Shown here piece by piece: positions 1 to 64,000 of a stretch of 64,000 nt of DNA (positions are counted from its first letter, which is position 1; the number at the start of each line of letters is the position of its first letter). A model generated the notes under the pieces. It saw nothing but the letters and a program-made list of their open reading frames with translations, ran no database searches and was not told the origin of the DNA. The stretch is from Clostridia bacterium (GTDB lineage: Bacteria; Bacillota; Clostridia; Oscillospirales; Acutalibacteraceae), in NCBI GenBank assembly GCA_017502085.1, contig JAFVVQ010000050.1, forward strand, positions 62,001 through 126,000, read 5' to 3'. The position numbers were made by a program, and so were the translations under genes.

Positions 1-248
1 CCGGGTACTTCTATAACGGTACACGGACCGATATACGGCTCGAGAGCCATTTCATCAATCGGCATACCGTCGGGAATGAAATGCAACGGAGCATCGGCGT
101 GAGTTCCGGTGTGAACGCAGGCGTGCACCGCCGTGAGGTTGCATTCGGAATCATCGCCTATTTCGGCAATCTGTTCCGCCTCGGGCTTCGGATCGCCCGG
201 ATAAACCTCACAGCTGAAAAACCTTCGGCTTATATCGATGATTTCCAT
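1..248 (-). CDS. Cyclase family protein (kynurenine formamidase-like), 3' end cut by window
   Basis: The first 82 codons of a putative cyclase-family metal-dependent hydrolase. The frame begins MEIIDISRRF and carries the family signature HTGTHADAPLHF around residues 46-57, whose His and Asp residues bind the metal in KynB-like enzymes. Family members hydrolyse N-formylkynurenine or related amides and lactones; the substrate here cannot be read. The start is set by a GGGAGG Shine-Dalgarno seven to eight bases upstream. It lies 35 bp behind prfB on the same strand with no clear terminator between, so the two may be co-transcribed. The C-terminal part is outside the window. Confidence 0.85.
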   Translation of the reverse strand, partial: MEIIDISRRFFSCEVYPGDPKPEAEQIAEIGDDSECNLTAVHACVHTGTHADAPLHFIPDGMPIDEMALEPYIGPCTVIEVP

Positions 249-283
249 ATTACCGCCTCCCGCCTGATTAATTGACGGATAAA

Positions 284-1393
284 TCAGTTTTTCAACGATT
301 CCATTTTGAGATATGCATTGATGAAGCCGTCAATGTCGCCGTCCATAACAGCGTTGATGTTTCCTGCTTCAAAGCCTGTTCGGTGATCTTTGACGAGAGT
401 ATAGGGCATAAATACATATGAACGGATCTGGCTGCCCCAGGCAATTTCTCTCTGTTCACCCTTGATATCGTCAATCTTGTCAAGGTGTTCACGTTCCTTG
501 ATTTCAATAAGCTTTGATTTGAGCATCTTCATCGCAACATCTCTGTTCTGATGCTGGCTTCTTTCTACCTGACAGGCACATACGATGCCCGTAGGAATAT
601 GAGTGATACGTACCGCAGATGAAGTTTTGTTAACCTTCTGACCGCCTGCGCCGCTTGAACGGTAGTAGTCGATCTTGAGGTCATCAGGATTGATTTCAAC
701 CTCAACCGTATCGTCGATTTCAGGCATTACCTCGAGAGATGCGAAAGAAGTGTGACGCCTGCCCGATGCATCGAAGGGAGATACTCTGACAAGACGGTGA
801 ACGCCCATTTCGCCCTTGAGATAACCATAAGCGTTTTCACCTTCAAACAGAAGAACAGCTGACTTGAGACCTGCTTCATCACCGTCAAGAAAGTCAATCA
901 TACTGACCTTGAAGCCGTGCTTCTCGCCCCAGTGCTGATACATTCTGACAAGCATCTGGTTCCAGTCCTGCGCCTCCGTTCCGCCCGCACCTGCGTGGAA
1001 AGTAAGAATACAGTTCTTTGCATCGTATTCACCCGAGAGAAGCGTGCTGAGAGTCATATCGTCAAGTTTCTTTACAAAACCGTCGACTGCCTCCTTGCAC
1101 TCATCGAGCATATCAAGATCCTCTGCTTCATCACCGAGTTCGATGAGAACGAGAGCATCGTTATATTCGCCCTCAAGGGAATTATAGGCGTTGATTTTGT
1201 TTCTGAGCTGGCTGATTCTCTGCTGAACCTTCTGCGAATTTGCAAGGTCGTTCCAGAAACCGTCCTGAGCGGTCTGTTCTTCAAGTTCCTGCGCTTCTTT
1301 ATTCATTGCATCAAGGCCGAGTGCATCGCGAAGCTGCTTGAGTTTTTCTTCATAATCGAGTACGGAAAGCCTCAATTCTTCAAACTGAATCAT
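284..1393 (-). CDS. prfB: Peptide chain release factor 2
   Basis: Class I release factor that reads UGA and UAA stop codons and triggers peptidyl-tRNA hydrolysis on the ribosome. The 369-residue frame holds the stop-recognition tripeptide SPF (in VSPFDASGRRHTSF) and the catalytic GGQ near residues 250-252. The start MIQFEELR has an AGGAG site at a good distance; the open frame extends further upstream but without a ribosome site. The first 50 codons run uninterrupted, so the programmed +1 frameshift at an early in-frame UGA that controls prfB in many bacteria is absent here. A sigma-A-type promoter lies about 35 bp upstream. Confidence 0.97.
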   Translation of the reverse strand: MIQFEELRLSVLDYEEKLKQLRDALGLDAMNKEAQELEEQTAQDGFWNDLANSQKVQQRISQLRNKINAYNSLEGEYNDALVLIELGDEAEDLDMLDECKEAVDGFVKKLDDMTLSTLLSGEYDAKNCILTFHAGAGGTEAQDWNQMLVRMYQHWGEKHGFKVSMIDFLDGDEAGLKSAVLLFEGENAYGYLKGEMGVHRLVRVSPFDASGRRHTSFASLEVMPEIDDTVEVEINPDDLKIDYYRSSGAGGQKVNKTSSAVRITHIPTGIVCACQVERSQHQNRDVAMKMLKSKLIEIKEREHLDKIDDIKGEQREIAWGSQIRSYVFMPYTLVKDHRTGFEAGNINAVMDGDIDGFINAYLKMESLKN

Positions 1394-1427
1394 AAAATTT
1401 CTCCTAATGCGTAATTTTTCACAATGT

Positions 1428-1456
1428 ATTATAACTAAAAATTTGTCACTTGTAAA
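1428..1456 (-). promoter_or_regulatory. Sigma-A promoter of prfB
   Basis: On the minus strand, TTTACA (1456-1451) and TATAAT (1433-1428) are separated by 17 nt and lead into the prfB 5' untranslated region. Confidence 0.65.
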
Positions 1457-1515
1457 GAATAAAATCATTTTATATATATTTATTTGCATATTCATAAATA
1501 TTTTTCAAATAGTAA

Positions 1516-1544
1516 TTGAAATTTTAATCATTATTAGTTAGAAT
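1516..1544 (+). promoter_or_regulatory. Sigma-A promoter for the zinc-ribbon gene and galU
   Basis: TTGAAA (1516-1521), a 17-nt spacer, then TAGAAT (1539-1544), about 40 bp before the coding start. It is divergent from the prfB promoter. Confidence 0.5.
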
Positions 1545-1585
1545 AATATGGAATACATATTTTATTTGAAAGTGTGAATCCGAAA

Positions 1586-2680
1586 ATGAACTATTATAAT
1601 CTGCCGTGTCCCGTCTGCGGAGGGATTTTTAAAGACGGCGATGACATTGTAGTCTGTCCCGAATGTGCAACACCGCATCACCGTGAATGTTGGCACAAAA
1701 ACGGCTGCTGTATCAACAGCGAACTTCACTCAACGGATTTCGTATGGGATCGTAAAGCTCAGAAAACAGAAGAATCCGTACCTGAAACACCAACTCCCGA
1801 AACACATAACCCGTTTGTCGAAGAAAACCCTGACACAACCGTTTGCCATATATGCGGCAGCGAGAATCCGAAAGATGCTCTTCATTGCGGTAACTGCGGT
1901 GCACTTTTCGGCGAAACGGAAAACCCGACAAAAAAATGTCATATCTGCGGCACGGATAATCCCGCAGGAAGACTCAACTGTCACGAATGCGGCGCTCCCC
2001 TTTCCGAAAACGGAGGCAACCCGTTTACGAGCAATCTCGGTATCGACGAAAACGAAAAAATCGGCTATTACACAGCCGGTGATTATGCGCTCTATACTCA
2101 GCTCAATGCCAAGCGCTACATTCCGAAATTCCGCAATATAGAAAACAAAAAGCTTACGTTTAACTGGGGCGCATTCTTTTTTGGTGCAAGTTGGTTTCTT
2201 TTCCGAAAAATTTATAAAGTCGGAATAATCCTGCTCACTGTTTTCGTCTCGGTAACGATGATGACCGCTCCCCTTCAGGATAACGTTCTCACCGCAACCG
2301 ACGAATTCTACAGTCAGTCCCAGCCTCTCCTTTCCGCGCTTGAGAATCCCGAAACCGCTTCAACAGTATCCGAAGAACAACTGATGCAGGTTATCGATAA
2401 ATATTATTCGGCTGTTGCAAAGCCGATGCTCATCCTCGGCGCAATTCTGCTTCTGGAGAGACTTATCTGCGGATTTATTGCAGACAAAATATATTATAAG
2501 AAGATAAATGCCGACCTTAAAATCGTTGACGAAACTGTTGAAGACCGGGGAGTCAAAAATTTAATGATTGCCCGAAGAGGAAGCGTTTCGTTCCTTGCAT
2601 ACTTCGCCGCAAGTCTCGGTGAACAAGCATTGCTCAGTCTCTTCGTTTCTCTTGCAGATATGTTGTCAGATATAATTTAA
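1586..2680 (+). CDS. Zinc-ribbon membrane protein with DUF2628-like C-terminus
   Basis: A 364-residue protein of unknown function. The N-terminus (MNYYNLPCPVCGG, then CPECATPHHRECW) is a RING-like CxxC/CxxC/H-H-C zinc-binding module. Two further zinc ribbons follow (CHICGSENP with CGNCGALF, and CHICGTDNP with CHECGAPL, about residues 85-145). The C-terminal half has a NWGAFFFGASWFLFRKIY stretch and two or three hydrophobic helices, typical of DUF2628 proteins. The family is common in Clostridia but uncharacterised. ATG 1586 is chosen because the residues fit the family; a GTG four codons earlier is possible, and neither has a clear ribosome site. The stop is 39 bp before galU, so the two may form an operon. 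Confidence 0.75.
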   Translation: MNYYNLPCPVCGGIFKDGDDIVVCPECATPHHRECWHKNGCCINSELHSTDFVWDRKAQKTEESVPETPTPETHNPFVEENPDTTVCHICGSENPKDALHCGNCGALFGETENPTKKCHICGTDNPAGRLNCHECGAPLSENGGNPFTSNLGIDENEKIGYYTAGDYALYTQLNAKRYIPKFRNIENKKLTFNWGAFFFGASWFLFRKIYKVGIILLTVFVSVTMMTAPLQDNVLTATDEFYSQSQPLLSALENPETASTVSEEQLMQVIDKYYSAVAKPMLILGAILLLERLICGFIADKIYYKKINADLKIVDETVEDRGVKNLMIARRGSVSFLAYFAASLGEQALLSLFVSLADMLSDII

Positions 2681-2719
2681 ACAGGAAAAATTTTATAAGC
2701 ATTTAACGGAGGAATAACA

Positions 2720-3604
2720 ATGAAAGTCAGAAAAGCGATTATCCCCGCAGCAGGTCTCGGCACCAGAGTGCTCCCCGCTTCGAAATCCGTCCCCAAGGAA
2801 ATGCTCAACATCGTTGATAAACCCGCAATTCAGTATATCGTTGAAGAAGCAGTTGCAGCGGGCATCGAAGATATCCTCATTGTTACCAACAGAGGCAAGG
2901 GTGCTATCGAAGACCATTTCGACCACTCCTTTGAACTCGAAACCCAGCTCAAGGGTAACCCCTCGAAAGAGAAGCTTTATGAAGACATCAAAGCGTGTGC
3001 AAATCTCGCAAACATCTGCTTTGTTCGTCAGAAAGAAACAAAGGGTCTTGCCCACGCAATCCTTTGCGGTAAATCATTCGTAGGCGATGAACCTTTCGTT
3101 GTGCTCTACGGTGATGACGTTATTATTTCTGAGGATCCCGTAACCGCACAACTCTGCCGTTGCTACGAAAAATACGGCAAGGGTGTTGTCGGTGTCAAGG
3201 AAGTACCCGAAGAGCTCATCAGACTCTACTGCACGCTCGGTGTTTCCCCCATCGAAGGCGAAGAAAGAGCAATGAACTGCAGCAAAATCATCGAAAAACC
3301 TACCCCTGAAGAAATTCTTTCTCTCTATGCGATTCTCGGCAGAGTTGTTATGCCTCCCGAAGTTTTCGGTATGATTGAAAAAGGCCTTGCCGCAACTCCC
3401 GAGGGCAAAGAATTCTATTTCACCGATGTTATGTCGGAACTCGGTGCTCAGGACAGACTTATCGCATATGACTTTGACGGAAAGAGATACGATATGGGCA
3501 ACAAACTCGGCATTATGAAAGCAAACTGCGAGGTTGCACTTGACCATCCCGAAATCGGTGAGGATTTCAAGACATATCTCAAGGAACTCGTCAAAACATT
3601 CTGA
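2720..3604 (+). CDS. galU: UTP--glucose-1-phosphate uridylyltransferase
   Basis: Makes UDP-glucose from UTP and glucose-1-phosphate, feeding envelope glycan and galactose metabolism. The 294-residue frame has the nucleotidyltransferase signature AAGLGTRVLPASKSVPKEML near the N-terminus, the VDKPAIQYIVEEA segment that follows in bacterial GalU, the VLYGDDV catalytic region, and EKP and GKRYDMGNKLG motifs. A strong GGAGG site precedes ATG. It sits downstream of the zinc-ribbon gene and ends in a hairpin terminator. The glycogen phosphorylase about 30 kb away makes glucose-1-phosphate, so the two could share a metabolite pool. Confidence 0.95.
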   Translation: MKVRKAIIPAAGLGTRVLPASKSVPKEMLNIVDKPAIQYIVEEAVAAGIEDILIVTNRGKGAIEDHFDHSFELETQLKGNPSKEKLYEDIKACANLANICFVRQKETKGLAHAILCGKSFVGDEPFVVLYGDDVIISEDPVTAQLCRCYEKYGKGVVGVKEVPEELIRLYCTLGVSPIEGEERAMNCSKIIEKPTPEEILSLYAILGRVVMPPEVFGMIEKGLAATPEGKEFYFTDVMSELGAQDRLIAYDFDGKRYDMGNKLGIMKANCEVALDHPEIGEDFKTYLKELVKTF

Positions 3605-3619
3605 TAAAACCAAAATCAG

Positions 3620-3650
3620 CCGCCTTGCACACACCGTGCAGGGCGGATTT
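3620..3650 (+). terminator. Rho-independent terminator after galU
   Basis: Stem CCGCCTTGCAC / GTGCAGGGCGG with a 5-nt loop (one G-U pair), followed by a short T run. Confidence 0.75.
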
Positions 3651-3660
3651 GTTTATGGTA

Positions 3661-3695
3661 AAAGAAAAGCTCACCCCGATTACTCGGAGTGAGCT
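3661..3695 (-). terminator. Terminator of the surface-protein gene
   Basis: Twelve-base stem beginning AGCTCAC with one mismatch and a 4-nt loop. T-rich sequence follows on both strands, so it may work in both directions between convergent genes. Confidence 0.7.
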
Positions 3696-3715
3696 GATTT
3701 TTTATTCAGTTCAGA

Positions 3716-4168
3716 TTAGTCCTTCTTTGACTTGACTGCTACTGCAACGCCGCCTGCAAGAGCAAGGAGAGCAACTGCGGGAACAACTACGCCGCTGCCG
3801 GTGTTGGGGATTTCATCGTCAACCTTTGCGGGAGCCTTCTTTGTTGTTTCGTCGCCGTCATCGATTGATGTAACACCTGAAGGATTTGTAACAACGTCGT
3901 CGCCTGATGCAGCCTGAGTAGCTGTAGCTGAAGCGTCAGCCTTTGTTGTTGATGCGTCAGCCTTTGTTGTTGTGGGAGCTGCAGTTGTGGAAGCTGCTGT
4001 TGTTTCTCTGGGGTCACCAAGGTCAATTGCAGTTGTTGTTTCTTTTGCTGCTTCTGTTGTGGTAGCAGTTTCACCGTCTGCAGGGTCAGCGAAAGCGCAA
4101 ACTGTAAGAGTGCAGATTGCGATGGCTGCAACTACGATTGCAAGAAGCAGAGAAATTGTCTTTTTCAT
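3716..4168 (-). CDS. Secreted Thr/Ala/Ser-rich protein with sortase-like C-terminal anchor
   Basis: A 150-residue low-complexity surface protein. The N-terminus MKKTISLLLAIVVAAIA is a signal peptide, probably cut after AFA. The middle is built of Thr, Ala, Ser and Asp with repeats of TTKADAS type, which resembles a glycosylated wall-spanning stalk. The end has an IPNTG pentapeptide, a hydrophobic segment and the tail KSKKD, the tripartite layout of sortase substrates, although the pentapeptide departs from LPXTG. No folded domain is visible and no sortase lies in the window. ATG 4168 is chosen over one four codons upstream because the AAGGA site suits it. Role unknown; probably a wall-linked spacer or mucin-like coat protein. 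Confidence 0.75.
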   Translation of the reverse strand: MKKTISLLLAIVVAAIAICTLTVCAFADPADGETATTTEAAKETTTAIDLGDPRETTAASTTAAPTTTKADASTTKADASATATQAASGDDVVTNPSGVTSIDDGDETTKKAPAKVDDEIPNTGSGVVVPAVALLALAGGVAVAVKSKKD

Positions 4169-4219
4169 TGTAATTACCATCCTTTTCCGTTTTTGTTTTT
4201 GGAATTAAAATACGAATTA

Positions 4220-4248
4220 ATTTTATATTAAATATCCGACTTTGTCAA
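4220..4248 (-). promoter_or_regulatory. Sigma-A promoter of the surface-protein gene
   Basis: On the minus strand, a perfect TTGACA (4248-4243), 17 nt, then TAAAAT (4225-4220), about 50 bp before the start codon. Confidence 0.7.
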
Positions 4249-4311
4249 GCGGAATATTTTGTTTTCACGGTGTAAAGATATTAATATTCTATTAAGAAAG
4301 GAGTCTTCACC

Positions 4312-4485
4312 TTGAATTTCAGTTTCAGAAACGAGAAAAACAACTATCGTCGATTCCCGATCAAAACTCCTGTTAACGGAGCAGAGCCCTTTGAGGATAT
4401 TCCTTCTGACGTCAACGGCAGCTATACCGGTGTCCCCTACGACCCCGATGATGAGCAGCCTGTTCAGGATGCAGACGATTTATAA
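4312..4485 (+). CDS. Small acidic protein, 57 codons, TTG start
   Basis: A short frame starting at TTG with an AAGAAAGGAG ribosome site ten bases upstream. The product begins MNFSFRNEKNNYRRF and ends in an acidic tail, PYDPDDEQPVQDADDL, after a GSYTGVP turn. There is no signal peptide, helix-forming hydrophobic stretch or zinc motif. A weak promoter (TTGTTT, 17 nt, TAATAT at 4282-4287) precedes it. I do not know a function. The good ribosome site, balanced residue use and clean stop argue that it is a real small gene. It is transcribed away from the surface-protein gene and ends just before a hairpin-rich stretch. Confidence 0.6.
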   Translation: MNFSFRNEKNNYRRFPIKTPVNGAEPFEDIPSDVNGSYTGVPYDPDDEQPVQDADDL

Positions 4486-4499
4486 GTTGTCAAAAGTGT

Positions 4500-4578
4500 C
4501 GGCGGAACCTGTGCCTTCGGCTCCGCCTTCCACCATCTTTTGTCCGCCCACGTATCCTTTCCCCAAAGGATACGGCGG
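4500..4578. other. Hairpin-rich intergenic stretch
   Basis: Two adjacent hairpins lie between convergent genes. The first has GGCGGA (4501-4506) paired with TCCGCC (4522-4527). The second has CGTATCCTTT (4551-4560) and AAAGGATACG (4565-4574) around CCCC, with outer CCGC/GCGG pairing. No T run follows on either strand, so they are poor classical terminators. They may be a small palindromic repeat or the 3' end of the small gene transcript. Confidence 0.5.
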
Positions 4579-4652
4579 CATTATGAAGAAACCACCTGAC
4601 CGACATAATATCGGCTCCCTTCCATCCGACAGGGAAGTGGATTTTCATTGAA

Positions 4653-6716
4653 TTAATTAAGTTCTAGCGTTGCCAATCTCGTCTCTTCATTGATCGAGAA
4701 CGCAACAACCTTACTGCCTGAAATGCTGTAAAAAACATCGCCGATACAGGTTCCGCGAAGCTCGGTTTCACCCTTGCCTTTTACATCGTGATTGAAATAT
4801 CCGATAGGCTTGATATCCTTGTCGGCAAAATTGAAGAGCGCATATGCCGACACCGCTTCTTTTGTAACGGGATCGGTACGGATAACGGGAATGCCGAGAA
4901 TACTCTCATCGGGAACTATCATTATGCATCTGCTATCCAGATCCGCAATCCCGCCCGAAATGCCCGAAAGGCTGTATAAATCAAGGTTCACGGGGTTTGA
5001 TGGGTCGCTCAGGCCGAGAAGCGAAATACTGATATTCTTAAGTTTTTCTCCGTTCACGGTAGGCAGACCGATATGAATCAGCAACTCTTCTCCCGCACCG
5101 AAAAGGCTGCCCGCAAAACCCTTTGCGGAAACGTTTGAATTTCTGACAGGTTTTTGAGGATCGGTCAGGTCGATAACTGCAGTCAGTTCCGCAATTCCGT
5201 CGGATACAACATAACAGCTGTTACCGTAGAATTTGACGTCCTTGATTTTTTCGCCGGGCAAAATATTTTCAAGACTGCTGACAAGTTCTGCTTTTTCATT
5301 GAAAACATAGAGATTTGCCGAATTATTATCCGCCGCAACCGCCATAAGCCATCCCGCTGACGGACTGACTGAGGGGTTGCCGCGAAGTACGCCTTTGAGT
5401 GCATATGAACCGGCAAAGCTGACGGATGCACCGTCGATATCGAATCTGTAGATTTCGGTCAGATTTCTGTGTTCGCCGTTTTTGTCTGCTTCAACCGAGA
5501 TGAATCCTCTTGAAAGCAGAACGGAATTACCGCTCACACAGAGTCTGCCGCATTCGCTGCCAAAGAAAGCAAGGCAATCAACAGGCTTTGCGAGGTCTCC
5601 GATATCGGTTACGGTGATAAAAGTAAACGCTGCACCGGGATCATTGACCGCCATAAATATATTCTCCGTTTCCGGTCGTATTTCAGTTCCGTTGACGGTG
5701 CAGTGAGGAACGGATTCCGTTTCCGACTCACTGACAGATTTTTCGGTGATAAGATAAAGACTGCCCTGTTCAGAAATACCCGATGTAAGATATTTGCCGT
5801 CCTGAATGTGTTCACGGATTCTGACAGGCGAAGAGGGATCGGTGATATCGTAATAAAGAGCAACCGTTGAATTTTTATCGTATGCCGCTTTATCGGACAT
5901 TACGTAAGCGTTACGGTTCATAACCGCAATAAGAACGTTATCCTTAAGGTGAATTTCAATACATTCATCGATATTCTTTGCGTCGCTTGTATCAGAAAGC
6001 ACAACTGTTGAAACAACCGCCATTTCATCGGCAGGTAACGCTTTGATAACCTTGATAATCTCAACTGTTCCGTTGCTTTCAGCATCGGTTCCCGTCGTTA
6101 CAACGAAAAGATATTCGCCGTTATTCTTGACGATATCAGCCTCAAGGCCCGTAAATCTTTCAATTATTTCACTTCCGACGTCATATATGCCCACTGCATT
6201 TCCGAGGAATTCGGTTTCATCGGCAATATAAGCGCCTTTGTAATCAGGGATCACAAACTGTTTTGTTGAATCGGCGGAATCCTGACTGTTGCCCGAAGGT
6301 TTTTCTGCCGGTTTCGTTGAGCCTTCGTTTTTACCGAGAGCATTCATAACCGCCTGCTCAACCTCATCATAACTGCTGACACCGATAATAAGCTTTTCGG
6401 AATTGTAATTCTCATAGCCGTGTTTTGGGCTGACAATACTGATATCCGAGTTCATTCCCGCAAAAGCAACACACGCAAGAATAATAACGAATGCCGCCGC
6501 AACGGTTGCAATTCTGTTGAGAGTAACTGCCGAAGGATTCCTTTTTGATGCGTTGTCCCTTTTCGCATCGATTGCGATGATGTTGCCCGTTTTACCAGAA
6601 AAATCCTTTTGTTCCTTAAGCATTTCAACAATTTCTTTTTTCCCCAGACCTTCGGGAATCTCGGTCTTTTCAAGACCTTCTCTCAACATTTCTTCTATCT
6701 GCTTGTTATTCTTCAT
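4653..6716 (-). CDS. Membrane-anchored beta-propeller protein, probable anti-sigma partner
   Basis: A 687-residue protein. Residues 1-65 are cytoplasmic, charged and helical (IEEMLREGLEKTEIPEGLGKKEIVEMLKEQ). One membrane helix follows at about 69-87. Some 600 extracellular residues are then made of repeating beta-strand blades, resembling the secreted beta-propeller family PF09826. The gene starts 4 bp after the ECF sigma factor stop and has a GGGGGGTG ribosome site, so the two are translationally linked. That order is usual for sigma/anti-sigma pairs. I infer that the N-terminus holds the sigma factor and the propeller senses an outside signal, but no recognised anti-sigma zinc motif is visible. 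The ligand is unknown. Confidence 0.75.
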   Translation of the reverse strand: MKNNKQIEEMLREGLEKTEIPEGLGKKEIVEMLKEQKDFSGKTGNIIAIDAKRDNASKRNPSAVTLNRIATVAAAFVIILACVAFAGMNSDISIVSPKHGYENYNSEKLIIGVSSYDEVEQAVMNALGKNEGSTKPAEKPSGNSQDSADSTKQFVIPDYKGAYIADETEFLGNAVGIYDVGSEIIERFTGLEADIVKNNGEYLFVVTTGTDAESNGTVEIIKVIKALPADEMAVVSTVVLSDTSDAKNIDECIEIHLKDNVLIAVMNRNAYVMSDKAAYDKNSTVALYYDITDPSSPVRIREHIQDGKYLTSGISEQGSLYLITEKSVSESETESVPHCTVNGTEIRPETENIFMAVNDPGAAFTFITVTDIGDLAKPVDCLAFFGSECGRLCVSGNSVLLSRGFISVEADKNGEHRNLTEIYRFDIDGASVSFAGSYALKGVLRGNPSVSPSAGWLMAVAADNNSANLYVFNEKAELVSSLENILPGEKIKDVKFYGNSCYVVSDGIAELTAVIDLTDPQKPVRNSNVSAKGFAGSLFGAGEELLIHIGLPTVNGEKLKNISISLLGLSDPSNPVNLDLYSLSGISGGIADLDSRCIMIVPDESILGIPVIRTDPVTKEAVSAYALFNFADKDIKPIGYFNHDVKGKGETELRGTCIGDVFYSISGSKVVAFSINEETRLATLELN

Positions 6717-6720
6717 CTTT

Positions 6721-7266
6721 TCACCCCCCTTTCACTGTGTTATCTTCAAGAAAATCACGCATTTTTTTAAGTGCACGCTTCAGCTTTGAACGTACGGTAA
6801 CCGCCTTGCAACCGAGCATATCGGCTATTTCGTGGCTCTTGTATTTTTCAACCGTACTGAGCAAAACTATTTCTCTCTCTTCATGAGAAAGCTTCGAAAG
6901 AGCCGTTCTGAGGTCGATTGAAAGTTCACAATCGTCCGTATATCCCGGCTCCTTGCCCCCTTTCTCGTCATCATCAAGACTGACAAGCGTTTTTTTATGT
7001 TGATTTTCCGTATACTGCCTTTTGCACGAAGCACAAAGTATCCTGAAAAGCCATCCCTTGAATGCCTCGGGCTTTTTCAAAGAGCCGATTTGCTTGAAAG
7101 CCGAATAAACCGCATCGGAAACCGCATCCTTTGCGAGTTCTTCGTTACCCGTTACGCATCGGGCATAATAAATCATTTCTTTGTAATACAACTCATACAG
7201 TTCGCCGAAGGCATCGGCGTCACCGTTTCTTGCAAGAGTAACGAGTTCGTTTATCTGAGCGCTCAA
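6721..7266 (-). CDS. ECF-family RNA polymerase sigma factor
   Basis: A 181-residue sigma-70 of the extracytoplasmic function type. Region 2 (FGELYELYYKEMIYYARCVTGNEELAKDAVSDAVYSAF, about residues 20-57) binds core polymerase and the -10 element. Region 4 (LSHEEREIVLLSTVEKYKSHEIADMLGCKAVTVRSKLKRALKKM) is a helix-turn-helix for the -35 element. Start is TTG, supported by a GGAGGG site six bases upstream. It is the first gene of a two-gene operon with the beta-propeller protein. The 130 bp upstream shows no convincing sigma-A promoter, which would fit autoregulation through an ECF promoter I cannot define. Confidence 0.9.
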   Translation of the reverse strand: MSAQINELVTLARNGDADAFGELYELYYKEMIYYARCVTGNEELAKDAVSDAVYSAFKQIGSLKKPEAFKGWLFRILCASCKRQYTENQHKKTLVSLDDDEKGGKEPGYTDDCELSIDLRTALSKLSHEEREIVLLSTVEKYKSHEIADMLGCKAVTVRSKLKRALKKMRDFLEDNTVKGG

Positions 7267-7398
7267 AATCGACCCTCCTTACCACTCTCATCAAATAAGT
7301 GTCATATGATTTCAATTTTGTTGCATAAATGAAAAAATTTTTTCGATAATTTTCACCGCACAAGAAATACTATACATAAATCAAGAAAATAAAGCAAG

Positions 7399-8286
7399 GT
7401 GATAATTATTAACAAAAAGCTTTTATGCGCTGTTTTGTCGATGGTTTTTCTTTTCTCCTCCTGCAACGGAAGAAACACCCTCGAAGAATACGACGCCGAC
7501 GTCAAGGTCACCGTTGCTGACGTTGACCGCCGCAAATCAATGGAAGAAATCAGCATTCAGGACCCCGAAAACCTTCGGGGACTCTCAACCGAAAGAAAAG
7601 AGCACAGCTACGGTGTTGCTAAAAACGGTAAGCCGCATTCTATCTCGGTAGAAGCACAGAAATATTTTGCATCTCTCGGCAAAAACGCTTTCTGTTACGA
7701 TACGGTAACGAAAGAAAAAGTTCTGTATCTGACCTTCGACTGCGGTTGGGAAAACGGCTGTACGGCAACGGTGCTTGATACTCTCAAGGCAAAAAAAGTA
7801 CCCGCCGCATTTTTCTGCACGCTTGATCACATCGACTCCGAGCCCGATCTTATCAGACGAATGATAAACGAGGGACATACCGTCGGAAATCATTCAGCAA
7901 ATCATGCCGATTTTTCAAAGATATCCCGTACCCATATGGCATCCGAAATCATCGAATGCGAAACCCGTCTCAGGGACGAATTCGGATATGTTCCTTCTTT
8001 TTTCCGTTTTCCCGAGGGCGCTTATAATGAGAATGCTCTCGATCTTGTATATTCACTCGGATATGCAAGTGCCTTCTGGTCCTGCTCATACGCCGACTGG
8101 GACGTTAAAAACACCAAGGGAGCGGACTACGCTTTTGATAAAGTCACCTCAAGATTGCATCCCGGTGCAGTGATTCTTCTTCACTCTGTATCGCCCGACA
8201 ACGCAGCTGCACTCGGCAGAATCATCGACTATGCACGTGCAAACGGTTATGAATTCCGTGCGTTGACGGATTTTCCGTTGCAATGA
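7399..8286 (+). CDS. Polysaccharide deacetylase, PdaA-like, lipoprotein
   Basis: NodB-fold deacetylase of about 295 residues. N-terminal KKLLCAVLSMVFLFSSC looks like a lipoprotein signal with the lipobox FSSC, so the enzyme should sit on the outer face of the membrane. Catalytic motifs are in order: TFDCGWE (motif 1, with Cys where TFDDG has Asp), HSANHAD (metal histidines), RFPEGAY, DWDVKN and LLHS. The YLTFD-GWENG opening and length resemble PdaA, which deacetylates muramic acid to make muramic delta-lactam in spore cortex; sporulation use is inference. The start is unclear: GTG 7399 gives the full frame, but the AAGGTG site is best placed for ATT 7408. Confidence 0.85.
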   Translation: MIIINKKLLCAVLSMVFLFSSCNGRNTLEEYDADVKVTVADVDRRKSMEEISIQDPENLRGLSTERKEHSYGVAKNGKPHSISVEAQKYFASLGKNAFCYDTVTKEKVLYLTFDCGWENGCTATVLDTLKAKKVPAAFFCTLDHIDSEPDLIRRMINEGHTVGNHSANHADFSKISRTHMASEIIECETRLRDEFGYVPSFFRFPEGAYNENALDLVYSLGYASAFWSCSYADWDVKNTKGADYAFDKVTSRLHPGAVILLHSVSPDNAAALGRIIDYARANGYEFRALTDFPLQ

Positions 8287-8306
8287 GTCTGCGGATGTGA
8301 TATAAT
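8278..8306 (+). promoter_or_regulatory. Sigma-A promoter of truB
   Basis: TTGCAA (8278-8283), 17 nt, TATAAT (8301-8306). It overlaps the end of the deacetylase gene and is 30 bp before truB. Confidence 0.7.
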
Positions 8307-8335
8307 CCGTATATCATATCTGAAAGGGCAAAAAA

Positions 8336-9229
8336 ATGACCGGAATCATTATTCTCGATAAACCGAAAGATATAACCTCGTTCGGCGCAGTTGCAAGAGT
8401 GCGTCGGATTTGCGGCGAAAAGAAGTGCGGACACAGCGGTACACTTGACCCGATGGCAACGGGCGTGCTGACAGTAATGCTCGGCGGTGCGACCCGATTC
8501 TGCGAGCTTCTCCCGAGTCACGATAAATCGTATATCGCATCATTCAGGCTCGGCATGGTGACCGACACTCTTGATATAACGGGAAAGGTGCTTAAAACAC
8601 GACCCGTAACGGCATCTTCATCCGACGTGCTTGACGCACTTGAAAGCTTCACGGGTGAAATCAGCCAGCTTCCGCCGATGTATTCCGCAATTTCCGTCAA
8701 CGGTCAGAGGCTCTACGACCTTGCCCGTCAGGGAATCGAGGTTGAGCGCCAGGCAAGAACGGTATGTATCCATTCCGCCGAACTTCTCGAATCCGACGAA
8801 ACCTCACACGAATATAAAATCTCCGTTTCGTGTTCGTCAGGCACCTATATCCGTTCACTGATCGACGATATCGGCAAAAAGCTCGGCTGCGGAGCAGTTA
8901 TGACAGATCTTCGCCGCACAAGTGCAAACGGCTTCTCCGAGGATGCCGCCGTAACCGTTGAGCAACTTGAATCTGCCGCTCAGAACGGTACTCTTGACTC
9001 AATTCTCATTCCTGTTGAAAAAGCGCTTGAGATTTACCCCTCGGTTCAGGTAACCGAGGCTCAGGCAAAACGTTTTTCAAACGGCGGTGAGCTTGATCTC
9101 AACAGAATAAAATGTGCCAAAATGACGGGCTATTACAGAGTTTTCGGTCCCGACAATGCTTTTCTCGGTCTGGGTGAAATACGTGACCCCGAAAATCTTC
9201 TCGTCAAAAGAGTGTACGTTCCTAAATAA
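8336..9229 (+). CDS. truB: tRNA pseudouridine(55) synthase
   Basis: Converts U55 to pseudouridine in the T-arm of almost all tRNAs. The 297-residue frame begins GIIILDKPKDITS and contains the catalytic motif GHSGTLDPMATGVL, whose Asp attacks the base, and the later YDLARQGIEVERQ and SCSSGTYIRSLIDDIG segments typical of TruB. A GAAAGGG site precedes the ATG. In many Firmicutes truB follows rbfA and is followed by ribF; here it stands alone between its own promoter and a terminator. Confidence 0.95.
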   Translation: MTGIIILDKPKDITSFGAVARVRRICGEKKCGHSGTLDPMATGVLTVMLGGATRFCELLPSHDKSYIASFRLGMVTDTLDITGKVLKTRPVTASSSDVLDALESFTGEISQLPPMYSAISVNGQRLYDLARQGIEVERQARTVCIHSAELLESDETSHEYKISVSCSSGTYIRSLIDDIGKKLGCGAVMTDLRRTSANGFSEDAAVTVEQLESAAQNGTLDSILIPVEKALEIYPSVQVTEAQAKRFSNGGELDLNRIKCAKMTGYYRVFGPDNAFLGLGEIRDPENLLVKRVYVPK

Positions 9230-9243
9230 GCCTCAAGCCGATA

Positions 9244-9280
9244 ACAGGGTGTGTTTTTTACACACTCTGTCTTTTTTTGT
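9244..9280 (+). terminator. Terminator after truB
   Basis: Stem ACAGGGTGTGT / ACACACTCTGT around five T residues, followed by CTTTTTTTG. Confidence 0.85.
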
Positions 9281-9335
9281 TTATTTTACCCAAAAACTAC
9301 CCTCAAAAATTTACATCTGTCAAAAGATATTATTC

Positions 9336-9363
9336 TTGAATTACCTTGCATATCAAGTATAAT
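9336..9363 (+). promoter_or_regulatory. Promoter of the four-gene sugar operon
   Basis: TTGAAT (9336-9341), a 16-nt spacer and TATAAT (9358-9363). About 95 bp of leader follows. It contains a small inverted repeat, ACGAA...TTCGT near 9399-9414, that could be a regulator site. Confidence 0.6.
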
Positions 9364-9457
9364 ATAAGGTATACAAGTTGTTTCATCGCTTTAATGCGAC
9401 GAATTACGCTTCGTGTCAAAACCCAATCGGTAAACTTAAGCTAAAAGGAGAGTTACT

Positions 9458-10546
9458 ATGAGCGAAAAAATTAAGATCGGTATTATCGGCTGCGGCGGCA
9501 TCGCAAACGGCAAACACCTTCGTGCCATCTCAAACATCGATTTCCTTGAACCCGTAGCATTCTGCGACATCATTGAAGAAAGGGCAGTCAAAACCGCAGA
9601 AAAATACGGTTCCGAAAATGCCAGAATCTACACAGACTACAAAGAACTTCTCAAGGATGAAAGCATTGTTGCCGTTCACGTATGTACCCCCAACCGTTCA
9701 CATAGCTTCATAACAATCGATGCTCTTGAAGCAGGTAAACACGTTCTTTGCGAAAAGCCCATGGCTAAAACATACGCCGAAGCAAAAGCAATGTACGAAG
9801 CATCCGTCAGGACAGGTAAAAAGCTCTCAATAGGCTACCAGTCCCGCTGGAGAGACGATTCGCTCTATCTCAAGCAGTGCTGCGAAAACGGTGAGCTCGG
9901 CGAAATCTATTACGCAAGAGCTCTCGCCATCCGCAGAAGAGCCGTTCCCACCTGGGGCGTATTTCTCAATGAATACGAACAGGGCGGCGGACCACTCATC
10001 GATATCGGCACTCACGCTCTCGACCTCACACTCTGGATGATGGATAACTACAAGCCCAAGATGGTTGTCGGCACAAAATACAAGAAGCTCGGCGATCAGA
10101 AGAACACCGCAAACGCATGGGGCGACTGGGATCCCGAAAAATATACCGTTGAAGACTCTGCATTCGGTTTCGTAGTTATGGAAAACGGTGCAACAATCAG
10201 CGTTGAATCCAGCTGGGCAATCAATATTGCAGATCCCATCGAAGCATCAACCCTCCTTGCAGGTACCAAGGGCGGCGCAGATATGTTCCAGGATCTCCGT
10301 CTCAACTACGTAAAGAACGGCAGACAGGTTATCGAAAAACCCAACTTTGATGCAGGCGGAGTTGCATTCTACGACGGCTGCAGCGACGATCCCGCTGAAC
10401 TTGAATGCCGCGCATTCTATGACGCAGTTATCAACGACAAAGAAGTAAGCACAAAACCCGAGCAGGCTATGGTTGTCACACAGATTCTTGAAGCAATCTA
10501 TGAATCAGCCAAAACAGGTCAGCCCGTATATATCAATAACGATTAA
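9458..10546 (+). CDS. Gfo/Idh/MocA family oxidoreductase
   Basis: NAD(P)-dependent sugar or inositol dehydrogenase of 362 residues. The Rossmann motif GIIGCGGIANGKH is at the N-terminus. CEKPMAKT is the conserved substrate/cofactor Lys loop at about 100, and GGGPLIDIGTHALD carries the catalytic Asp/His pair. Families with this fold oxidise one ring hydroxyl to a ketone. It is gene 1 of an operon with two TIM-barrel isomerase/epimerase-like proteins and a second Gfo/Idh gene, spaced 11-29 bp. The set suggests a pathway that oxidises a sugar or glycoside and then epimerises or eliminates. The substrate cannot be told from sequence. An AAAAGGAGAG site precedes the start. Confidence 0.9.
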   Translation: MSEKIKIGIIGCGGIANGKHLRAISNIDFLEPVAFCDIIEERAVKTAEKYGSENARIYTDYKELLKDESIVAVHVCTPNRSHSFITIDALEAGKHVLCEKPMAKTYAEAKAMYEASVRTGKKLSIGYQSRWRDDSLYLKQCCENGELGEIYYARALAIRRRAVPTWGVFLNEYEQGGGPLIDIGTHALDLTLWMMDNYKPKMVVGTKYKKLGDQKNTANAWGDWDPEKYTVEDSAFGFVVMENGATISVESSWAINIADPIEASTLLAGTKGGADMFQDLRLNYVKNGRQVIEKPNFDAGGVAFYDGCSDDPAELECRAFYDAVINDKEVSTKPEQAMVVTQILEAIYESAKTGQPVYINND

Positions 10547-10557
10547 GAGGTATCACA

Positions 10558-11283
10558 ATGAAAATTGCTGTTCAGGTATATTCAGTCAGAGATCATATCA
10601 ATGACTCCGAAACTCTTCTCAAGGCTCTCGAAGAAATCAAAAAGATCGGCTATGACGGCGTTGAATTCGCAGGATATTTCAACACCGATGCCGCAACCAT
10701 CAAGGCAAAGCTTGACGAAGTAGGTCTCGTTGCCGTCGGCGCACATATGGGCCTTGACGATTTCAAAGCCGATAAGCTCGAGGCTACAATCGAATTCGCA
10801 AATACCCTCGGACTCAAGGCTATCGGCGTAGGCGGTGCTCCCCATTCAACGGAAGAAGAAGCAACAAACACAGGTGACGTGCTCGGTGCCGCTGAGAAAT
10901 ATGCACTCGACAAATACGGCATTAAGGTTTACTACCACAATCACTGCGAGGAATTCGTTCCTCTTGCAGACGGTAAGCTCCCCCTTGATATCATCGGTGA
11001 CAGATGCTCCCTTGAAATCGACACATACTGGAGCTTCCACGCAGGTCAGAATAACCGCACCCTTCTTGCCGACCTCAAAGATAACCTTGTTCTCGTTCAC
11101 GTTAAGGACGGCATCGACGGCAAGCCTATGGCGCTGGGCGAAGGAAACTGCGATATTCCCGCTGTTATCGAAACCGCAAAGGCTATCGGTCTTGAATGGA
11201 TAATCGTTGAAAATGACGATCCCGTACCTACCGGATTCGAAGATATCGCAAGAAGCATAAAATATCTCAAAAGCATTATCTAA
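10558..11283 (+). CDS. Sugar phosphate isomerase/epimerase-like TIM barrel (short)
   Basis: A 241-residue xylose-isomerase-like TIM barrel. It opens MKIAVQVYSVRDHI, has YDGVEFAGYF with a metal-binding Glu, YYHNHCEEF with His near the active site, LEIDTYWSFHAG with the metal Asp, VHVKDG with a His, and ends with WIIVENDDP carrying the last Glu. These four acidic/His ligands hold a divalent metal in the family, which includes IolE-type dehydratases, ketose epimerases and 3-keto-glycoside lyases. The gene lies 11 bp behind the first oxidoreductase and 13 bp before the next TIM barrel. Confidence 0.85.
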   Translation: MKIAVQVYSVRDHINDSETLLKALEEIKKIGYDGVEFAGYFNTDAATIKAKLDEVGLVAVGAHMGLDDFKADKLEATIEFANTLGLKAIGVGGAPHSTEEEATNTGDVLGAAEKYALDKYGIKVYYHNHCEEFVPLADGKLPLDIIGDRCSLEIDTYWSFHAGQNNRTLLADLKDNLVLVHVKDGIDGKPMALGEGNCDIPAVIETAKAIGLEWIIVENDDPVPTGFEDIARSIKYLKSII

Positions 11284-11296
11284 GGAGAAATAACAG

Positions 11297-12262
11297 ATGA
11301 AACTCGGCGTATTTACTACATTACTTTCCAACCTCTCTCTTGAAGAGGCACTCAAATATTTCAAATCACTCGGTATCGAAATGGTTGAAATCGGTTGCGG
11401 CGGTTACCCCGGTAACGCTCATGCAAATCCCGAAGAACTCCTTGCCGACGAAGCAAAGCTTGAAGAATTCAAGGCTCTGCTCAAGAAATACAACGTTGAA
11501 ATCAGCGCACTTTCCTGTCACGGCAACCCCGTACATCCCAACAAAGAAATTGCCGCAGATTACGACAAAACAATCCGCAACACAATCCTTCTTGCAGAAA
11601 AGCTCGGCCTGAGCCAGATCAACACGTTCTCGGGTTGTCCCGGTGACTGCGAAACCGCAAAATATCCCAACTGGGTAACCTGCCCCTGGCCCAACGATTT
11701 CGGTGAAATTCTCGAATGGCAGTGGAACGAAGTTCTCATTCCCTACTGGAAGGACCTCGTTGCTTTCGCAAAGGCTCACGGTGTCAACAAAATCGCTCTT
11801 GAACTTCACCCCGGCTTCTGCGTTTACAACACAGAATCATTGCTCCGTCTCCGTGAGGCTGTCGGCCCCGAAATCGGTGCAAACTTTGACCCCAGCCACC
11901 TCATCTGGCAGGGTATGGATCCCGTTGCCTGTATACGCAAACTCGGTGACGCAATCTTCCATTTCCACGCAAAGGATACAAAAATTGATAAATACAATAC
12001 TTCCGTAAACGGTGTGCTTGACAACAAGCCCTATGGCGACGAAATCAACCGTTCCTGGATTTTCCGTACAATCGGTTACGGAAACGACAACGCTTATTGG
12101 AAAGAGATTATTTCAAATCTCCGTATGGTTGGCTATGATTATGCAATCAGCATCGAACACGAGGATTCTCTTATGAGCCAGAACGAAGGTCTCTCAAAGG
12201 CTGTTTCGTTCCTCAAGAACATCATTCTTACTGAATCTACCGGCGAAATGTGGTGGGTATGA
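11297..12262 (+). CDS. Sugar phosphate isomerase/epimerase-like TIM barrel (long)
   Basis: A 321-residue member of the same superfamily as its upstream neighbour, but only distantly alike and 80 residues longer. Metal ligands appear as ALELHPGFCVYN (Glu), NFDPSHLIWQG (Asp and His), FHFHAKDTKID (His) and ISIEHEDSLM (Glu). The segment INTFSGCPGDCETAKYPNW is rich in Cys and Trp and is a long insertion that could shape the substrate pocket. The presence of two different TIM barrels in one operon suggests consecutive steps or two stereochemistries. An AAGGAG site precedes ATG. Confidence 0.85.
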   Translation: MKLGVFTTLLSNLSLEEALKYFKSLGIEMVEIGCGGYPGNAHANPEELLADEAKLEEFKALLKKYNVEISALSCHGNPVHPNKEIAADYDKTIRNTILLAEKLGLSQINTFSGCPGDCETAKYPNWVTCPWPNDFGEILEWQWNEVLIPYWKDLVAFAKAHGVNKIALELHPGFCVYNTESLLRLREAVGPEIGANFDPSHLIWQGMDPVACIRKLGDAIFHFHAKDTKIDKYNTSVNGVLDNKPYGDEINRSWIFRTIGYGNDNAYWKEIISNLRMVGYDYAISIEHEDSLMSQNEGLSKAVSFLKNIILTESTGEMWWV

Positions 12263-12291
12263 TTTATTCTTTTTCAATGTGAGGCAAAACT

Positions 12292-13362
12292 ATGATTAAT
12301 AATAAGTTTGGTTGTGCTGTTATCGGTTACGGCGGTATGGGCGGATGGCACACAAGAAAAATCAAAGATGAATTCGGCGATTGTGCCGAACTCATCGGAA
12401 TATATGATATAAATCCCGAGAGACGTGCTCTTGCCGAAGAAAAAGGCATTCATGCTTTCTCCTCAAGAGAAGAACTCCTTGCCGATGAAAGAATCGATCT
12501 TGTCACAATTGCAACACCGAACGACGTTCATAAGGAAATTGCAATCGCCGCACTCGAGTCAGGCAAAAATGTTATAAGCGAAAAACCCGTTGCAATGAAC
12601 AGCGCTGAACTCGAAGAAATGATTTCCTGCGCCAACCGTTGCAACAAGCTCTTCACCGTTCACCAGAACAGACGTTGGGATCAGGATTATCTCTCTGTCA
12701 GAAAACTGATGGAAGAAAACTCCCTCGGCAAGATTTTCAGAATCGAGTCAAGAGTTCACGGCTCCAGAGGTATTCCCGGTGACTGGCGAAATCAACCTGA
12801 ACACGGCGGCGGAATGCTCCTCGACTGGGGTATTCACCTTCTCGACCAGGCTCTTATGATGACCTTGCCCCGTAAGCTCGTTTCGGTTTATGCCGAACTG
12901 ACTTATGTCACCAATGAAAAATGTGATGACGGTTTCAGAGCAACTCTTATTTTTGATGACGGTCTTTCTTTCCTTGTTGAGGTTGCAACAAGCAATTTCA
13001 TCGAGCTTCCGCTTTGGTACGTTCTCGGCGAAAACGGTTCCGCCGTCATTAACGACTGGGATGTAAACGGCAAGATTGTTAAAGTGAGCGATTGGGAAAA
13101 CCGTGATGCAGTGCCGATTGTTGCAGGTGCAGGCATAACCAAAACCATGGCACCCAGAACAGACGACACCATCAAAACCTATCCTCTTGAGGTTGCAAAA
13201 ACAGACTGGGCGGGATACTATAAAAATATTTTTGCCCATCTGAGCGGAAAAGAGGATGTGATCGTCACTCACGATCAGCAACGCAGACTTATGCGTCTCA
13301 TAGAAGCTATCATTGAATCAGGCAAAAACAATAAACTTGTTCCTTTCAATGACATTATATAA
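12292..13362 (+). CDS. Gfo/Idh/MocA family oxidoreductase (second)
   Basis: A 356-residue NAD(P)-dependent oxidoreductase and the last gene of the sugar operon. It has the N-terminal AVIGYGGMGGWH nucleotide motif, the ISEKPVAMN Lys loop, NRRWDQDYL, and GGGMLLDWGIHLLDQ for the catalytic Asp/His. The Tyr-Gly-Gly motif and low similarity to the first oxidoreductase suggest a different substrate, for example regenerating NADH by reducing the keto product. The gene follows the previous stop by 29 bp with a weaker GTGAGG site and ends 7 bp before a strong terminator. Confidence 0.9.
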   Translation: MINNKFGCAVIGYGGMGGWHTRKIKDEFGDCAELIGIYDINPERRALAEEKGIHAFSSREELLADERIDLVTIATPNDVHKEIAIAALESGKNVISEKPVAMNSAELEEMISCANRCNKLFTVHQNRRWDQDYLSVRKLMEENSLGKIFRIESRVHGSRGIPGDWRNQPEHGGGMLLDWGIHLLDQALMMTLPRKLVSVYAELTYVTNEKCDDGFRATLIFDDGLSFLVEVATSNFIELPLWYVLGENGSAVINDWDVNGKIVKVSDWENRDAVPIVAGAGITKTMAPRTDDTIKTYPLEVAKTDWAGYYKNIFAHLSGKEDVIVTHDQQRRLMRLIEAIIESGKNNKLVPFNDII

Positions 13363-13369
13363 AACAGCA

Positions 13370-13405
13370 AAGAAGGACTGCTTCCTTGGAAGCAGTCCTT
13401 CTGAT
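13370..13405 (+). terminator. Terminator of the sugar operon; copy 1 of a 36-bp perfect repeat
   Basis: A 15-bp stem (AGAAGGACTGCTTCC and its complement) closes on a very small loop and is followed by T-rich sequence. The same 36 bases occur unchanged at 14902-14937, on the other side of the next gene. Confidence 0.9.
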
Positions 13406-13422
13406 ATGATTCTTTGTTTTTC

Positions 13423-13452
13423 TTGACATATAAACATAAAACATGGTATTAT
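13423..13452 (+). promoter_or_regulatory. Promoter of the SH3b membrane-protein gene
   Basis: Perfect TTGACA (13423-13428), 18 nt, TATTAT (13447-13452). A GGAGG site follows before ATG 13491. Confidence 0.65.
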
Positions 13453-13490
13453 TATATAAATTTCACCCTTTGAAGGAGGTTACCTTCTGT

Positions 13491-14879
13491 ATGAGCTACA
13501 ACTATAGAATTGAAGAAATGAGGTCTATTGTTTATAAACATCTTAAGACCCACGAAAATCTCGTACACTCAGACAAACCACCCATTAATGTCAAAGGGTT
13601 GTGCGTTGAGGAAAAATATCTTCCTCTCATTGAAGAAATCAACACTTTACTAATTCACCACAAATATAATGAAATTGAAAAAATTGCTGACACAATTATT
13701 AAAGATCAAACAGATTCAGCTACAGGATGGTTTATAAAATATATTGCTCTCACCAATCATCTCACTCCCTCATGTTACACATCAGATAACCACAATGAAA
13801 ATTTCCTACTTCGTGGAATTACCGAAATTAAAAACAAAGCTTCAGAAACAGCAACACACAAAAACTCAACATATATTTTAGATAGTATCAATCTGTATGA
13901 GCAACAGAGCGTTAAATACACCGAAATTAACGTGTGTAGTAGAGCACTTATATTTTTTGACAGAACACTAAAAGAAACATCAAATGATTCTCTGCCAAAT
14001 CTCGAAGCGACGGCAAGGCGAAATGCTGCAATATCCTTTGCAGAAAATCCATATCACGAAAAAGCTGCAAAAGATAACCCAAAATCCTTGGTTATTTGTG
14101 CTGAATATACTCTTCTTTATCTTAACAATATCAATTTCAAAAAACAATGTGACTATTACGGCGTCGACATAAACGCTGATGTTGCTGATTACATAAACCA
14201 AAAACCTATTAGCGAACTCCAGACCACAGAGGTATCTCTTGTTGAACAAATGAATCTCTTCGGATTTTCTCCCGAACAATCTAAATGCACCGAAACAGAC
14301 GGTTATATCAGTACACTTTTATTCATTTGCGATTTACTCAAGATCGACCCGGGAAATCTTGTCAAATACTACTCAGCCTCCGTTCACGACGAAATTGAAG
14401 CCTCAAAAAAAGCAGAGGAAGAGCTCCGTCTCGCTGCCCAAAGAAAAAAAGAAGAAGAAGAACTCAAACTCAAAGAAAAAGAAGAACGAAAAAAAAGAGC
14501 AGAAATAACAAAATTAAAAGCAAAAAAGTCTTTGATTAAGTTTTCAAAACTTCTTGCGGTTATAATATCAATATCAGTCGTCATTGCTCTCATCAACAAT
14601 CACAAGGACGATATTGCGGATTTTTTCGACAGTCTATTTCCTGAAACAACAACATCAATATATGAAAAATCAGAATACTATGTTATGTCTGATGACTACG
14701 AAAAAATCAACATTCGAACAGGTGCAGGAACTGATAGTCCTGTTATCTGTGTTCTTGATTCTCGAGAAGTAAAAATGTTTCCCACGGGTATGGAAAACGG
14801 AAACTGGATTGAAGTAGATTCGCCTGATTTCGGTATCGGATGGGTTAGTAAAAAAGTCATCAAGCACATAAATGAATAA
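13491..14879 (+). CDS. AT-rich membrane protein with coiled coil and C-terminal SH3b domain
   Basis: A 462-residue protein of unknown function. Residues 1 to about 300 are cytoplasmic, helical and free of known motifs, possibly TPR-like. About 304-346 is a highly charged coiled coil (runs of Lys and Glu). About 350-368 is one membrane helix. The last 70 residues form a bacterial SH3 domain (INIRTGAGTDSPVICVLDS, then NWIEVDSP and GWVSKKVI), which in this family binds cell-wall peptides. So the wall-binding end is outside and the large domain inside. Base use is clearly more A/T-rich than the neighbours. Two identical terminator copies flank it, so recent insertion is likely. Confidence 0.75.
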   Translation: MSYNYRIEEMRSIVYKHLKTHENLVHSDKPPINVKGLCVEEKYLPLIEEINTLLIHHKYNEIEKIADTIIKDQTDSATGWFIKYIALTNHLTPSCYTSDNHNENFLLRGITEIKNKASETATHKNSTYILDSINLYEQQSVKYTEINVCSRALIFFDRTLKETSNDSLPNLEATARRNAAISFAENPYHEKAAKDNPKSLVICAEYTLLYLNNINFKKQCDYYGVDINADVADYINQKPISELQTTEVSLVEQMNLFGFSPEQSKCTETDGYISTLLFICDLLKIDPGNLVKYYSASVHDEIEASKKAEEELRLAAQRKKEEEELKLKEKEERKKRAEITKLKAKKSLIKFSKLLAVIISISVVIALINNHKDDIADFFDSLFPETTTSIYEKSEYYVMSDDYEKINIRTGAGTDSPVICVLDSREVKMFPTGMENGNWIEVDSPDFGIGWVSKKVIKHINE

Positions 14880-14901
14880 TAACCTTATAAGGGTAAACAA
14901 C

Positions 14902-14937
14902 AAGAAGGACTGCTTCCTTGGAAGCAGTCCTTCTGAT
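14902..14937. repeat. Copy 2 of the 36-bp terminator repeat
   Basis: Identical over 36 bases to 13370-13405. It abuts the comM stop codon on the minus strand, where it is followed by T-rich sequence, and it also ends the SH3b gene on the plus strand. It may terminate both. Confidence 0.95.
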
Positions 14938-16464
14938 TTATCGCCAGAACTTTCTGTCCAGACTTCTGAACTGTACGGCTCTTGAAATATGCTGAATGTC
15001 GATGACCTTTTCGTTTTCCAGGTCGGCTATTGTTCTTGCAACACGAAGAACTTTATCATATGCTCTTGCCGAAAAATCGAGCTTTTCAAACACCTGCTCA
15101 AGCATATTCATTCCTCTGCGTGTAGGACGGCAGAATTCCCTCGTGAGTGCAGCATCCATCTTACCGTTGCAACTGACACCGCTGCCCTTGAGTCTCTCCT
15201 GCTGAATCTTTCTTGCTGCATTGACTCTCGCTCTGATTTCTGCAGAGCTTTCGGAAGGCATACGGCTTGAAAGCTTTTCAAAATCAACGGGCGGCACCTC
15301 AATATGAATATCAATTCTGTCAAGCAACGGACCCGAAACCCTTGAAAGATAACGTTTTGCCGCACCTTCGGGGCAGGTGCATTTTCTTTTCGGATGGCCG
15401 TGATAACCGCAGGGGCACGGATTCATTGCACAGACTATCATAGCGGAACAAGGATATGTAAGCGACGCATTGGCTCTCGATATAGTTACCTTGCCGTCTT
15501 CGAGGGGCTGACGCAGAACCTCCATCGCAATGCGTGAGAATTCGGGTAATTCATCAAGAAAAAGAACGCCGTTATGCGAAAGCGATATTTCGCCCGGTCG
15601 GGGAATTGCTCCGCCACCCGTCAGACCTGCCGATGAAACCGTATGGTGCGGCGACCTGAACGGTCTTTGTGTCATCAGCGAAACGCCCTCGGGCAGTACC
15701 CCCGCTATCGAATAAAGTTCAGTCGTCTGCATACTTTCTTCGAAGGTCATATCGGGCAGAATTGACGGAAGTCTTTTTGCCAGCATACTTTTACCTGAGC
15801 CGGGAGGCCCGACCATTATTATGTTGTGACCGCCCGCAGCGGCAATTTCAAGGGCATATCTTGCCTCCTGCTGACCCATTACGTCCTTGAAATCGGGCAT
15901 AGGAACAAGATTCTGCTCATTATACGACGTATCAAACTCAACGGGAGAAAGCGGATTGACACCCGTAAGATGCTCCGCCACTTCCCTGACACTGTTGACA
16001 GCGTAGACCTCGATTCCCTCAACGACCGAGCTTTCTCTCGCATTCGCCTCGGGAACAAAAACTCTTTTTATCCCGCTGTTTTTTGCTCTGATAACCATCG
16101 GCAGCGCCCCGTTGACTCTGCGCACAAGTCCATCAAGCGAAAGCTCACCGATAAATGCGCAGTCATCTGTCTCCGCCTTGAGCTGATCCATCGCCTTTAT
16201 GATTGCGATAAAAATCGGCAGATCATAAACCGATCCTTCCTTACGTACGTCTGCAGGAGAAAGGTTGACTGTAACTCTGCTCGACGGGAACGTGAAACCA
16301 CTGTTTTTAATTGCGGAGCGCACTCTGTTTTTTGATTCATTGACGGCAGTATCGGGCAAGCCGACAATATCTATTCTCGGCAACCCCTGACCGCAGTCAA
16401 CTTCAACGCCAACCATATAACTGTCAATGCCGAAAAGGCCCATGCTGTTTATTCGTGAAAACAT
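14938..16464 (-). CDS. comM: YifB/ComM family Mg-chelatase-like AAA+ ATPase
   Basis: A 508-residue AAA+ helicase-type protein. The N-terminal domain (MFSRINSMGLFGIDSYMVGVEVD, then GLPRIDIVGLPDTAVNESKNR) is Lon-protease-like. Walker A is GPPGSGKSMLAKRLP, Walker B is GVLFLDELPEF, and a CAMNPCPCGYHGHP cysteine cluster and the C-terminal Mg-chelatase domain follow. ComM promotes branch migration during natural transformation in Gram-negatives; in Clostridia its role is untested. The start used here has an AGAGGTGG site; ten more upstream codons are open but lack one. Confidence 0.93.
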   Translation of the reverse strand: MFSRINSMGLFGIDSYMVGVEVDCGQGLPRIDIVGLPDTAVNESKNRVRSAIKNSGFTFPSSRVTVNLSPADVRKEGSVYDLPIFIAIIKAMDQLKAETDDCAFIGELSLDGLVRRVNGALPMVIRAKNSGIKRVFVPEANARESSVVEGIEVYAVNSVREVAEHLTGVNPLSPVEFDTSYNEQNLVPMPDFKDVMGQQEARYALEIAAAGGHNIIMVGPPGSGKSMLAKRLPSILPDMTFEESMQTTELYSIAGVLPEGVSLMTQRPFRSPHHTVSSAGLTGGGAIPRPGEISLSHNGVLFLDELPEFSRIAMEVLRQPLEDGKVTISRANASLTYPCSAMIVCAMNPCPCGYHGHPKRKCTCPEGAAKRYLSRVSGPLLDRIDIHIEVPPVDFEKLSSRMPSESSAEIRARVNAARKIQQERLKGSGVSCNGKMDAALTREFCRPTRRGMNMLEQVFEKLDFSARAYDKVLRVARTIADLENEKVIDIQHISRAVQFRSLDRKFWR

Positions 16465-16540
16465 ATTCCACCTCTGCAAACGCTTTTTTACCACTTTATT
16501 ATAACAATGCCGATATAAACGGTCAAGATGATTTTCAGAA

Positions 16541-16572
16541 ACAAAAACCGCAGACTCCGAAGAGCCTGCGGT
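16541..16572 (-). terminator. Terminator of the P-type ATPase gene
   Basis: Stem ACCGCAG (16547-16553) with CTGCGGT (16566-16572) plus weaker inner pairing, followed on the minus strand by TTTTTGTTT. Confidence 0.75.
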
Positions 16573-16590
16573 AATTTATCATCGGGAGTT

Positions 16591-19320
16591 TTATGCCTTT
16601 TTCTTTGCGATTGCTCTCTGAATTGCCTTAATGATTTCAACAACGGGAATTACAAGGAATGCAAGACCGATTGAAATAGCATATTCAACGAGAGTGAGTG
16701 CGGGCTCTGTTGAGCCTTTTTCGATGAAACCGAATGCACTTGCAAGAACGGGGATTTCGATGATTGCAGTTGTGAGAAGAAGCGATGCAACCATTGCGAT
16801 ATAGAGAACAACGTTATGAGATTTCTGACCGAATGCCATACCGATAACGGAGCCTCTCTGTGAGCGCATGTTGAATGAATGGAAAATTTCGCACATTGAC
16901 ATTGTAAGGAATGCCATTGTCATACCGTCGGAGCTGTCCGCAATGTTGGTGAATCGGAAGTTTTCCCAAGCAACCGCAAGGTCACCGAAATGATGGTAAA
17001 GCTCCATAAACTCACCGATAAAGAATGCGGCGAGAGTAAGAATTGTTACAAGTGCGCCCTGATAGAATACGTCGATACCCATACCGCCCGCAAAGATACC
17101 TTCCTTGCTGTTTCTGGGTTTTCTGTTCATAATGTCTCTTTCGGGCTTTTCAAGTCCGAGAGCAAGAGCGGGAATACTGTCTGTTACAAGATTGATAAAC
17201 AGAAGGTGTACGGGCTTGAGAATAGTAAAGTTGAGGATTGTTGCGGTGAAGATTGAAAGAACTTCGGAAAGGTTTGAACCGAGAAGGAACTGAATAGCCT
17301 TTCTGATATTATCATAAATTCTTCTGCCTTCGGAAACTGCAGAAACAATTGTTGCAAAGTTATCGTCTGCAAGAACCATATCTGCAACGTTTTTGGTAAC
17401 GTCTGTGCCCGTGATACCCATACCGACACCGATATCGGCGCTCTTGATTGAGGGAGCATCGTTGACACCGTCACCTGTCATTGCGGTAATCATACCTTTT
17501 GCACGCCATGCGTTGACGATTCTTGTCTTGTGCTCGGGCTGAACACGTGCATAAACTCTGAACTCGGTAACTCTCTCTGCGAAATCCTCGTCGCTGATTT
17601 CGTCGAGCTGAGCGCCCGTGATAGCAGCCTTGTCATCCTCGATGATACCGAGCTGAATTGCGATTGCAACTGCTGTATCCTTATGGTCACCCGTAATCAT
17701 AATGGGTGTGATACCTGCGGAGCGGCATTCTTCGATAGCTGCCTTTACTTCGGGTCTTGCAGGGTCAATCATACCTGTGAGACCGATGAATACGAGGTTA
17801 TTTTCAAGTGCTTCGGGAGCATAATCTGCGGGAGCCGCATCATACTCTCTGTAAGCAACTGCGAGAACACGGAGAGCCTGATCAGCCATTCTCTTGTTAT
17901 CAGCAAGAACAGCGGCTTTGATTTCATCCGAGAAGGGAACAACTGTTCCGTTGACCAGAGCATGTGTGCACTTCTTGAGGATTTCATCAGGTGCACCCTT
18001 TGTATACTGAATGATGCCTTCCGCAGTCTTGTGAACCGTTGACATCATCTTTCTGCCCGAATCGAACGGAGCTTCGCCTGTTCTGGGAGCAGCGGCAACA
18101 AGATCGTTCTTGTTCATGCCAAGAACGTTAGCATAATTAACAAGAGCTGCCTCAGTGGGCTCGCCCGTAACTACACCGTCAGCATCGATGGAAGCATCGC
18201 AGCAAAGAGCCATAGCCTTTGCAATCAGATTCTCGTTATCGCCGTAATGGTCAACAACGGTCATCTTGTTCTGTGTGAGTGTACCTGTTTTATCGGAGCA
18301 GATTATCTGTGCGCAACCGAGAGTTTCAACGGCAGTGAGCTTTCTGATAATCGCATTTTTCTTTGACATATTGGTAACGCCGATTGAAAGAACGATTGTA
18401 ACAACTGCGGCGAGACCTTCGGGGATAGCCGCAACAGCAAGTGAAACGGCAACCATAAAGCTGTTGAGAACGATATCGAACGAGAAGCTTCCCTTGAAAT
18501 ATGCGGAAACCATCTGGAACGCAAAGAGGAATACGCATATGCCGAGAACAAGCTTTGTGAGAATCTTTGAAAGCTGAGCAAGCTTGATCTGAAGAGGAGT
18601 CTGACCTTCTTCTGCCTGAGCAATAGCATCGGCAATCTTACCCATTTCGGTATCCATACCTGTACCGACGATAACAGCCTTGCCTCTGCCGTAAACAACG
18701 GTAGATCCCATATATGCCATATTTTTTCTGTCGCCAAGAGGAACTTCGCCGTTATCTCCGCCCTTAAGAATGCCGATAAGCTTATCAACGGGAACGGATT
18801 CACCCGTAAGTGCCGCTTCTTCAATCTTCATACTTGCGCACTCAAAAATGCGGCAGTCTGCGGGGACCGCGTCACCTGCTTCAAGAATAATCACGTCGCC
18901 GATAACAAGATCTTCACTGCGAACGGAAACGATTTTACCGTCACGAAGCACCTTGGAGGTTGCGGCAGACATTTCCTGAAGCGCCTCGATAGCGGCTTCC
19001 GCTTTGCTTTCCTGAAGAACGCCGAGAACGGTGTTGATGACAACAACAACAAGGATGATAAAAGTATCTGTGGGGAATTTGAGGCCGTGCTCAACCCATT
19101 CCGTAATCGCGGAGATAACTGCCGCAACGATAAGAATGATGATCATCGGGTCGGAAAGCTGTTCGCCGACACGCTGGAGCATCGTCTTCTTTTTTCCTTC
19201 TTTGAGCTTGTTCTTGCCGTTTTCGGCAAGTCTCTTCTCAGCTTCAGCAGAAGAAAGACCTGTTTCGGAGCTCTTAATGTGACCGAAAACGTTTTCGATC
19301 TGTTCAAGATAGAACTTCAT
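16591..19320 (-). CDS. P2A-type cation-transporting ATPase, probable Mn2+/Ca2+ exporter
   Basis: A 909-residue P-type ATPase. It has an N-terminal cation-ATPase domain, TGES at 172-175 (actuator), the M4 ion site AAIPEGLAAVVT near 298-308, the phosphorylation site DKTGTLTQNKMT at 343-354, GDGVNDAP in the hinge, the M6 site NLVTDSIPALALGLE, and C-terminal helices. These are hallmarks of SERCA-like calcium pumps, and homology alone would say Ca2+. However, the mRNA leader is a yybP-ykoY manganese riboswitch, so expression should rise with Mn2+. Export of Mn2+, with or without Ca2+, is therefore the better inference. The start has an AAGGA site 11 nt upstream; the open frame reaches back into the terminator loop. 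Confidence 0.93.
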   Translation of the reverse strand: MKFYLEQIENVFGHIKSSETGLSSAEAEKRLAENGKNKLKEGKKKTMLQRVGEQLSDPMIIILIVAAVISAITEWVEHGLKFPTDTFIILVVVVINTVLGVLQESKAEAAIEALQEMSAATSKVLRDGKIVSVRSEDLVIGDVIILEAGDAVPADCRIFECASMKIEEAALTGESVPVDKLIGILKGGDNGEVPLGDRKNMAYMGSTVVYGRGKAVIVGTGMDTEMGKIADAIAQAEEGQTPLQIKLAQLSKILTKLVLGICVFLFAFQMVSAYFKGSFSFDIVLNSFMVAVSLAVAAIPEGLAAVVTIVLSIGVTNMSKKNAIIRKLTAVETLGCAQIICSDKTGTLTQNKMTVVDHYGDNENLIAKAMALCCDASIDADGVVTGEPTEAALVNYANVLGMNKNDLVAAAPRTGEAPFDSGRKMMSTVHKTAEGIIQYTKGAPDEILKKCTHALVNGTVVPFSDEIKAAVLADNKRMADQALRVLAVAYREYDAAPADYAPEALENNLVFIGLTGMIDPARPEVKAAIEECRSAGITPIMITGDHKDTAVAIAIQLGIIEDDKAAITGAQLDEISDEDFAERVTEFRVYARVQPEHKTRIVNAWRAKGMITAMTGDGVNDAPSIKSADIGVGMGITGTDVTKNVADMVLADDNFATIVSAVSEGRRIYDNIRKAIQFLLGSNLSEVLSIFTATILNFTILKPVHLLFINLVTDSIPALALGLEKPERDIMNRKPRNSKEGIFAGGMGIDVFYQGALVTILTLAAFFIGEFMELYHHFGDLAVAWENFRFTNIADSSDGMTMAFLTMSMCEIFHSFNMRSQRGSVIGMAFGQKSHNVVLYIAMVASLLLTTAIIEIPVLASAFGFIEKGSTEPALTLVEYAISIGLAFLVIPVVEIIKAIQRAIAKKKA

Positions 19321-19386
19321 TGGGTTTTCATTCCTTTCTGATAAATCCCTGCAGCCGTTTTCCGACCGCAGATATTTTTTATAAAC

Positions 19387-19430
19387 AAAAAAGACCTTTG
19401 ACAGAGAATTCATCCTCCGTCAAAGGTCTT
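19387..19430 (-). terminator. Regulated terminator of the manganese riboswitch
   Basis: On the minus strand, AAGACCTTTGAC (19430-19419) pairs perfectly with GTCAAAGGTCTT (19402-19391), followed by six T. Its 5' arm overlaps the last bases of the aptamer (GACCTTT), so aptamer P1 and terminator are mutually exclusive. Confidence 0.92.
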
Positions 19431-19515
19431 GCTTCCAATAAATGGGCGATTGCCAGATGCACAGAGCAACGGGTGTTGACAATCACTCGGCGGAGCCTTT
19501 AAGCTACTCCCCTTT
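19422..19515 (-). ncRNA. yybP-ykoY manganese riboswitch aptamer
   Basis: The minus-strand leader opens AAAGGGGAGTAGC and closes GCAAGACCTTT, the conserved ends of the yybP-ykoY family, which pair as helix P1 (AAAGG with CCTTT). The known internal segments, CTCCGCC and GTCAACACCCG then GCAATCGCCC, lie between. Family members bind Mn2+ and, with a terminator placed like this one, allow read-through when the metal is bound. The start of transcription predicted from the promoter is only a few bases before the aptamer. Confidence 0.93.
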
Positions 19516-19525
19516 AACAGACGGT

Positions 19526-19554
19526 ATTATATCATTATTTTTCCAATATGTCAA
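19526..19554 (-). promoter_or_regulatory. Sigma-A promoter of the riboswitch-ATPase transcript
   Basis: On the minus strand, perfect TTGACA (19554-19549), 17 nt, perfect TATAAT (19531-19526). A consensus promoter fits a gene controlled mainly by its leader RNA. Confidence 0.9.
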
Positions 19555-19580
19555 TCGGATTATTATTCTGATCGTTTATA

Positions 19581-20465
19581 TTATGCAATATAAAAACCGC
19601 CGAGCATTCCGGCAAGTATGCCGCACAGGTCTTTATACATGTATTTTTCATAAGTATCTTTCTGCTGAAGGTTGACCACCGCACCGCTGCCGTTACGGAT
19701 TGACGGGAAAGTTTTATTCATATCACCCGTAACTCTCATCGGCACATCATAAGAATAGCCATTCTCAACTAAACTGTTCATTGCAGATCGCAGGTCTACC
19801 GCTTCACCCTGAGCTTCCTTGATAAAATAGGTGAAAAGATATGTTTTTTCGCCGTTTCCCAGACCCAGGGAGAATGCGTGAAGCTTTGCGGCAACCCACT
19901 CCCATCGGTCAATTGCGGCATATTCCTGCGAAATAGTGAAAACAGTATTTCCGCCTGTTGCATCTTTGGTATAGAGTCGGTTTATCTCATTAAAAACATC
20001 AAACAACTCCATAATTTCAGGACGCAAAGAGTCGTATTTTTCGAGCAATCCGCAGATTTCGTCAAGCTTCGACGAAAGAGCCGCTGCTTCGGCAAACAGC
20101 TTTTCACCCAGCGCCGTACTGTCGTCACAAACCTCGGATGCAGTTTTCCTCCACGCCGTAATCTTTCCTCTGTCAAACTCATTAACCATCAGCGCATAGT
20201 TTTCGTTGATTTCCTGACGCAAATCAATATATCTGTTCAGGACATCAGCCTCGTCGCTGTTACAAAGTTCTACAAAGAATTCCGCAGTTTCATATTTTGA
20301 ATCAGCCGCAAGCGTCCTCGAAACCGCGGTAAACAACGGATTCCTGAAAAAGAGAATCAGAAGCATAACCACCGCTACGAAAAGCACGGTCGCAACCGCA
20401 GCAACCAGAGTTTTTCTGCTGCGTGCATCGGCATCGGTATTCAGTTTTCTGTTATGCTCTGCCAT
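19581..20465 (-). CDS. Single-pass membrane protein of unknown function
   Basis: A 294-residue protein I do not recognise. It has a short cytoplasmic N-terminus, one membrane helix at about 19-41 (TLVAAVATVLFVAVVMLLILFF), then about 250 outside residues that are mainly helical, with heptad-like stretches such as FAEAAALSSKLDEICGLLEKYD. Four or so Cys and many Glu and Asp residues are present but no catalytic motif. An AAAGGAGAA site precedes the start. It follows the serine hydrolase gene by 14 bp and is probably in its operon, which hints at an envelope role. Confidence 0.7.
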   Translation of the reverse strand: MAEHNRKLNTDADARSRKTLVAAVATVLFVAVVMLLILFFRNPLFTAVSRTLAADSKYETAEFFVELCNSDEADVLNRYIDLRQEINENYALMVNEFDRGKITAWRKTASEVCDDSTALGEKLFAEAAALSSKLDEICGLLEKYDSLRPEIMELFDVFNEINRLYTKDATGGNTVFTISQEYAAIDRWEWVAAKLHAFSLGLGNGEKTYLFTYFIKEAQGEAVDLRSAMNSLVENGYSYDVPMRVTGDMNKTFPSIRNGSGAVVNLQQKDTYEKYMYKDLCGILAGMLGGFYIA

Positions 20466-20479
20466 ATTTTCTCCTTTGT

Positions 20480-22081
20480 TTAAATAATTTTACCTGAAAT
20501 CGGTGCTTCAAGAATTCTGTCAAGCTTCATAACCGCCTTGCCACCCAGAGACGCCAGAGACTCAACCGAAATGAATGCTTCAACCGTATCCTTGATTCCG
20601 CTTGCAATCGTTGAAAGCGGAGGGCTGCTTTCGGGGGTAAGCGTGACCCCGTTACCTTTGAAAGTGAGGGTAATTCTTCTCTCGGCAACGGATTCGAGCG
20701 GTCTCATTCTTATTTCGAGTGAATCCTCCGAAACCCACGCCGCTGTACTGACTGCGGTAAAATCGATATCCGCCAGACTGATTTTGCTTTCTCTGTACTC
20801 GCCGTCCATTCCGCAGACAATTGTGTTATGTTCCTTGCCCTCATCCCAGCTCATCGTGCACTCGTTTTCGCTGAAATTGAGAACGATATTATCTATGTTG
20901 CCCGCTCTGTTAGCCGACATATAGACAACCGCAAGCGGAAGCATTGAAAGCGGCCAGCCGACGGCATTCAGAATCGGATTTTTTGTCAGTCTGATTGTTT
21001 TGCCTTTTATGAATTCTTCAACAACACTTCTGCGCATTGCGGGCAGACCCTTAATGGGAGTAAGCTGAAGTTCATCGTATTCATAGCCGTCGGAAGGCTT
21101 GAAGCGTCTGGGCTTGATGAACATATGCGGAACGTGGCGGAAAATGGCATCCCTTGTTTTCTGTTCGAAGATTTCACTGCAGTTGAAAACAAGCACCGCA
21201 TCATAATCTTCAAGAACAATGCCGAATTGTGAAAACATACCGTCCGCTCTGTAGCTGTTTTTGAATGCGTTTCTCCAGAAGAAGAAACCGTAACCGCAGA
21301 CTGCATCCCTGTCGTCGTTGTTATCGTTGCGCACCTGTTTTTTGGTTGCTTCCTCGACGTACCATTCGGGAATAACCTGAACACCCGCATATCTGCCCTT
21401 CTGATGAAGGCAGAGCATAAATCTTGCAAGTTCATCCGTCGTGATGAAGAGACCCCATCCGCCCGCTTCAAGACCCTGCGGGTCACTTTCCCAGAAGGGA
21501 CGGCGGTTGATTCCGAGGGGCTTGAAAAGTCTGGGTGTCAGATAATCAATCATACCCATACCCGTCAGCTTTTTGATGATTGCACCGCACATATACGTGT
21601 TTTCACTGATGTAACGCCAGCCGTCACCGGGCTCAAACGCCCACTTTGCATCAAAGAAATCCTTGACCCATCTGTCCTTTGTTTTATCGCTCAGAAGGCT
21701 GACATCCTTGCCCGCCGTCATCGTAAGAAGGTGGAAAACGGTCAGTTTTTCAAGAGTTTCATCATATTTTTTAGGTCTGTATTCGGGAAAAATATCGATA
21801 ACCTTTGTGTCAAGAGTCAGCAGACCTTCATCAATTGCAAAGCCGATTGCGATTGACGTGAAGCTCTTGCTGACGGAATACATTGTGTGGGGTGTCTGCG
21901 GGTTGAAAGGATGCCTGTATGCTTCATAGGCAACCTTACCCTTGCGGATAAGCATCATCGAATGAACTTCAATTCCGCTTCTGTCAAAATCGTCAATCAA
22001 TGCTCTGATTTCGTGAGAGCTGATTCCGACCTGCTCGGGAAACTTTGCTCTCGGAATAACCTTACTTTTTCTGTCTGCCAC
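20480..22081 (-). CDS. Class C beta-lactamase-like serine hydrolase
   Basis: A 533-residue penicillin-binding-protein/beta-lactamase fold enzyme. The catalytic SxxK is in MYSVSKSFTSIAIGFAIDEG, and a Tyr-x-Asn-like element appears in YISENTYMCG. The N-terminal 330 residues form the hydrolase; the remaining 200 are a separate domain of predicted beta strands. No signal peptide is seen, so a cytoplasmic esterase or peptidase is possible. The start is GTG, seven bases after AAAGGAGG; an ATG 13 codons upstream has no ribosome site. A perfect inverted repeat, GCAAAT-N3-ATTTGC, sits in the leader at 22102-22116. Confidence 0.85.
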   Translation of the reverse strand: MADRKSKVIPRAKFPEQVGISSHEIRALIDDFDRSGIEVHSMMLIRKGKVAYEAYRHPFNPQTPHTMYSVSKSFTSIAIGFAIDEGLLTLDTKVIDIFPEYRPKKYDETLEKLTVFHLLTMTAGKDVSLLSDKTKDRWVKDFFDAKWAFEPGDGWRYISENTYMCGAIIKKLTGMGMIDYLTPRLFKPLGINRRPFWESDPQGLEAGGWGLFITTDELARFMLCLHQKGRYAGVQVIPEWYVEEATKKQVRNDNNDDRDAVCGYGFFFWRNAFKNSYRADGMFSQFGIVLEDYDAVLVFNCSEIFEQKTRDAIFRHVPHMFIKPRRFKPSDGYEYDELQLTPIKGLPAMRRSVVEEFIKGKTIRLTKNPILNAVGWPLSMLPLAVVYMSANRAGNIDNIVLNFSENECTMSWDEGKEHNTIVCGMDGEYRESKISLADIDFTAVSTAAWVSEDSLEIRMRPLESVAERRITLTFKGNGVTLTPESSPPLSTIASGIKDTVEAFISVESLASLGGKAVMKLDRILEAPISGKII

Positions 22082-22191
22082 AAACAAACCTCCTTTGATT
22101 TGCAAATAACATTTGCCCATTTCTATTTTTTAATTATACCATAATATGTATGCTTTGAAAATAGGCGCAAAAAAATTTTTTCAAAAAATAT

Positions 22192-22231
22192 CAAACAAAT
22201 GTTTGCATTTTCTGAACATTTGTGCTATAAT
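22192..22231 (+). promoter_or_regulatory. lexA promoter with two LexA boxes
   Basis: TTGCAT (22203-22208), 17 nt and TATAAT (22226-22231) form the promoter. CAAACAAATGTTTG (22192-22205), a perfect palindrome resembling the Firmicutes box CGAAC-N4-GTTCG, overlaps the -35. A weaker TGAACATTTGTGCT (22213-22226) fills the spacer. This places LexA to repress its own gene. Confidence 0.8.
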
Positions 22232-22303
22232 ACGCTTGAAAAGGTGAAAAAGCAGTGTCATTTTGTCAATTCAGAATAATAAGTTCAGAAATGAGGAAAT
22301 TTT

Positions 22304-22894
22304 ATGAAACCTATCACCCCTATTCAGCAGAAAATTTACGAATTTCTGCTTGAGAGAGCCAAGGATAATATGACCCCCAGCGTGCGTGAAATCGGTGCGG
22401 CGGTCGGTCTGCGCTCAACCTCCTCCGTTCAGGCGAATCTTGACGCTCTTGAGGCGGCAGGTTATATTCAGCGTCCTCCGATGCTCAAGAGATGCATCAA
22501 AATTGTCGGTCAGGCAGATAATGTGACTCACGTTCCCGTTCTCGGCACCGTCACCGCAGGTATGCCCATTCTTGCAGTCGAAGAAATCGAGGGCTATCTC
22601 CCCTTCTCGATGCAAGGCGCCCAGGATAAGGAACTTTTCGCGCTCAAGGTAAAAGGCGAAAGTATGCTCTGGGCAGGTATTCTCGACGGCGATATCGTCA
22701 TCGTCGAAAGAACCCCCACCGCACACAACGGCGAAATCGTTGTTGCGCTCATCGAAGATGAAGCAACTGTCAAGACTTTCTACAAAGAAAACGGTCATTT
22801 CAGACTTCAGCCCGAAAATGACGCATACGAGCCGATTATCGTCAACGAGGTCATCATTCTCGGCAAGGTAATCGCAAGTTACAGATACTATTAA
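22304..22894 (+). CDS. lexA: LexA SOS repressor
   Basis: Represses DNA-damage genes until RecA filaments trigger self-cleavage. The 196-residue frame has the N-terminal winged helix (TPSVREIGAAVGLRSTSSVQ), the Ala85-Gly86 cleavage site in GTVTAGMP, catalytic Ser120 in KGESM and Lys157 in EATVKTF. All catalytic parts are intact, so it should be inducible. A GAGGAAATTTT leader precedes the start. It is divergent from the serine hydrolase and convergent with mfd. Confidence 0.97.
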   Translation: MKPITPIQQKIYEFLLERAKDNMTPSVREIGAAVGLRSTSSVQANLDALEAAGYIQRPPMLKRCIKIVGQADNVTHVPVLGTVTAGMPILAVEEIEGYLPFSMQGAQDKELFALKVKGESMLWAGILDGDIVIVERTPTAHNGEIVVALIEDEATVKTFYKENGHFRLQPENDAYEPIIVNEVIILGKVIASYRYY

Positions 22895-22909
22895 TCAACA
22901 GAAACGGCA

Positions 22910-22944
22910 AAAGCAGACGGAATCGGATTTCCGTCTGCTTTTAT
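22910..22944. terminator. Bidirectional terminator between lexA and mfd
   Basis: Stem AAAGCAGACGGA / TCCGTCTGCTTT with an 8-nt loop; T-rich sequence follows on the plus strand, and T residues also follow on the minus strand through the A run. Confidence 0.8.
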
Positions 22945-25900
22945 TTATTCATCCATATAGTCAAGAACGCTTTCAATCAGTCTCAGACGGTTTTCTCCGT
23001 TGAGAAGTCTGACTGCAATATGCGGTTTGCCGCCGCCTGCACTGACAACGAGTCTGTTTTTGAAATGAGCCGCAGCAAGAGATATCTTATTCATATCAAG
23101 GCTGCTGATTCTGAAAATGATTCTGTCGCTCTGCATTGAAATTTCATAGATATCGTGCCTTGCCGCCTTGCCCCTGAGCAGGGCAATTTTTATAAGCCCT
23201 TCAACGCTTTCGGGCGGATCTCCGAAGCGATCACAAAGCTCATCGATAACGTCAGCCGCATCTTCGTCATTCTTGATATCTGCAATTCTGCGGTAAATCT
23301 GAAGCCTTTGCGGAGTGCTTTCAATATAGTCATCGGGAATATGGGCATCAATCGGCAAATCGATAAGGCAATCCTTTTCGGGGGTGGCGGGAGCCTCTCC
23401 CTTTTCTTCGCTGATTGCCTGTTCGAGAAGCTTGATATACATATCATATCCGACAGTTTCCATATGACCGTGCTGATGAGCGCCGAGCACGTTGCCCGCA
23501 CCTCTGAGTTCAAGGTCACGCATCGCGATATGGAATCCTGAGCCGAATTCGGTGAATTCTCTGATAGCATCAAGTCTGCGGGTTGCAATTTCACTGAGTT
23601 CTTTACCTCTTGTGAAAGTGAAATAAGCACTCGCCCTGCGCGATGATCTGCCGACACGACCTCTTATCTGATGAAGCTGGGCAAGACCCATACGGTCCGC
23701 ATTTTCAATAATGAGTGTGTTCGCATTCGGCACGTCAACGCCCGTTTCAATAATCGTCGTGCAAACAAGAATATCGATTTCGCCCTCAAGAAGTCTTCGC
23801 CATACCTCGCTCAGTTCATCCTCGCTCATTTTTCCGTGAGCGATTCCGATATTGGCATCGGGCATCATTGCCTTGATTTCTGCCGCTTTACGTTCAATGG
23901 TTTCTACTCTGTTATAAAGATAATATACCTGACCGCCTCTGCGGAGTTCCTGTTCCATAGCCTGAACAAGAATGGGCAGATTATGTTCGATAACGTAGGT
24001 CTGAACGGGCAATCTGTCCATCGGAGCTTCCTCGATAACGGACATATCCCTGATGCCCGACATCGCCATATTGAGCGTTCTCGGGATGGGTGTCGCCGTC
24101 AGGGTAAGCACGTCAACGGCAGGGTAAAGTGACTTGAGTTTTTCTTTCTGTGCAACACCGAAGCGTTGTTCTTCATCTATAATAATCAGTCCGAGGTCAC
24201 GGAACTTGATATCCTTTGAAATCAGTCTGTGAGTACCCACGACAACGTCAACCGAACCGCGGCGCAGACCCGCAACCGTTTTTTCTGTTTCTTTTCTTGT
24301 GCAGAATCTCGAAAGCATACCCGCTTCTATCGGGAAACCTTCAAATCGCTTGAGAATCGTCTGATAATGCTGGAGAGCAAGAATCGTTGTGGGCACAAGA
24401 ATTGCACACTGTTTGCCGTCCGCAATGCACTTGAATACGGCACGCAGAGCAACTTCGGTTTTACCGAATCCAACGTCGCCGCAGAGAAGTCTGTCCATCG
24501 GATACGGGTTCTCCATATCCCTCTTGATTTCGTGGATACACCGCAGCTGATCATCGGTTTCAACGTATTCGAATCTGCGTTCAAAATCGCTCTGCATATC
24601 GATATCTTCCGTAAATGCGTGACCTTGCATTTTGATACGCTTGGAATAAAGCTCGATAAGCTCTTTAGCCATATCCTTAACAGCACTCTTGACTCTCGAC
24701 CTTGTTTTCTGCCAGTCTCTGCCGCCGAGTTTACTGAGTTTCAGCGGCTTATCGTCATTCTTCGGACCAATGTATTTCGATACCTGATCAAGCTGTGTGA
24801 CGGGCACGTAAAGTACGTCGCCCTTGTCATACTGAATTTTGATATAATCCTTCGTTACGCCCGAGGCTTCGAGACTCTGGATTCCCTCGAAAATACCGAT
24901 ACCGTGGGCGGAATGAACAACGTATTCGCCTCTGTGAAGTTCGCTCAGATTGTTGAAAGCGTGTTTGGCAGGCTTTTTGGACGTTGACCTCACCTTTGTC
25001 GGTGCGGTCTTGCCTCTGTAAGTTATCAGCGTGAATTTTGCCGACGGATATTCAAAACCCGCAGAAAAGCTGCCGGGCAGAACACATACCGTCTTCTGCG
25101 GAAACTCTGCGGGCGGTACAGGACACCACAGCGCAGGTATACCTTCGTTTTCGAGGTCCTCAACAAGCGTCTGAGCCGCCTTATCCGTACCCGCAACAAC
25201 AGCACAGGAATGACCCATCCTGTTGCGGATTGCCGAAAGATCGTCGACGATTGTTGCAAAAGTTCCGTTCCAAGGGGTTATCTGTTTTGCCGTAAAAGTA
25301 ACCAGATCCTTGACGGGAGTATCGAAGCTGCCTCTCGGCAGATTGTCGAGATAAACCGCACCGTCGTCACCGTAGATGCCGATAAGCTCGTGAGGCTGAA
25401 GACCGAAACGGTCAAGACCCTTGCAGAGCGTTCCGTCATGAAAAAGTCCTTTCACCGTTTCGTTGAGCAGCTGGCAGGATGCTGAAAATTTTTCCTTGAC
25501 AGAAAAACTCTCGCAGACAAAAAGCATTGCATCCTTGCAATAATCGAAAATGCTCGCCGCATCGGGATAAATAAGCGGCATATATTTGTCAAACGAAGAA
25601 AGTCTGACTCCGTTGCGGAGTTTTTCAATATCTCCGTTGAGATTAGCGAGTGCGTCGCCTCTGATACGGTGCGATTTTATATGGTTTTCAATGATTTCGC
25701 AAAGTTCTTCATCCGTCGCAAGGATTTCTCTTGCGGGGGTGATTTTTATGCTGTCAAGCGTGTCTCCTCTTCGCTGGGTTTCGATATCGAAAAACGCAAT
25801 ACCGTCAACGCTGTCTCCCCAGAATTCAACTCTGCAAGGCTGCTTTGCATCGGGAGAAAAGAAGTCGAGAATACCTCCTCTCAGTGCAAACTGACCCGCG

Positions 25901-26403
25901 CCGTCAACCTGCTCACTGCGGATATATCCGCTAGAGATCAGCTTTTCGGTCAGTTCATCGAGGTCATATTCCTCACCGAAACGGATTTCAAAGCTGTTTC
26001 GGAAAAGTTTTTCGGGCGGCACGGTCAACTGCATTGCGGCTTCCGCCGAAAAAACAACCGCATCGTATTCTTCCGCCATCAGCTTATCGAGCGCGGAAAG
26101 CCTTGCGTGTTCATATTCACGGGAAACGGTTTCGGTTGTGCGGAAGGTGAAATCCCTTGCAGGATAAAGAATCGCCCTGATTCCGAAGCTCTCAAGATCC
26201 TGTTTCATACGGGTTGCCTGAGCCTCATCGGGCATAACAACAGCCGCCCTGCGGAGCAATCCCATACAGAGCGATGCAATGATATGTGCCTTATGGATAT
26301 GCGAAAGTCCCGTTACACCCACAGGCAAACGGTTTTTGCGTATATCATTGGCAATTGTTATGAATTCAGGTATTGATTTTGCAATTTCGGTATAGCAATT
26401 CAT
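22945..26403 (-). CDS. mfd: Transcription-repair coupling factor
   Basis: A 1152-residue SF2 translocase that removes RNA polymerase stalled at DNA lesions and recruits UvrA. The UvrB-like N-terminal part contains RGGILDFFSPD. The polymerase-interacting domain has GEYVVHSAHGIGIFEGI and YVPVTQLDQVSKYIG. The motor has Walker A GDVGFGKTEVALRA, DEEQRFG, LTATPIPRTL, TTIIETGVDVPNANT and QIRGRVGRSSRRA. A GAGGAAAA site precedes the ATG. It follows the HAD phosphatase by 20 bp and lies opposite lexA, so repair genes cluster here. Confidence 0.97.
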   Translation of the reverse strand: MNCYTEIAKSIPEFITIANDIRKNRLPVGVTGLSHIHKAHIIASLCMGLLRRAAVVMPDEAQATRMKQDLESFGIRAILYPARDFTFRTTETVSREYEHARLSALDKLMAEEYDAVVFSAEAAMQLTVPPEKLFRNSFEIRFGEEYDLDELTEKLISSGYIRSEQVDGAGQFALRGGILDFFSPDAKQPCRVEFWGDSVDGIAFFDIETQRRGDTLDSIKITPAREILATDEELCEIIENHIKSHRIRGDALANLNGDIEKLRNGVRLSSFDKYMPLIYPDAASIFDYCKDAMLFVCESFSVKEKFSASCQLLNETVKGLFHDGTLCKGLDRFGLQPHELIGIYGDDGAVYLDNLPRGSFDTPVKDLVTFTAKQITPWNGTFATIVDDLSAIRNRMGHSCAVVAGTDKAAQTLVEDLENEGIPALWCPVPPAEFPQKTVCVLPGSFSAGFEYPSAKFTLITYRGKTAPTKVRSTSKKPAKHAFNNLSELHRGEYVVHSAHGIGIFEGIQSLEASGVTKDYIKIQYDKGDVLYVPVTQLDQVSKYIGPKNDDKPLKLSKLGGRDWQKTRSRVKSAVKDMAKELIELYSKRIKMQGHAFTEDIDMQSDFERRFEYVETDDQLRCIHEIKRDMENPYPMDRLLCGDVGFGKTEVALRAVFKCIADGKQCAILVPTTILALQHYQTILKRFEGFPIEAGMLSRFCTRKETEKTVAGLRRGSVDVVVGTHRLISKDIKFRDLGLIIIDEEQRFGVAQKEKLKSLYPAVDVLTLTATPIPRTLNMAMSGIRDMSVIEEAPMDRLPVQTYVIEHNLPILVQAMEQELRRGGQVYYLYNRVETIERKAAEIKAMMPDANIGIAHGKMSEDELSEVWRRLLEGEIDILVCTTIIETGVDVPNANTLIIENADRMGLAQLHQIRGRVGRSSRRASAYFTFTRGKELSEIATRRLDAIREFTEFGSGFHIAMRDLELRGAGNVLGAHQHGHMETVGYDMYIKLLEQAISEEKGEAPATPEKDCLIDLPIDAHIPDDYIESTPQRLQIYRRIADIKNDEDAADVIDELCDRFGDPPESVEGLIKIALLRGKAARHDIYEISMQSDRIIFRISSLDMNKISLAAAHFKNRLVVSAGGGKPHIAVRLLNGENRLRLIESVLDYMDE

Positions 26404-26423
26404 ATTTTTTTCCTCGGGGAATA

Positions 26424-27032
26424 TCAGTCAAGAATTTTTCTTTCTTTCATATCTTCAATAAGAATTTCAAGATTGCCGTGATGATAGCAGTGTCCCTGCA
26501 TACCCGTTGCCGCCGCACCCTCGATATTAGCCGCAACGTCATCGATGAAGAAGCATTCTTCGGGTCTGAGACCGAAAGTATCGTAAAGCTTTTCATAGAT
26601 TTCTTTTTCGGGTTTAAGAAGCTTGTGGTCAGCGGAAACAATCACGCCGTCAAACATTGCAAGGGCGGGTATGCCTTTTCTTCTTTCGTGGAAATCATGA
26701 GATGCGTTTGAAAGAAGGTAGATTCCGAATCCTTTTTCTTTCAGCATACGCACAAAACCTTCCATTTTCTCAAACGGAGGCATATAGGGATAAAAATTAT
26801 CCACCATTTCACACGTTTTATCATAAACACTTTCGGGTATTCGGTCTCTGACTTTTTCCATTATTTCATCGGGCATAATGATGCCTCTGTCCTTGTCGGA
26901 CCAGAGCGGGTTTCTGAAAACCTCTTTCAGAAGAATATCGGCGATTTCTTTATCAAACATCCCGTAAAGCGTTTTTTCGGGGTTGTAATCAATCAGTACA
27001 CCACCCATATCGAAAACAATGTTTTTAATCAT
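26424..27032 (-). CDS. HAD-family (YihX-like) hydrolase
   Basis: A 202-residue HAD subfamily IA phosphatase. The nucleophile motif is FDMGGVLIDYNP, where the usual second Asp is Gly, as in YihX-like sugar phosphatases. Motif II is YLLSNAS, motif III Lys is in HKLLKPEKEIYEK and motif IV is FFIDDVAANIEGA. YihX in E. coli dephosphorylates glucose-1-phosphate; the substrate here is inference. The chosen ATG has an AGAGG site eight bases upstream; a GTG three codons earlier overlaps that site. Probably co-transcribed with mfd. Confidence 0.88.
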   Translation of the reverse strand: MIKNIVFDMGGVLIDYNPEKTLYGMFDKEIADILLKEVFRNPLWSDKDRGIIMPDEIMEKVRDRIPESVYDKTCEMVDNFYPYMPPFEKMEGFVRMLKEKGFGIYLLSNASHDFHERRKGIPALAMFDGVIVSADHKLLKPEKEIYEKLYDTFGLRPEECFFIDDVAANIEGAAATGMQGHCYHHGNLEILIEDMKERKILD

Positions 27033-27067
27033 AAACTGCACCTCTTTGTCTGTAAGCCTTAATCTTT

Positions 27068-27097
27068 ATGATAGCATTTTAAAGACCTGTTAGTCAA
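27068..27097 (-). promoter_or_regulatory. Promoter of the HAD hydrolase-mfd transcript
   Basis: Minus strand TTGACT (27097-27092), 18 nt, TATCAT (27073-27068). Confidence 0.55.
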
Positions 27098-27157
27098 GAA
27101 GCACTGCGTAAAGAAGCATAATAAATATATATTATTTCATTTTCTGTTAAAATTTTA

Positions 27158-27186
27158 TTGAAATTGGAAAGAATATATGATATCAT
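27158..27186 (+). promoter_or_regulatory. Promoter of the tandem hydrolase genes
   Basis: TTGAAA (27158-27163), 17 nt, TATCAT (27181-27186), about 58 bp before the first hydrolase. Confidence 0.6.
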
Positions 27187-27244
27187 ACGATGTGTATGAT
27201 CGGAAATTTTTCCTTTCAGCTTTATCAAAAAGGAGTGTCCAGAA

Positions 27245-29134
27245 ATGAAAAAAACTCTCAAAAGGGCAATCAGCCTTATCCTTTGCGCGGCAATGCTCAT
27301 CGGTGCCGTTGCAGTTTCAGGTTCTGCTGTGACCCCCGACAACGCATCTCAGACGGTTTATACCGACTGTAACGGTGAATGCGGTAACTGCCCCGTTATC
27401 GTTCTCCCCGGTATCAATCACTCGCCCACGTATCTTTATGATGAAAACGATAAGCCCGTTCTTGACAGCAACGGCAGCCATATCGGCGGCACACTGCTTA
27501 TCCTCAACCTTGACGGCGTTCTCAAGATGCTCCCCAAGGTTCTCCTGAGTCTTATTGCAACTCTTGTTTTTCAGGATAACGTGCTTCTCGACGAAGCTGC
27601 ATACGAAGTTGCTTCCGCCGCTTTCCAATTCCAGAAATGCGACGAAAAGGGCAATCACATTGAAAACCTCAAAACAATGAGATGGAATTACCCCATTTCA
27701 GAGTTCGATGAACACGCAGAAAACACTGAATACGGCTATGACCTTGACTGGGTTTACAGAATGGTTCCCATGAAGCCCCTTATCGACGTTATCGGCGAAG
27801 ACCACGCTTACTTCTTCACCTTCAATCTTGTAGGCGATCCCATGGACTCCGCTGCTGAACTTGACGAATATATCCAGATGGTCAAGGCTCAGACAGGTCA
27901 CGATAAGGTTAACCTTCTTCCCGTCAGCCTCGGCGGTACAATTCTCACCGCTTATCTCGAACAGTTCGGTCACAAGGATATCAACGCAATCGTCAATGCC
28001 GTTGCCTGCCTTGACGGCACAGACCTCCTTGCAGATTTCTTTGCCAGACAGTGGAATCTCTCCGACGAATTCTTCTATCACGAATTCATTTCAAATATTT
28101 TTGTTGAATCCAACGATTTCGGTACTCTCGGCTACCTCATCAACCTCGTTCTGCGCATCGTTCCCCGTGCCGGTATCGACGCACTCCTTAGCGGAGCAAT
28201 GAGCGGCATTCTCGACACAATGATGCTCAACTGTCCGCAGTTCTGGGCAATGATTCCCTCATACAGATATGACGATATTGCAAAGAAATATCTCTCCAAG
28301 AATCCCGAGCTCAAGAAGAGAACAGATGCATTCCAGAAAGCAAGACTCAACCTCAAGGACAACATCCTTGCCGCTGTTGAAGACGGCGTAAGAGTCAACT
28401 CCATTTCAGGTTCAAACCTCAACTTCGGCGAAGAAATGTATACATATTTTGCAGTTGTTGCTTCTTCCGACAAAGTTAACTCCGACGGTATCATCAACCT
28501 CAGCTCAACAACACTCGGCGCAACAGGTGCCGCAGGCAACGCTACCCTCGGCGACGGCTACAAGCAGAAGAATCCCAGCAAAGAGCATCCCGATTACAGC
28601 TACGTTTCCCCCGACAATATGGTTGACGTTTCAACCGCTGTTCTTCCCGATAACACATGGATCTTCCTCGATCAGTATCACGAAGTAGGCGACAACGACG
28701 TTGTTCTCAACCTTGCAAAGGCTCTTCTTCTCGAAGAAATCGACAACGTTCATTCAGATCCCGATAAATATCCTCAGTTCAACAACAAAGTAACAACCAA
28801 ATACGTTCGTCGCTGGAGACTTGCGGATGCATACGAAGTTGACCGCTCAACCCTTACTCCCGAGCAGATTGCAAAGCTTGACAAGGCAATCGCAGACGGC
28901 GAAGCTGTTGTCAGCGCAACCGTAGCTCCCAAGCAGGAAGTCGTTGACTCCGTTGACAGAGCCCTTATGGAAATCCTTCACGAGGTCGGTTATCAGGGCT
29001 ACGAAAACATCGAAGAAAAAGACACAACCGCAGATGCAGTGTTCGAGAAGATTCTCGGCGGTATCAGCTGGGTATTCGTCAAAGTATTCGGTGGCAAGGG
29101 CTACTTCGACTTTATTGCAGGTCTTATTAAATAA
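27245..29134 (+). CDS. Secreted alpha/beta-hydrolase (lipase/esterase-like), paralog 1
   Basis: A 629-residue exported protein. A signal peptide (LILCAAMLIGAVAVSGSAV) ends near residue 29. A short Cys motif, DCNGECGNCPVIVLPG (41-56), leads into the hydrolase core, and the nucleophile elbow is LLPVSLGGT with Ser228. The usual first Gly of GxSxG is Pro. A further ILNLDGVLKMLPKVLLSL segment could be a lid. The C-terminus carries hydrophobic FEKILGGISWVFVKVFGG and FIAGLIK. LCAT/PGAP-type lipases have similar architecture. Its neighbour is a paralog with the same order of features; substrate unknown. An AAGGAG site lies upstream. Confidence 0.8.
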   Translation: MKKTLKRAISLILCAAMLIGAVAVSGSAVTPDNASQTVYTDCNGECGNCPVIVLPGINHSPTYLYDENDKPVLDSNGSHIGGTLLILNLDGVLKMLPKVLLSLIATLVFQDNVLLDEAAYEVASAAFQFQKCDEKGNHIENLKTMRWNYPISEFDEHAENTEYGYDLDWVYRMVPMKPLIDVIGEDHAYFFTFNLVGDPMDSAAELDEYIQMVKAQTGHDKVNLLPVSLGGTILTAYLEQFGHKDINAIVNAVACLDGTDLLADFFARQWNLSDEFFYHEFISNIFVESNDFGTLGYLINLVLRIVPRAGIDALLSGAMSGILDTMMLNCPQFWAMIPSYRYDDIAKKYLSKNPELKKRTDAFQKARLNLKDNILAAVEDGVRVNSISGSNLNFGEEMYTYFAVVASSDKVNSDGIINLSSTTLGATGAAGNATLGDGYKQKNPSKEHPDYSYVSPDNMVDVSTAVLPDNTWIFLDQYHEVGDNDVVLNLAKALLLEEIDNVHSDPDKYPQFNNKVTTKYVRRWRLADAYEVDRSTLTPEQIAKLDKAIADGEAVVSATVAPKQEVVDSVDRALMEILHEVGYQGYENIEEKDTTADAVFEKILGGISWVFVKVFGGKGYFDFIAGLIK

Positions 29135-29151
29135 TCAATATCTTTATTCAA

Positions 29152-29177
29152 ACCGCCTGCCTTTCAAGGCGGGCGGT
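29152..29177 (+). terminator. Hairpin between the two hydrolase genes
   Basis: Stem ACCGCCTGCC / GGCGGGCGGT with a 6-nt loop and no strong T run. It may act as a partial terminator or mRNA stabiliser that sets the ratio of the paralogs. Confidence 0.55.
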
Positions 29178-29200
29178 AAATTCTTCGGGAGGTAAATAAA

Positions 29201-31063
29201 ATGAAAAAAATTGTTTCAGTTATTCTCTCTATTGCCCTTATCTTTTCGGTTGCAGCTATCGGCGGAGTAAGTGCCGCTGACGCTGAAATTCTCACAGAAT
29301 GCAAGGGCAATTGCGACGTTTGCCCCTCAATCGTTGTTCCCGGTATCGGTCAGTCGAACGTATGGCTTCTCGATGATAACGGCGACTACATTCTCGATGC
29401 CGACGGCAAGAAAATCAACTGTTTCCCCGGTTACTTCAATATCGGCAAGATTGTCTCAAAGGTTCTCGTTCCCGCTCTTCTTTCTCTCGTTACACAGAGA
29501 GATATGGGTCTCTCAACAGCTCTCGCGGATGCTCTTGCAGGTGCATTTTATATGAATTCCTCTGATTGGAACGGCAGAGCCCCCGCCTGTGTTGAGGTTG
29601 AAAAATATCCTTATTCCGTTGCAAGATGCAGTGAATATGAAAAATCACAGATTTACGGCAATATTCCCCTCACTGATTTCGCTGCAAGAGCAGGCGAAGA
29701 TCATCTCTATTATTTCGCATACAACTCATTCGGCAACAATTTTGACATCGTTGACGAGCTTTACGCTTTCATCCAGCAGGTAAAGAAAGAAACAGGTCAC
29801 GATAAGGTCAACATCGTTCCCATCAGTATGGGCGGCACTGTTGCAAACGGTCTGCTCGACTATTATCCCGAGGTTATCAACGACCTTAACAAAGTTGTAT
29901 ATATCGTTCCCGCTCTCAACGGTTCATCAATCGTCGGCGACGTTATGACAAAAAACATTGCTTTCCTCGACAAGGATTACCTCTACAACGGTTTCCTTGA
30001 GGGTCTTATGGACGAAGAGGATGCAAGAATGATTGAAGTTCTCGTCAGAATTCTTCCCGACGAACTTCTTATGACTTGCCTTGATACCGCTGTTGATAAG
30101 CTCCTTTCAGACGTATTTTCAAAGAACACCAACCTCTGGGCACTTCTTCCCAAGGAAGACTATGCCGAGGCTTCGGCAGAGCTTCTTTCAGGCAAGGAAT
30201 ATGCTGAAATCAAGAAGCAGACCGACAGATACCACACCGCACAGGTCAACTCGAACAAAAATATTCAGAATCTTGTTGACAACGGTGTTCAGGTGTTCAA
30301 CATCGTTGATTACGACGTGCCGCTTTACAACATCGGCACCAACTGGAACGCAGACAATGCTGACGGCGTTATCCACCTCAGCTCCACCGCAATGGGCGTT
30401 GAATCCGCACTTGTAGGAGAAACTCTCCCCGAAGGTTACGTTCAGAAGAACACCTATTGCGACAACCCCGAGCACAATCACATCTCTCCCGACAGAGTTG
30501 TTGACGCATCAACGGGTCTTCTCCCCGATACAACCTTCTACTTCGACAATCAGGGTCACGAGCAGACCGCAAGAAACGATATCATAATCAAACTGGCAAC
30601 AGAGCTTCTTGCAACAGATAATATTCAGAACGTTTACTCAACACCTGATTATCCTCAGTTCAACGTTCGAAGAGATGCACGAGGTCTCAAGAACAACCAC
30701 CTTCCCAACGCAAAGAGAGCGCTTGAACGCACTGATCTGAGTGCTGAAGACAGAGCTGAACTTGAAGCTGCAATCGCTCAGGCTGAAGAAGTTCTCAACA
30801 CAACAGCAGGTGTTGAAGGTGATGTCGCAAGAGCAGAAGAAAGAATCAGAGCCATCCTCACAAAGATCGGCGAATACGCACCCGAAGAACCTGAGAAAGA
30901 ACCCTCGCAGTTTTTCACAAACGTGAGTCTCTGGCTCTTCAAGTATTTCGGAACAAACGGTTTCTCCGAATACCTCACCGTAGGTATCGGCAACGTTATC
31001 AAATCCATCAGATTCTTTCTCAGCAATTACGTTTTCGGCTCTATCACAAATCTGATCAAATAA
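29201..31063 (+). CDS. Secreted alpha/beta-hydrolase (lipase/esterase-like), paralog 2
   Basis: A 620-residue paralog of the gene before. A signal peptide is followed by ECKGNCDVCPSIVVPGIGQS, aligned with the same Cys motif. The nucleophile elbow is VPISMGGT, again with Pro in place of the first Gly. Late segments such as YPQFN, the helical DLSAEDRAELEAAIAQAEE stretch and a hydrophobic C-terminus (FFLSNYVFGSITNLIK) also align. Divergence is strong outside these motifs, so the duplication is old or the two have diverged in substrate. A GGGAGG site precedes the start; a strong terminator follows. Confidence 0.8.
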   Translation: MKKIVSVILSIALIFSVAAIGGVSAADAEILTECKGNCDVCPSIVVPGIGQSNVWLLDDNGDYILDADGKKINCFPGYFNIGKIVSKVLVPALLSLVTQRDMGLSTALADALAGAFYMNSSDWNGRAPACVEVEKYPYSVARCSEYEKSQIYGNIPLTDFAARAGEDHLYYFAYNSFGNNFDIVDELYAFIQQVKKETGHDKVNIVPISMGGTVANGLLDYYPEVINDLNKVVYIVPALNGSSIVGDVMTKNIAFLDKDYLYNGFLEGLMDEEDARMIEVLVRILPDELLMTCLDTAVDKLLSDVFSKNTNLWALLPKEDYAEASAELLSGKEYAEIKKQTDRYHTAQVNSNKNIQNLVDNGVQVFNIVDYDVPLYNIGTNWNADNADGVIHLSSTAMGVESALVGETLPEGYVQKNTYCDNPEHNHISPDRVVDASTGLLPDTTFYFDNQGHEQTARNDIIIKLATELLATDNIQNVYSTPDYPQFNVRRDARGLKNNHLPNAKRALERTDLSAEDRAELEAAIAQAEEVLNTTAGVEGDVARAEERIRAILTKIGEYAPEEPEKEPSQFFTNVSLWLFKYFGTNGFSEYLTVGIGNVIKSIRFFLSNYVFGSITNLIK

Positions 31064-31080
31064 TTAAACAGGATACATAA

Positions 31081-31117
31081 AGACGGGCAGTTCAAAGCAA
31101 CTGCCCGTCTGATATTT
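31081..31117. terminator. Terminator after the second hydrolase
   Basis: Twelve-base stem AGACGGGCAGTT / AACTGCCCGTCT with a 6-nt loop, followed by GATATTTTTATAG. It also faces the convergent CPBP gene. Confidence 0.85.
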
Positions 31118-32134
31118 TTATAGGATTTTAACATATTTTGCTGTGATATACAGCATAATCACAATTGCAATCAGCATAGTCGGATTGAGCAAAAGTGCCT
31201 TCCATTTTTCTCTGTTATACAGCAAACTGCGTGACGGAGGAAGTCTCTTTCTTCCTTTGATAATAAAGAAAACAACACCGCCGATAATACATACCGCATA
31301 GATCAGAACCTGAGTAGTGTTCCATATCAGGTTCAGCACCGCTTCGTTCGTCACGTCGCTTATCAGAAATTCTGTCATCACCGAATAAAAATTGTTGCAG
31401 AAATGGATGATAACGCCCGTCCATATGCTGTTGGTTATGCACACCGCGTAGCCGATTCCGATACCTGCGATAAACGCAAACGGAGACTGAATGAGATTGC
31501 CGTGAAGAATCGCAAAAACCGCTCCTGAAGCAATGATCGCAAACCAATCACCGTATCTGCGCAAAGATTGCATAACCACGCCGCGAAGCGCAAATTCCTC
31601 AACAAGTGCGGGTATAACCGCAATCGAAACCGCATAAAGCACTCTGCCGAAAAAATCTTCAGGCACGGGAAACTCGGGAGCCGTCAGTTCAACCCCCGCC
31701 TTTTCCGAGGCATAAACGAAAACACTTGTAGCATAATTTCCCGCAAGGCATATAAGAAAACCGAAGGGAACGGAGGTTATCATAAGCGGCAGATTGTCGG
31801 GCTTACCCAAAGGCAGCTCCGGAAGCAGCATTTTTTTATTCAGAAGCAGCGCACCGAACAAAAAAGGAATAAGCAACCCGAGAATCGAAAAAATACTGTT
31901 GACCGCAATCTGATAATTGATATCCGTCATATAGAGCGTTCTGAACGGCTCAAACAAAAACGGCAGAGAAATGATATCCTGCAGAATAACGTACAGAATA
32001 ATGCATCCGCCCGCAATAATCCCGATAGTTTTCAGGCCCCTTTTTTCTCTGTTTCTTCTCTCAAACAGTTCCGACGAAAACCTCAGCTCCGAAAAAGCGT
32101 TGCGTCTTGCGGATTTATATTCATAATAATTCAA
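31118..32134 (-). CDS. CPBP family intramembrane metalloprotease
   Basis: A 338-residue multi-pass membrane protein. The active-site motifs are EEFALRGVVMQSLRR (EExxxR), FAILHGNLIQSP (FxxxH) and IIHFCNNFYSV (HxxxN). CPBP proteases relate to CAAX prenyl endopeptidases and in bacteria act in peptide maturation, bacteriocin immunity or unknown processes. The start is taken as TTG because a GAGAGGG site sits eight bases upstream; the open frame runs 29 more codons into the promoter. The product then begins MNYYEYKSARRNAF. Confidence 0.85.
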   Translation of the reverse strand: MNYYEYKSARRNAFSELRFSSELFERRNREKRGLKTIGIIAGGCIILYVILQDIISLPFLFEPFRTLYMTDINYQIAVNSIFSILGLLIPFLFGALLLNKKMLLPELPLGKPDNLPLMITSVPFGFLICLAGNYATSVFVYASEKAGVELTAPEFPVPEDFFGRVLYAVSIAVIPALVEEFALRGVVMQSLRRYGDWFAIIASGAVFAILHGNLIQSPFAFIAGIGIGYAVCITNSIWTGVIIHFCNNFYSVMTEFLISDVTNEAVLNLIWNTTQVLIYAVCIIGGVVFFIIKGRKRLPPSRSLLYNREKWKALLLNPTMLIAIVIMLYITAKYVKIL

Positions 32135-32192
32135 AGTCTTTTCCCTCTCAAAAACTGAATATTTTGGATACATTCTACAAATAGTATTATAT

Positions 32193-32221
32193 ATTATACC
32201 GCAAATTTCTATACCACACAA
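32193..32221 (-). promoter_or_regulatory. Promoter of the CPBP protease gene
   Basis: Minus strand TTGTGT (32221-32216), 17 nt, TATAAT (32198-32193). Its position inside the longer open frame supports the internal TTG start. Confidence 0.6.
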
Positions 32222-32253
32222 GTCCGTAAAACAAACTAAATGTTAAATTTTTG

Positions 32254-32282
32254 TTGATAATCATATAAATATAGTGTAAAAT
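32254..32282 (+). promoter_or_regulatory. Promoter of glgP
   Basis: TTGATA (32254-32259), 17 nt, TAAAAT (32277-32282), 80 bp before the start codon. Confidence 0.6.
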
Positions 32283-32361
32283 AATATATCTGCAATTTTA
32301 TCATTCAGATTATTTTGGCGCAAATGCGTTTCACACATATTTGCAATTCACGGAGGATAGT

Positions 32362-34773
32362 ATGAGCAAAAAATTAACACAAACAGAACTCAAGGAAATG
32401 ATATCAGGTAAACTTTCTCACCTCTTCGGGGTATCTCCCAAGGATGCTACAAACGAGCAGTTTTACCGAGTACTTTCAACAATCGCAAGAGACATGGTCA
32501 GAGACTCAAGAAGAGCCTTTGACAAAAAATCCATGGAGGCAGGTCAGAAAAAGGTCTATTACCTCTGCATGGAATTCCTTATGGGCAGAAGCCTCAAAAA
32601 CACACTTTACAACCTCAATCTCACCGATACCGCATCTGAAGTTCTCAAGGATTTCGGCGTGAATCTCGATAAGCTCTATGACTGTGAGCCTGACGCAGGT
32701 CTCGGCAACGGCGGTCTCGGCAGACTTGCCGCCTGCTACCTTGATGCACTCGCAAATCAGGGTTACAGAGGTATGGGCTATTCCATTCTTTATGAATACG
32801 GTATTTTTAAACAGAAAATTATCGACGGCTGGCAGACCGAAATGCCTGATTTCTGGCTTCCCGGCGGTGAAGTATGGCTTGTTCCCAGAGAAGATAAAAC
32901 CGTTCTCATCAAATTCGAAGGTACTGTTGAGGATGCATGGGACGAACATTACCACCACGTTGAACTCAAGGACTGCAAAACGGTCAAGGCTGTTCCTTAC
33001 GATATGATGGTCGCAGGTAAGGACGGCGAAAGCGCTGCAGTTCTCCGTCTCTGGTCCGCAAAGGTTGACGGCATCGATATGGCAATGTTCAATCAGGGCG
33101 ACTATATGAGAGCAATGGAAGAAAAGGCCATGGCAGAGGTTATCAGCAAGGTGCTTTACCCCGCCGACAACCATCCCGAGGGCAAGAGTCTGCGTCTGCG
33201 CCAACAGTATTTCCTTGTTTCAGCATCAATTCAGGATATCGTCGCAAGGCACCTCAGAGACTACGATTCACTCGATAATTTTGCAGAAATGAATGCAATT
33301 CACATAAACGACACCCATCCGACTATGGCAATTCCCGAGCTTATGAGAATTATGCTCGACGAATGCGGCTACGGTTGGGATGACGCATATGCAATTGTTG
33401 AAAAAGTGTGTGCATACACAAACCACACCGTTATGGCGGAAGCCCTTGAATGCTGGGGCGAAGACCTCTTCAAGCGCCTTCTTCCCCGAATTTATCAGAT
33501 TGTCAAAGAAATCGACAACCGCTTCAGAAGAAAAATCTGGGATGCAACAGGTGATGCAGGCAAGGTCGAAAGAATGGCAATCGTCTCAAACGGTGCCGTC
33601 AGAATGGCTAACCTCTGCGTTGCCGTCTGCCACAAGGTCAACGGTGTTTCGGCACTCCACAGCCAGATTCTCAAAGACACCATTTTCAATGAATTCTATG
33701 CTCTCGAGCCCGAGAAATTCACCAACGTAACAAACGGTATCGCACACAGACGTTGGCTTTGCCAGGCTAACCCCAAGCTTACAAGCTACCTCACCGAACT
33801 CATCGGCGACGGCTTCATTTATAACGGCAGTGAACTTACCAAGCTCCGTGACTATGCAGACGACAAGGCGGTTCTTGACAGACTCGGTCAGATCAAACTT
33901 GCAAACAAAGAGAATTTTGCAAAAATTGTCAAGAACAAAACAGGTGTTTCTCTTGACCCCTCTTCTGTTTTCGACGTTCAGGTAAAGAGACTCCACGAAT
34001 ACAAGCGTCAGCACCTCAATGCGCTCAACATTCTCGCAAAATACCTTGAAATAAAAGCAAATCCCAACGGTAATTTCACTCCTCACACCTATATTTTCGG
34101 CGCCAAAGCAGCTCCCGGCTATTATACAGCAAAGAAAATCATCGAGTTCATCTGTTCTCTCGCTGACCTCATCAACAACGATCCCGACATCAGAGACAGA
34201 CTTAAAGTTGTCTATATGGAGGATTACAACGTCACTATGGCAGAGGCACTTATGCCTGCAGCCGATATCAGCGAACAGATTTCGCTTGCGGGCACAGAAG
34301 CAAGCGGTACAGGTAATATGAAGCTGATGATGAACGGTGCAATCACCCTTGGCACAATGGACGGCGCAAACGTTGAGATTTACGATGCAGTCGGTGCCGA
34401 AAACATCATTATCTTCGGCATGAACACCAAGGACGTAACCGAACTCAGACGCAGCGGCTACAACCCCTTCAATTATTACAGCAACAACGAAGAAATCCAC
34501 CATCTCATCGATTTCATAAACAAAGGTATCAACGGAAAACAGTTCAGTGAACTGAGTAACATTATCGTTCACCACGATCCATATATGGCTCTTGCAGACT
34601 TTGCAGATTACAGAGCCAAGCAGAATCTTGCAGTTGAACTTCACAACGATACCGACAGATGGAACAGAATGTCGCTTATGAATATCTCGGGCGCAGGTAT
34701 ATTTGCAGCTGACCGTTCAATCAACGATTATGCCCGCGACATCTGGCACGTTGATCCTCTCAAGCTCAGATAA
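32362..34773 (+). CDS. glgP: Glycogen/starch phosphorylase
   Basis: An 803-residue GT35 enzyme that releases glucose-1-phosphate from alpha-1,4-glucans. The N-terminal half has YYLCMEFLMGRSLKNTLYNL and GNGGLGRLAACYLDALA. The PLP-binding Lys is in EASGTGNMKLMMNGAITLGT, with KRLHEYKRQHLNAL before it. Length is normal. The start ATG has a GGAGG site; seven more open codons upstream are ignored. It is followed with a 4-bp gap by tadA, an unexpected partner. The G1P made here is a substrate for galU in this window. Confidence 0.97.
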   Translation: MSKKLTQTELKEMISGKLSHLFGVSPKDATNEQFYRVLSTIARDMVRDSRRAFDKKSMEAGQKKVYYLCMEFLMGRSLKNTLYNLNLTDTASEVLKDFGVNLDKLYDCEPDAGLGNGGLGRLAACYLDALANQGYRGMGYSILYEYGIFKQKIIDGWQTEMPDFWLPGGEVWLVPREDKTVLIKFEGTVEDAWDEHYHHVELKDCKTVKAVPYDMMVAGKDGESAAVLRLWSAKVDGIDMAMFNQGDYMRAMEEKAMAEVISKVLYPADNHPEGKSLRLRQQYFLVSASIQDIVARHLRDYDSLDNFAEMNAIHINDTHPTMAIPELMRIMLDECGYGWDDAYAIVEKVCAYTNHTVMAEALECWGEDLFKRLLPRIYQIVKEIDNRFRRKIWDATGDAGKVERMAIVSNGAVRMANLCVAVCHKVNGVSALHSQILKDTIFNEFYALEPEKFTNVTNGIAHRRWLCQANPKLTSYLTELIGDGFIYNGSELTKLRDYADDKAVLDRLGQIKLANKENFAKIVKNKTGVSLDPSSVFDVQVKRLHEYKRQHLNALNILAKYLEIKANPNGNFTPHTYIFGAKAAPGYYTAKKIIEFICSLADLINNDPDIRDRLKVVYMEDYNVTMAEALMPAADISEQISLAGTEASGTGNMKLMMNGAITLGTMDGANVEIYDAVGAENIIIFGMNTKDVTELRRSGYNPFNYYSNNEEIHHLIDFINKGINGKQFSELSNIIVHHDPYMALADFADYRAKQNLAVELHNDTDRWNRMSLMNISGAGIFAADRSINDYARDIWHVDPLKLR

Positions 34774-34777
34774 CGCT

Positions 34778-35245
34778 ATGACAGACCGCGATTTTATGAA
34801 TCTCGCAATCGAACAGGCAAAAATCTCGGCTTCGGAACTGGAAGTACCCGTCGGTGCGGTTATAGTCCGCAACGGCGAGGTGGTTTCGGTCGGGCGCAAC
34901 CGAAGAGAAATCGGTAAAAACGCCCTCGCCCATGCCGAGATTGAAGCCATTGACCTTGCCTGCAAAAAGCTTGGCGGCTGGAGACTCTGGGAATGCGAAA
35001 TGTTCGTCACCCTTGAACCTTGTCCGATGTGTACGGGCGCAATAATCAACTCCCGTATCCGCCGCCTCGTTTTCGGTGCATCGGATCACAAAGCCGGTTC
35101 GTGCGGCTCGGTCGTCAATCTGTTCGATCTGCCTTATAACCATAAGCCCGAAGTCGTTTCAGGCTTTATGCAGGAGGAATGTGCCTCTCTGCTGACAAAG
35201 TTTTTCACTGAACTGAGAAAAAGAAAAAATGAAAAAAAGAATTAG
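34778..35245 (+). CDS. tadA: tRNA-specific adenosine deaminase
   Basis: Deaminates A34 to inosine in tRNA-Arg(ACG). The 155-residue frame has the deaminase zinc site HAEIEA (His and the proton-shuttling Glu) and PCPMCTGAIINSRI (two Cys), plus GAVIVRNGEVVSVGRN. It starts 4 bp after the glgP stop with no clear ribosome site, so translation probably depends on coupling to glgP. It overlaps the next gene by 17 bp. Confidence 0.95.
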   Translation: MTDRDFMNLAIEQAKISASELEVPVGAVIVRNGEVVSVGRNRREIGKNALAHAEIEAIDLACKKLGGWRLWECEMFVTLEPCPMCTGAIINSRIRRLVFGASDHKAGSCGSVVNLFDLPYNHKPEVVSGFMQEECASLLTKFFTELRKRKNEKKN

Positions 35246-35615
35246 TATTACATACTTTCTGATATTCGTTCTGTTACTCATAACCGAAGTGCTTATCGCA
35301 CTTTTTGTGCACGACGATTTCGTGCGTCCATATATCGGCGATGTTCTTGTGACGGGTGTTCTGTGTTCCTTTTTCAGGGTTTTTGTTCCGAGCGGAATCA
35401 GAACCCTGCCGATTATTACCGCCGTATTTGCATCAGTGATTGAATTGCTGCAATATTTTGATTTCGTCAGACTTCTCGGTCTTGCGGATAACCGTTTTTT
35501 CAGCATTCTTCTTGGCAGAACCTTTGATATTAAAGATATTGTCTGCTACCTGATCGGCGGACTGATTTTCTTTGCGGCAGAATTTTATGCAAGGAGGAAA
35601 AGCAATGAATATTGA
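35229..35615 (+). CDS. DUF2809-like small membrane protein
   Basis: A 128-residue protein with four predicted membrane helices (about 6-26, 36-55, 59-75 and 103-120). The central segment ITAVFASVIELLQYFDF matches the DUF2809 family, whose Glu-x-x-Gln motif is conserved. No function is known. It overlaps tadA by 17 bp and the following gene by 11 bp, a compact arrangement that implies co-translation. Codon use is like that of its neighbours. Confidence 0.75.
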   Translation: MKKRISITYFLIFVLLLITEVLIALFVHDDFVRPYIGDVLVTGVLCSFFRVFVPSGIRTLPIITAVFASVIELLQYFDFVRLLGLADNRFFSILLGRTFDIKDIVCYLIGGLIFFAAEFYARRKSNEY

Positions 35616-36255
35616 TTCCGTATTTTTTTTCGTCGAAATTGTCGGTACCATTGCCTTCGCCCTGACGGGTGTCATTACGGCAATTGAAAAGAAATTCGAT
35701 ATCCTCGGCGCAATTGTTCTCGGAACGGTTACTGCCGTGGGCGGCGGTATTATGCGTGATATTATACTCGGCTACCTCCCTCCTCTTGCGTTCAGGCATC
35801 CCGTTTATGCTCTGACTGCAATCATAACCTCTGTTTCAGTTTTTGTTATCGCTTTTTTTCTGGGCAAAAAAATCGTCAGGCATTTTGACGTTTATTCGCA
35901 GGTAATCAATTTTTTCGACTCCCTCGGTCTTGCGGTTTTCGTCGTTACAGGTATCAATACTGCCGCCGAATGCGGTTTCGGTGACAATGCTTTTCTTTCT
36001 GTTTTCGTTGCCGTGCTGACGGGTGTCGGCGGCGGTGTACTGCGTGACATTCTCGCCGGCAGAGCTCCGAAAATACTGCACAGAAGAGTCTATGCCCTTG
36101 CAGCAATTCTCGGTGCGCTGATCTACTATTATCTGCTCGAGTTCAACATATTCCCCGAAACGGTTTCGATGCTCATCGGTGCTGGCTCGGTTCTTCTGAT
36201 AAGAATCCTCGCAACGGTTTTCCATTGGAATCTGCCGTCAATCAAAAACATATAA
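35605..36255 (+). CDS. TRIC-like cation channel protein (UPF0126)
   Basis: A 216-residue membrane protein made of two repeats of three helices. Each repeat carries the hallmark glycine-rich RD motif, GGGIMRDIILG and GGGVLRDILAG, and a final helix follows. Bacterial TRIC homologs form trimeric monovalent-cation channels. The start has an AAGGAGG site; the open frame begins 11 codons earlier inside the DUF2809 gene. It is last in the glgP-tadA operon and is followed by a terminator. Confidence 0.9.
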   Translation: MNIDSVFFFVEIVGTIAFALTGVITAIEKKFDILGAIVLGTVTAVGGGIMRDIILGYLPPLAFRHPVYALTAIITSVSVFVIAFFLGKKIVRHFDVYSQVINFFDSLGLAVFVVTGINTAAECGFGDNAFLSVFVAVLTGVGGGVLRDILAGRAPKILHRRVYALAAILGALIYYYLLEFNIFPETVSMLIGAGSVLLIRILATVFHWNLPSIKNI

Positions 36256-36263
36256 GAGACTAA

Positions 36264-36305
36264 AAAGGCTTGTACGGGTCACCCTGTACAAGCCTTTCTG
36301 TTTGT
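36264..36305 (+). terminator. Terminator of the glgP-TRIC operon
   Basis: Stem AAAGGCTTGTAC / GTACAAGCCTTT with inner GGG/CCC pairing, then TCTGTTTGTTTC. Confidence 0.8.
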
Positions 36306-36309
36306 TTCA

Positions 36310-36756
36310 TTATTCTGCAGCGGGCACTATGACGTATCCCTCAACATTTTCCGCTGCCGCAAGGATTTCATCATACGTCATACCCTTGACTGCCTCGGAA
36401 TCGCTGAAAATCAGCTGACGGTTGGCGTCAATCTCGCCGACAAAAGCATATTTCCCTTCGTTTTTCTTCGCCTTAGCCGCTTCATATTCAGCATCGGTAT
36501 CGTAGAATTTATAAATCATAACGTTGGCACCGTTGTTCCCGGAATCGGTCATTATCTCAACGTAATCACGGGAATCGGCACTTTTAAGCATTATACTCTT
36601 ACCGGCAATAATCGCGGGTTTTGTCTGTGGCGCTTTTTCGGTTGTTGACTCAACAACAGGTGATGCAGTTGTTTCTTCGGCGGTCTTTTTGTCGGAGCAT
36701 GACGCAAAGGTGAATACCACCGAAAGTATAAGCAAAAACGATAAAATCTTTTTCAT
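36310..36756 (-). CDS. Small lipoprotein, paralog A
   Basis: A 148-residue exported lipoprotein: MKKILSFLLILSVVFTFASC is a signal with lipobox FASC. A Thr/Ser/Glu/Pro linker leads to a compact C-terminal domain with SADSRDYVEIM, YKFYDTDAEYEAAKAKK and YDEILAAAENVEGYVIV. No family is known to me. The upstream gene encodes a similar lipoprotein with the same order of elements, so this is a tandem duplication. The start overlaps the upstream gene region: its GAGAG site lies just after that gene's stop. ATG five codons earlier is also possible. Confidence 0.75.
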   Translation of the reverse strand: MKKILSFLLILSVVFTFASCSDKKTAEETTASPVVESTTEKAPQTKPAIIAGKSIMLKSADSRDYVEIMTDSGNNGANVMIYKFYDTDAEYEAAKAKKNEGKYAFVGEIDANRQLIFSDSEAVKGMTYDEILAAAENVEGYVIVPAAE

Positions 36757-36767
36757 ATTGTTCACTC

Positions 36768-37280
36768 TCATTCAACTACGGTGTAGCCGAAATCCCTCAC
36801 ATTCTTAAGCATTGTGTCAAAATCAGTGCCTTCGAAAAGTTTCTTGTTTTTGTTTTCGTATACGATAACTCTGAGATCCTTGTCGCTGTCAACAATTTTG
36901 AAATTACCTGACTTTGAGCCCTTCTTGGCAATTTCAAATTCTTCCGCATCATTGAAGTAAGTGTATCTTACCCAGCTTTCAGCCTTACCCGACTTACCTA
37001 CTTTAATAACCTCATACTGTTCAATGCCCGAACTTGATTTGAAAACTATCTGCTTGCCCTTTTCTGTTTTGCCGAGGCTTTCGAGGGTCTGAGCTTTGAA
37101 TTCAACGATATCCTCTTCTTGCTTGATGGATGCCACAATTCTTGATTCGTATTCTGCCTGAGCCTTTGAATGCTCAGCGGCATATGATGCTTCGACCTCT
37201 GCGGGAGTGAGATTTCTCTTGCAGGATGCGAGTGTAAAAATCACTGCAAAAATACCGATAACTGCTAAGATTTTTTTCAT
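36768..37280 (-). CDS. Small lipoprotein, paralog B
   Basis: A 170-residue lipoprotein with MKKILAVIGIFAVIFTLASC as signal and lipobox. A helical, charged segment (AAEHSKAQAEYESRIVASIKQEED) is followed by the C-terminal domain seen in the next gene: YTYFNDAEEFEIAKK and FDTMLKNVRDFGYTVVE correspond to YKFYDTDAEYEAAK and YDEILAAAENVEGYVIV. An AAGGGGG site gives a firm start. Probably first in a two-gene operon. Function unknown; extracytoplasmic ligand binding is a guess. Confidence 0.75.
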   Translation of the reverse strand: MKKILAVIGIFAVIFTLASCKRNLTPAEVEASYAAEHSKAQAEYESRIVASIKQEEDIVEFKAQTLESLGKTEKGKQIVFKSSSGIEQYEVIKVGKSGKAESWVRYTYFNDAEEFEIAKKGSKSGNFKIVDSDKDLRVIVYENKNKKLFEGTDFDTMLKNVRDFGYTVVE

Positions 37281-37478
37281 AGGTAATCCCCCTTAAATAA
37301 ATTGTTACTCTATTATTTGTGACACATTTCAGGAAAAATGTCAATGCTTTTGAAGAAAAATTCATTTTTCTGTTATGAAATTATCATATTTCCCCCATTC
37401 ATCTGCGAATCACCGGAAACATTTTATCACCCAATCAAAAAAATAACCATAAACCGTCAAAAATGACTTCTTGTTTTG

Positions 37479-37507
37479 TTGACAATAGACAATACATATG
37501 TTAAAAT
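37479..37507 (+). promoter_or_regulatory. Promoter of the transketolase/aminotransferase/SCP2 operon
   Basis: Perfect TTGACA (37479-37484), 17 nt, TAAAAT (37502-37507). The leader then has a small hairpin (AGGGGC/GCCTCT) before the GGAGG site. The 200 bp upstream of the promoter show nothing else. Confidence 0.8.
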
Positions 37508-37570
37508 AAATTGATTATTTATAGGTCAGGGGCATCCGCCTCTGCTATTAGAACAAAGGAGGAAACAAAA

Positions 37571-38329
37571 ATGACTGACTCAAGAACCCTTGCGTATATT
37601 AATCTCTACGCAGTGCTCGGTTCCCTCGAAAACCTCTGTGAGCTCGCGCCCGAGGCAAGCAGTCTGCTGACAAACAAAAAGCCCATCTCCATCGGCTTTG
37701 AAGTCAAAGGCGGTCCCAGTGCCACCATTACTTTCAAAAACGACAAGTGCAGAATGGAGCAGGGCTGCGAAAAGTGCGACGTTAAGCTCCCCTTCAGTTC
37801 CTGCGAAAAGTTCAACGGACTTATTGACGGCACAACAACTCCCATCCCTTCAAAAGGTTTCCACCACATCGGATTCCTTCTCAACAGCTTCACAAAGCTG
37901 ACCGATCTTCTTTCCAAGTATATGAGACCCGATCCCGAAGATCTCAAGGATCCCGATTTCTTCAGAATCAGCACCCTTCTGCTGCTCAACACAATCACGG
38001 TTGCCATTGCTCAGATCGGTAACAACGACGAAATCGGCAAGTTCTCTGCAAGCAATATGGTTGACGGCGAAATCTCGTTCAGCATCAAAGGCGCCGCTTC
38101 AACGACAATCAGAGTCAAGAATCACCGCCTTCTCGGCATCAAGAAAGCAAGCGAAAATCCCAGAGCAATTATGGAATTCAGCTCAATCGAACTTGCAAGA
38201 GATCTCTTTGACGGTAACGTTAACGCAATTGCTTGTATCGGCACAGGCGATATCGTTATGAAGGGTATGATCTCAATGCTCGATAACCTCAACAGAATTC
38301 TTGACAGAGTTGCTCTGTATCTTGCATAA
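37571..38329 (+). CDS. SCP2-like protein, operon gene 1
   Basis: A 252-residue protein that I place in the SCP2-like (sterol carrier) group from its beta-strand and helix pattern: ISIGFEVKGGPSATITFKND in the first half, and EISFSIKGAASTTIRVKNHR then IMEFSSIELARDLFDGNVNAIACIGTGDIVMKGMI in the second. Such domains have a hydrophobic tunnel for acyl chains or sterols. There is no signal peptide. A Cys trio, CRMEQGCEKCD, is unusual. A GGAGG site fixes the start; 20 upstream codons are open but lie in the leader. It is 15 bp before the aminotransferase and has a distant paralog at the end of the operon. Confidence 0.7.
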   Translation: MTDSRTLAYINLYAVLGSLENLCELAPEASSLLTNKKPISIGFEVKGGPSATITFKNDKCRMEQGCEKCDVKLPFSSCEKFNGLIDGTTTPIPSKGFHHIGFLLNSFTKLTDLLSKYMRPDPEDLKDPDFFRISTLLLLNTITVAIAQIGNNDEIGKFSASNMVDGEISFSIKGAASTTIRVKNHRLLGIKKASENPRAIMEFSSIELARDLFDGNVNAIACIGTGDIVMKGMISMLDNLNRILDRVALYLA

Positions 38330-38344
38330 GGAGGTAAAGAGAAT

Positions 38345-39607
38345 ATGAGTTTCGCTATCAATACACACGAAAAAAGTGCAGAACTCTTCCAGAGAGCTGC
38401 AAAAGTTATTCCCTCAGGACTTTACGGCCATCAGGGTCCTGCAGAAGGCTGCTGCATCCCCGTTTCAGCTTATCCTCTCTTCAGTCAGAAAGCTCAGGGT
38501 ACATATTTCTGGGACGTTGACGGTCACAGATATATAGACTATATGTGTGCTTACGGCCCCAACGTGCTCGGTTACAACGACCCCGACGTTGATAAGGCTG
38601 TTATGGAGCAGATGAAGATTGAAAACTGCGTTACTGCTCCCTCAACAAAAATCATTGAGTTCGCAGAACTCATGGTTGACACCGTTGCTTCTGCTGACTG
38701 GGCATTCTTCGCAAAGAACGGCGGCGACACAACAACAGCCGCTATTATGACAGCAAGAGCCGCTACTCACAGAAAGAAAATCATTTTCGTTAAAGGCTAT
38801 TATCACGGTGTTGCACCCTGGTGCCAGAAGGTTGACTACCCCGGTGTTATCCCCGAAGACGTTGCAAACAACCTCTACGTTGAATGGAACAACTTCGAAG
38901 ACCTCAAAAGAATCGTTGCCGAAAATGAAGGCGAAATCGCCGCTTTCATTTCAACACCCTATATGCACGGCAACTTCATTGATAACGTTCTCCCCGCCGA
39001 AGGCTATTGGCAGAAAGTCCGCAAGCTCTGCACAGAGAAGGGCATCGTTCTCATCGTAGATGACGTTCGCTGCGGTTTCAGACTTGACCTTGCCGGCTCC
39101 GACCATCATTACGGCTTCGAGGCTGACCTTATCTGCTTCTGCAAGGCTCTTGCCAACGGCTGGAACGTTTCCGCTCTCTGCGGTAAGGATTGGCTCAAGA
39201 GTGCAATCAGCGGCCTTTCTTACACAGGCAGTTACTGGATGAGTGCAGTCCCCTTCGCAGCTGCAATCGCCTGCATCAACAAGATGAAGGAAATCGACCT
39301 TCCCAAGATTTGTCTTGAAAAGGGCACAATGCTCACAGACGGTCTCAAGGCTGCCGCTGCAAACAACGGCTTCAATCTCAGCGTCACAGGCGAACCCGCT
39401 CTCTTCTATCTGATGCTTAAGGATGACAACTCCCTTATGCTTCATCAGGAGTGGATTGCCGAAATCGTCAAGAGAGGCGTATTTATGACCAACCATCATA
39501 ACCACTTTATCAACGCATCTCTTTCTGACGAAGATATTAAGTTCACAATCGATGTTGCCGAGGATGCATTCAACACTCTCCGCAAAAATCATCCCGAACT
39601 TAAATAA
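38345..39607 (+). CDS. Class III (glutamate-1-semialdehyde-like) aminotransferase
   Basis: A 420-residue PLP enzyme. YFWDVDGHRYIDYMCAYG and NGGDTTTAAIMTARA are fold type I landmarks. VDDVRCGFR carries the Asp that contacts the PLP nitrogen, and CFCKALANGW carries the Schiff-base Lys. The order resembles glutamate-1-semialdehyde aminomutase, but no haem-pathway gene is nearby, so another ketone or aldehyde substrate is likely. The next two genes make a transketolase, which would supply an alpha-hydroxyketone. A strong AAGGAGG site lies upstream. Confidence 0.9.
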   Translation: MSFAINTHEKSAELFQRAAKVIPSGLYGHQGPAEGCCIPVSAYPLFSQKAQGTYFWDVDGHRYIDYMCAYGPNVLGYNDPDVDKAVMEQMKIENCVTAPSTKIIEFAELMVDTVASADWAFFAKNGGDTTTAAIMTARAATHRKKIIFVKGYYHGVAPWCQKVDYPGVIPEDVANNLYVEWNNFEDLKRIVAENEGEIAAFISTPYMHGNFIDNVLPAEGYWQKVRKLCTEKGIVLIVDDVRCGFRLDLAGSDHHYGFEADLICFCKALANGWNVSALCGKDWLKSAISGLSYTGSYWMSAVPFAAAIACINKMKEIDLPKICLEKGTMLTDGLKAAAANNGFNLSVTGEPALFYLMLKDDNSLMLHQEWIAEIVKRGVFMTNHHNHFINASLSDEDIKFTIDVAEDAFNTLRKNHPELK

Positions 39608-39664
39608 GTACCGTAAGCGGTTTCATCCGCTGAATTATAAACATTATAAAGGAGGAATATTCCT

Positions 39665-40537
39665 ATGGCATTAACAAAACAGGAATGGCTTGCTCTTGAA
39701 GAAAAGGCTTATGAGCTTCGTCAGCTCTGCCTCGACACCACATTCTGGGCAGGCAGTGCTCACATCGGCGGCGGTATGAGCGTTATGGATATGCTCGCCA
39801 TTCTCTACTACAAGTATATGAAGTATGACGTCGAAAATCCCAACTGGGAAGACAGAGACCGCTTCATCCTCAGCAAGGGTCACGCAGGTGTTGCTCTTGC
39901 AAGCCTTGTTTGTCACATTGGTTTTGACGACAAAGAAAAACTCAAGACATTCAACCTCAGCAACTCAACAATGGGTATCCACCTCGACTCCAACAAAGTC
40001 AAGGGCGTTGATGCTTCAACAGGTTCACTCGGTCACGGTCTTCCCATTGCTCTCGGCACTGCACTCGCAGCAAGAGTTCTCGGCAAGGATTACAAGACCT
40101 TCTGCATCATGGGCGACGGCGAACTTGACGAAGGTTCAAACTGGGAAGCAGCTATGGCTGCCGCTCACTTCAAGGCAGATAACCTCATTTCTTTCGTTGA
40201 CCGCAACAAGTGCATGATCGACGGCAGAACAGAAGACGTTATGGCGCTTGAACCTCTTGCAGACAAATGGGCAGCTTTCGGCTTCATCGTTAAGGTTGTC
40301 AACGGTCACAACTTCAACGAACTTGCAGAAGCTATTGACTTCGCTCTCGAAAACAAGAGCGGCAAGCCCGTTATGATCATCGCCGACACCATCAAGGGTG
40401 AAGGCGTTGACTTCATGGAAGACAACTTCATGTGGCATTACGGTGCTATCAACGAAGAAAAATATGAACTTGCAAAAGCAAGTCTTGAAAAACACTATGC
40501 TAAGCGCGTAGCTCGCGCAGAAAAGGAGGGCATCTGA
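39665..40537 (+). CDS. Transketolase, N-terminal (TPP-binding) subunit
   Basis: The 290-residue half of a split transketolase. SAHIGGGMSVMDML and SKGHAGVAL near the N-terminus shape the active site. The TPP/Mg motif is GDGELDEGSNWEAAM and then FVDRN, the standard GDG-x-N spacing. IADTIKGEGVDFMED and MWHYG come from the C-terminal part of the PP domain. Split transketolases of this type exist in many anaerobes and often serve special pathways. This gene is followed by its partner with 2 bp between, which implies 1:1 synthesis. Confidence 0.92.
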   Translation: MALTKQEWLALEEKAYELRQLCLDTTFWAGSAHIGGGMSVMDMLAILYYKYMKYDVENPNWEDRDRFILSKGHAGVALASLVCHIGFDDKEKLKTFNLSNSTMGIHLDSNKVKGVDASTGSLGHGLPIALGTALAARVLGKDYKTFCIMGDGELDEGSNWEAAMAAAHFKADNLISFVDRNKCMIDGRTEDVMALEPLADKWAAFGFIVKVVNGHNFNELAEAIDFALENKSGKPVMIIADTIKGEGVDFMEDNFMWHYGAINEEKYELAKASLEKHYAKRVARAEKEGI

Positions 40538-40539
40538 TC

Positions 40540-41550
40540 ATGGCAGGAGGATTAACCTACACAGCTGCAGAATCAACCGCTTTTTCAACTGCTGAAATTT
40601 ACGGTAAGGCTCTCTGCGAGCTCGGCGAAAAGCATCCTGAGGTAGTAGCTCTTACTGCTGACCTCGGTAAATCAACAAAAATCGGTATGTTCGGCGAAAA
40701 GTTCCCCGAGAGATTCTTCAACGTCGGTATCGCTGAACAGAATATGTTCGGTGTTGCCGCAGGTATGGCAAAGGCAGGTCTCGTTCCCTTCCTTTCAACA
40801 TTCTCGGTTTTCGCTTCTCTCAGAAGTGCCGATCAGCTTCATACCGACATCTGCTATCAGAACATCAACGCAAAGGTTATCGCTACCCACGCAGGTACAT
40901 CTTTCGGTCAGGCAGGTTCAACTCACCACGCAATCTGCGACCTTGCAGTTTGCCGTTCAATCCCCAATCTGACAGTTATCTGCCCCGCTGACGGTCTCGA
41001 AACCTACAATGCAGTTCACGCCGCATACGACAACTTCGGTCCTTATTACATCCGTATCAACAGAGGCTTTGACCGCGTTCTCTATGAGAACTCCGACTAC
41101 GGCTTCGAGGTTGGTAAGGCTGTTACAATCAACGAAGGCTCCGATATTACCGTTATTGCTTGCGGTTCATGCGTATTCCAGGCATATCAGGCAGCAAAGT
41201 TCCTTGAAACAAACGACGGTCTTAAGGTAAGAGTGCTCAATATGCACACCATAAAGCCCATCGATAAGGAAGCTATCATCAAGGCTGTTATGGATACCCG
41301 CCGCATCATCACTGTTGAAGACCATAACGTTATCGGCGGTCTCGGCAGTGCAGTTGCAGAGGTTATCGTTGAAGCAGGTAAGGGTTGCGCATTCAAGCAG
41401 CTCGGTATCCCCGATAAGTTTGCACCCATCGGTCTTCACGAAGACATTATGTCCGCTCTCGGCATCGACCAGAACGGTATCATCGATGCAGTCCGCGAAG
41501 TTATGGGTAAAGACTTCGAACTTGATGACGACTGGGATGACGAAGCATAA
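40540..41550 (+). CDS. Transketolase, C-terminal (Pyr) subunit
   Basis: The 336-residue partner. The catalytic Glu is in NVGIAEQNMFGVAAG. ALTADLGKSTK, FASLRSADQLHTDICYQN and THAGTSFGQAGSTHHAICDL form the pyrimidine-binding domain; the C-terminal domain starts near VITIACGSC-like ITVIACGSCVFQA and has HTIKPIDKEAII and EDHNVIGGLGSAVAE. All essential residues look intact. A ribosome site GGAGG lies inside the end of the previous gene. The last codons are acidic (DDDWDDEA). It is followed by the 79-bp repeat array. Confidence 0.92.
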   Translation: MAGGLTYTAAESTAFSTAEIYGKALCELGEKHPEVVALTADLGKSTKIGMFGEKFPERFFNVGIAEQNMFGVAAGMAKAGLVPFLSTFSVFASLRSADQLHTDICYQNINAKVIATHAGTSFGQAGSTHHAICDLAVCRSIPNLTVICPADGLETYNAVHAAYDNFGPYYIRINRGFDRVLYENSDYGFEVGKAVTINEGSDITVIACGSCVFQAYQAAKFLETNDGLKVRVLNMHTIKPIDKEAIIKAVMDTRRIITVEDHNVIGGLGSAVAEVIVEAGKGCAFKQLGIPDKFAPIGLHEDIMSALGIDQNGIIDAVREVMGKDFELDDDWDDEA

Positions 41551-41570
41551 TTTGAGTTATTTTCACTTTC

Positions 41571-41800
41571 TCGGTCGGTCGTGTATAAAAAATACACTTC
41601 CCTTCCTGCGAAAGCGAAACTGATCTCAAATCTGTAATTGGTTTTTGATTTCAGGTCGGCCGTGTATAAAATACACTTTCCTCCCTGCGAAAGCGAAACT
41701 GATCTCAAATCTGTAATTGGATTTTGATTTCAGATCGGCCGTGTATAAAATACACTTCCCTCCCTGCGAAAGCGAAACTGATCTCAGATCCGAAATCTTA
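41571..41800. repeat. Tandem array of a 79-bp structured repeat, three copies
   Basis: Nearly identical units begin at CGTGTATAAA (41580, 41661, 41740), spaced 81 and 79 bp; the third is partial. Each has a palindrome GTGTAT-AAA-ATACAC (two more A in copy 1), then TGCGAAAGCGAAACTGATCT. Between units, GATCTCAAATC can pair with the later GATTTCAGATC (one mismatch). No long frame crosses the array and no good T run follows the hairpins. It could bind a regulator in three places, or form RNA structure that lowers expression of the last gene. No other copies were seen in the window. Confidence 0.9.
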
Positions 41801-41831
41801 TCCCATCGATTAATTGAAAGGAATGATTTAT

Positions 41832-42641
41832 ATGGCTTCGAGAGAAGATTTTTTGACCAATAAAATTTTCCTTTGTGCAGTTCTTCCCCTTATCAAAACA
41901 ATCGCTATGGATGACCCCAAACTTGCAAAAAAGTTTGAGCACGCTCATGCTGTTATCCAGGTAAGTGCAAAAGATCCCGATGCTCCCGACGGAAAGTTTT
42001 CAACTCATTTCGTCGTCAACAGCGGTGAATGGATCTGCCACACCGATAAGGTTGCAACAAATGCTCACATCGAACTTGAGTTCAAGAGCATTGAAACAAT
42101 GAACGCATTCTTCAAAGGAAAGATCGGCCCCGCAACCCTTCCCGCAATGAAGGGTATTGCAAAGAAGCCTGCGGTATTTGCCGCATTTATGATGACTCTT
42201 CTCAAAATGTCATCACTTCTCACTGCAAAAGAGCCTCCCGCTGACGAAGAAACCAAGAAACTCCTTGTCAAGTGCTATTTCTATCTGCTTTCAAGCGGTA
42301 TCAGCACACTCAACAAGCAGGGTCACGAGGAAATCCACAACTGGACCCTCAAGAGCCCCGACAGAGTTTACGCTTGGGCAGTTAACGGTTATCCCGAAAT
42401 TTCAGCATATATCCGCATCAAGGCAGGTAAGTCAAAGGCAGGTAGAGGCACATACAAGCGCGCTCTCCCCTTCTTCACAATGAGATTTGACTCACTTGAC
42501 AGTGCGCTCGGCATCCTTATGGGTACTGCCGATATGCTTGAATTCACAAAGGCAAGCAAACTTATTATGGACGGTGCTCCCGAATTCGGTGCACAGATCG
42601 GTGCATATATGATGATGGTCGGCGACTACGCTCAGGGCTGA
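41832..42641 (+). CDS. SCP2-like protein, operon last gene
   Basis: A 269-residue protein, distantly like the first gene of the operon: FSTHFVVNSGEWICHTDKVATNAHIELEFKSIETMNAFFKGK resembles the beta/helix SCP2 core, and PFFTMRFDSLDSALGILMGTADML fits its end. There is no signal peptide. It is separated from the transketolase by the repeat array, so it may be co-transcribed at a lower level or have its own control. AAAGGAATG site; ATG six codons earlier lacks one. Terminator follows. Binding of a hydrophobic intermediate is inference. Confidence 0.7.
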   Translation: MASREDFLTNKIFLCAVLPLIKTIAMDDPKLAKKFEHAHAVIQVSAKDPDAPDGKFSTHFVVNSGEWICHTDKVATNAHIELEFKSIETMNAFFKGKIGPATLPAMKGIAKKPAVFAAFMMTLLKMSSLLTAKEPPADEETKKLLVKCYFYLLSSGISTLNKQGHEEIHNWTLKSPDRVYAWAVNGYPEISAYIRIKAGKSKAGRGTYKRALPFFTMRFDSLDSALGILMGTADMLEFTKASKLIMDGAPEFGAQIGAYMMMVGDYAQG

Positions 42642-42657
42642 TAAAGCATAAAATTTT

Positions 42658-42690
42658 ACCGCTGTTTCCTTTTCGGGAAACAGCGGTTGT
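42658..42690. terminator. Terminator of the transketolase operon
   Basis: Stem ACCGCTGTTTCC / GGAAACAGCGGT with a 6-nt loop, then TGTTTCATTTC. It lies between convergent genes; A-rich sequence on the other side gives T on the minus strand. Confidence 0.85.
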
Positions 42691-42691
42691 T

Positions 42692-43642
42692 TCATTTCAC
42701 TATTGCTTTATACACAGAGTCAATCACCTTTGAATTTTCATCAACAGAAAGACCTTCTGTAAGTTTTTCGATTCTCTCCTCGTTTTGCTCCGCATAAAGG
42801 TCATTGATGCAGGTAGTACGGTATGCCGCATACACTCCTTCACCCTTATCGGCAAGATTTTCTTTATAAATGGCAAAAACGCAGTCGTCATAAATTATAA
42901 TCTGAACTGTCGAATCCGCCTGAATACGTACGGATTCAAAAAATCCCTCGGGATATCCGTCAGAGTTTCTCTTGAGTATAACGGTATCCGAAACCGCATA
43001 GCCCGTGTCGGCAAAGCTTTTTTCAAAATCCTCCGCGGTGATTGTCTTTCCGTCTGACAGAGAACTGAAAAAGTTGAGCATCTCCGTCTTTTCGAGCTGA
43101 GTCATGGGAGTGCCGTTTGCAGAGCTGAAATACGCACATACTGTCAGGAAGCTGACGTAATTATCATAAAAGTAATTCTGAATCGTCTTTTCTGCGGCAA
43201 CGTCTCCGACACCTTTATCATAAAGTGCAGTAAAGACAGCCTCTTCATATTTCCCCGCAGTCACTATTTTGGTGAGGGTCTGTTTAGTGACTCCGATGGA
43301 ATTATAGTGATTTTCAGAGCGCATCCAGATGTTGTTGACTCGCTCCGAAATCTCAACCTTCTGTGCAGAAGTAAGCGGTCTGCCGCTGTTGACAAAATCC
43401 GTGTTGACCGCTATATATCTTTTGCATTCCTTGACAGCGGCATCTTTAAACTCCTTTTCGGAAGCGTCTTTTCCGAGACCGTAGCTTTCAGGTGATGCCG
43501 TAACCTTGTCAAGATAATAAGCGAAAATCTCACTGTTCAGGGCCGTGCCTTCGATCGTAAGTGCGGTTTTGGGGGCCGAAGAGCATCCGCTGACCGAAAA
43601 CATCATAACCGCTGCAATAAGTGCAGCAATAATCTTTTTCAT
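42692..43642 (-). CDS. SurA/PrsA-like lipoprotein (peptidyl-prolyl isomerase-type, diverged)
   Basis: A 316-residue lipoprotein: MKKIIAALIAAVMMFSVSGC gives a lipobox VSGC. The helical segment (IEGTALNSEIFAYYLDKVTAS, KEFKDAAVKECKRYIAVNTDF, LTSAQKVEISERVNNIW) matches the SurA-type N-terminal chaperone domain common in Clostridia. A clear parvulin active site is not visible, so it may only be a chaperone. A GAAAGGA site precedes the start. Promoter just upstream. Single-gene transcript convergent with the SCP2 operon. Confidence 0.75.
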   Translation of the reverse strand: MKKIIAALIAAVMMFSVSGCSSAPKTALTIEGTALNSEIFAYYLDKVTASPESYGLGKDASEKEFKDAAVKECKRYIAVNTDFVNSGRPLTSAQKVEISERVNNIWMRSENHYNSIGVTKQTLTKIVTAGKYEEAVFTALYDKGVGDVAAEKTIQNYFYDNYVSFLTVCAYFSSANGTPMTQLEKTEMLNFFSSLSDGKTITAEDFEKSFADTGYAVSDTVILKRNSDGYPEGFFESVRIQADSTVQIIIYDDCVFAIYKENLADKGEGVYAAYRTTCINDLYAEQNEERIEKLTEGLSVDENSKVIDSVYKAIVK

Positions 43643-43677
43643 AAACGCTTTCCTTTCAGATGTTTTTCTCTGTCTGT

Positions 43678-43706
43678 ACTATATCATAATTTTTATGATT
43701 CTGCAA
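43678..43706 (-). promoter_or_regulatory. Promoter of the SurA-like lipoprotein gene
   Basis: Minus strand TTGCAG (43706-43701), 17 nt, TATAGT (43683-43678). Confidence 0.6.
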
Positions 43707-43808
43707 CGAAAAGTAATTTTCAGACGAAAAAAATTTAAAAAACATCTTTATTCTTTTAAAATTATGCTGTATAATTAATTTGTATTAAAATATTTTGGAG
43801 TGAAAACT

Positions 43809-44144
43809 ATGGAAAAAATCAGACTTATGATCGCAGGCGAAGAATATAATCTTTCAACCGATAACGATCTTGATTACGTTGAAGCCCTCGGCGCAGAACT
43901 CAACGAAAAAATCAACACTCTTATGAACAGCAACACCAGAATTTCAGTCACTCAGGCGGCTATCGTAACCGCACTCGAATATGCTGATGCCGCAAAAAAA
44001 GGCGAGGCCACCGCTGAAAATCTCCGCACACAGATTCAGGAGTATCTTGAAGACGCAGCGAGAGCAAGAACAGATGCCGAAATCTCAAAGCGTGAAGCTG
44101 AAAGACTCGCAAAAGAACTTGCATCACTCAAAGCCGGTAACTGA
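43809..44144 (+). CDS. zapA: Cell division protein ZapA
   Basis: A 111-residue FtsZ-ring stabiliser. The N-terminal domain (MEKIRLMIAGEEYNLSTDNDLDYVEALGAELNEKINTLM) matches ZapA, and a C-terminal coiled coil (RTQIQEYLEDAARARTDAEISKREAERLAKELASL) mediates oligomerisation. The start has a GGAG site eight bases upstream; a GTG three codons earlier is within that site. The stop TGA shares a base with the ATG of the U32 peptidase, so the two are translated together, an arrangement also seen in other Clostridia. Confidence 0.9.
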   Translation: MEKIRLMIAGEEYNLSTDNDLDYVEALGAELNEKINTLMNSNTRISVTQAAIVTALEYADAAKKGEATAENLRTQIQEYLEDAARARTDAEISKREAERLAKELASLKAGN

Positions 44145-46189
44145 TGGCAACCGAAATTCTCGCTCCTGCGGGCAGTTTTGAATCCCTGCAGGCGGCCGTC
44201 AGGTGCGGCGCAAATGCCGTTTATCTCGGCGGAAAAAGTTTTAACGCAAGGCGAAATGCCTCGAATTTTGACGATGAGGGATTGAAAGAGGCCGTTGACT
44301 ACTGTCACAAACGAAACGTCAAGGTTTATCTGACCCTTAACACACTTGTCAGCGACAGCGAAATCCCAACTGCATATGATGCGATAAAATCCGCTTGCGA
44401 TGCAAGTGTTGATGCTTTTATCGTTCAGGATATCGGACTCGCCGCCCTCGTGCGTCGGGTCTGTTCGTCTGTACCGCTTCACGCATCGACACAAATGTCT
44501 GTGCAAAGTATCGAGGGTATCCGCATACTCGAAAAGCTCGGATTTTCAAGAGCTGTTCTTCCCCGCGAACTTTCCGAAAAAGAAATCGCCGCCATTTCGG
44601 CACAGACCGATATGGAACTCGAATATTTTGTTCACGGCGCACTGTGTATGTGCGTTTCGGGTCAATGCCTGATGAGTTCGGTTCTCGGTGGCAGAAGCGG
44701 AAACCGCGGTCTCTGCGCTCAGCCCTGCCGACTCCCCTTCGGTGTCAACGGCAAGGGCGGAAGCAATCTGAGCCTCAAGGATTTGTCTCTCGTCGACGAA
44801 ATCCGCCGACTTGAAAAAGCAGGTATATGCTCCTTCAAAATTGAAGGCAGAATGAAGCGTCCTGAATACGTTGCGGCGGCAGTTACCGCCTGCAAAAACA
44901 GTCTTAACGGAATGAACGATGAGAATATAAGCCGTTCTCTTCAGGCGGTTTTCTCCCGTTCGGGCTTCACAAAAGGTTATTTTGAGGGTAAACTCGGAAA
45001 AGATATGTTCGGAACACGCAGAAAAGAAGATGTTGAAGGTGCTTCCGGCGTACTTTCGGAACTGAAAAAGCTTTATGAGAAAGAAAATCCTCTTATTCCC
45101 GTTGATTTCTCCCTGACTTTTCTGCCCGATTCGCCAATGATGCTCTCCGCATCCGCTCTCGGAAAAACCGTCTGTGTTGAAGGCGGAATTCCGCAGGCTG
45201 CACTCAACCGCGCAGTCACACGTGACGAGCTCTGCGACAGACTTTCAAAATGCGGCGGCACACAGTTTTTCGTTCAGAATACCCACGTTGACTTTTATGA
45301 CGGACTTTTCGTTTCTGCAGGTGAACTGAATTCGCTCCGACGAAATGCACTTTCGGCTCTCGAAAATTCAATTGCAGAAAAGCCATATAATAATGTTATT
45401 ATATACAATAATAATATAGCCCCTCACACCGTACAGAAAACTCTGCTTCACGCAAGATTTTTTGATGCAAACACAATTCCTGATAGCCTCGACGGTATTT
45501 CAAGAGTAATTGTTCCGCTTGACACCGACGTCGGAACCGTCGAGCGACTCTGCAAGGCAGGTGTCGAGGTTGCGGCAGAAATACCCTCGGCGGTATTTTC
45601 AAATTCAGAAAAGTATATCTCTGAGCTCATCCGCCTAAAAACTCACGGTTTATCCCTTGCGTGGGTCTGCACCCTTGACGGAATTTCAATTGCCGCAAAA
45701 GCGGGGCTTCCCTTCTGCGGCGGCTTCGGAATGAATATCTTCAACAGTGTTTCGCTCGGTGAAATCGAAACCCTTGGCGCAAAAGACACTCTTCTTTCGT
45801 GCGAACTTGGTCTTTCGCAGATATCACGTATGGGTGGAAACATTCCGCGCGGAATTATGGCATACGGAAGAATACCGCTTATGCTGACAAGAAACTGCCC
45901 CGTCAGAAACAAGCTCTCCTGCAACGAATGTGATAAAAAGAGCTTTCTCGTTGACAGAATGGGCGTTGAATTCCCCGTCAGATGCAAAAACGGATGCAGT
46001 TATATTCTCAATTCCCGTCCGTTATGGCTCGCAGACAAGCAGTCCGACATCAGAAACTGCGATTATTTCTTGCTTTATTTCACGACTGAAACAAAGGATG
46101 AGGCATCCCGAATCATCCGTGATTTCATCTGCAAAAAAGGTCCCGAGGGTGATTTCACCAGAGGCTTGTATTATAAAGGTGTCACTTAA
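44144..46189 (+). CDS. U32 family peptidase
   Basis: A 681-residue peptidase U32 protein. LAPAGSFESLQAAVRCGANAVYLGGKSFNARR opens the TIM-barrel, and the signature HGALCMCVSGQCLMSSVLGGRSGNRGLCAQPCRLPF is complete. A C-terminal cysteine group (CPVRNKLSCNECDKK and CKNGCSYI) may hold a metal or Fe-S centre. Some U32 relatives are tRNA or ubiquinone hydroxylases (TrhP, UbiU/V) rather than proteases, so proteolysis is not certain. It overlaps zapA by one base and uses coupled translation. Confidence 0.92.
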   Translation: MATEILAPAGSFESLQAAVRCGANAVYLGGKSFNARRNASNFDDEGLKEAVDYCHKRNVKVYLTLNTLVSDSEIPTAYDAIKSACDASVDAFIVQDIGLAALVRRVCSSVPLHASTQMSVQSIEGIRILEKLGFSRAVLPRELSEKEIAAISAQTDMELEYFVHGALCMCVSGQCLMSSVLGGRSGNRGLCAQPCRLPFGVNGKGGSNLSLKDLSLVDEIRRLEKAGICSFKIEGRMKRPEYVAAAVTACKNSLNGMNDENISRSLQAVFSRSGFTKGYFEGKLGKDMFGTRRKEDVEGASGVLSELKKLYEKENPLIPVDFSLTFLPDSPMMLSASALGKTVCVEGGIPQAALNRAVTRDELCDRLSKCGGTQFFVQNTHVDFYDGLFVSAGELNSLRRNALSALENSIAEKPYNNVIIYNNNIAPHTVQKTLLHARFFDANTIPDSLDGISRVIVPLDTDVGTVERLCKAGVEVAAEIPSAVFSNSEKYISELIRLKTHGLSLAWVCTLDGISIAAKAGLPFCGGFGMNIFNSVSLGEIETLGAKDTLLSCELGLSQISRMGGNIPRGIMAYGRIPLMLTRNCPVRNKLSCNECDKKSFLVDRMGVEFPVRCKNGCSYILNSRPLWLADKQSDIRNCDYFLLYFTTETKDEASRIIRDFICKKGPEGDFTRGLYYKGVT

Positions 46190-46199
46190 CAAAAAAATT

Positions 46200-46240
46200 T
46201 GCAAAAAACACTTGTATGTTGTTTTTTGCGGGTGTATAAT
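46200..46240 (+). promoter_or_regulatory. Hairpin and promoter between the U32 and ddh genes
   Basis: GCAAAAAACA and TGTTTTTTGC pair as a terminator-like hairpin behind U32. The same bases hold TTGTAT (46212-46217), 17 nt, TATAAT (46235-46240), a promoter for ddh. Confidence 0.6.
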
Positions 46241-46275
46241 TTCAAAATAATTAACCTAAAAAAGAAGGTATGAAT

Positions 46276-47259
46276 ATGAGCATAAAAATCGGTATTTTCG
46301 GTTACGGTAACCTCGGCAGAGGCGTTGAATGTGCAGTCCGCCAGAATCCTGATATGGAAACAGTTGCCGTTTTCACCCGCAGAGACCCCTCTCAGGTCAG
46401 AACGGTTTTCAGCGACACTCCGGTTTATCACGCAGACAAGGTGCTTGATTTCAAAGACAGCATCGACGTTATGATTCTCTGCGGCGGCAGTGCAACAGAT
46501 CTGCCTGTGCAGACTCCCTCTCTCGCTGAAAACTTCAACGTTGTTGACAGCTTCGATACGCACGCTCGTATCCCCGAGCACTTCGGCAACGTCGACAAAT
46601 CGGCAAAGGCTTCGGGCAAAACCGCAATCATCTCCGTCGGCTGGGATCCCGGTCTGTTTTCGCTCAATCACCTTTATGCCGCTTCAATTCTCCCCGACGG
46701 CAAGAACTACACCTTCTGGGGCAAGGGCGTAAGCCAGGGTCATTCCGATGCAATCCGCCGCATAGACGGTGTAGCAGACGCAAGACAGTATACGGTGCCC
46801 GTGCCTGCGGCACTTGAAGCCGTCAGAAGCGGTTCGGATCCCGAACTCACAACACGTATGAAACACACAAGAGAATGCTACGTCGTTGCAGAGGAAGGCG
46901 CTGACCTCACAAGAATCGAAAACGAAATCAAAACAATGCCCAACTATTTTGCGGATTACGACACAACTGTAACATTCATTTCTCAGGAAGAACTCAATGA
47001 GAAACACAGCGGTCTTCCCCATCAGGGATTTGTTATCCGTTCCGCACGTACGGGCGCTGAAAATGAGCATAACCACATTATCGAATATTCTCTCAAGCTT
47101 GACTCAAACCCCGAATTCACCGCAAGCGTTCTCGTCGCTTACGCAAGAGCCGCTTGCAAACTCAACCGCAAGGGTGACACGGGATGTAAGAGCGTGCTTG
47201 ATATAGCCCCCGCAATGCTTTCTCCCTTCAGCGGTGACGAACTTTTCAGATATCTTTGA
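46276..47259 (+). CDS. ddh: meso-Diaminopimelate D-dehydrogenase
   Basis: A 327-residue NADP-dependent enzyme that makes meso-diaminopimelate directly from tetrahydrodipicolinate, for lysine and peptidoglycan. IKIGIFGYGNLGRGVE is the nucleotide motif, and VDSFDTHARIP, VGWDPGLFSLNHLY, FWGKGVSQGHSDAIRR and ECYVVAEEG are hallmark segments. The second ATG has the better spaced AGAAGG site; the first, two codons earlier, is too close. It implies a DAP-type cell wall. Own promoter. Confidence 0.95.
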   Translation: MSIKIGIFGYGNLGRGVECAVRQNPDMETVAVFTRRDPSQVRTVFSDTPVYHADKVLDFKDSIDVMILCGGSATDLPVQTPSLAENFNVVDSFDTHARIPEHFGNVDKSAKASGKTAIISVGWDPGLFSLNHLYAASILPDGKNYTFWGKGVSQGHSDAIRRIDGVADARQYTVPVPAALEAVRSGSDPELTTRMKHTRECYVVAEEGADLTRIENEIKTMPNYFADYDTTVTFISQEELNEKHSGLPHQGFVIRSARTGAENEHNHIIEYSLKLDSNPEFTASVLVAYARAACKLNRKGDTGCKSVLDIAPAMLSPFSGDELFRYL

Positions 47260-47360
47260 TTAAAAACGGCATTTTTATGTTGATATTGCAACATATATAA
47301 AAGTAATAAATATATAAAACGCAAAGAATTTTACAAATTTCATAAAAACAAAAAAAGTTC

Positions 47361-47389
47361 TTGACTGCGGCGGTAGGATGTGATATCAT
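47361..47389 (+). promoter_or_regulatory. Promoter of the rpmG-secE-nusG-ribosomal operon
   Basis: TTGACT (47361-47366), 17 nt, TATCAT (47384-47389), about 140 bp before rpmG. Confidence 0.7.
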
Positions 47390-47394
47390 AATTC

Positions 47395-47527
47395 TACCTC
47401 TGCAGAAGGGTTCTTTTTTTGCGCCCGAAATTTTGATGTTACGCAGAGGGAGGCTTGAGCAGCGGCTTTGAGTTGCCTGATAGACTTAAGCTGCGCTAAA
47501 AATTCCGATTAAATGGAGGTGCCGCAC
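47395..47527 (+). promoter_or_regulatory. Structured leader before rpmG
   Basis: CCTCTGC and GCAGAGG can close a roughly 50-nt stem-loop, and AGC/GCT-rich arms follow near AGCAGCGGC and GCTGCGCT. A TTCTTTTTTTGC stretch lies inside. Possibly a control region; no known family is recognised. Confidence 0.4.
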
Positions 47528-47692
47528 ATGGCTGCTAACGGTAAAAGAGTTAAGATTACGCTTTCTTGCACCGAATGCAAACAACGCAATTACAACACAA
47601 TGAAAAACAAGCAGAACACACCCGACAGGTTGGAGATGAACAAGTACTGCCGTTTCTGCAAGAAACACACTCTCCACAAAGAATCTAAATAA
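47528..47692 (+). CDS. rpmG: Ribosomal protein bL33
   Basis: A 54-residue large-subunit protein: [14 protein letters not shown], then the zinc ribbon CTECKQRNY and [15 protein letters not shown], so this is the four-cysteine form of L33. A GGAGG site precedes the ATG. It opens the secE-nusG operon, the usual order in Firmicutes. Confidence 0.96.
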
Positions 47693-47709
47693 GCGGGAGG
47701 ATTACACCT

Positions 47710-48078
47710 ATGGCTAAAAAGGAAGTTTCCCAGGCAGCAGAAAAGGTTGCCGCCGCTGAAAAGAAGCACGACAAGAAACCTGCCAACCCCAACGGCAATT
47801 TCTTTGTGAGAGCCGGCAAGGCAATCAAGAAGTTCTGCAAAGATCTCAAGGGCGAAATCAAAAAGATTCAGTGGCCCGATGCAAAGACCGTTTTCAAATC
47901 AACCGCAATCGTTCTCGCAGTTGTTCTCGTAGTTGGTCTCGTTATCTTCGGTATCGACACTCTTCTCACAGAAGGCATTTCTCTTCTTCAGGGTCTTGCT
48001 GATAAGAAGGATGTTGCCGCAGAAGTAACAACACAGGCTGCAGCTGCAATCAACAACGCTGATTTCTTCATCGGCTAA
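47710..48078 (+). CDS. secE: Preprotein translocase subunit SecE
   Basis: A 122-residue subunit of the SecYEG channel. The core motif LKGEIKKIQWPDAKTVFKSTAIVLAVVLVVGLVIFGIDTLL combines the cytoplasmic amphipathic helix with the single membrane helix. The protein is longer than minimal SecE: a Lys/Ala-rich N-terminal extension and an Ala-rich C-terminal tail of about 30 residues. GGGAGG precedes the start. Next to nusG, as is universal. Confidence 0.93.
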   Translation: MAKKEVSQAAEKVAAAEKKHDKKPANPNGNFFVRAGKAIKKFCKDLKGEIKKIQWPDAKTVFKSTAIVLAVVLVVGLVIFGIDTLLTEGISLLQGLADKKDVAAEVTTQAAAAINNADFFIG

Positions 48079-48094
48079 TCCGGGAGGGTTAAAA

Positions 48095-48643
48095 ATGTCA
48101 CCTGATACAAGATGGTACGTTGTTCACACCTACTCCGGTTATGAGAACAAGGTTGCAACCAATATTGAGAAAATGGTTGAAAACCGCAAAATGCAGGATC
48201 AGATTCTCGAGGTCAAAATTCCTACCGAAATCGTTGTCGATGCGGAGAAGAAAAAAGAGGTTGAGCGCAAGCTCTTCCCCGGTTACGTCCTCGTTAAAGT
48301 CGCAGTCACACCCGATAAGGATAATCGCCCCGCTATGAGCGACGAAACATGGCTTTTAATCCGAAATACCCGCGGTGTTACGGGATTTGTAGGTCCTGAA
48401 AACAAGGCAATACCTCTTACAGACGAAGAAGTTATCAGGCTCGGAGTCGAAAAGAGAAGCGTTGAAGTTTCCTATAACGTTGGCGACACTGTCAACATTA
48501 TCGATGAAATCTTTGACGGATTCAGCGGTGTTGTCGAAGAAATCGACCTTGAAAACAATATGGTCAAGGTTACGGTTTCAGCACTCTTTGGCAAAGAAAC
48601 AACTGTTGAGCTTGAGCTCGATCAGGTTGAACTTGCCGAATAA
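48095..48643 (+). CDS. nusG: Transcription termination/antitermination protein NusG
   Basis: A 182-residue NusG that binds polymerase and ribosome. The NGN domain is WYVVHTYSGYENKVATNIEKM, with FPGYVLVKV and RNTRGVTGFVG. The C-terminal KOW motif is VGDTVNIIDEIFDGFSGVVEEIDLENNMVKVTV. A CGGGAGG site precedes the ATG, and the gene is followed by a structured spacer before rplK. Confidence 0.97.
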   Translation: MSPDTRWYVVHTYSGYENKVATNIEKMVENRKMQDQILEVKIPTEIVVDAEKKKEVERKLFPGYVLVKVAVTPDKDNRPAMSDETWLLIRNTRGVTGFVGPENKAIPLTDEEVIRLGVEKRSVEVSYNVGDTVNIIDEIFDGFSGVVEEIDLENNMVKVTVSALFGKETTVELELDQVELAE

Positions 48644-48650
48644 TCACGGT

Positions 48651-48750
48651 AATTTGAGGGTTTCACCCGTTCAAATTTAGTGCCTTGACGGCACAGTCAG
48701 AGCAAATCGCTCCGGCTTCGTGGGAGGAGCAAAAAATTTCAGATTGCTCC
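48651..48750 (+). promoter_or_regulatory. Three-hairpin leader before rplK
   Basis: AATTTGA-GGG / CCC-TCAAATT (48651-48677), GTGCC / GGCAC (48680-48694) and GGAGCAA / TTGCTCC (48726-48750). Leaders ahead of rplK-rplA commonly carry an L1 binding site for feedback control; that assignment here is inference. Confidence 0.55.
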
Positions 48751-48784
48751 GCCATTTACCACATCATATTTGGAGGTTTTAATT

Positions 48785-49210
48785 ATGGCACAGAAAGTTG
48801 TTGGCTTAATTAAGTTACAGATTCCCGCAGGTAAGGCCACTCCGGCTCCCCCTGTAGGTCCTGCCCTCGGTCAGCACGGCGTTAACATTATGTCCTTCAC
48901 AAAGGAATTCAATGAACGCACAAAGAACGATATGGGTCTTATCATCCCCGTAGTTATCACAGTTTATGCTGACCGCACATTCTCATTCATCACCAAGACT
49001 CCGCCTGCTGCAGTTCTCATCAAGAAGGCTTGCGGCATTGACAGCGGTTCAGGCGTTCCCAACAAAACCAAGGTTGCAACAATCACATCCGAACAGGTTC
49101 GCAAGATTGCTGAGCAGAAGATGCCCGACCTCAACGCTGCAATAGTTGAAGCAGCTATGAGCATGATCGCCGGCACAGCTCGCTCCATGGGCGTTACCGT
49201 AACCGATTGA
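48785..49210 (+). CDS. rplK: Ribosomal protein uL11
   Basis: A 141-residue component of the ribosomal stalk base. [27 protein letters not shown] is the classical L11 start, and the C-terminal RNA-binding domain ([28 protein letters not shown]) is complete. GGAGG site; five earlier open codons are ignored. Confidence 0.98.
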
Positions 49211-49268
49211 TTGCATACTGTGGGAGGAACAAATCCGATTAACCACATGATTGGGAGGAAAAATTAAC

Positions 49269-49976
49269 ATGAAACACGGAAAGAAATATGTTGAAAGCGC
49301 AAAGCTCGTAGATAAGGCTACTCTCTACGACGTAAACGAAGCGCTTGATCTTGCAGTTAAGACTGCAAGTGCTAAATTTGACGAAACTGTTGAAGTTCAC
49401 GTTCGTCTGGGCGTTGACTCACGTCACGCTGACCAGCAGGTCAGAGGCGCTGTAGTTCTCCCCAACGGCACAGGCCGTACAGTAAGAGTTGCTGTTTTTG
49501 CTAAGGGCGCAGATGCTGATGCAGCTGCCGCAGCAGGCGCAGAAGTTGTCGGCGCTGAAGACCTTGTTGCAAGAATCCAGGGCGAAGGCTTCATGGATTT
49601 CGACGTTTGCATCGCAGCACCCAATATGATGGGTCTCGTCGGTCGTCTCGGTAAGGTCCTCGGTCCCCGTGGTCTTATGCCCAGCCCCAAGGCAGGTACT
49701 GTTACTCCTGACGTTGCTAAGGCTGTTACAGAAGCTAAGGCAGGTAAGATTGAGTATCGTCTTGACAAAACCAACATCATCCACTGCCCCATCGGTAAGG
49801 TTTCCTTCGGTGCAGAGAAGCTTGGCGAAAACTTCACCACTCTTCTTGACGCTATCATCAAGGCTAAGCCCGCTGCTGCTAAGGGTCAGTACATCCGTTC
49901 CTGCGTTCTCGCAACCACAATGGGTCCCGGCGTAAAGGTTAACCCCAACAAGGTCGGCACAACTCAGGAAGCATAA
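49269..49976 (+). CDS. rplA: Ribosomal protein uL1
   Basis: A 235-residue L1 that builds the L1 stalk and probably represses its own operon. [27 protein letters not shown] opens it; [22 protein letters not shown] is the signature. GGGAGG site. The L10 promoter follows within 20 bp. Confidence 0.98.
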
Positions 49977-49989
49977 TTTAAAAAAATGC

Positions 49990-50018
49990 TTGACACACAC
50001 ATGAAAGTGTGTTATCAT
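49990..50018 (+). promoter_or_regulatory. Promoter of rplJ-rplL
   Basis: Perfect TTGACA (49990-49995), 17 nt, TATCAT (50013-50018). It lets L10/L12 be made independently of L11/L1. ACACAC and GTGTGT in the spacer form an inverted repeat. Confidence 0.85.
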
Positions 50019-50029
50019 AGCTAAGCTGT

Positions 50030-50160
50030 TCTTTTTAAGACAGCAGGTGCTTTTCGCATAAAGGTTATAAAACCGCCTGCCGAGAGAGGATGCATACAGA
50101 TATTTTCATAATATAAGTATGTTATGCCCTTTCTGCAGATGCGGAAAGGGCTTTTAATTT
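50030..50160 (+). ncRNA. L10 leader with terminator
   Basis: Firmicutes-type L10 leader: the conserved run around GCTTTTCGCATAAAGG and CCGCCTGCCGAGAGAGG is present, followed by a terminator at 50126-50151 (GCCCTTTCTGC / GCGGAAAGGGC) with a T run. Known L10 leaders bind the L10-L12 complex and terminate transcription when it is in excess. Confidence 0.8.
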
Positions 50161-50189
50161 TGTTATTCAACCAACGGAGGTGAAAATAA

Positions 50190-50726
50190 ATGCCCAGCGC
50201 AAAAGTTTTAGAGCAGAAAAAGCAGGTTGTTGCAGAACTTACCGAGCAGCTTCAGAACTCAGTAGCAGGTGTTGTTGTTGACTACAAGGGCATCAACGTT
50301 GCTGATGATACCAAACTCCGTAAGGAGCTTCGTGAAGCAGGCATTAAGTACACTGTAGTTAAGAACACTCTTCTCGGTCTCGCTGCCAAGAACGCAGGTC
50401 TTGACGATCTCTGCAACGTTCTCGAGGGTACAACAGCTATCGCTATCAGCCCCGAAGACCACACAGCAGCTGCAAGAATCCTTTCCAAGTTTGCTGACAC
50501 TCACAAGAACTTCTCCGTTAAGAGCGGTTATCTTGACGGCGCTGTTGTTGACACAGCAACAATCGATTCACTCGCAAAGCTGCCCACAAGAGAAATCCTT
50601 CTTGCAACAGTTTGCAACGCATTCAACGCACCCATCGCTGCTTTCGCACGTGTTATCCAGGCTATTGTTGATAAGGACGGCGAAGCCGCTCCTGCAGCAG
50701 CTGAAGCAGCACCCGCAGAAGCATAA
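50190..50726 (+). CDS. rplJ: Ribosomal protein uL10
   Basis: A 178-residue stalk protein. AGVVVDYKGINVADDTKLRKELREAGIKYTVVKNTLL is the RNA-binding domain. The C-terminal helix ends in an Ala/Glu-rich tail. The L10-L12 complex is the likely ligand of the leader upstream. Start supported by CGGAGG. Confidence 0.97.
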   Translation: MPSAKVLEQKKQVVAELTEQLQNSVAGVVVDYKGINVADDTKLRKELREAGIKYTVVKNTLLGLAAKNAGLDDLCNVLEGTTAIAISPEDHTAAARILSKFADTHKNFSVKSGYLDGAVVDTATIDSLAKLPTREILLATVCNAFNAPIAAFARVIQAIVDKDGEAAPAAAEAAPAEA

Positions 50727-50771
50727 TCAAATTTTAGTTTAAAAATTATTTATTAATTGGAGGAAAATAAA

Positions 50772-51149
50772 ATGGCATCAGAAAAGATTGCAGCAATGAT
50801 TGAAACAATCAAAGAACTCACAGTACTTGAGCTTTCAGAGCTCGTTCACGCAGTAGAAGAAGAATTCGGCGTATCCGCAGCTGCTGCTGTAGCTGTTGCA
50901 GGTCCTGTTGACGCAGGCGCTGCTGCTGCTGAAGAAAAGACAGAATTCGACGTTATCCTTGCTGAAGTTGGTTCAGAAAAGGTTAAGGTTATCAAGGCTG
51001 TTCGTGAAATCACAGGTCTCGGCCTCGTTGAAGCTAAGGCTGTTGTTGACGGCGCTCCCAAGACCCTTAAGGAAGCTGTTTCCAAGGACGATGCAGAAGC
51101 TATCAAGGCTAAGCTCGAAGAAGTTGGCGCAAAGGTTGAAATCAAATAA
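50772..51149 (+). CDS. rplL: Ribosomal protein bL12
   Basis: A 125-residue L7/L12. The N-terminal dimerisation helices, the Ala-rich hinge ([20 protein letters not shown]) and the C-terminal [39 protein letters not shown] domain that contacts translation factors are all present. GGAGG site. A strong terminator follows immediately and rpoB is not next. Confidence 0.98.
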
Positions 51150-51170
51150 TTTTGCCCCAAAAGCAAATCA

Positions 51171-51205
51171 CCCCAAACTCCTCGGAGTTTGGGGCTTTTT
51201 CTTTT
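51171..51205 (+). terminator. Terminator after rplL
   Basis: Stem CCCCAAACTCC / GGAGTTTGGGG with a 2-nt loop (wider in vivo), then CTTTTTCTTTTTTT. Confidence 0.92.
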
Positions 51206-51209
51206 TTTA

Positions 51210-51869
51210 TTAACCTTGTGTTGCCTCTCCGTTGCCGCTTATCGGAATTGCATCTCCGAGATAGGTCGGTTTCGGCTTGAATATTGAAAACACAAAATCT
51301 TTGTTTCTCGCAAGAACTTCTCTGAAATCAAAGTAAAGCTGATTGCCGTAATCCATTGACGGCTCAGCAATTACACCGTAGGCTTCAAGACCAAGTGCCC
51401 TCGCATCATAGATTGCTCTGTAAAGGTGGTATTCCTGCGTGACAATCAGAATCTTCTTTGCCCTGAACACTTCCTTTGCTCTGTACATACTCTCATACGT
51501 CGAAAATCCTGCGTGATCCTCAAAAATATCTCTTGAAGGTACTCCCCGCTCCTCTGCATATGCCTTCATGACACCGACCTCATCGTAACCGTCTCTGCCG
51601 TGGTCACCCGTCATCAGAAGTCTGTCACTCGCCACGCCGTAAAGCTCAACGCCCTGCGATAGTCTGTCACGCAACATCAGACTCGGGCTGTTTCCGTTGA
51701 CCTTGCAGCCAAGCACAAGAATGCAGTCAAAGTCGCCATCCGTTTCATCGGCATCGATAATATAATCCGCTGCACTTGATTTTACGTAATGGTTGATACC
51801 CAGAATTGCGACGGGAACTATAAACACAAACGTCAAAACGAATGAAATAATCTTTTTCAGTATCCTCAT
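51210..51869 (-). CDS. YdcF/SanA-like DUF218 membrane protein
   Basis: A 219-residue protein with one N-terminal membrane helix (IISFVLTFVFIVPVAILGI) and an outer DUF218 domain: DCILVLGCKVNGNSPSLMLRDRLSQGVELY, LLMTGDHGRDGYDEVGVMKAYAEE, FEDHAGFSTYESMYRAKEVF and ILIVTQEYHLYRAIYDARALGLEAYG. SanA-like proteins affect envelope permeability, and ElyC affects peptidoglycan; the biochemical role is unknown. AAGGAGG lies 10 bases before ATG 51869; a GTG two codons earlier is possible. Confidence 0.85.
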   Translation of the reverse strand: MRILKKIISFVLTFVFIVPVAILGINHYVKSSAADYIIDADETDGDFDCILVLGCKVNGNSPSLMLRDRLSQGVELYGVASDRLLMTGDHGRDGYDEVGVMKAYAEERGVPSRDIFEDHAGFSTYESMYRAKEVFRAKKILIVTQEYHLYRAIYDARALGLEAYGVIAEPSMDYGNQLYFDFREVLARNKDFVFSIFKPKPTYLGDAIPISGNGEATQG

Positions 51870-51930
51870 TTTCACTCATCCTCCTTGATTCACGTTCATT
51901 ATACATCCCAATTATAACAAATCTGTTACA

Positions 51931-51968
51931 AAATAATAAAAAATCCCCGTACAGCTGAGTACGGGGAT
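51931..51968 (-). terminator. Terminator of the phosphoesterase gene
   Basis: Stem ATCCCCGTAC / GTACGGGGAT with a 6-nt loop, followed on the minus strand by TTTTTTATTATTTTG. Confidence 0.85.
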
Positions 51969-51974
51969 GGATGA

Positions 51975-53390
51975 TTAAAAATGACCGCCTCGGATTTCAA
52001 CAACGATATTGTCGATTTTCTGATATACAATTCCGAGGAATTCAACAAACTTATATACAAAGCGGTGAAGCTTCTGAAGAATTCCGTTATCCTTGAACTC
52101 CTTGGTCTTCTTGAGAGTCAGACTGTCAAGAAGTTCACTGTTATCGCCTCTTCTGGTTTCGATTACAAGAGTATCATCCTCAAACTCGAGAGTTGTGTAA
52201 GTGGTGATGTCGTTTTCAAAGAAACTGTATGCACTGTAGTGCGAGGATGCGCTGAAACTGTTCTGATCGCAGATTGCATTTGTATTAAGATAGACAGTGC
52301 CTCTGGGATCAGTATAAGTCTTGCCGCTTTCTGCTTTACCGACAACCGAACTTTCCCAGATAAAATGTGAACGGCCCTGAAGATGGCTGTGACCGTTGAT
52401 AACAAGGTCAAGGTCGTAGGAATCAAAAATCGGGCTGAACACCGCATTGAGAAGAATCGACGTTTCGGGATCGAGAACACTGTAACCGGGGCCGAAAAGT
52501 GCCTGATGCATAACACCGATACGCCATTTTGCATCGGGATTCGCTTCGACGGCTTCTTTTGCCATTGCCATATGGTCAGCTGCTGCGGGCGAGCACGCAT
52601 CAAACACAAGGTAAAGCACGTCGCCGTGTCGGAACCAGAAATCTCTGTCGAGACCTTCGAAATAGTTGCCGTAGAATTCGTTGGGCATATTGGTGTAATA
52701 GTTATACATCATACCCTTTTTATCGTGATTGCCGATCGCAAGGGCAAGGGGCAGCCCTCTGAGTGCTTCGGGCATAAGAAGTGTCTGCCATTCTGCGGCA
52801 GTTTTGCCCGTTGAGGTGTTGTCACCTGCCGAAAGCAAAAAGCTGACGTCAGGATTCTCTGAAAGCGCTTCTGCAAGAACACTGTTCCAGTCATAACCGT
52901 TCTGAGACTGCACCTCAGTCGATTCCGTCTGACCGCCGATCTGAATGTCACCTATAACAAGAGTCTTGTGGTTGCCGAATGACTTTGTTTCATATTTGCA
53001 GCTTTCGCTCCAGCCGTTGTCGGTATACCACTGATAATAATAGGTTGAATTTTCTTCAAGACCCGTAACTGTTACACGGCAGACTGATTGCTCATCATTT
53101 TCTGATTCGGTTGTTTTGCCTGCGAAAGTTTTTGCTCCGTTCATATCCGCATTGTCAGCAATCCTGACCTGAGCCACGGCAGTATCCTTATCTGCGTGCC
53201 AGCAAAGACTGACTTCGCTCTCGTTCGCACCGACGCAGAGCATAGGCAAGGTATTATAGTCCTTAAGCGAAGCATAATAACTGTCCCACTCGGGCTTTGT
53301 GAGTGCAGGTGCATTGAAATCCGCGAATGCAAACACACACACCTGAAAAAGCATAACGATTGACATTGAGACTGAAATAATTTTTTTCAT
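51975..53390 (-). CDS. Secreted purple-acid-phosphatase-like metallophosphoesterase
   Basis: A 471-residue exported protein. A signal peptide (IISVSMSIVMLFQVCVFAFA) is followed by a fibronectin-like domain of the kind found in purple acid phosphatases (VSLCWHADKDTAVAQVRIAD, YYYQWYTDNGWSES). The catalytic core then has GDIQIGG, SAGDNTSTG, GNHDKKG, MHQALFG and INGHSHLQGRSH, the five motifs holding the two metals. GNHD gives the phosphate-binding His. The C-terminus is amphipathic. AAAGGAGG precedes the chosen ATG; the upstream ATG in the same frame overlaps that site. Likely scavenges phosphate from organic esters. Confidence 0.85.
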   Translation of the reverse strand: MKKIISVSMSIVMLFQVCVFAFADFNAPALTKPEWDSYYASLKDYNTLPMLCVGANESEVSLCWHADKDTAVAQVRIADNADMNGAKTFAGKTTESENDEQSVCRVTVTGLEENSTYYYQWYTDNGWSESCKYETKSFGNHKTLVIGDIQIGGQTESTEVQSQNGYDWNSVLAEALSENPDVSFLLSAGDNTSTGKTAAEWQTLLMPEALRGLPLALAIGNHDKKGMMYNYYTNMPNEFYGNYFEGLDRDFWFRHGDVLYLVFDACSPAAADHMAMAKEAVEANPDAKWRIGVMHQALFGPGYSVLDPETSILLNAVFSPIFDSYDLDLVINGHSHLQGRSHFIWESSVVGKAESGKTYTDPRGTVYLNTNAICDQNSFSASSHYSAYSFFENDITTYTTLEFEDDTLVIETRRGDNSELLDSLTLKKTKEFKDNGILQKLHRFVYKFVEFLGIVYQKIDNIVVEIRGGHF

Positions 53391-53419
53391 CTGAATTTCC
53401 TCCTTTTTCATTAGATATT

Positions 53420-53448
53420 ATTTTAACAGAATGTATAATGTTTGTAAA
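53420..53448 (-). promoter_or_regulatory. Promoter of the phosphoesterase gene
   Basis: Minus strand TTTACA (53448-53443), 17 nt, TAAAAT (53425-53420). Confidence 0.6.
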
Positions 53449-53453
53449 GCATA

Positions 53454-53482
53454 TTGTCAAAGACTTGTTTTTATGTTATACT
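53454..53482 (+). promoter_or_regulatory. Promoter of the GH4 gene
   Basis: TTGTCA (53454-53459), 17 nt, TATACT (53477-53482). It is back to back with the phosphoesterase promoter, with 5 bp between the -35 elements; a 124-nt leader follows. Confidence 0.65.
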
Positions 53483-53605
53483 CATATCGGATTATCGGTT
53501 CAGATAAAATAAATAATCTGCAGACCGATGCAACAATTACTTTGTTTTTGCACACTTATTTATAGGTGGAATCCTTTGATTTTCAATCTAAAAGGAGACA
53601 AACTT

Positions 53606-54928
53606 ATGCCTAAGATTACATTTATGGGTGCAGGCAGCACAGTTTTCGCAAGAAACGTTCTCGGTGACTGTATGTGCACACCCGCACTTCGTGACAGCGT
53701 TATCGCTCTTTACGATATTGATGCAGAAAGACTTGAGGACAGCTACATCATTATCAGTGCAATCAATAACAATATAAACGAGGGCCGTGCAAAAATCGAA
53801 AAATACTGCGGTGTTGAAAACAGAAAGGATGCTCTCAGAGGAGCAGATTTTGTTGTCAACGCAATTCAGGTCGGTCTCTATGACCCCTGCACAATCATCG
53901 ACTTTGAAGTTCCGAAGAAATACGGTCTGCGTCAGACTATCGCCGATACACTCGGCATCGGCGGTATTATGAGAGGTCTGAGAACAATCCCCGTTCTTAA
54001 GGATTTTGCCGACGATATGGAAGAGGTTTGCCCCGATGCGTGGTTCCTCAACTACACCAACCCCATGGCAATCCTTTCGGGCTATATGCAGAGATACACC
54101 AAAATCAAAACAATCGGTCTTTGCCACAGCGTTCAGAGCTGCTCGAGAGACCTTCTTAAAGCCCTCGGTATGGAGGACAAGCTTGAAGGCAGAAAAGAAC
54201 TTATTGCGGGCATAAACCATATGGGCTGGCTGCTTGAGATTCAGGATAAAGACGGCAACGATCTCTATCCCGAAATCCGCCGCAGAGCCGCAGAAAAGAA
54301 TGCCAACGAAAAACACAGCGATATGGTCAGATTCGAATATATCAAGAATTTCGGCTATTACTGCACCGAATCCAGTGAACATAATTCGGAATACAACTGC
54401 TTCTACATCAAGTCAAAGTATCCCGAACTGATCGAAAGATATAATATTCCGCTTGATGAATATCCCCGCCGTTGCATCAACCAGATCAAAGGCTGGAAAG
54501 AAGAAAAAGAAAGAATCCTTGCCGACGGCAAAATTACTCACGAACGTTCCGGTGAATACGCTTCATATATTATGGAAGCCATCGTTACGGGCAACCCCTA
54601 TAAAATCGGCGGTAACGTTCTCAACACAGGTCTTATCGACAACCTTCCCGCAGATGCTTGCGTTGAGGTTCCCTGCCTTATCGACGGAAGAGGCTGCAAT
54701 CCCTGCCACGTAGGTAAACTCCCCGTTCAGCTTGCCGCAATGAATATGACAAATATCAATGCTCAGCTTCTTACTATCAATGCCGCAGTTACAAAAAAAC
54801 GCGAAGATATCTATATGGCTGCTATGCTTGATCCTCACACTGCTGCCGAGCTTTCGATTGACGATATCAAAGCAATGGTTGACGAACTCATCGAAGCTCA
54901 CGGCGAGTATATGAAGGACTATAAATAA
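53606..54928 (+). CDS. GH4 family alpha-glucosidase/alpha-galactosidase (NAD-dependent)
   Basis: A 440-residue GH4 glycosidase. The Rossmann opening is KITFMGAGSTVFARNVLGDCM. NYTNPMAILSGYMQRYTKIKTIGLCHSVQ holds the Asn and metal-ligand Cys, and GINHMGWLLEIQD the metal His. ECIGD-like LRQTIADTLGIGGIMRGLRTIP contributes to NAD/Mn binding. GH4 enzymes oxidise C3, eliminate and hydrolyse, needing NAD and Mn2+. The Cys/His set fits the alpha-galactosidase/alpha-glucosidase group rather than 6-phospho enzymes, but this is not certain. AAAGGAG site; 26 earlier open codons belong to the leader. Confidence 0.9.
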   Translation: MPKITFMGAGSTVFARNVLGDCMCTPALRDSVIALYDIDAERLEDSYIIISAINNNINEGRAKIEKYCGVENRKDALRGADFVVNAIQVGLYDPCTIIDFEVPKKYGLRQTIADTLGIGGIMRGLRTIPVLKDFADDMEEVCPDAWFLNYTNPMAILSGYMQRYTKIKTIGLCHSVQSCSRDLLKALGMEDKLEGRKELIAGINHMGWLLEIQDKDGNDLYPEIRRRAAEKNANEKHSDMVRFEYIKNFGYYCTESSEHNSEYNCFYIKSKYPELIERYNIPLDEYPRRCINQIKGWKEEKERILADGKITHERSGEYASYIMEAIVTGNPYKIGGNVLNTGLIDNLPADACVEVPCLIDGRGCNPCHVGKLPVQLAAMNMTNINAQLLTINAAVTKKREDIYMAAMLDPHTAAELSIDDIKAMVDELIEAHGEYMKDYK

Positions 54929-54979
54929 GATAACATTGGCATATGCCTCGTTATAAATCTCAGGAAAGGAGTTTCTGCT

Positions 54980-55129
54980 ATGCTTTCAATTCTTGCAATT
55001 CTCAGCGATATCCCCACTTTTATTCTTTCTCTCGTTGAACAGTTCACAGGCAAAGATATGACTTCCGTCAGCACAATGATCGGTGACATCTTCTCTGCCG
55101 TTGTAGATTTCGTCAGCAAAGTTGGTTAA
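54980..55129 (+). CDS. Small hydrophobic/amphipathic peptide, 49 residues
   Basis: The frame MLSILAILSDIPTFILSLVEQ then FTGKDMTSVSTMIGDIFSAVVDFVSKVG has a strong GGAAAGGAG site and lies 51 bp behind the GH4 gene, with a terminator just after it. Two hydrophobic helices with charged faces are predicted. There is no recognised signal peptidase site or Cys. Sequence type resembles small membrane-active peptides, but I cannot name a family. It may be co-transcribed with the GH4 gene. Confidence 0.6.
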   Translation: MLSILAILSDIPTFILSLVEQFTGKDMTSVSTMIGDIFSAVVDFVSKVG

Positions 55130-55144
55130 TCGCAAACAAACAAG

Positions 55145-55176
55145 GCACACAGTCATCCGGCTGTGTGCTTTTTTCG
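55145..55176 (+). terminator. Terminator after the 49-residue peptide gene
   Basis: Stem GCACACAG / CTGTGTGC with an 8-nt loop, followed by TTTTTTCG. Confidence 0.85.
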
Positions 55177-55194
55177 TAATATTCAAAAATAATC

Positions 55195-55223
55195 TTGCCA
55201 AAAAGTAAGCTTACTGTTAAAAT
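55195..55223 (+). promoter_or_regulatory. Promoter of the DMT transporter with a palindromic operator
   Basis: TTGCCA (55195-55200), 17 nt, TAAAAT (55218-55223). A perfect 12-bp palindrome AGTAAGCTTACT (55204-55215) fills the spacer, the position of a repressor operator. Confidence 0.6.
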
Positions 55224-55255
55224 GGTTGATAGATTTGTTCGGAGGTATTTCAATC

Positions 55256-56104
55256 ATGATGTACGGTTTACTTGCGGCATCGGCGTTACTCTTCGCCCTG
55301 CAATTTTTTTTCAATCAGCAGTATCAGAAGCTCAGGGGTGACGGCACGGATTCCGCTGTCACACTCTCCCTCTATATGCACGGAATTTCTTTTCTGATAA
55401 TGCTCGTGCTCAACGGCTTCAAACTGAATATTACGTGGTTTTCCGTGCTGATGGCGGTATTCTATGCCGCAGTTGTGCTCGGCTACAGTTTCTCGAGCCT
55501 CAAGGCATTCAAAACGGCAAACCTCTCGGTTTTCTCGATTTTTGCAATGCTCGGCGGTATGCTTCTTCCCCTCGCCTACGGAATAATTTTCAACAATGAG
55601 GATTTCACCGTTTTCAAAGCGGTCTGCGTTATTCTTATCGGAATCGCAACGGCAATGAGTTTTGAAAAAGGCAAAAAATCCAGAGGAAATATGAAATATT
55701 ACCTTGCAGTTTTCGTGCTCAACGGTCTTGTCGGCGTTGTTTCAACAATTCATCAGTCCTCGCCCGACCTGGCTGTTGACAGCCGAAGCTTTATGGCAAC
55801 TGTCAACATCTGTGTTGTCATTGCCTGTACGGCATATCAGCTCATAGTCAACAAGAAAATTTCCCATGTCTCTCTCAAGGAGCTCGGATATCTTGCAGGC
55901 TATGCGGGATGTAACGGCATCGGCAACCTTTTCTGCCTGATTGCTCTTACTAGTCTGCCCGCATCCGTTCAGTTTCCGATTGTCACGGGCGGTACAATGT
56001 TTTTTTCAACCGCCGTCAGTATCATCCGCAAAGAAAAACCTTCTGCAAAAACTGTCATTGCAGCTCTCGTTGCATTCGCCGCAACCGTACTTATGATGTT
56101 TTAA
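55256..56104 (+). CDS. DMT superfamily (EamA-like) transporter
   Basis: A 282-residue membrane protein with about ten predicted helices in two halves: YGLLAASALLFALQFFFNQ and LKAFKTANLSVFSIFAMLGGMLLPLAYGIIF in the first, and YYLAVFVLNGLVGVVSTIHQ and LTSLPASVQFPIVTGGTMFFSTAVSII in the second. The paired TANLSVFS and PASVQFPI segments resemble the substrate sites of drug/metabolite transporters. The substrate is unknown. ATG 55256 has GGAGG ten bases upstream. The operator-like palindrome suggests induction by a ligand. Confidence 0.8.
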   Translation: MMYGLLAASALLFALQFFFNQQYQKLRGDGTDSAVTLSLYMHGISFLIMLVLNGFKLNITWFSVLMAVFYAAVVLGYSFSSLKAFKTANLSVFSIFAMLGGMLLPLAYGIIFNNEDFTVFKAVCVILIGIATAMSFEKGKKSRGNMKYYLAVFVLNGLVGVVSTIHQSSPDLAVDSRSFMATVNICVVIACTAYQLIVNKKISHVSLKELGYLAGYAGCNGIGNLFCLIALTSLPASVQFPIVTGGTMFFSTAVSIIRKEKPSAKTVIAALVAFAATVLMMF

Positions 56105-56111
56105 ACTTCCG

Positions 56112-56139
56112 CACTCCGCCACACGGCGGGGTGTTTTTT
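56112..56139 (+). terminator. Terminator after the DMT transporter
   Basis: Stem CACTCCGCC / GGCGGGGTG with a 4-nt loop, then TTTTTTG. Confidence 0.85.
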
Positions 56140-56266
56140 GTCTGAAATTATTTTTTTTTATGAAAAACTTTGTATTTTGCGGTTAAAAGTCCGTTTTTTG
56201 GGACACCTTCGCAGATATAATTAAGACATAAGGTGAAACACAAATTCAGACTAAGGAGATACAAAT

Positions 56267-56419
56267 ATGAAACTTTTATACCGTTTTTACGAATTTCTTC
56301 TCGGCGAGGATACCGACGTTCCGTTCGAAGATCCCGAAGATCTTTATGAAATCCCCGAAGACAAACCCCAGCCCCGCTCCGTTAAGCTTATTCTCATCAC
56401 GGGTAATGATGCGGCATAA
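56267..56419 (+). CDS. Small acidic protein, 50 codons
   Basis: The frame MKLLYRFYEFLLGEDTDVPFED then PEDLYEIPEDKPQPRSVKLILITGNDAA has an AAGGAG site eight bases upstream and a -10-like TATAAT at 56216-56221. The middle is rich in Asp, Glu and Pro. No motif, signal or family is recognised. A clean ribosome site and normal residue use argue for a real gene. It stands alone between two terminators. Confidence 0.6.
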   Translation: MKLLYRFYEFLLGEDTDVPFEDPEDLYEIPEDKPQPRSVKLILITGNDAA

Positions 56420-56429
56420 TCATCTATGA

Positions 56430-56570
56430 AAAAAGAGACGGCAGATAAAAACCTTTCACTATACTCTTTCACTCTTTTCATTTATTCTCACTTTCATTTT
56501 TTTACTTCCTCTTTCTTTTCGCCGTCTCATTTTCAACAGACCGCAAGGTAATTCCTGCGGTCTGTTCATA
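56430..56570 (+). other. Intergenic polypyrimidine loop and hairpin
   Basis: GAGACGGC near 56434 and GCCGTCTC near 56521 can close a loop of about 80 nt, most of it C and T (such as CTTTCACTCTTTTC). A second hairpin ACAGACCGCA / TGCGGTCTGT (about 56537-56566) follows, with T-rich sequence behind it. It could be the 3' end of the small-gene transcript or an unstudied RNA. No coding frame is seen. Confidence 0.5.
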
Positions 56571-56651
56571 TTTTCGGCATTGATTTCCATTCAGATTTAT
56601 GGTATATAAATTATACGTTGTATATAAGAATTTTTATAATGGAGGGTAATT

Positions 56652-57350
56652 ATGGTTTATGTAACTTCCGACCTTCACGGATATCCCCTTGATATGTTTA
56701 AGGAAATCCTTGAAAAGGTCAACTTCTCCGCCGACGATTTTCTCTATATCCTCGGCGACGTAATCGACAGAGGTCCTGACGGTGTCAGAATCCTTAAATG
56801 GCTGCTTTCCCAACCGAATGTCCAGCTCATCCTTGGCAATCACGAGATGATGATGCTCTCCTGTGACTTTCTCTTCGACGAAATCACAGATGCTTCCATC
56901 GATAACCTCACGGGCTCAAAGCTGATTTCCTATTCAGTGTGGGCATCAAACAGCGCCCAGCCGACACTCACCGCTCTCTCGGCAACAAGAAACAGAGAAA
57001 TCCAATATATTCTCGATTATCTTCGCGATGCGCCTCTCTATGAGCTGATTACCGTCAACGGCAGAGATTTTCTGCTTGTTCACAGCGGCCTCGGAAACTT
57101 CAGCGAAAACAAAAAGCTCTCGGAATACTCCGATATGGAGCTTTTGTGGACACGCCCCACCCTCGCCGACAGATATTTTGAGAATATCACTACCGTTTTC
57201 GGCCACACCCCGACGGTATATTTCGGTGAAAAATATAAAGGCAAGGCAATCGCCACCGATACGTGGATTGATATTGACGTCGGTGCCGGACTTGGTCTCA
57301 CCCCGATGCTTCTCCGCCTTGATGATATGAAAGAATTTTATTTTGGATAA
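56652..57350 (+). CDS. Serine/threonine-type phosphoprotein phosphatase (PPP, bacterial)
   Basis: A 232-residue metallophosphatase. SDLHGYPLDMF, LGDVIDRGPDGVRIL and LGNHEMMML are the PPP motifs (GDxxDRG, GNHE), and HSGLGN and VFGHTPTVY supply further metal His. Bacterial members dephosphorylate Ser/Thr/Tyr proteins or diadenosine polyphosphates. The length matches bacterial PrpA/PrpB-type enzymes. A GGAGGG site is present. Confidence 0.88.
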   Translation: MVYVTSDLHGYPLDMFKEILEKVNFSADDFLYILGDVIDRGPDGVRILKWLLSQPNVQLILGNHEMMMLSCDFLFDEITDASIDNLTGSKLISYSVWASNSAQPTLTALSATRNREIQYILDYLRDAPLYELITVNGRDFLLVHSGLGNFSENKKLSEYSDMELLWTRPTLADRYFENITTVFGHTPTVYFGEKYKGKAIATDTWIDIDVGAGLGLTPMLLRLDDMKEFYFG

Positions 57351-57426
57351 GCACTTGAAATCATCCGCAATCAATATTAACATAGAATAAAACCATATAT
57401 AAATTATTAATCAGGAGGTCCTTCAA

Positions 57427-57801
57427 ATGACTGACAAAGACGATTTGGACAAGAAGCTCGAAGCAATGTTTGACGACCTTTTCGGAGATCTTGACGATGT
57501 TGATGCCGATGATGCCGACAGTCTCAATGATCTCTCCGAAAATATTATTATGCTTAATGACGAAAGCGGCAACGAAGTTCCCTTCGAATTTCTTGATCTT
57601 ATCAATTACAAAGATGAAGAATATGTCATCCTTTTGCCTGTAGGTGACGAAGCAGGTGAGGTTGTAATTCTCAAAATAGACACCGACAACTTTGATGAGG
57701 AATCAGAATCATATGTCAGCGTAGATGACGACAAAACGCTTATGGCTGTGTTTGAAATTTTCAAAGAAAAATTCAAGGATGATTTCGACTTCGTCGATTA
57801 A
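57427..57801 (+). CDS. DUF1292 family protein
   Basis: A 124-residue acidic cytoplasmic protein. The first 40 residues are mostly Asp/Leu (KLEAMFDDLFGDLDDVDADDADSL), then the DUF1292 domain: IIMLNDESGNEVPFEFLDLINYKDEEYVILLPVGD and VVILKIDTDN. In other Firmicutes DUF1292 genes are near yrrK-type genes; function unknown. AGGAGG site. Confidence 0.85.
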   Translation: MTDKDDLDKKLEAMFDDLFGDLDDVDADDADSLNDLSENIIMLNDESGNEVPFEFLDLINYKDEEYVILLPVGDEAGEVVILKIDTDNFDEESESYVSVDDDKTLMAVFEIFKEKFKDDFDFVD

Positions 57802-57888
57802 GTAATTTTCTCAAGAAACAGCAAGTCAGGTCTTATCCCTGACCGTACATAAAGTGTAACAACCGTCTTGAAAAAAGGGAGAAAGAAT

Positions 57889-58800
57889 ATGTATAAAATC
57901 GAATTCGGAAAAAGCGGCATTCAGGTGCCCACCGTTGCTGTCGGTTGTATGCGTATAGCCGATATGGACAGCAAGCAGGTTGATGCTTTCGTCGATACTG
58001 CCCTTGCCAATAATGCAAACTTCTTCGACCATGCCGATATCTACGGCGGCGGCAAAAGTGAGGAGGTTTTCGGAAAATCGATATCACGCTATAACCGTGA
58101 AGATTTCATTATCCAGACAAAGTGCGGAATCCGCAACGGTATGTTCGACTTTTCTTACGAACACATCACGAACTCTGTTGACGGCAGTCTCAAACGCCTC
58201 GGCACGGATTACATTGACGTGCTTCTTCTTCACCGCCCGGATGCCCTGATGGAACCCGAAGAGGTTGCAAGAGCATTTTCATATCTCAAGGAATCAGGCA
58301 AAGTGCGTCATTTCGGCGTTTCAAACCAGAATCCATATCAAATGCAGCTGCTTCAGAGTTGCCTCGATATGCCGATTTGCGCAAATCAGCTTCAGTTCGG
58401 TATTATGCACTCACCTATGATTCAGTCAGGCATCAACGTGAATATGTATAACGATTCCGCAGTCAACCGTGATGGCGGCGTACTCGATTTCTGCAGACTT
58501 AACGGTATTACCATACAGCCCTGGTCACCTATGCAATACGGATTCTTCAAGGGATGCTTCATTGATAACGAGAAATTTCCCGAACTGAATTCAACACTTG
58601 AAAATATTGCAGAAAAATACGGGGTTTCAAAAACAACAATGGCATTCGCCTGGATTCTCCGTCATCCCGCAAAGATGCAGCCCATAACGGGCACAACAAA
58701 TCTTCAGAGACTTAAGGATTGCCTCAACGCCGCAAATCTCTCCATAACACGTGAAGAATGGTATGAAATCTACCGCGCCGCAGGCAATATTCTTCCTTAA
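57889..58800 (+). CDS. Aldo/keto reductase
   Basis: A 303-residue NADPH-dependent oxidoreductase. The catalytic tetrad is visible: Asp and Tyr in FFDHADIYGGGKSEEVFG, Lys in IIQTKCGIR and His in VLLLHRPD. NADP-binding residues occur in QPWSPMQYGF and PITGTTNLQRLKDC. Similar to YdhF-type reductases. Substrate unknown. A GGGAG site precedes the ATG. Between it and DUF1292 is a small hairpin GTCAGG/CCCTGAC. Confidence 0.92.
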   Translation: MYKIEFGKSGIQVPTVAVGCMRIADMDSKQVDAFVDTALANNANFFDHADIYGGGKSEEVFGKSISRYNREDFIIQTKCGIRNGMFDFSYEHITNSVDGSLKRLGTDYIDVLLLHRPDALMEPEEVARAFSYLKESGKVRHFGVSNQNPYQMQLLQSCLDMPICANQLQFGIMHSPMIQSGINVNMYNDSAVNRDGGVLDFCRLNGITIQPWSPMQYGFFKGCFIDNEKFPELNSTLENIAEKYGVSKTTMAFAWILRHPAKMQPITGTTNLQRLKDCLNAANLSITREEWYEIYRAAGNILP

Positions 58801-58807
58801 AAATCAA

Positions 58808-58846
58808 TGCCGCTGAACCGTAATTCGGCCAGGCGGTATTTTTTTC
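58808..58846 (+). terminator. Terminator after the aldo/keto reductase
   Basis: Imperfect stem from GCCGCTGAACCG to CGGCCAGGCGGT around TAATT, followed by ATTTTTTTCTC. Confidence 0.65.
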
Positions 58847-58848
58847 TC

Positions 58849-58877
58849 TTGATTTAATCTTCAATAGTATTTATAAT
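58849..58877 (+). promoter_or_regulatory. Promoter of the GH95-like gene
   Basis: TTGATT (58849-58854), 17 nt, TATAAT (58872-58877). Transcription should start only some 15 bases before ATG 58899, giving a very short leader. Confidence 0.7.
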
Positions 58878-58898
58878 GTTTTGAAGGCTGGTGATGCA

Positions 58899-60992
58899 AT
58901 GAACACATATTTCAATGAAATAACTTCCGCACCCGTAAACGAGATTGACGGCAAGATTCTCTACAAAATACCGTCGGGCGCATTTTGCAGCAACGGTGAC
59001 CTCGGTGTGGTTTTCGACAACAATGACAAGAATCTGATTCTCCATATTTCCAAATGCGATTTCTGGAAATTCTTCCCCGGTGTACATGGGGACGGCGGAA
59101 TCAAAAATGTCGGCAAAATAATAATCTCCGACATTAATCTGACGGAATACAACATAAAGCAATATTTCGACAAAGGTCTGCTCGATTGCCGTTTCGGTGA
59201 CGTTGAAATCGAGTTCTTTATTGCACCCGAAAACATTATTTATTTTGAAATCAGGACTCCCGATTCAAAGAGTGATCCGACCGTCGGTATTGAAATTCCC
59301 GAAACCTGTAATTCGGAAAATTCTACCTCCGATATTAACGGTGTCAGATGTTATACACGTAAATTCAACAGCGAAAACGTTGTCAGGAAAACAGCTGTAA
59401 ATCTCTGTTTGCGTGAAACAGACAGCCGAATCTCCGACGGACTCATAATCACCCGTTACTGTATTTCGGTTGTCACGAATTTCGATGATGCCGAATATCA
59501 GAGCAAGGCTCTTGATATGGTGCTGAATAGCAATTATGACGGTGACAAGGCTAAAACCGAAGAAAAATGGAAAAAATTCTTTTCTGCTTCAAAGGTCACC
59601 CTTGAGGATAAAGAAATCGAAAGCTTCTATAACTCCAGTCTTTATCATCTTGCAGGATGTATGGGCAACAAAGAGTTCCCTCCCGGACTTTTCGGCAACT
59701 TTGTGACCGACGATTTCTTCCCCTGGGCGGGCGACTATCATATGAATTACAACTACGAAGCGCCCTACTACTGCATATTCTCTGCAAACCATCCCGAACT
59801 TTTTGACGGATATATGGCACCCATAAATGAAATGAAAGATGCCGCAAAAGGCTTTGCGAAGTTTTTCGGTTGCAGCGGATACGCTTTCCCGGTCAGTTTC
59901 GGTCCCAAGGCTCTCGACGTTTATTCAATGAAAGAATGCAAGGAGCACGGCGTACTTTTCCTCGGTCAGAAAAGCCACGCCGCCTACGCCTGTGTGATAC
60001 CGATTATGCACTGGTTTTCAACCTACGATAAAGAATATGCTCTCAAAAACTACTATGATTTTGTGCTTAATACCGCCGCTTTCTGGGAGGATTACCTCGT
60101 AAAGAAAAACGGCAAATATCTCATCAAAGGCGATGCGGCTCACGAAATCCCCTATTACAGAGGCGAAAAATTCAGATATATCACTCACAAGGGTCAGATT
60201 GAAGCCGTCAACGCCATCAATTCCCTCGGTCTCGTAAAAATGCTTTTCAATGCGGTTTACGATATGGCGAAGGAGCTGAATCTCAATCCGGAAAAGTATC
60301 CCGTATGGGAGGATATCATTGCAAACCTGAGCGATTTTCCCACCTTCATCAAGAAAGGCAAGAAATGCTTCCGATATTCCAAGAGAGGTATCCGTTGGAG
60401 AGATGACAATACAGTAGGACTTCAGCATATTTATCCCGCTTCTCAAATCGGATTTTCATCGGACGAAAAACTGCTGAAAATCGCAAGAAACACTTATTTC
60501 ATCAATGACAGACGCCTTGATGACAATGGTTCAAATTCCTATCTGCCCGCAGGCGCAAGAATTGGTGTTGATCCCCATTTTGTTCTTGACGGAATAAAAA
60601 TGAACATCAGAGAATTCGGTATGCCCAACAGACTTTTCCGTCATCACGGCGGCGGAATCGAGCATCTCACGACGGTACCCGCAACCGTCAATGAAATGCT
60701 GATGCAGAGCTATGAAAAAATCATCAGGCTCTTCCCCTGCTGGGACAAAAAGATGAATGCCTCGTTTAAGAACCTCCGTGCAGACGGTGCATTCCTCGTT
60801 TCTTCGGCACTTGAAAACGGCGAGATAACCTCTCTTAAAATCAAGAGTCTCAGAGGCAGAAACTGCAAGGTCGAATGCTCCGATATCAAGAGCATTATAA
60901 AGGAATCTGACAAATCGGAAATTGCCTTCACCAGAGACGGCAATACAGTTTCATTCGAAACCGCAGCAAACGAAACCTACACTCTTATATAG
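58899..60992 (+). CDS. GH95-like glycosidase
   Basis: A 697-residue cytoplasmic enzyme with no signal peptide. The first 230 residues are a beta-rich domain. The rest is an (alpha/alpha)6 barrel: GDYHMNYNYEAPYY resembles the Asn-x-Asn active site of GH95 fucosidases, and late segments HHGGGIEHLTTVPATVNEMLMQSYEKIIRLFPCW and LRADGAFLVSSALENGEI match the GH95 C-terminal part. GH95 acts on alpha-L-fucosides or L-galactosides; specificity here is unproven, and other clan GH-L families remain possible. ATG 58899 is chosen since the promoter leaves no room for earlier starts; the ribosome site is weak (AAGG or GGTG). Confidence 0.7.
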   Translation: MNTYFNEITSAPVNEIDGKILYKIPSGAFCSNGDLGVVFDNNDKNLILHISKCDFWKFFPGVHGDGGIKNVGKIIISDINLTEYNIKQYFDKGLLDCRFGDVEIEFFIAPENIIYFEIRTPDSKSDPTVGIEIPETCNSENSTSDINGVRCYTRKFNSENVVRKTAVNLCLRETDSRISDGLIITRYCISVVTNFDDAEYQSKALDMVLNSNYDGDKAKTEEKWKKFFSASKVTLEDKEIESFYNSSLYHLAGCMGNKEFPPGLFGNFVTDDFFPWAGDYHMNYNYEAPYYCIFSANHPELFDGYMAPINEMKDAAKGFAKFFGCSGYAFPVSFGPKALDVYSMKECKEHGVLFLGQKSHAAYACVIPIMHWFSTYDKEYALKNYYDFVLNTAAFWEDYLVKKNGKYLIKGDAAHEIPYYRGEKFRYITHKGQIEAVNAINSLGLVKMLFNAVYDMAKELNLNPEKYPVWEDIIANLSDFPTFIKKGKKCFRYSKRGIRWRDDNTVGLQHIYPASQIGFSSDEKLLKIARNTYFINDRRLDDNGSNSYLPAGARIGVDPHFVLDGIKMNIREFGMPNRLFRHHGGGIEHLTTVPATVNEMLMQSYEKIIRLFPCWDKKMNASFKNLRADGAFLVSSALENGEITSLKIKSLRGRNCKVECSDIKSIIKESDKSEIAFTRDGNTVSFETAANETYTLI

Positions 60993-60994
60993 CA

Positions 60995-61024
60995 AAAAGC
61001 CGCTCATCCGAGCGGCTTTTTCTT
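60995..61024 (+). terminator. Terminator after the GH95-like gene
   Basis: Stem AAAAGCCGCTC / GAGCGGCTTTT with a 4-nt loop, then TCTTT. Confidence 0.85.
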
Positions 61025-61140
61025 TACAATAAATTCAGAATCACTTTTCCGTATGCCCTGACACCGCCAGGCATATCGCTCGGAAGCTGTCCTTCGTTTC
61101 TTCCGCGTAAATATTCGATACCTTTCTGATTCCTTTGTTG
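61024..61140 (-). pseudogene. Possible gene remnant or repeat element
   Basis: The minus strand reads an open, protein-like frame that ends at the TAA at 61026-61024: QRNQKGIEYLRGRNEGQ, then LPSDMPGGVRAYGKVILNLL. It has no start codon or ribosome site in place. On the plus strand TATGCC and GGCATA form a stem-loop in the same stretch. It may be the end of a lost gene or a short repeat that looks coding by chance. Confidence 0.35.
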
Positions 61141-61166
61141 AAACGCCCGGCGTTTTATGATATAAT
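61138..61166 (+). promoter_or_regulatory. Promoter of the OFA-type MFS gene
   Basis: TTGAAA (61138-61143), 17 nt, TATAAT (61161-61166), 30 bp before the TTG start. Confidence 0.75.
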
Positions 61167-61195
61167 ACTACAAATTTCTTTTATGGAGTGATTTT

Positions 61196-62458
61196 TTGTC
61201 AACTCAAAATTGTCTGAAAAAAAGATGGGTTTACCTTGCAACCGGCATTTTTACAATGCTTTTTTCGGGCGTACTTTATTCATGGTCAATCCTTAAAGTT
61301 CCGTTCAAAGAGAATTTGGGGTTCAGCGAAGACGTGCTTTCACTGAATTTCACCCTCGCAATGTGTTTTTTCTGCCTTGGTGCATTTTTCGGCAGTATCA
61401 TCTGCAAAAAAATCGGAGTAAAAATCACCCTCATCATCGCTGGTTTGCTTGTCGGTGTCGGATTCATTGCAACAGGTATGCTTACGGCAGAATCAGCCGC
61501 GGAGCTTCTCTATATCACCTACGCAATCCTGGCCGGTACAGGCATCGGAATTTCGTATAACGTCGTTGTATCAGCCGTCTGCGCATGGTTCCCTGACAGA
61601 AAGGGATTCTGCTCCGGTTGTCTTATGATGGGATTCGGTATCAGCACTCTGCTGATGGGCAACGTTATCAGCTTTCTGTTCAGCAACGAAGATTTCGGTG
61701 TGAGCAAAACCTATGTTATGCTCGGCATCATCCTTGCGGTTGTACTTGTTCTTGCGGGAATCATTATTCGCAAACCCTCTGCAGAAGACAAACTTCCCTC
61801 ACCCAAAGTAAATAAGAGTATAAAAAAAGAGGCATTTGAAAGCCGTGATTTCACAACCGCTGAAATGCTCAGAAGTTTCACCTTCTGGAGAGCCTTTGCG
61901 TGTATGGCATTCATAACCGCTGTCGGCAATTCGGTAATCAGCTTTGCGAGAGACCTTGCAATTTCAGTTGAAGCGCCTGAAACTCTTGCAGTTACGCTTG
62001 TAGGAGTTCTTTCCGTTTGCAACGGCATAGGCAGAATCCTCACGGGTATGCTTTACGATGCACTCGGCCGCCGCACAACGATGATTTCGGCAAATATTCT
62101 CACAATTGTTGCTGCAGGCATAACTCTTCTTGCAGTGCGGCTCAACTCACTGCCGGTATGCATCGTCGGTCTTTGCCTCACGGGTCTTTCCTACGGCTCC
62201 TGTCCTACTCTGACCTCGGCATTCACCTCATCCTTCTACGGACAGAAATATTTTCCGGTCAATTACAGTCTCACGAATTTCAATCTGATTGTTGCCGCAT
62301 TTATAGCAAAATTCGCAAACACTCTTCTTGCGCAGTATGGCGGATACACCGCACCGTTTGCTATGCTTCTGATTCTTGCTGTTGCGGCACTCGGACTCAA
62401 CGTTTCGATTAAGAAACCGTTTTCGGAAACAAAGGTTGACCCGACATCATTTAACTGA
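61196..62458 (+). CDS. OFA-type MFS transporter
   Basis: A 420-residue permease with twelve predicted helices. WVYLATGIFTMLFSGVLYSWSILKVPF is the oxalate/formate antiporter family start. AGTGIGISYNVVVSAVCAWFPDRKGFCSGCLMMGFG is the conserved loop after helix 4, and FRRMLS-like TAEMLRSFTFWRAF begins the second half. OFA proteins move small carboxylates. The start is TTG, set by GGAGTG just before it. No nearby gene shows the substrate. Confidence 0.88.
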   Translation: MSTQNCLKKRWVYLATGIFTMLFSGVLYSWSILKVPFKENLGFSEDVLSLNFTLAMCFFCLGAFFGSIICKKIGVKITLIIAGLLVGVGFIATGMLTAESAAELLYITYAILAGTGIGISYNVVVSAVCAWFPDRKGFCSGCLMMGFGISTLLMGNVISFLFSNEDFGVSKTYVMLGIILAVVLVLAGIIIRKPSAEDKLPSPKVNKSIKKEAFESRDFTTAEMLRSFTFWRAFACMAFITAVGNSVISFARDLAISVEAPETLAVTLVGVLSVCNGIGRILTGMLYDALGRRTTMISANILTIVAAGITLLAVRLNSLPVCIVGLCLTGLSYGSCPTLTSAFTSSFYGQKYFPVNYSLTNFNLIVAAFIAKFANTLLAQYGGYTAPFAMLLILAVAALGLNVSIKKPFSETKVDPTSFN

Positions 62459-62463
62459 CGCAA

Positions 62464-62500
62464 AAAGCTCTCCTGCACACCGCAGGAGAGCTTTCTTTTT
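62464..62500 (+). terminator. Terminator after the OFA-type gene
   Basis: Stem AAAGCTCTCCTGC / GCAGGAGAGCTTT with a 5-nt loop, then CTTTTTT. The next 175 bp, up to the convergent MFS gene, hold nothing I can recognise. Confidence 0.9.
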
Positions 62501-62675
62501 TATCTCATATATGACAACGGCGTGTAATCCGTACTGTTTTGTAAATATACTTCCGTCTTGCCGCTGAGCAGCAGTCCGACACAACTCACGGCTGTCAACT
62601 GCGTTGAAATAATATTACATTAACGTTTCGCAGCCTTTGATTCTGCCCATCTGTCAAGGATTGGACTCTGAATCA

Positions 62676-63866
62676 TCAAGCATCTTCACGCCTGTCTGTT
62701 TCAACCGATTTCAGCTTTCTTAACGTAACAACCGTTGCCCCGATAACTCCGAGACACAAAGCAAGAAGCATAAACGGAGTTATGGCAAATGTTGTTGCGG
62801 AAGCAATGTATCCGTATGCAAACTGAACGAAAAATCCTATTCCGTATGCACCGCTCATATGGTAACCCGTAATATCAGCCGAATAGTCTGCACCGAATCT
62901 CGCGGGCACGCTGTGGAGTACGCTCGGAAATACGGGGCCGTAGCCCATACCAATCAAAAGCAGACCGGCAAGTGCGGTTTTGCCGATGGGCAGAAGAAGA
63001 ACAACCATTCCGACCGCCGAAATCGCCATACCGCCTTTAATAAGTGTATTGTCGGAGAGCTTTTCGGATAAAAACCCTGCAACAACTCTGCTGATCATAA
63101 TTCCGCCGAAATATAGCGAAATCCATTTTGCGGCTTCGTCGGGTGAAACTGCGAGAACGTTGACCGCATAGGTTGCGCCCCAAGTGCCGATAGTGAATTC
63201 GCCTGCACAGTACAGTCCGAGGGATAGAATGCTCGTCAACATTCCTTTTTCTTTCATCAGATCAAAAAAGCTTTTCTTTGGCAACTCCCTTTGCACCGTT
63301 TCGGTTTTGGCAGACTTTTTCGGTTGAACATTCCACTTTTTAAGAGAAACCAGAATTATCAGAGCAATCGCAAACTGCAAAAACGCAATAACTCTGTATC
63401 CGTTTCGCCAGGTGCCGTCACCGCCGAGAAATGCAGACATTATTATCGGGCTCACCGTAACACCGAGACCCCAGCAACAATGAAGCCAGTTCATATGCTT
63501 TGCCTTGTAGTGAAGCGAAACGAAGTTGTTGAGACCCGTATCAATCGCACCGGCACCGTAACCCATAATGATTGTGCAAATCATCATCACAACGATATTC
63601 GGTGAAAAACTGATGCCTATAAGTCCGAGTGCGGTGAGGAGGGTTGAGAAAAACGTTACTCTGCCCGTACCGAATTTGCGCAGAAGCGGACCTGCAATGA
63701 ATGCGATGCCGCCGGTAGAAACAGCTGTAACGACGCTGTAAACCGAACCAAAGCTTTCGGGCAGACCGAATTCAACGTGAACAACGGGCCACGAAACACC
63801 GAAAAGCGAATCGGGGAATCCAAGCGAAACAAAAGCAATATAAATTACAATAAGCAATGCCGTCAT
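62676..63866 (-). CDS. MFS transporter (sugar/FucP-like or YbjJ-like)
   Basis: A 396-residue permease of twelve helices. IVIYIAFVSLGFPDSLFGVSWPVVHVEFG and TGLNNFVSLHYKAKHMNWLHCCWGLGVTVSPIIM are typical of the FHS/YbjJ-like part of the superfamily: conserved HCCWGLG corresponds to the HxxxGxG after helix 4. LGMGYGPVFPSVLHSVPARFG is the later pore segment. A sugar or related compound is likely. The start used has a TGGAG site; an ATG four codons earlier is too close to it. Confidence 0.85.
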   Translation of the reverse strand: MTALLIVIYIAFVSLGFPDSLFGVSWPVVHVEFGLPESFGSVYSVVTAVSTGGIAFIAGPLLRKFGTGRVTFFSTLLTALGLIGISFSPNIVVMMICTIIMGYGAGAIDTGLNNFVSLHYKAKHMNWLHCCWGLGVTVSPIIMSAFLGGDGTWRNGYRVIAFLQFAIALIILVSLKKWNVQPKKSAKTETVQRELPKKSFFDLMKEKGMLTSILSLGLYCAGEFTIGTWGATYAVNVLAVSPDEAAKWISLYFGGIMISRVVAGFLSEKLSDNTLIKGGMAISAVGMVVLLLPIGKTALAGLLLIGMGYGPVFPSVLHSVPARFGADYSADITGYHMSGAYGIGFFVQFAYGYIASATTFAITPFMLLALCLGVIGATVVTLRKLKSVETDRREDA

Positions 63867-63900
63867 ATAAATCTCCATTCAGATTATAAATTACAGACTT

Positions 63901-63929
63901 ATTGTAGCATATTTACGGTTGGTTATCAA
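63901..63929 (-). promoter_or_regulatory. Promoter of the MFS gene
   Basis: Minus strand TTGATA (63929-63924), 17 nt, TACAAT (63906-63901). Confidence 0.65.
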
Positions 63930-63933
63930 TAAT

Positions 63934-63979
63934 AAACACCGCTACGCCGTTTTTCATTGTCACGACAAGCGGTGTTTTT
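63934..63979. terminator. Hairpin near the window edge
   Basis: AAACACCGCT and AGCGGTGTTT pair around a 24-nt loop. It could terminate a minus-strand gene lying beyond the window; T residues follow on both sides. Confidence 0.5.
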
Positions 63980-64000
63980 CTTTGTTTGATGATTATAACG

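What the first reader, a model, noticed from the sequence alone, without database searches (positions are those of the whole stretch)
37479..42690. Operon of split transketolase, class III aminotransferase and two SCP2-like proteins
The same transcript joins a two-subunit transketolase, a glutamate-1-semialdehyde-like aminotransferase and two hydrophobic-ligand-binding type proteins. I know no described pathway with this set. Inference: transketolase adds a two-carbon ketol unit to an aldehyde, giving HOCH2-CO-CH(OH)-R, and the aminotransferase converts the ketone to an amine, giving a 2-amino-1,3-diol. If R is a fatty chain held by the SCP2 proteins, the product is a sphingoid-type base made without serine palmitoyltransferase. 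If R is a sugar, it is an amino sugar or amino polyol.
Basis: inference. Interest (0 to 1): 0.8.

Follow-up and report, generated by a model that had tools for sequence, protein, structure and literature searches.

The report
Possible transketolase route to sphingoid bases
A five-gene operon conserved in gut and rumen Clostridia pairs a remodelled transketolase with an aminotransferase whose closest solved relative acts on a sphingosine-like toxin; in some related genomes the aminotransferase half shares an operon with the classical sphingosine-making enzymes, so it probably belongs to sphingoid-lipid metabolism, perhaps as a second way to make that backbone.

Summary
The operon is real: SCPa-AT-TKN-TKC-SCPb, 37571-42641. 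Order and strand are kept in 64 of 64 complete related loci; neighbours are not conserved. AT's nearest solved relative is FumI, which deaminates the sphingoid analogue hydrolysed fumonisin. The transketolase keeps its catalytic residues, but E. coli's acceptor-site R91/D469 pair is N/A in 36 of 36; some other split transketolases have lost it too. Most telling, SCPa-AT also occurs without the transketolase. All 9 such genomes sampled in the order carry serine palmitoyltransferase (SPT), and in 4 of them SPT and a 3-ketosphinganine-reductase-like gene share SCPa-AT's operon. TKN-TKC-SCPb is a separable unit: in two genomes it lies at another locus. Substrate, direction (making or breaking sphingoid bases) and stereochemistry are unproven, and why AT is kept beside SPT is unexplained. 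No structure could be predicted. I favour synthesis (0.37) over breakdown (0.25).

The parts
37479..37507 (+). promoter-like site TTGACA-17-TAAAAT upstream of SCPa
   Evidence: consensus scan, 11 of 12 matches with TG before the second hexamer; not evidence of function
37571..38329 (+). SCPa: tandem SCP2-like protein (252 aa from ATG 37571; a TTG at 37511 is an alternative start)
   Evidence: PF02036 in 27 of 36 family members; two halves resemble each other, hhalign E 3.7e-6, probability 73%
38345..39607 (+). AT: FumI-type class III aminotransferase (420 aa), catalytic Lys267 kept
39665..40537 (+). TKN: N-terminal (thiamine diphosphate) half of a split transketolase (290 aa)
40540..41550 (+). 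TKC: C-terminal (pyrimidine-binding + C) half of the split transketolase (336 aa)
41573..41790 (.). 79-bp tandem repeat, 2.7 copies, between TKC and SCPb; may belong to the leader of SCPb or be a bystander
   Evidence: a 24-base core of it occurs 3 times in the assembly, all here
41832..42641 (+). SCPb: second, distant SCP2-like protein (269 aa from ATG 41832; TTG 41814 is an alternative start)
42658..42687 (+). terminator-like stem (13 pairs) after SCPb

Best explanation
The operon is a two-part module of sphingoid-base metabolism and most likely makes a sphingoid-type base without serine palmitoyltransferase. TKN+TKC form one transketolase that moves a two-carbon ketol unit from a sugar phosphate or hydroxypyruvate onto a long-chain aldehyde presented by SCPb, giving the 1,3-dihydroxy-2-ketone HOCH2-CO-CH(OH)-R (inferred). 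The FumI-type aminotransferase, with SCPa as its lipid-handling partner, turns the C2 ketone into an amine, giving HOCH2-CH(NH2)-CH(OH)-R (inferred; FumI itself works on the C2 amine of a sphingoid analogue). TK+AT would add to the chain the same two-carbon amino-alcohol unit that SPT plus 3-ketosphinganine reductase add. Shown here: conservation of the operon, its two separable halves, the FumI relationship, loss of the acceptor-site R91/D469 pair, and operonic linkage of SCPa-AT to SPT/KdsR-like genes in relatives. Not shown: any substrate, product, direction or lipid binding.
For: Same order and strand in 64 of 64 complete loci. FumI 355 bits against 211 for the next solved chain with the profile, 295 against 159 with the single protein; FumI moves the 2-amino group of hydrolysed fumonisin B1 to pyruvate (PMC2933618). 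R91->N and D469->A in 36 of 36; D469T is called propanal-accepting in E. coli transketolase (PMC10787763 passages). Operons SCPa-AT-SPT-KdsR (G487, G500) and SPT-KdsR-SCPa-AT (G643, G669), gaps -11 to 33 nt. SPT in 9 of 9 pair-only genomes of the order against 53 of 394 overall. TKN-TKC-SCPb at a separate locus of genomes that also hold SCPa-AT (G434, G923). TK + transaminase as a built cascade to an amino-alcohol (PMC5813273 abstract).
Against: Where SPT and KdsR are present they should make sphinganine unaided, yet AT is kept in all nine. 44 SPT genomes of the order have no SCPa. FumI is a catabolic deaminase; in G980 an amino-acid-permease-like gene precedes SCPa-AT and there is neither SPT nor SCPb. 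R91/D469 are also lost in other split transketolases of these genomes (L150, L157, L159), and R318 is kept in deep member G923, so the residue losses are not specific to fatty aldehydes. A canonical split transketolase that keeps both takes bulky aldehydes anyway (PMC7661550 passages). Transketolases give the 3S centre, natural sphinganine is 3R (recalled). TK-versus-SPT exclusivity is confounded with family f1. No structure model, no lipid data.
Confidence: 0.37

Rival explanations
1. Breakdown or salvage of sphingoid bases: AT deaminates exogenous sphingoid bases (diet, host, fungi, Bacteroidota) to the 1,3-dihydroxy-2-ketone, and TK cleaves C2-C3, releasing a fatty aldehyde and passing the ketol unit to a sugar phosphate. 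The SCP proteins handle the lipids.
For: FumI is a catabolic deaminase. Of the 17 transketolase genomes only G922 has SPT, so the others may have no sphingoid base of their own. Permease-like gene before SCPa-AT in G980. A strong alkaline-ceramidase match in G923 (203 bits).
Against: An operon joining AT to SPT and KdsR (G487, G500, G643, G669) is odd for breakdown. Over the ceramidase cut-off only G923 and, marginally, G754 of the 17 transketolase genomes. No conserved lipase or transporter beside the cassette.
Confidence: 0.25
2. The shared product is nitrogen-free: a long-chain 1,3-dihydroxy-2-ketone (or the triol from it). TK makes it directly; in SPT genomes SPT+KdsR make sphinganine and AT deaminates it to the same ketone. 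In transketolase genomes AT feeds sphingoid bases into that pool or draws from it.
For: It explains why AT stays with SPT/KdsR in one operon and agrees with FumI's direction.
Against: AT is then not needed beside TK, yet it is in the cassette in 64 of 64 complete loci. I know of no such lipid from these bacteria; no search was made for it.
Confidence: 0.08
3. Sugar or polyol chemistry: the TK acts on aldose phosphates and AT makes an amino sugar or amino polyol; the SCP proteins are not lipid carriers.
For: TKC keeps S345, H416 and R474 of the substrate phosphate site in 36 of 36. Plasmid-borne AT relatives lie near sugar kinases and class II aldolases in several cases.
Against: R91/D469 and R318 lost; no sugar-nucleotide or glycosyltransferase family conserved beside the cassette; SPT/KdsR operons; FumI; SCP2 hits.
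Confidence: 0.12
4. Another hydrophobic aldehyde or ketone (branched, isoprenoid or aromatic), giving a different amino-diol lipid or a small secondary metabolite.
For: The split transketolase of Carboxydothermus takes phenylacetaldehyde and cyclohexanecarboxaldehyde (PMC7661550 passages), so bulky acceptors in general are possible.
Against: FumI and the SPT/KdsR operons point to straight long chains.
Confidence: 0.1

Closest known systems
FumI, aminopentol aminotransferase of Sphingopyxis sp. MTA144 (PDB 6hbs, 6hbv)
   Same: Best solved match of AT by a wide margin; shares many family-conserved residues that the compared GSAM lacks; substrate is a sphingoid-base analogue.
   Different: 37% identity; catabolic; the nine plasmid-borne AT relatives inspected (FumI's own gene neighbourhood was not) have no TK or SCP2 proteins beside them.
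SPT + 3-ketosphinganine reductase (classical sphingoid-base synthesis, Bacteroidota type)
   Same: Would give the same carbon skeleton; sits in one operon with SCPa-AT in four genomes.
   Different: Uses acyl-CoA and serine; SPT not found in the window's genome (84.5% complete) or the 12 other family-f1 module genomes.
Split transketolase of Carboxydothermus hydrogenoformans (PDB 6yaj, 6yak)
   Same: Same split into N and C chains; best solved match of both halves.
   Different: Keeps R91/D469/R318 equivalents, which the family has lost.
Transketolase-transaminase cascades of biocatalysis (PMC5813273, abstract)
   Same: Same two-step chemistry to a 2-amino-1,3-diol type product.
   Different: Man-made, with a small polar substrate.

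Membership tests
FumI-type (aminopentol/sphingoid) aminotransferase | sequence nearer to FumI than to other class III enzymes | tested here: met
   355 against 211 bits, 295 against 159; tree separates the family and FumI from GSAM (99/97), though whether the Bacillota rows form one group apart from FumI is unsure (87/64)
FumI-type (aminopentol/sphingoid) aminotransferase | catalytic lysine and PLP fold residues | tested here: met
   K267 and D239 conserved in the family and shared with FumI and GSAM
FumI-type (aminopentol/sphingoid) aminotransferase | transamination of a long-chain 2-amino-3-ol | not testable with these tools
   needs an assay
Glutamate-1-semialdehyde aminomutase (HemL) | NCBIfam family cut-offs | tested here: not met
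   229 bits against 398 and 204 against 527
Transketolase | N, pyrimidine and C domains with catalytic His/Glu residues | tested here: met
   Pfam; H37, H77, H110, D155, N185, H258 and E366 of human TK kept in 36 of 36
Transketolase | acceptor-site residues for hydroxyaldehyde phosphates (R318, D424 human; R91, D469 E. coli) | tested here: not met
   R318 -> A/S/T, D424 -> A, R91 -> N in 36 of 36; S345, H416, R474 kept; that human D424 equals E. coli D469 is recalled numbering
SCP2 (PF02036) | Pfam SCP2 domain | tested here: inconclusive
   SCPa 22.6 bits, just over the cut-off of 21.3, 27 of 36 members at E <= 0.05; SCPb 1 of 35
SCP2 (PF02036) | fold with a hydrophobic lipid tunnel | not tested
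   structure prediction failed and was then switched off
SPT-dependent sphingoid synthesis | SPT present in the genome | tested here: not met
   no match at E 1e-30 in G000 or 12 other f1 module genomes; G000 is 84.5% complete

The most novel reading that the evidence does not exclude
Gut and rumen Clostridia have an SPT-independent, thiamine-dependent route to sphingoid bases: ketol transfer to a fatty aldehyde, then transamination, each step with its own SCP2-like carrier. They have exchanged it with the SPT/KdsR route around a constant SCPa-AT core.
Probability: 0.33. Interest if true: 0.9.

Novelty: new variant of a known kind. Interest (0 to 1): 0.75.

Why it matters
Sphingoid bases are held to arise from serine palmitoyltransferase (recalled). 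A second natural route in Clostridia of animal guts would change which microbes count as sphingolipid makers when surveys look for SPT. It would be a natural counterpart of the transketolase-transaminase cascade that chemists built, and would give bacterial SCP2-like proteins a defined job. The breakdown reading would be new too: an anaerobic way to dismantle sphingosine without sphingosine-1-phosphate lyase.

Tried and rejected
HemL/porphyrin role for AT: rejected on cut-offs, residues and tree. DXS: rejected, best models and solved matches of both halves are transketolases. A conserved sugar-nucleotide or capsule neighbourhood: not found; no neighbouring family is in more than 16 of the loci, against 65-82 for the five (83 loci and the window, ORFs of 90 aa or more). 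The divergent pair of a second class III aminotransferase and a class II aldolase lies upstream of some loci and is unlinked in the window's genome (L002), so I left it out.

TK-versus-SPT exclusivity as proof: Fisher p 7e-5 over 28 genomes is confounded with family f1, where SPT is rare anyway; 0 of 14 transketolase genomes of the order with SPT has P 0.13 by chance. The p of 8e-9 for 9 of 9 ignores relatedness (four families) and is overstated; operon linkage is the firmer evidence. Ceramidase as a mark of breakdown: inconclusive. The AT tree has long branches and a flagged long-branch join; I lean only on the split from GSAM, the nine-row pair-only clade and the place of G692.

Gaps: absence of SCPb was tested in all 11 pair-only genomes, absence of a family-type TKC only in four (G316, G692, G500, G980). 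L117 has an ordinary full-length transketolase 4.5 kb away on the other strand. G894 has TKN-TKC but no SCPb match and a contig end. One search used exact peptides of the window's SCPa and kept 80 of 86 relatives, so it favours near kin. Alignments A1-A4 used 35 of the 64 complete loci plus the window, A5 34 plus the window (L046 dropped, short ORF). In one search the GSAM row is a fragment: six of the 42 FumI-shared positions lie beyond its end. In one search some SPT ORFs were in over-long frames; positions used are those. each searched 394 genomes of the order; that it is the same sample is inferred from the handles.

Changed on re-check: confidence in the best explanation from 0.40 to 0.37 and in the novel case from 0.35 to 0.33, because the R91/D469 loss is shared with other split transketolases, and because G692 has no KdsR beside its SPT.
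Full report
Observation. The window carries five + strand genes in a row: SCPa (37571-38329), AT (38345-39607), TKN (39665-40537), TKC (40540-41550) and SCPb (41832-42641). Pfam and NCBIfam make AT a class III aminotransferase, TKN and TKC the halves of a transketolase and SCPa a weak SCP2 protein; SCPb has no hit. A promoter-like site starts at 37479 and a terminator-like stem ends at 42687, almost exactly the interval of the finding. Between TKC and SCPb lies a 79-bp tandem repeat of 2.7 copies; its 24-base core occurs three times in the assembly, all here.

Conservation. A search of one genome for each of 84,980 species with the window's SCPa gave 86 relatives, 80 kept, from records titled Clostridia, Clostridiales, Oscillospiraceae, Ruminococcaceae and the like, mostly from gut and rumen. 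In 64 of 64 loci long enough to show it the five genes keep order and strand; the other 16 run off a contig. Median gaps are 13, 52, 2 and 32.5 nt. No neighbouring family is in more than 16 loci. The five genes are a unit in themselves. SCPa occurs in 23 of 394 genomes sampled from the order and 3 of 391 from the class.

Two sub-modules. In L114 (G922) the cassette is complete; in L116 (G894) it runs SCPa-AT-TKN-TKC to a contig end. In L115, L117-L121 and L134-L140 SCPa-AT stands without the split transketolase beside it. In G434 and G923 TKN-TKC-SCPb sits together at another locus of the same genome. SCPb is found in 16 of 17 genomes with the transketolase (G894 is the miss), 0 of 11 with the pair alone and 0 of 28 without SCPa. 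So SCPa travels with AT and SCPb with the transketolase, as if each SCP protein served its own enzyme. SCPa's two halves resemble each other (hhalign E 3.7e-6, probability 73%); the C-halves of SCPa and SCPb resemble each other weakly (E 8.5e-5, probability 32%).

The aminotransferase. With the family profile the best solved chain is 6hbs, aminopentol aminotransferase, at 355 bits, then GSAM at 211; with the window protein alone 295 against 159. This is FumI, which moves the 2-amino group of hydrolysed fumonisin B1 to pyruvate (PMC2933618; abstract and Background read). Identity is 37% over 400 positions, against 32% over 349 with the one GSAM compared. Of 127 positions conserved in 43 family rows, 42 are shared with FumI and not that GSAM (six of them beyond the end of the GSAM fragment), 7 the other way; Lys267 is kept. 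In the tree the family and FumI separate from GSAM (99/97); G894 and G923 branch outside a weakly supported group (87/64) that joins the other Bacillota rows to FumI and its plasmid-borne kin. The nine plasmid-borne relatives inspected have no annotated TK or SCP2 gene nearby; two have an alpha-ketoacid dehydrogenase gene that the TK models hit at 35-36 bits.

The transketolase. Both halves best match the split transketolase of Carboxydothermus. Catalytic residues are kept in 36 of 36. R91 and D469, which form a salt bridge in E. coli transketolase (PMC5073344 passages), are Asn and Ala in 36 of 36, and human R318 is A, S or T in 36 of 36. [quoted passage not shown] That human D424 is E. coli D469 is recalled numbering that fits the 8-residue spacing from H416/H461. 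Canonical split transketolases of these genomes (L149, L153, L155, L161) keep R91, D469 and R318. Against specificity: other split paralogues (L150, L157, L159) also have Asn at R91 and no Asp at D469, and deep member G923 keeps R318. S345, H416 and R474 are kept in 36 of 36, so a phosphorylated partner is still expected. Carboxydothermus transketolase, which keeps R and D, takes bulky aldehydes too (PMC7661550 passages). A nonpolar natural acceptor is inference.

The decisive neighbour. In G487 and G500 the order is SCPa-AT-SPT-KdsR, in G643 and G669 SPT-KdsR-SCPa-AT, all on one strand with gaps of -11 to 33 nt. For the three loci scanned (L135-L137) the best NCBIfam model of the SPT is bacterial serine palmitoyltransferase (516-536 bits, cut-off 640 not reached) and of the reductase 3-ketodihydrosphingosine reductase (218-236 bits, cut-off 400 not reached); the best solved chain for the L137 SPT is Sphingobacterium SPT 3a2b (404 bits), while the L136 reductase has no KdsR among its solved matches. 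These are the first two steps of sphingoid-base synthesis. All 9 sampled genomes of the order with SCPa-AT and no SCPb have an SPT at 69-100% identity to the query, against 53 of 394 order genomes at E <= 1e-100, identity 49-100%. KdsR is next to SPT in 8 of those 9; in G692 it is not, and the best hit elsewhere is 36%. Outside the order the pair-only genomes G325 and G980 have no SPT. Of 17 genomes with the transketolase only G922 has SPT; in the window's family f1, 0 of 13. Of 28 genomes without SCPa, G630 has SPT (71%) and G562 only a 37% match. SPT is rare in f1 anyway, so the f1 absence carries little weight. 44 SPT genomes of the order have no SCPa. A KdsR-like gene without SPT occurs in transketolase genomes G754 (59%) and G725 (49%), and in G325 (53%).

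History. On the AT tree the early Bacillota branches (G894, G923, G922, G434) have the transketolase in cis or in trans; G980 has not. Nine pair-only rows form one clade (100/100), eight of them with SPT (G325 is the exception); G692, also with SPT, falls separately inside the transketolase group (97/96). The simplest reading is at least two losses of the transketolase unit in lineages that have SPT. SCPa-AT then looks like a constant core with two exchangeable partners.

Mechanism. TK adds HOCH2-CO- to an aldehyde and AT aminates C2, giving HOCH2-CH(NH2)-CH(OH)-R; SPT and KdsR turn acyl-CoA and serine into the same skeleton. Shown: gene linkages, residue losses, family relationships. Inferred: subunit assembly, ketol donor, aldehyde, amination, lipid binding by the SCP proteins, direction. 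A built TK-transaminase cascade makes 2-amino-1,3,4-butanetriol (PMC5813273 abstract).

What does not fit. AT should be superfluous where SPT and KdsR make sphinganine, yet it is kept in all nine. The breakdown and nitrogen-free-product rivals address this in different ways, and neither explains all cases. Transketolases make the 3S centre, natural sphinganine is 3R (recalled). In G980 an amino-acid-transporter-like gene (130 bits, cut-off 557) precedes SCPa-AT, which suggests uptake and deamination there. G923 has a strong ceramidase match (203 bits) and G754 a marginal one; the other 15 transketolase genomes have none over the cut-off, and one genome without SCPa (G092) has a marginal one.

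Literature. Full-text searches for transketolase + sphingoid base + aminotransferase + bacteria (0 papers), transketolase + sphinganine + fatty aldehyde (0) and transketolase + aminotransferase + SCP2 + gene cluster (1, a Streptomyces transcriptome by its title and abstract start) found no such pathway in the held open-licence library; most subscription papers are not in it. PMC11914097 (passages) reports phytosphingosine from the gut bacterium Flavonifractor plautii; in its main text 'serine palmitoyl' and 'transketolase' do not occur.

Verdict.

Noticed in passing
order sample (e.g. L164-L174, L195-L205): SPT-like genes occur in 53 of 394 genomes of this Clostridia order, in most fetched loci with a KdsR-like gene beside them; sphingolipid synthesis may be commoner in these bacteria than usually assumed.
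   Followed up: partly
L066:3299-4780:-, L070:1210-2430:- and similar; L002 in the window's own genome: A second class III aminotransferase next to a two-domain class II aldolase lies divergently upstream of the cassette in a number of loci (the aldolase family is in 16 loci, one of them L002 of the window's genome, where the pair is unlinked).
   Followed up: partly
L087 (MT835711.1): A record filed as 'Bacteriophage sp.' from human faeces carries the whole five-gene cassette (AT 60% identical), followed by what by eye look like ctsR-mcsA-mcsB-clpC genes; it is probably a bacterial chromosome piece.
   Followed up: no
41573-41790: A 79-bp tandem repeat with an inner palindrome (GTGTATAAAATACAC) between TKC and SCPb; its 24-base core is found only here in the assembly.
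   Followed up: partly
L077:5560-6863: In a record titled Oscillospiraceae bacterium Th196P3bin135 two unrelated-looking ORFs (one with a HELGHLLGIFH-like metalloprotease motif, by eye) sit between AT and TKN.
   Followed up: no
L123:11002-12021:+ and L132:3473-4492:-: An NAD-epimerase-like protein (by eye) directly follows SCPb on the same strand in G582 and G754; no NCBIfam match at 1e-20.
   Followed up: partly
L148 (G894:C48): G894 has a second split-transketolase pair close to the module family (TKC 391 bits); the genome search counted two TAA in the matched stretch.
   Followed up: no
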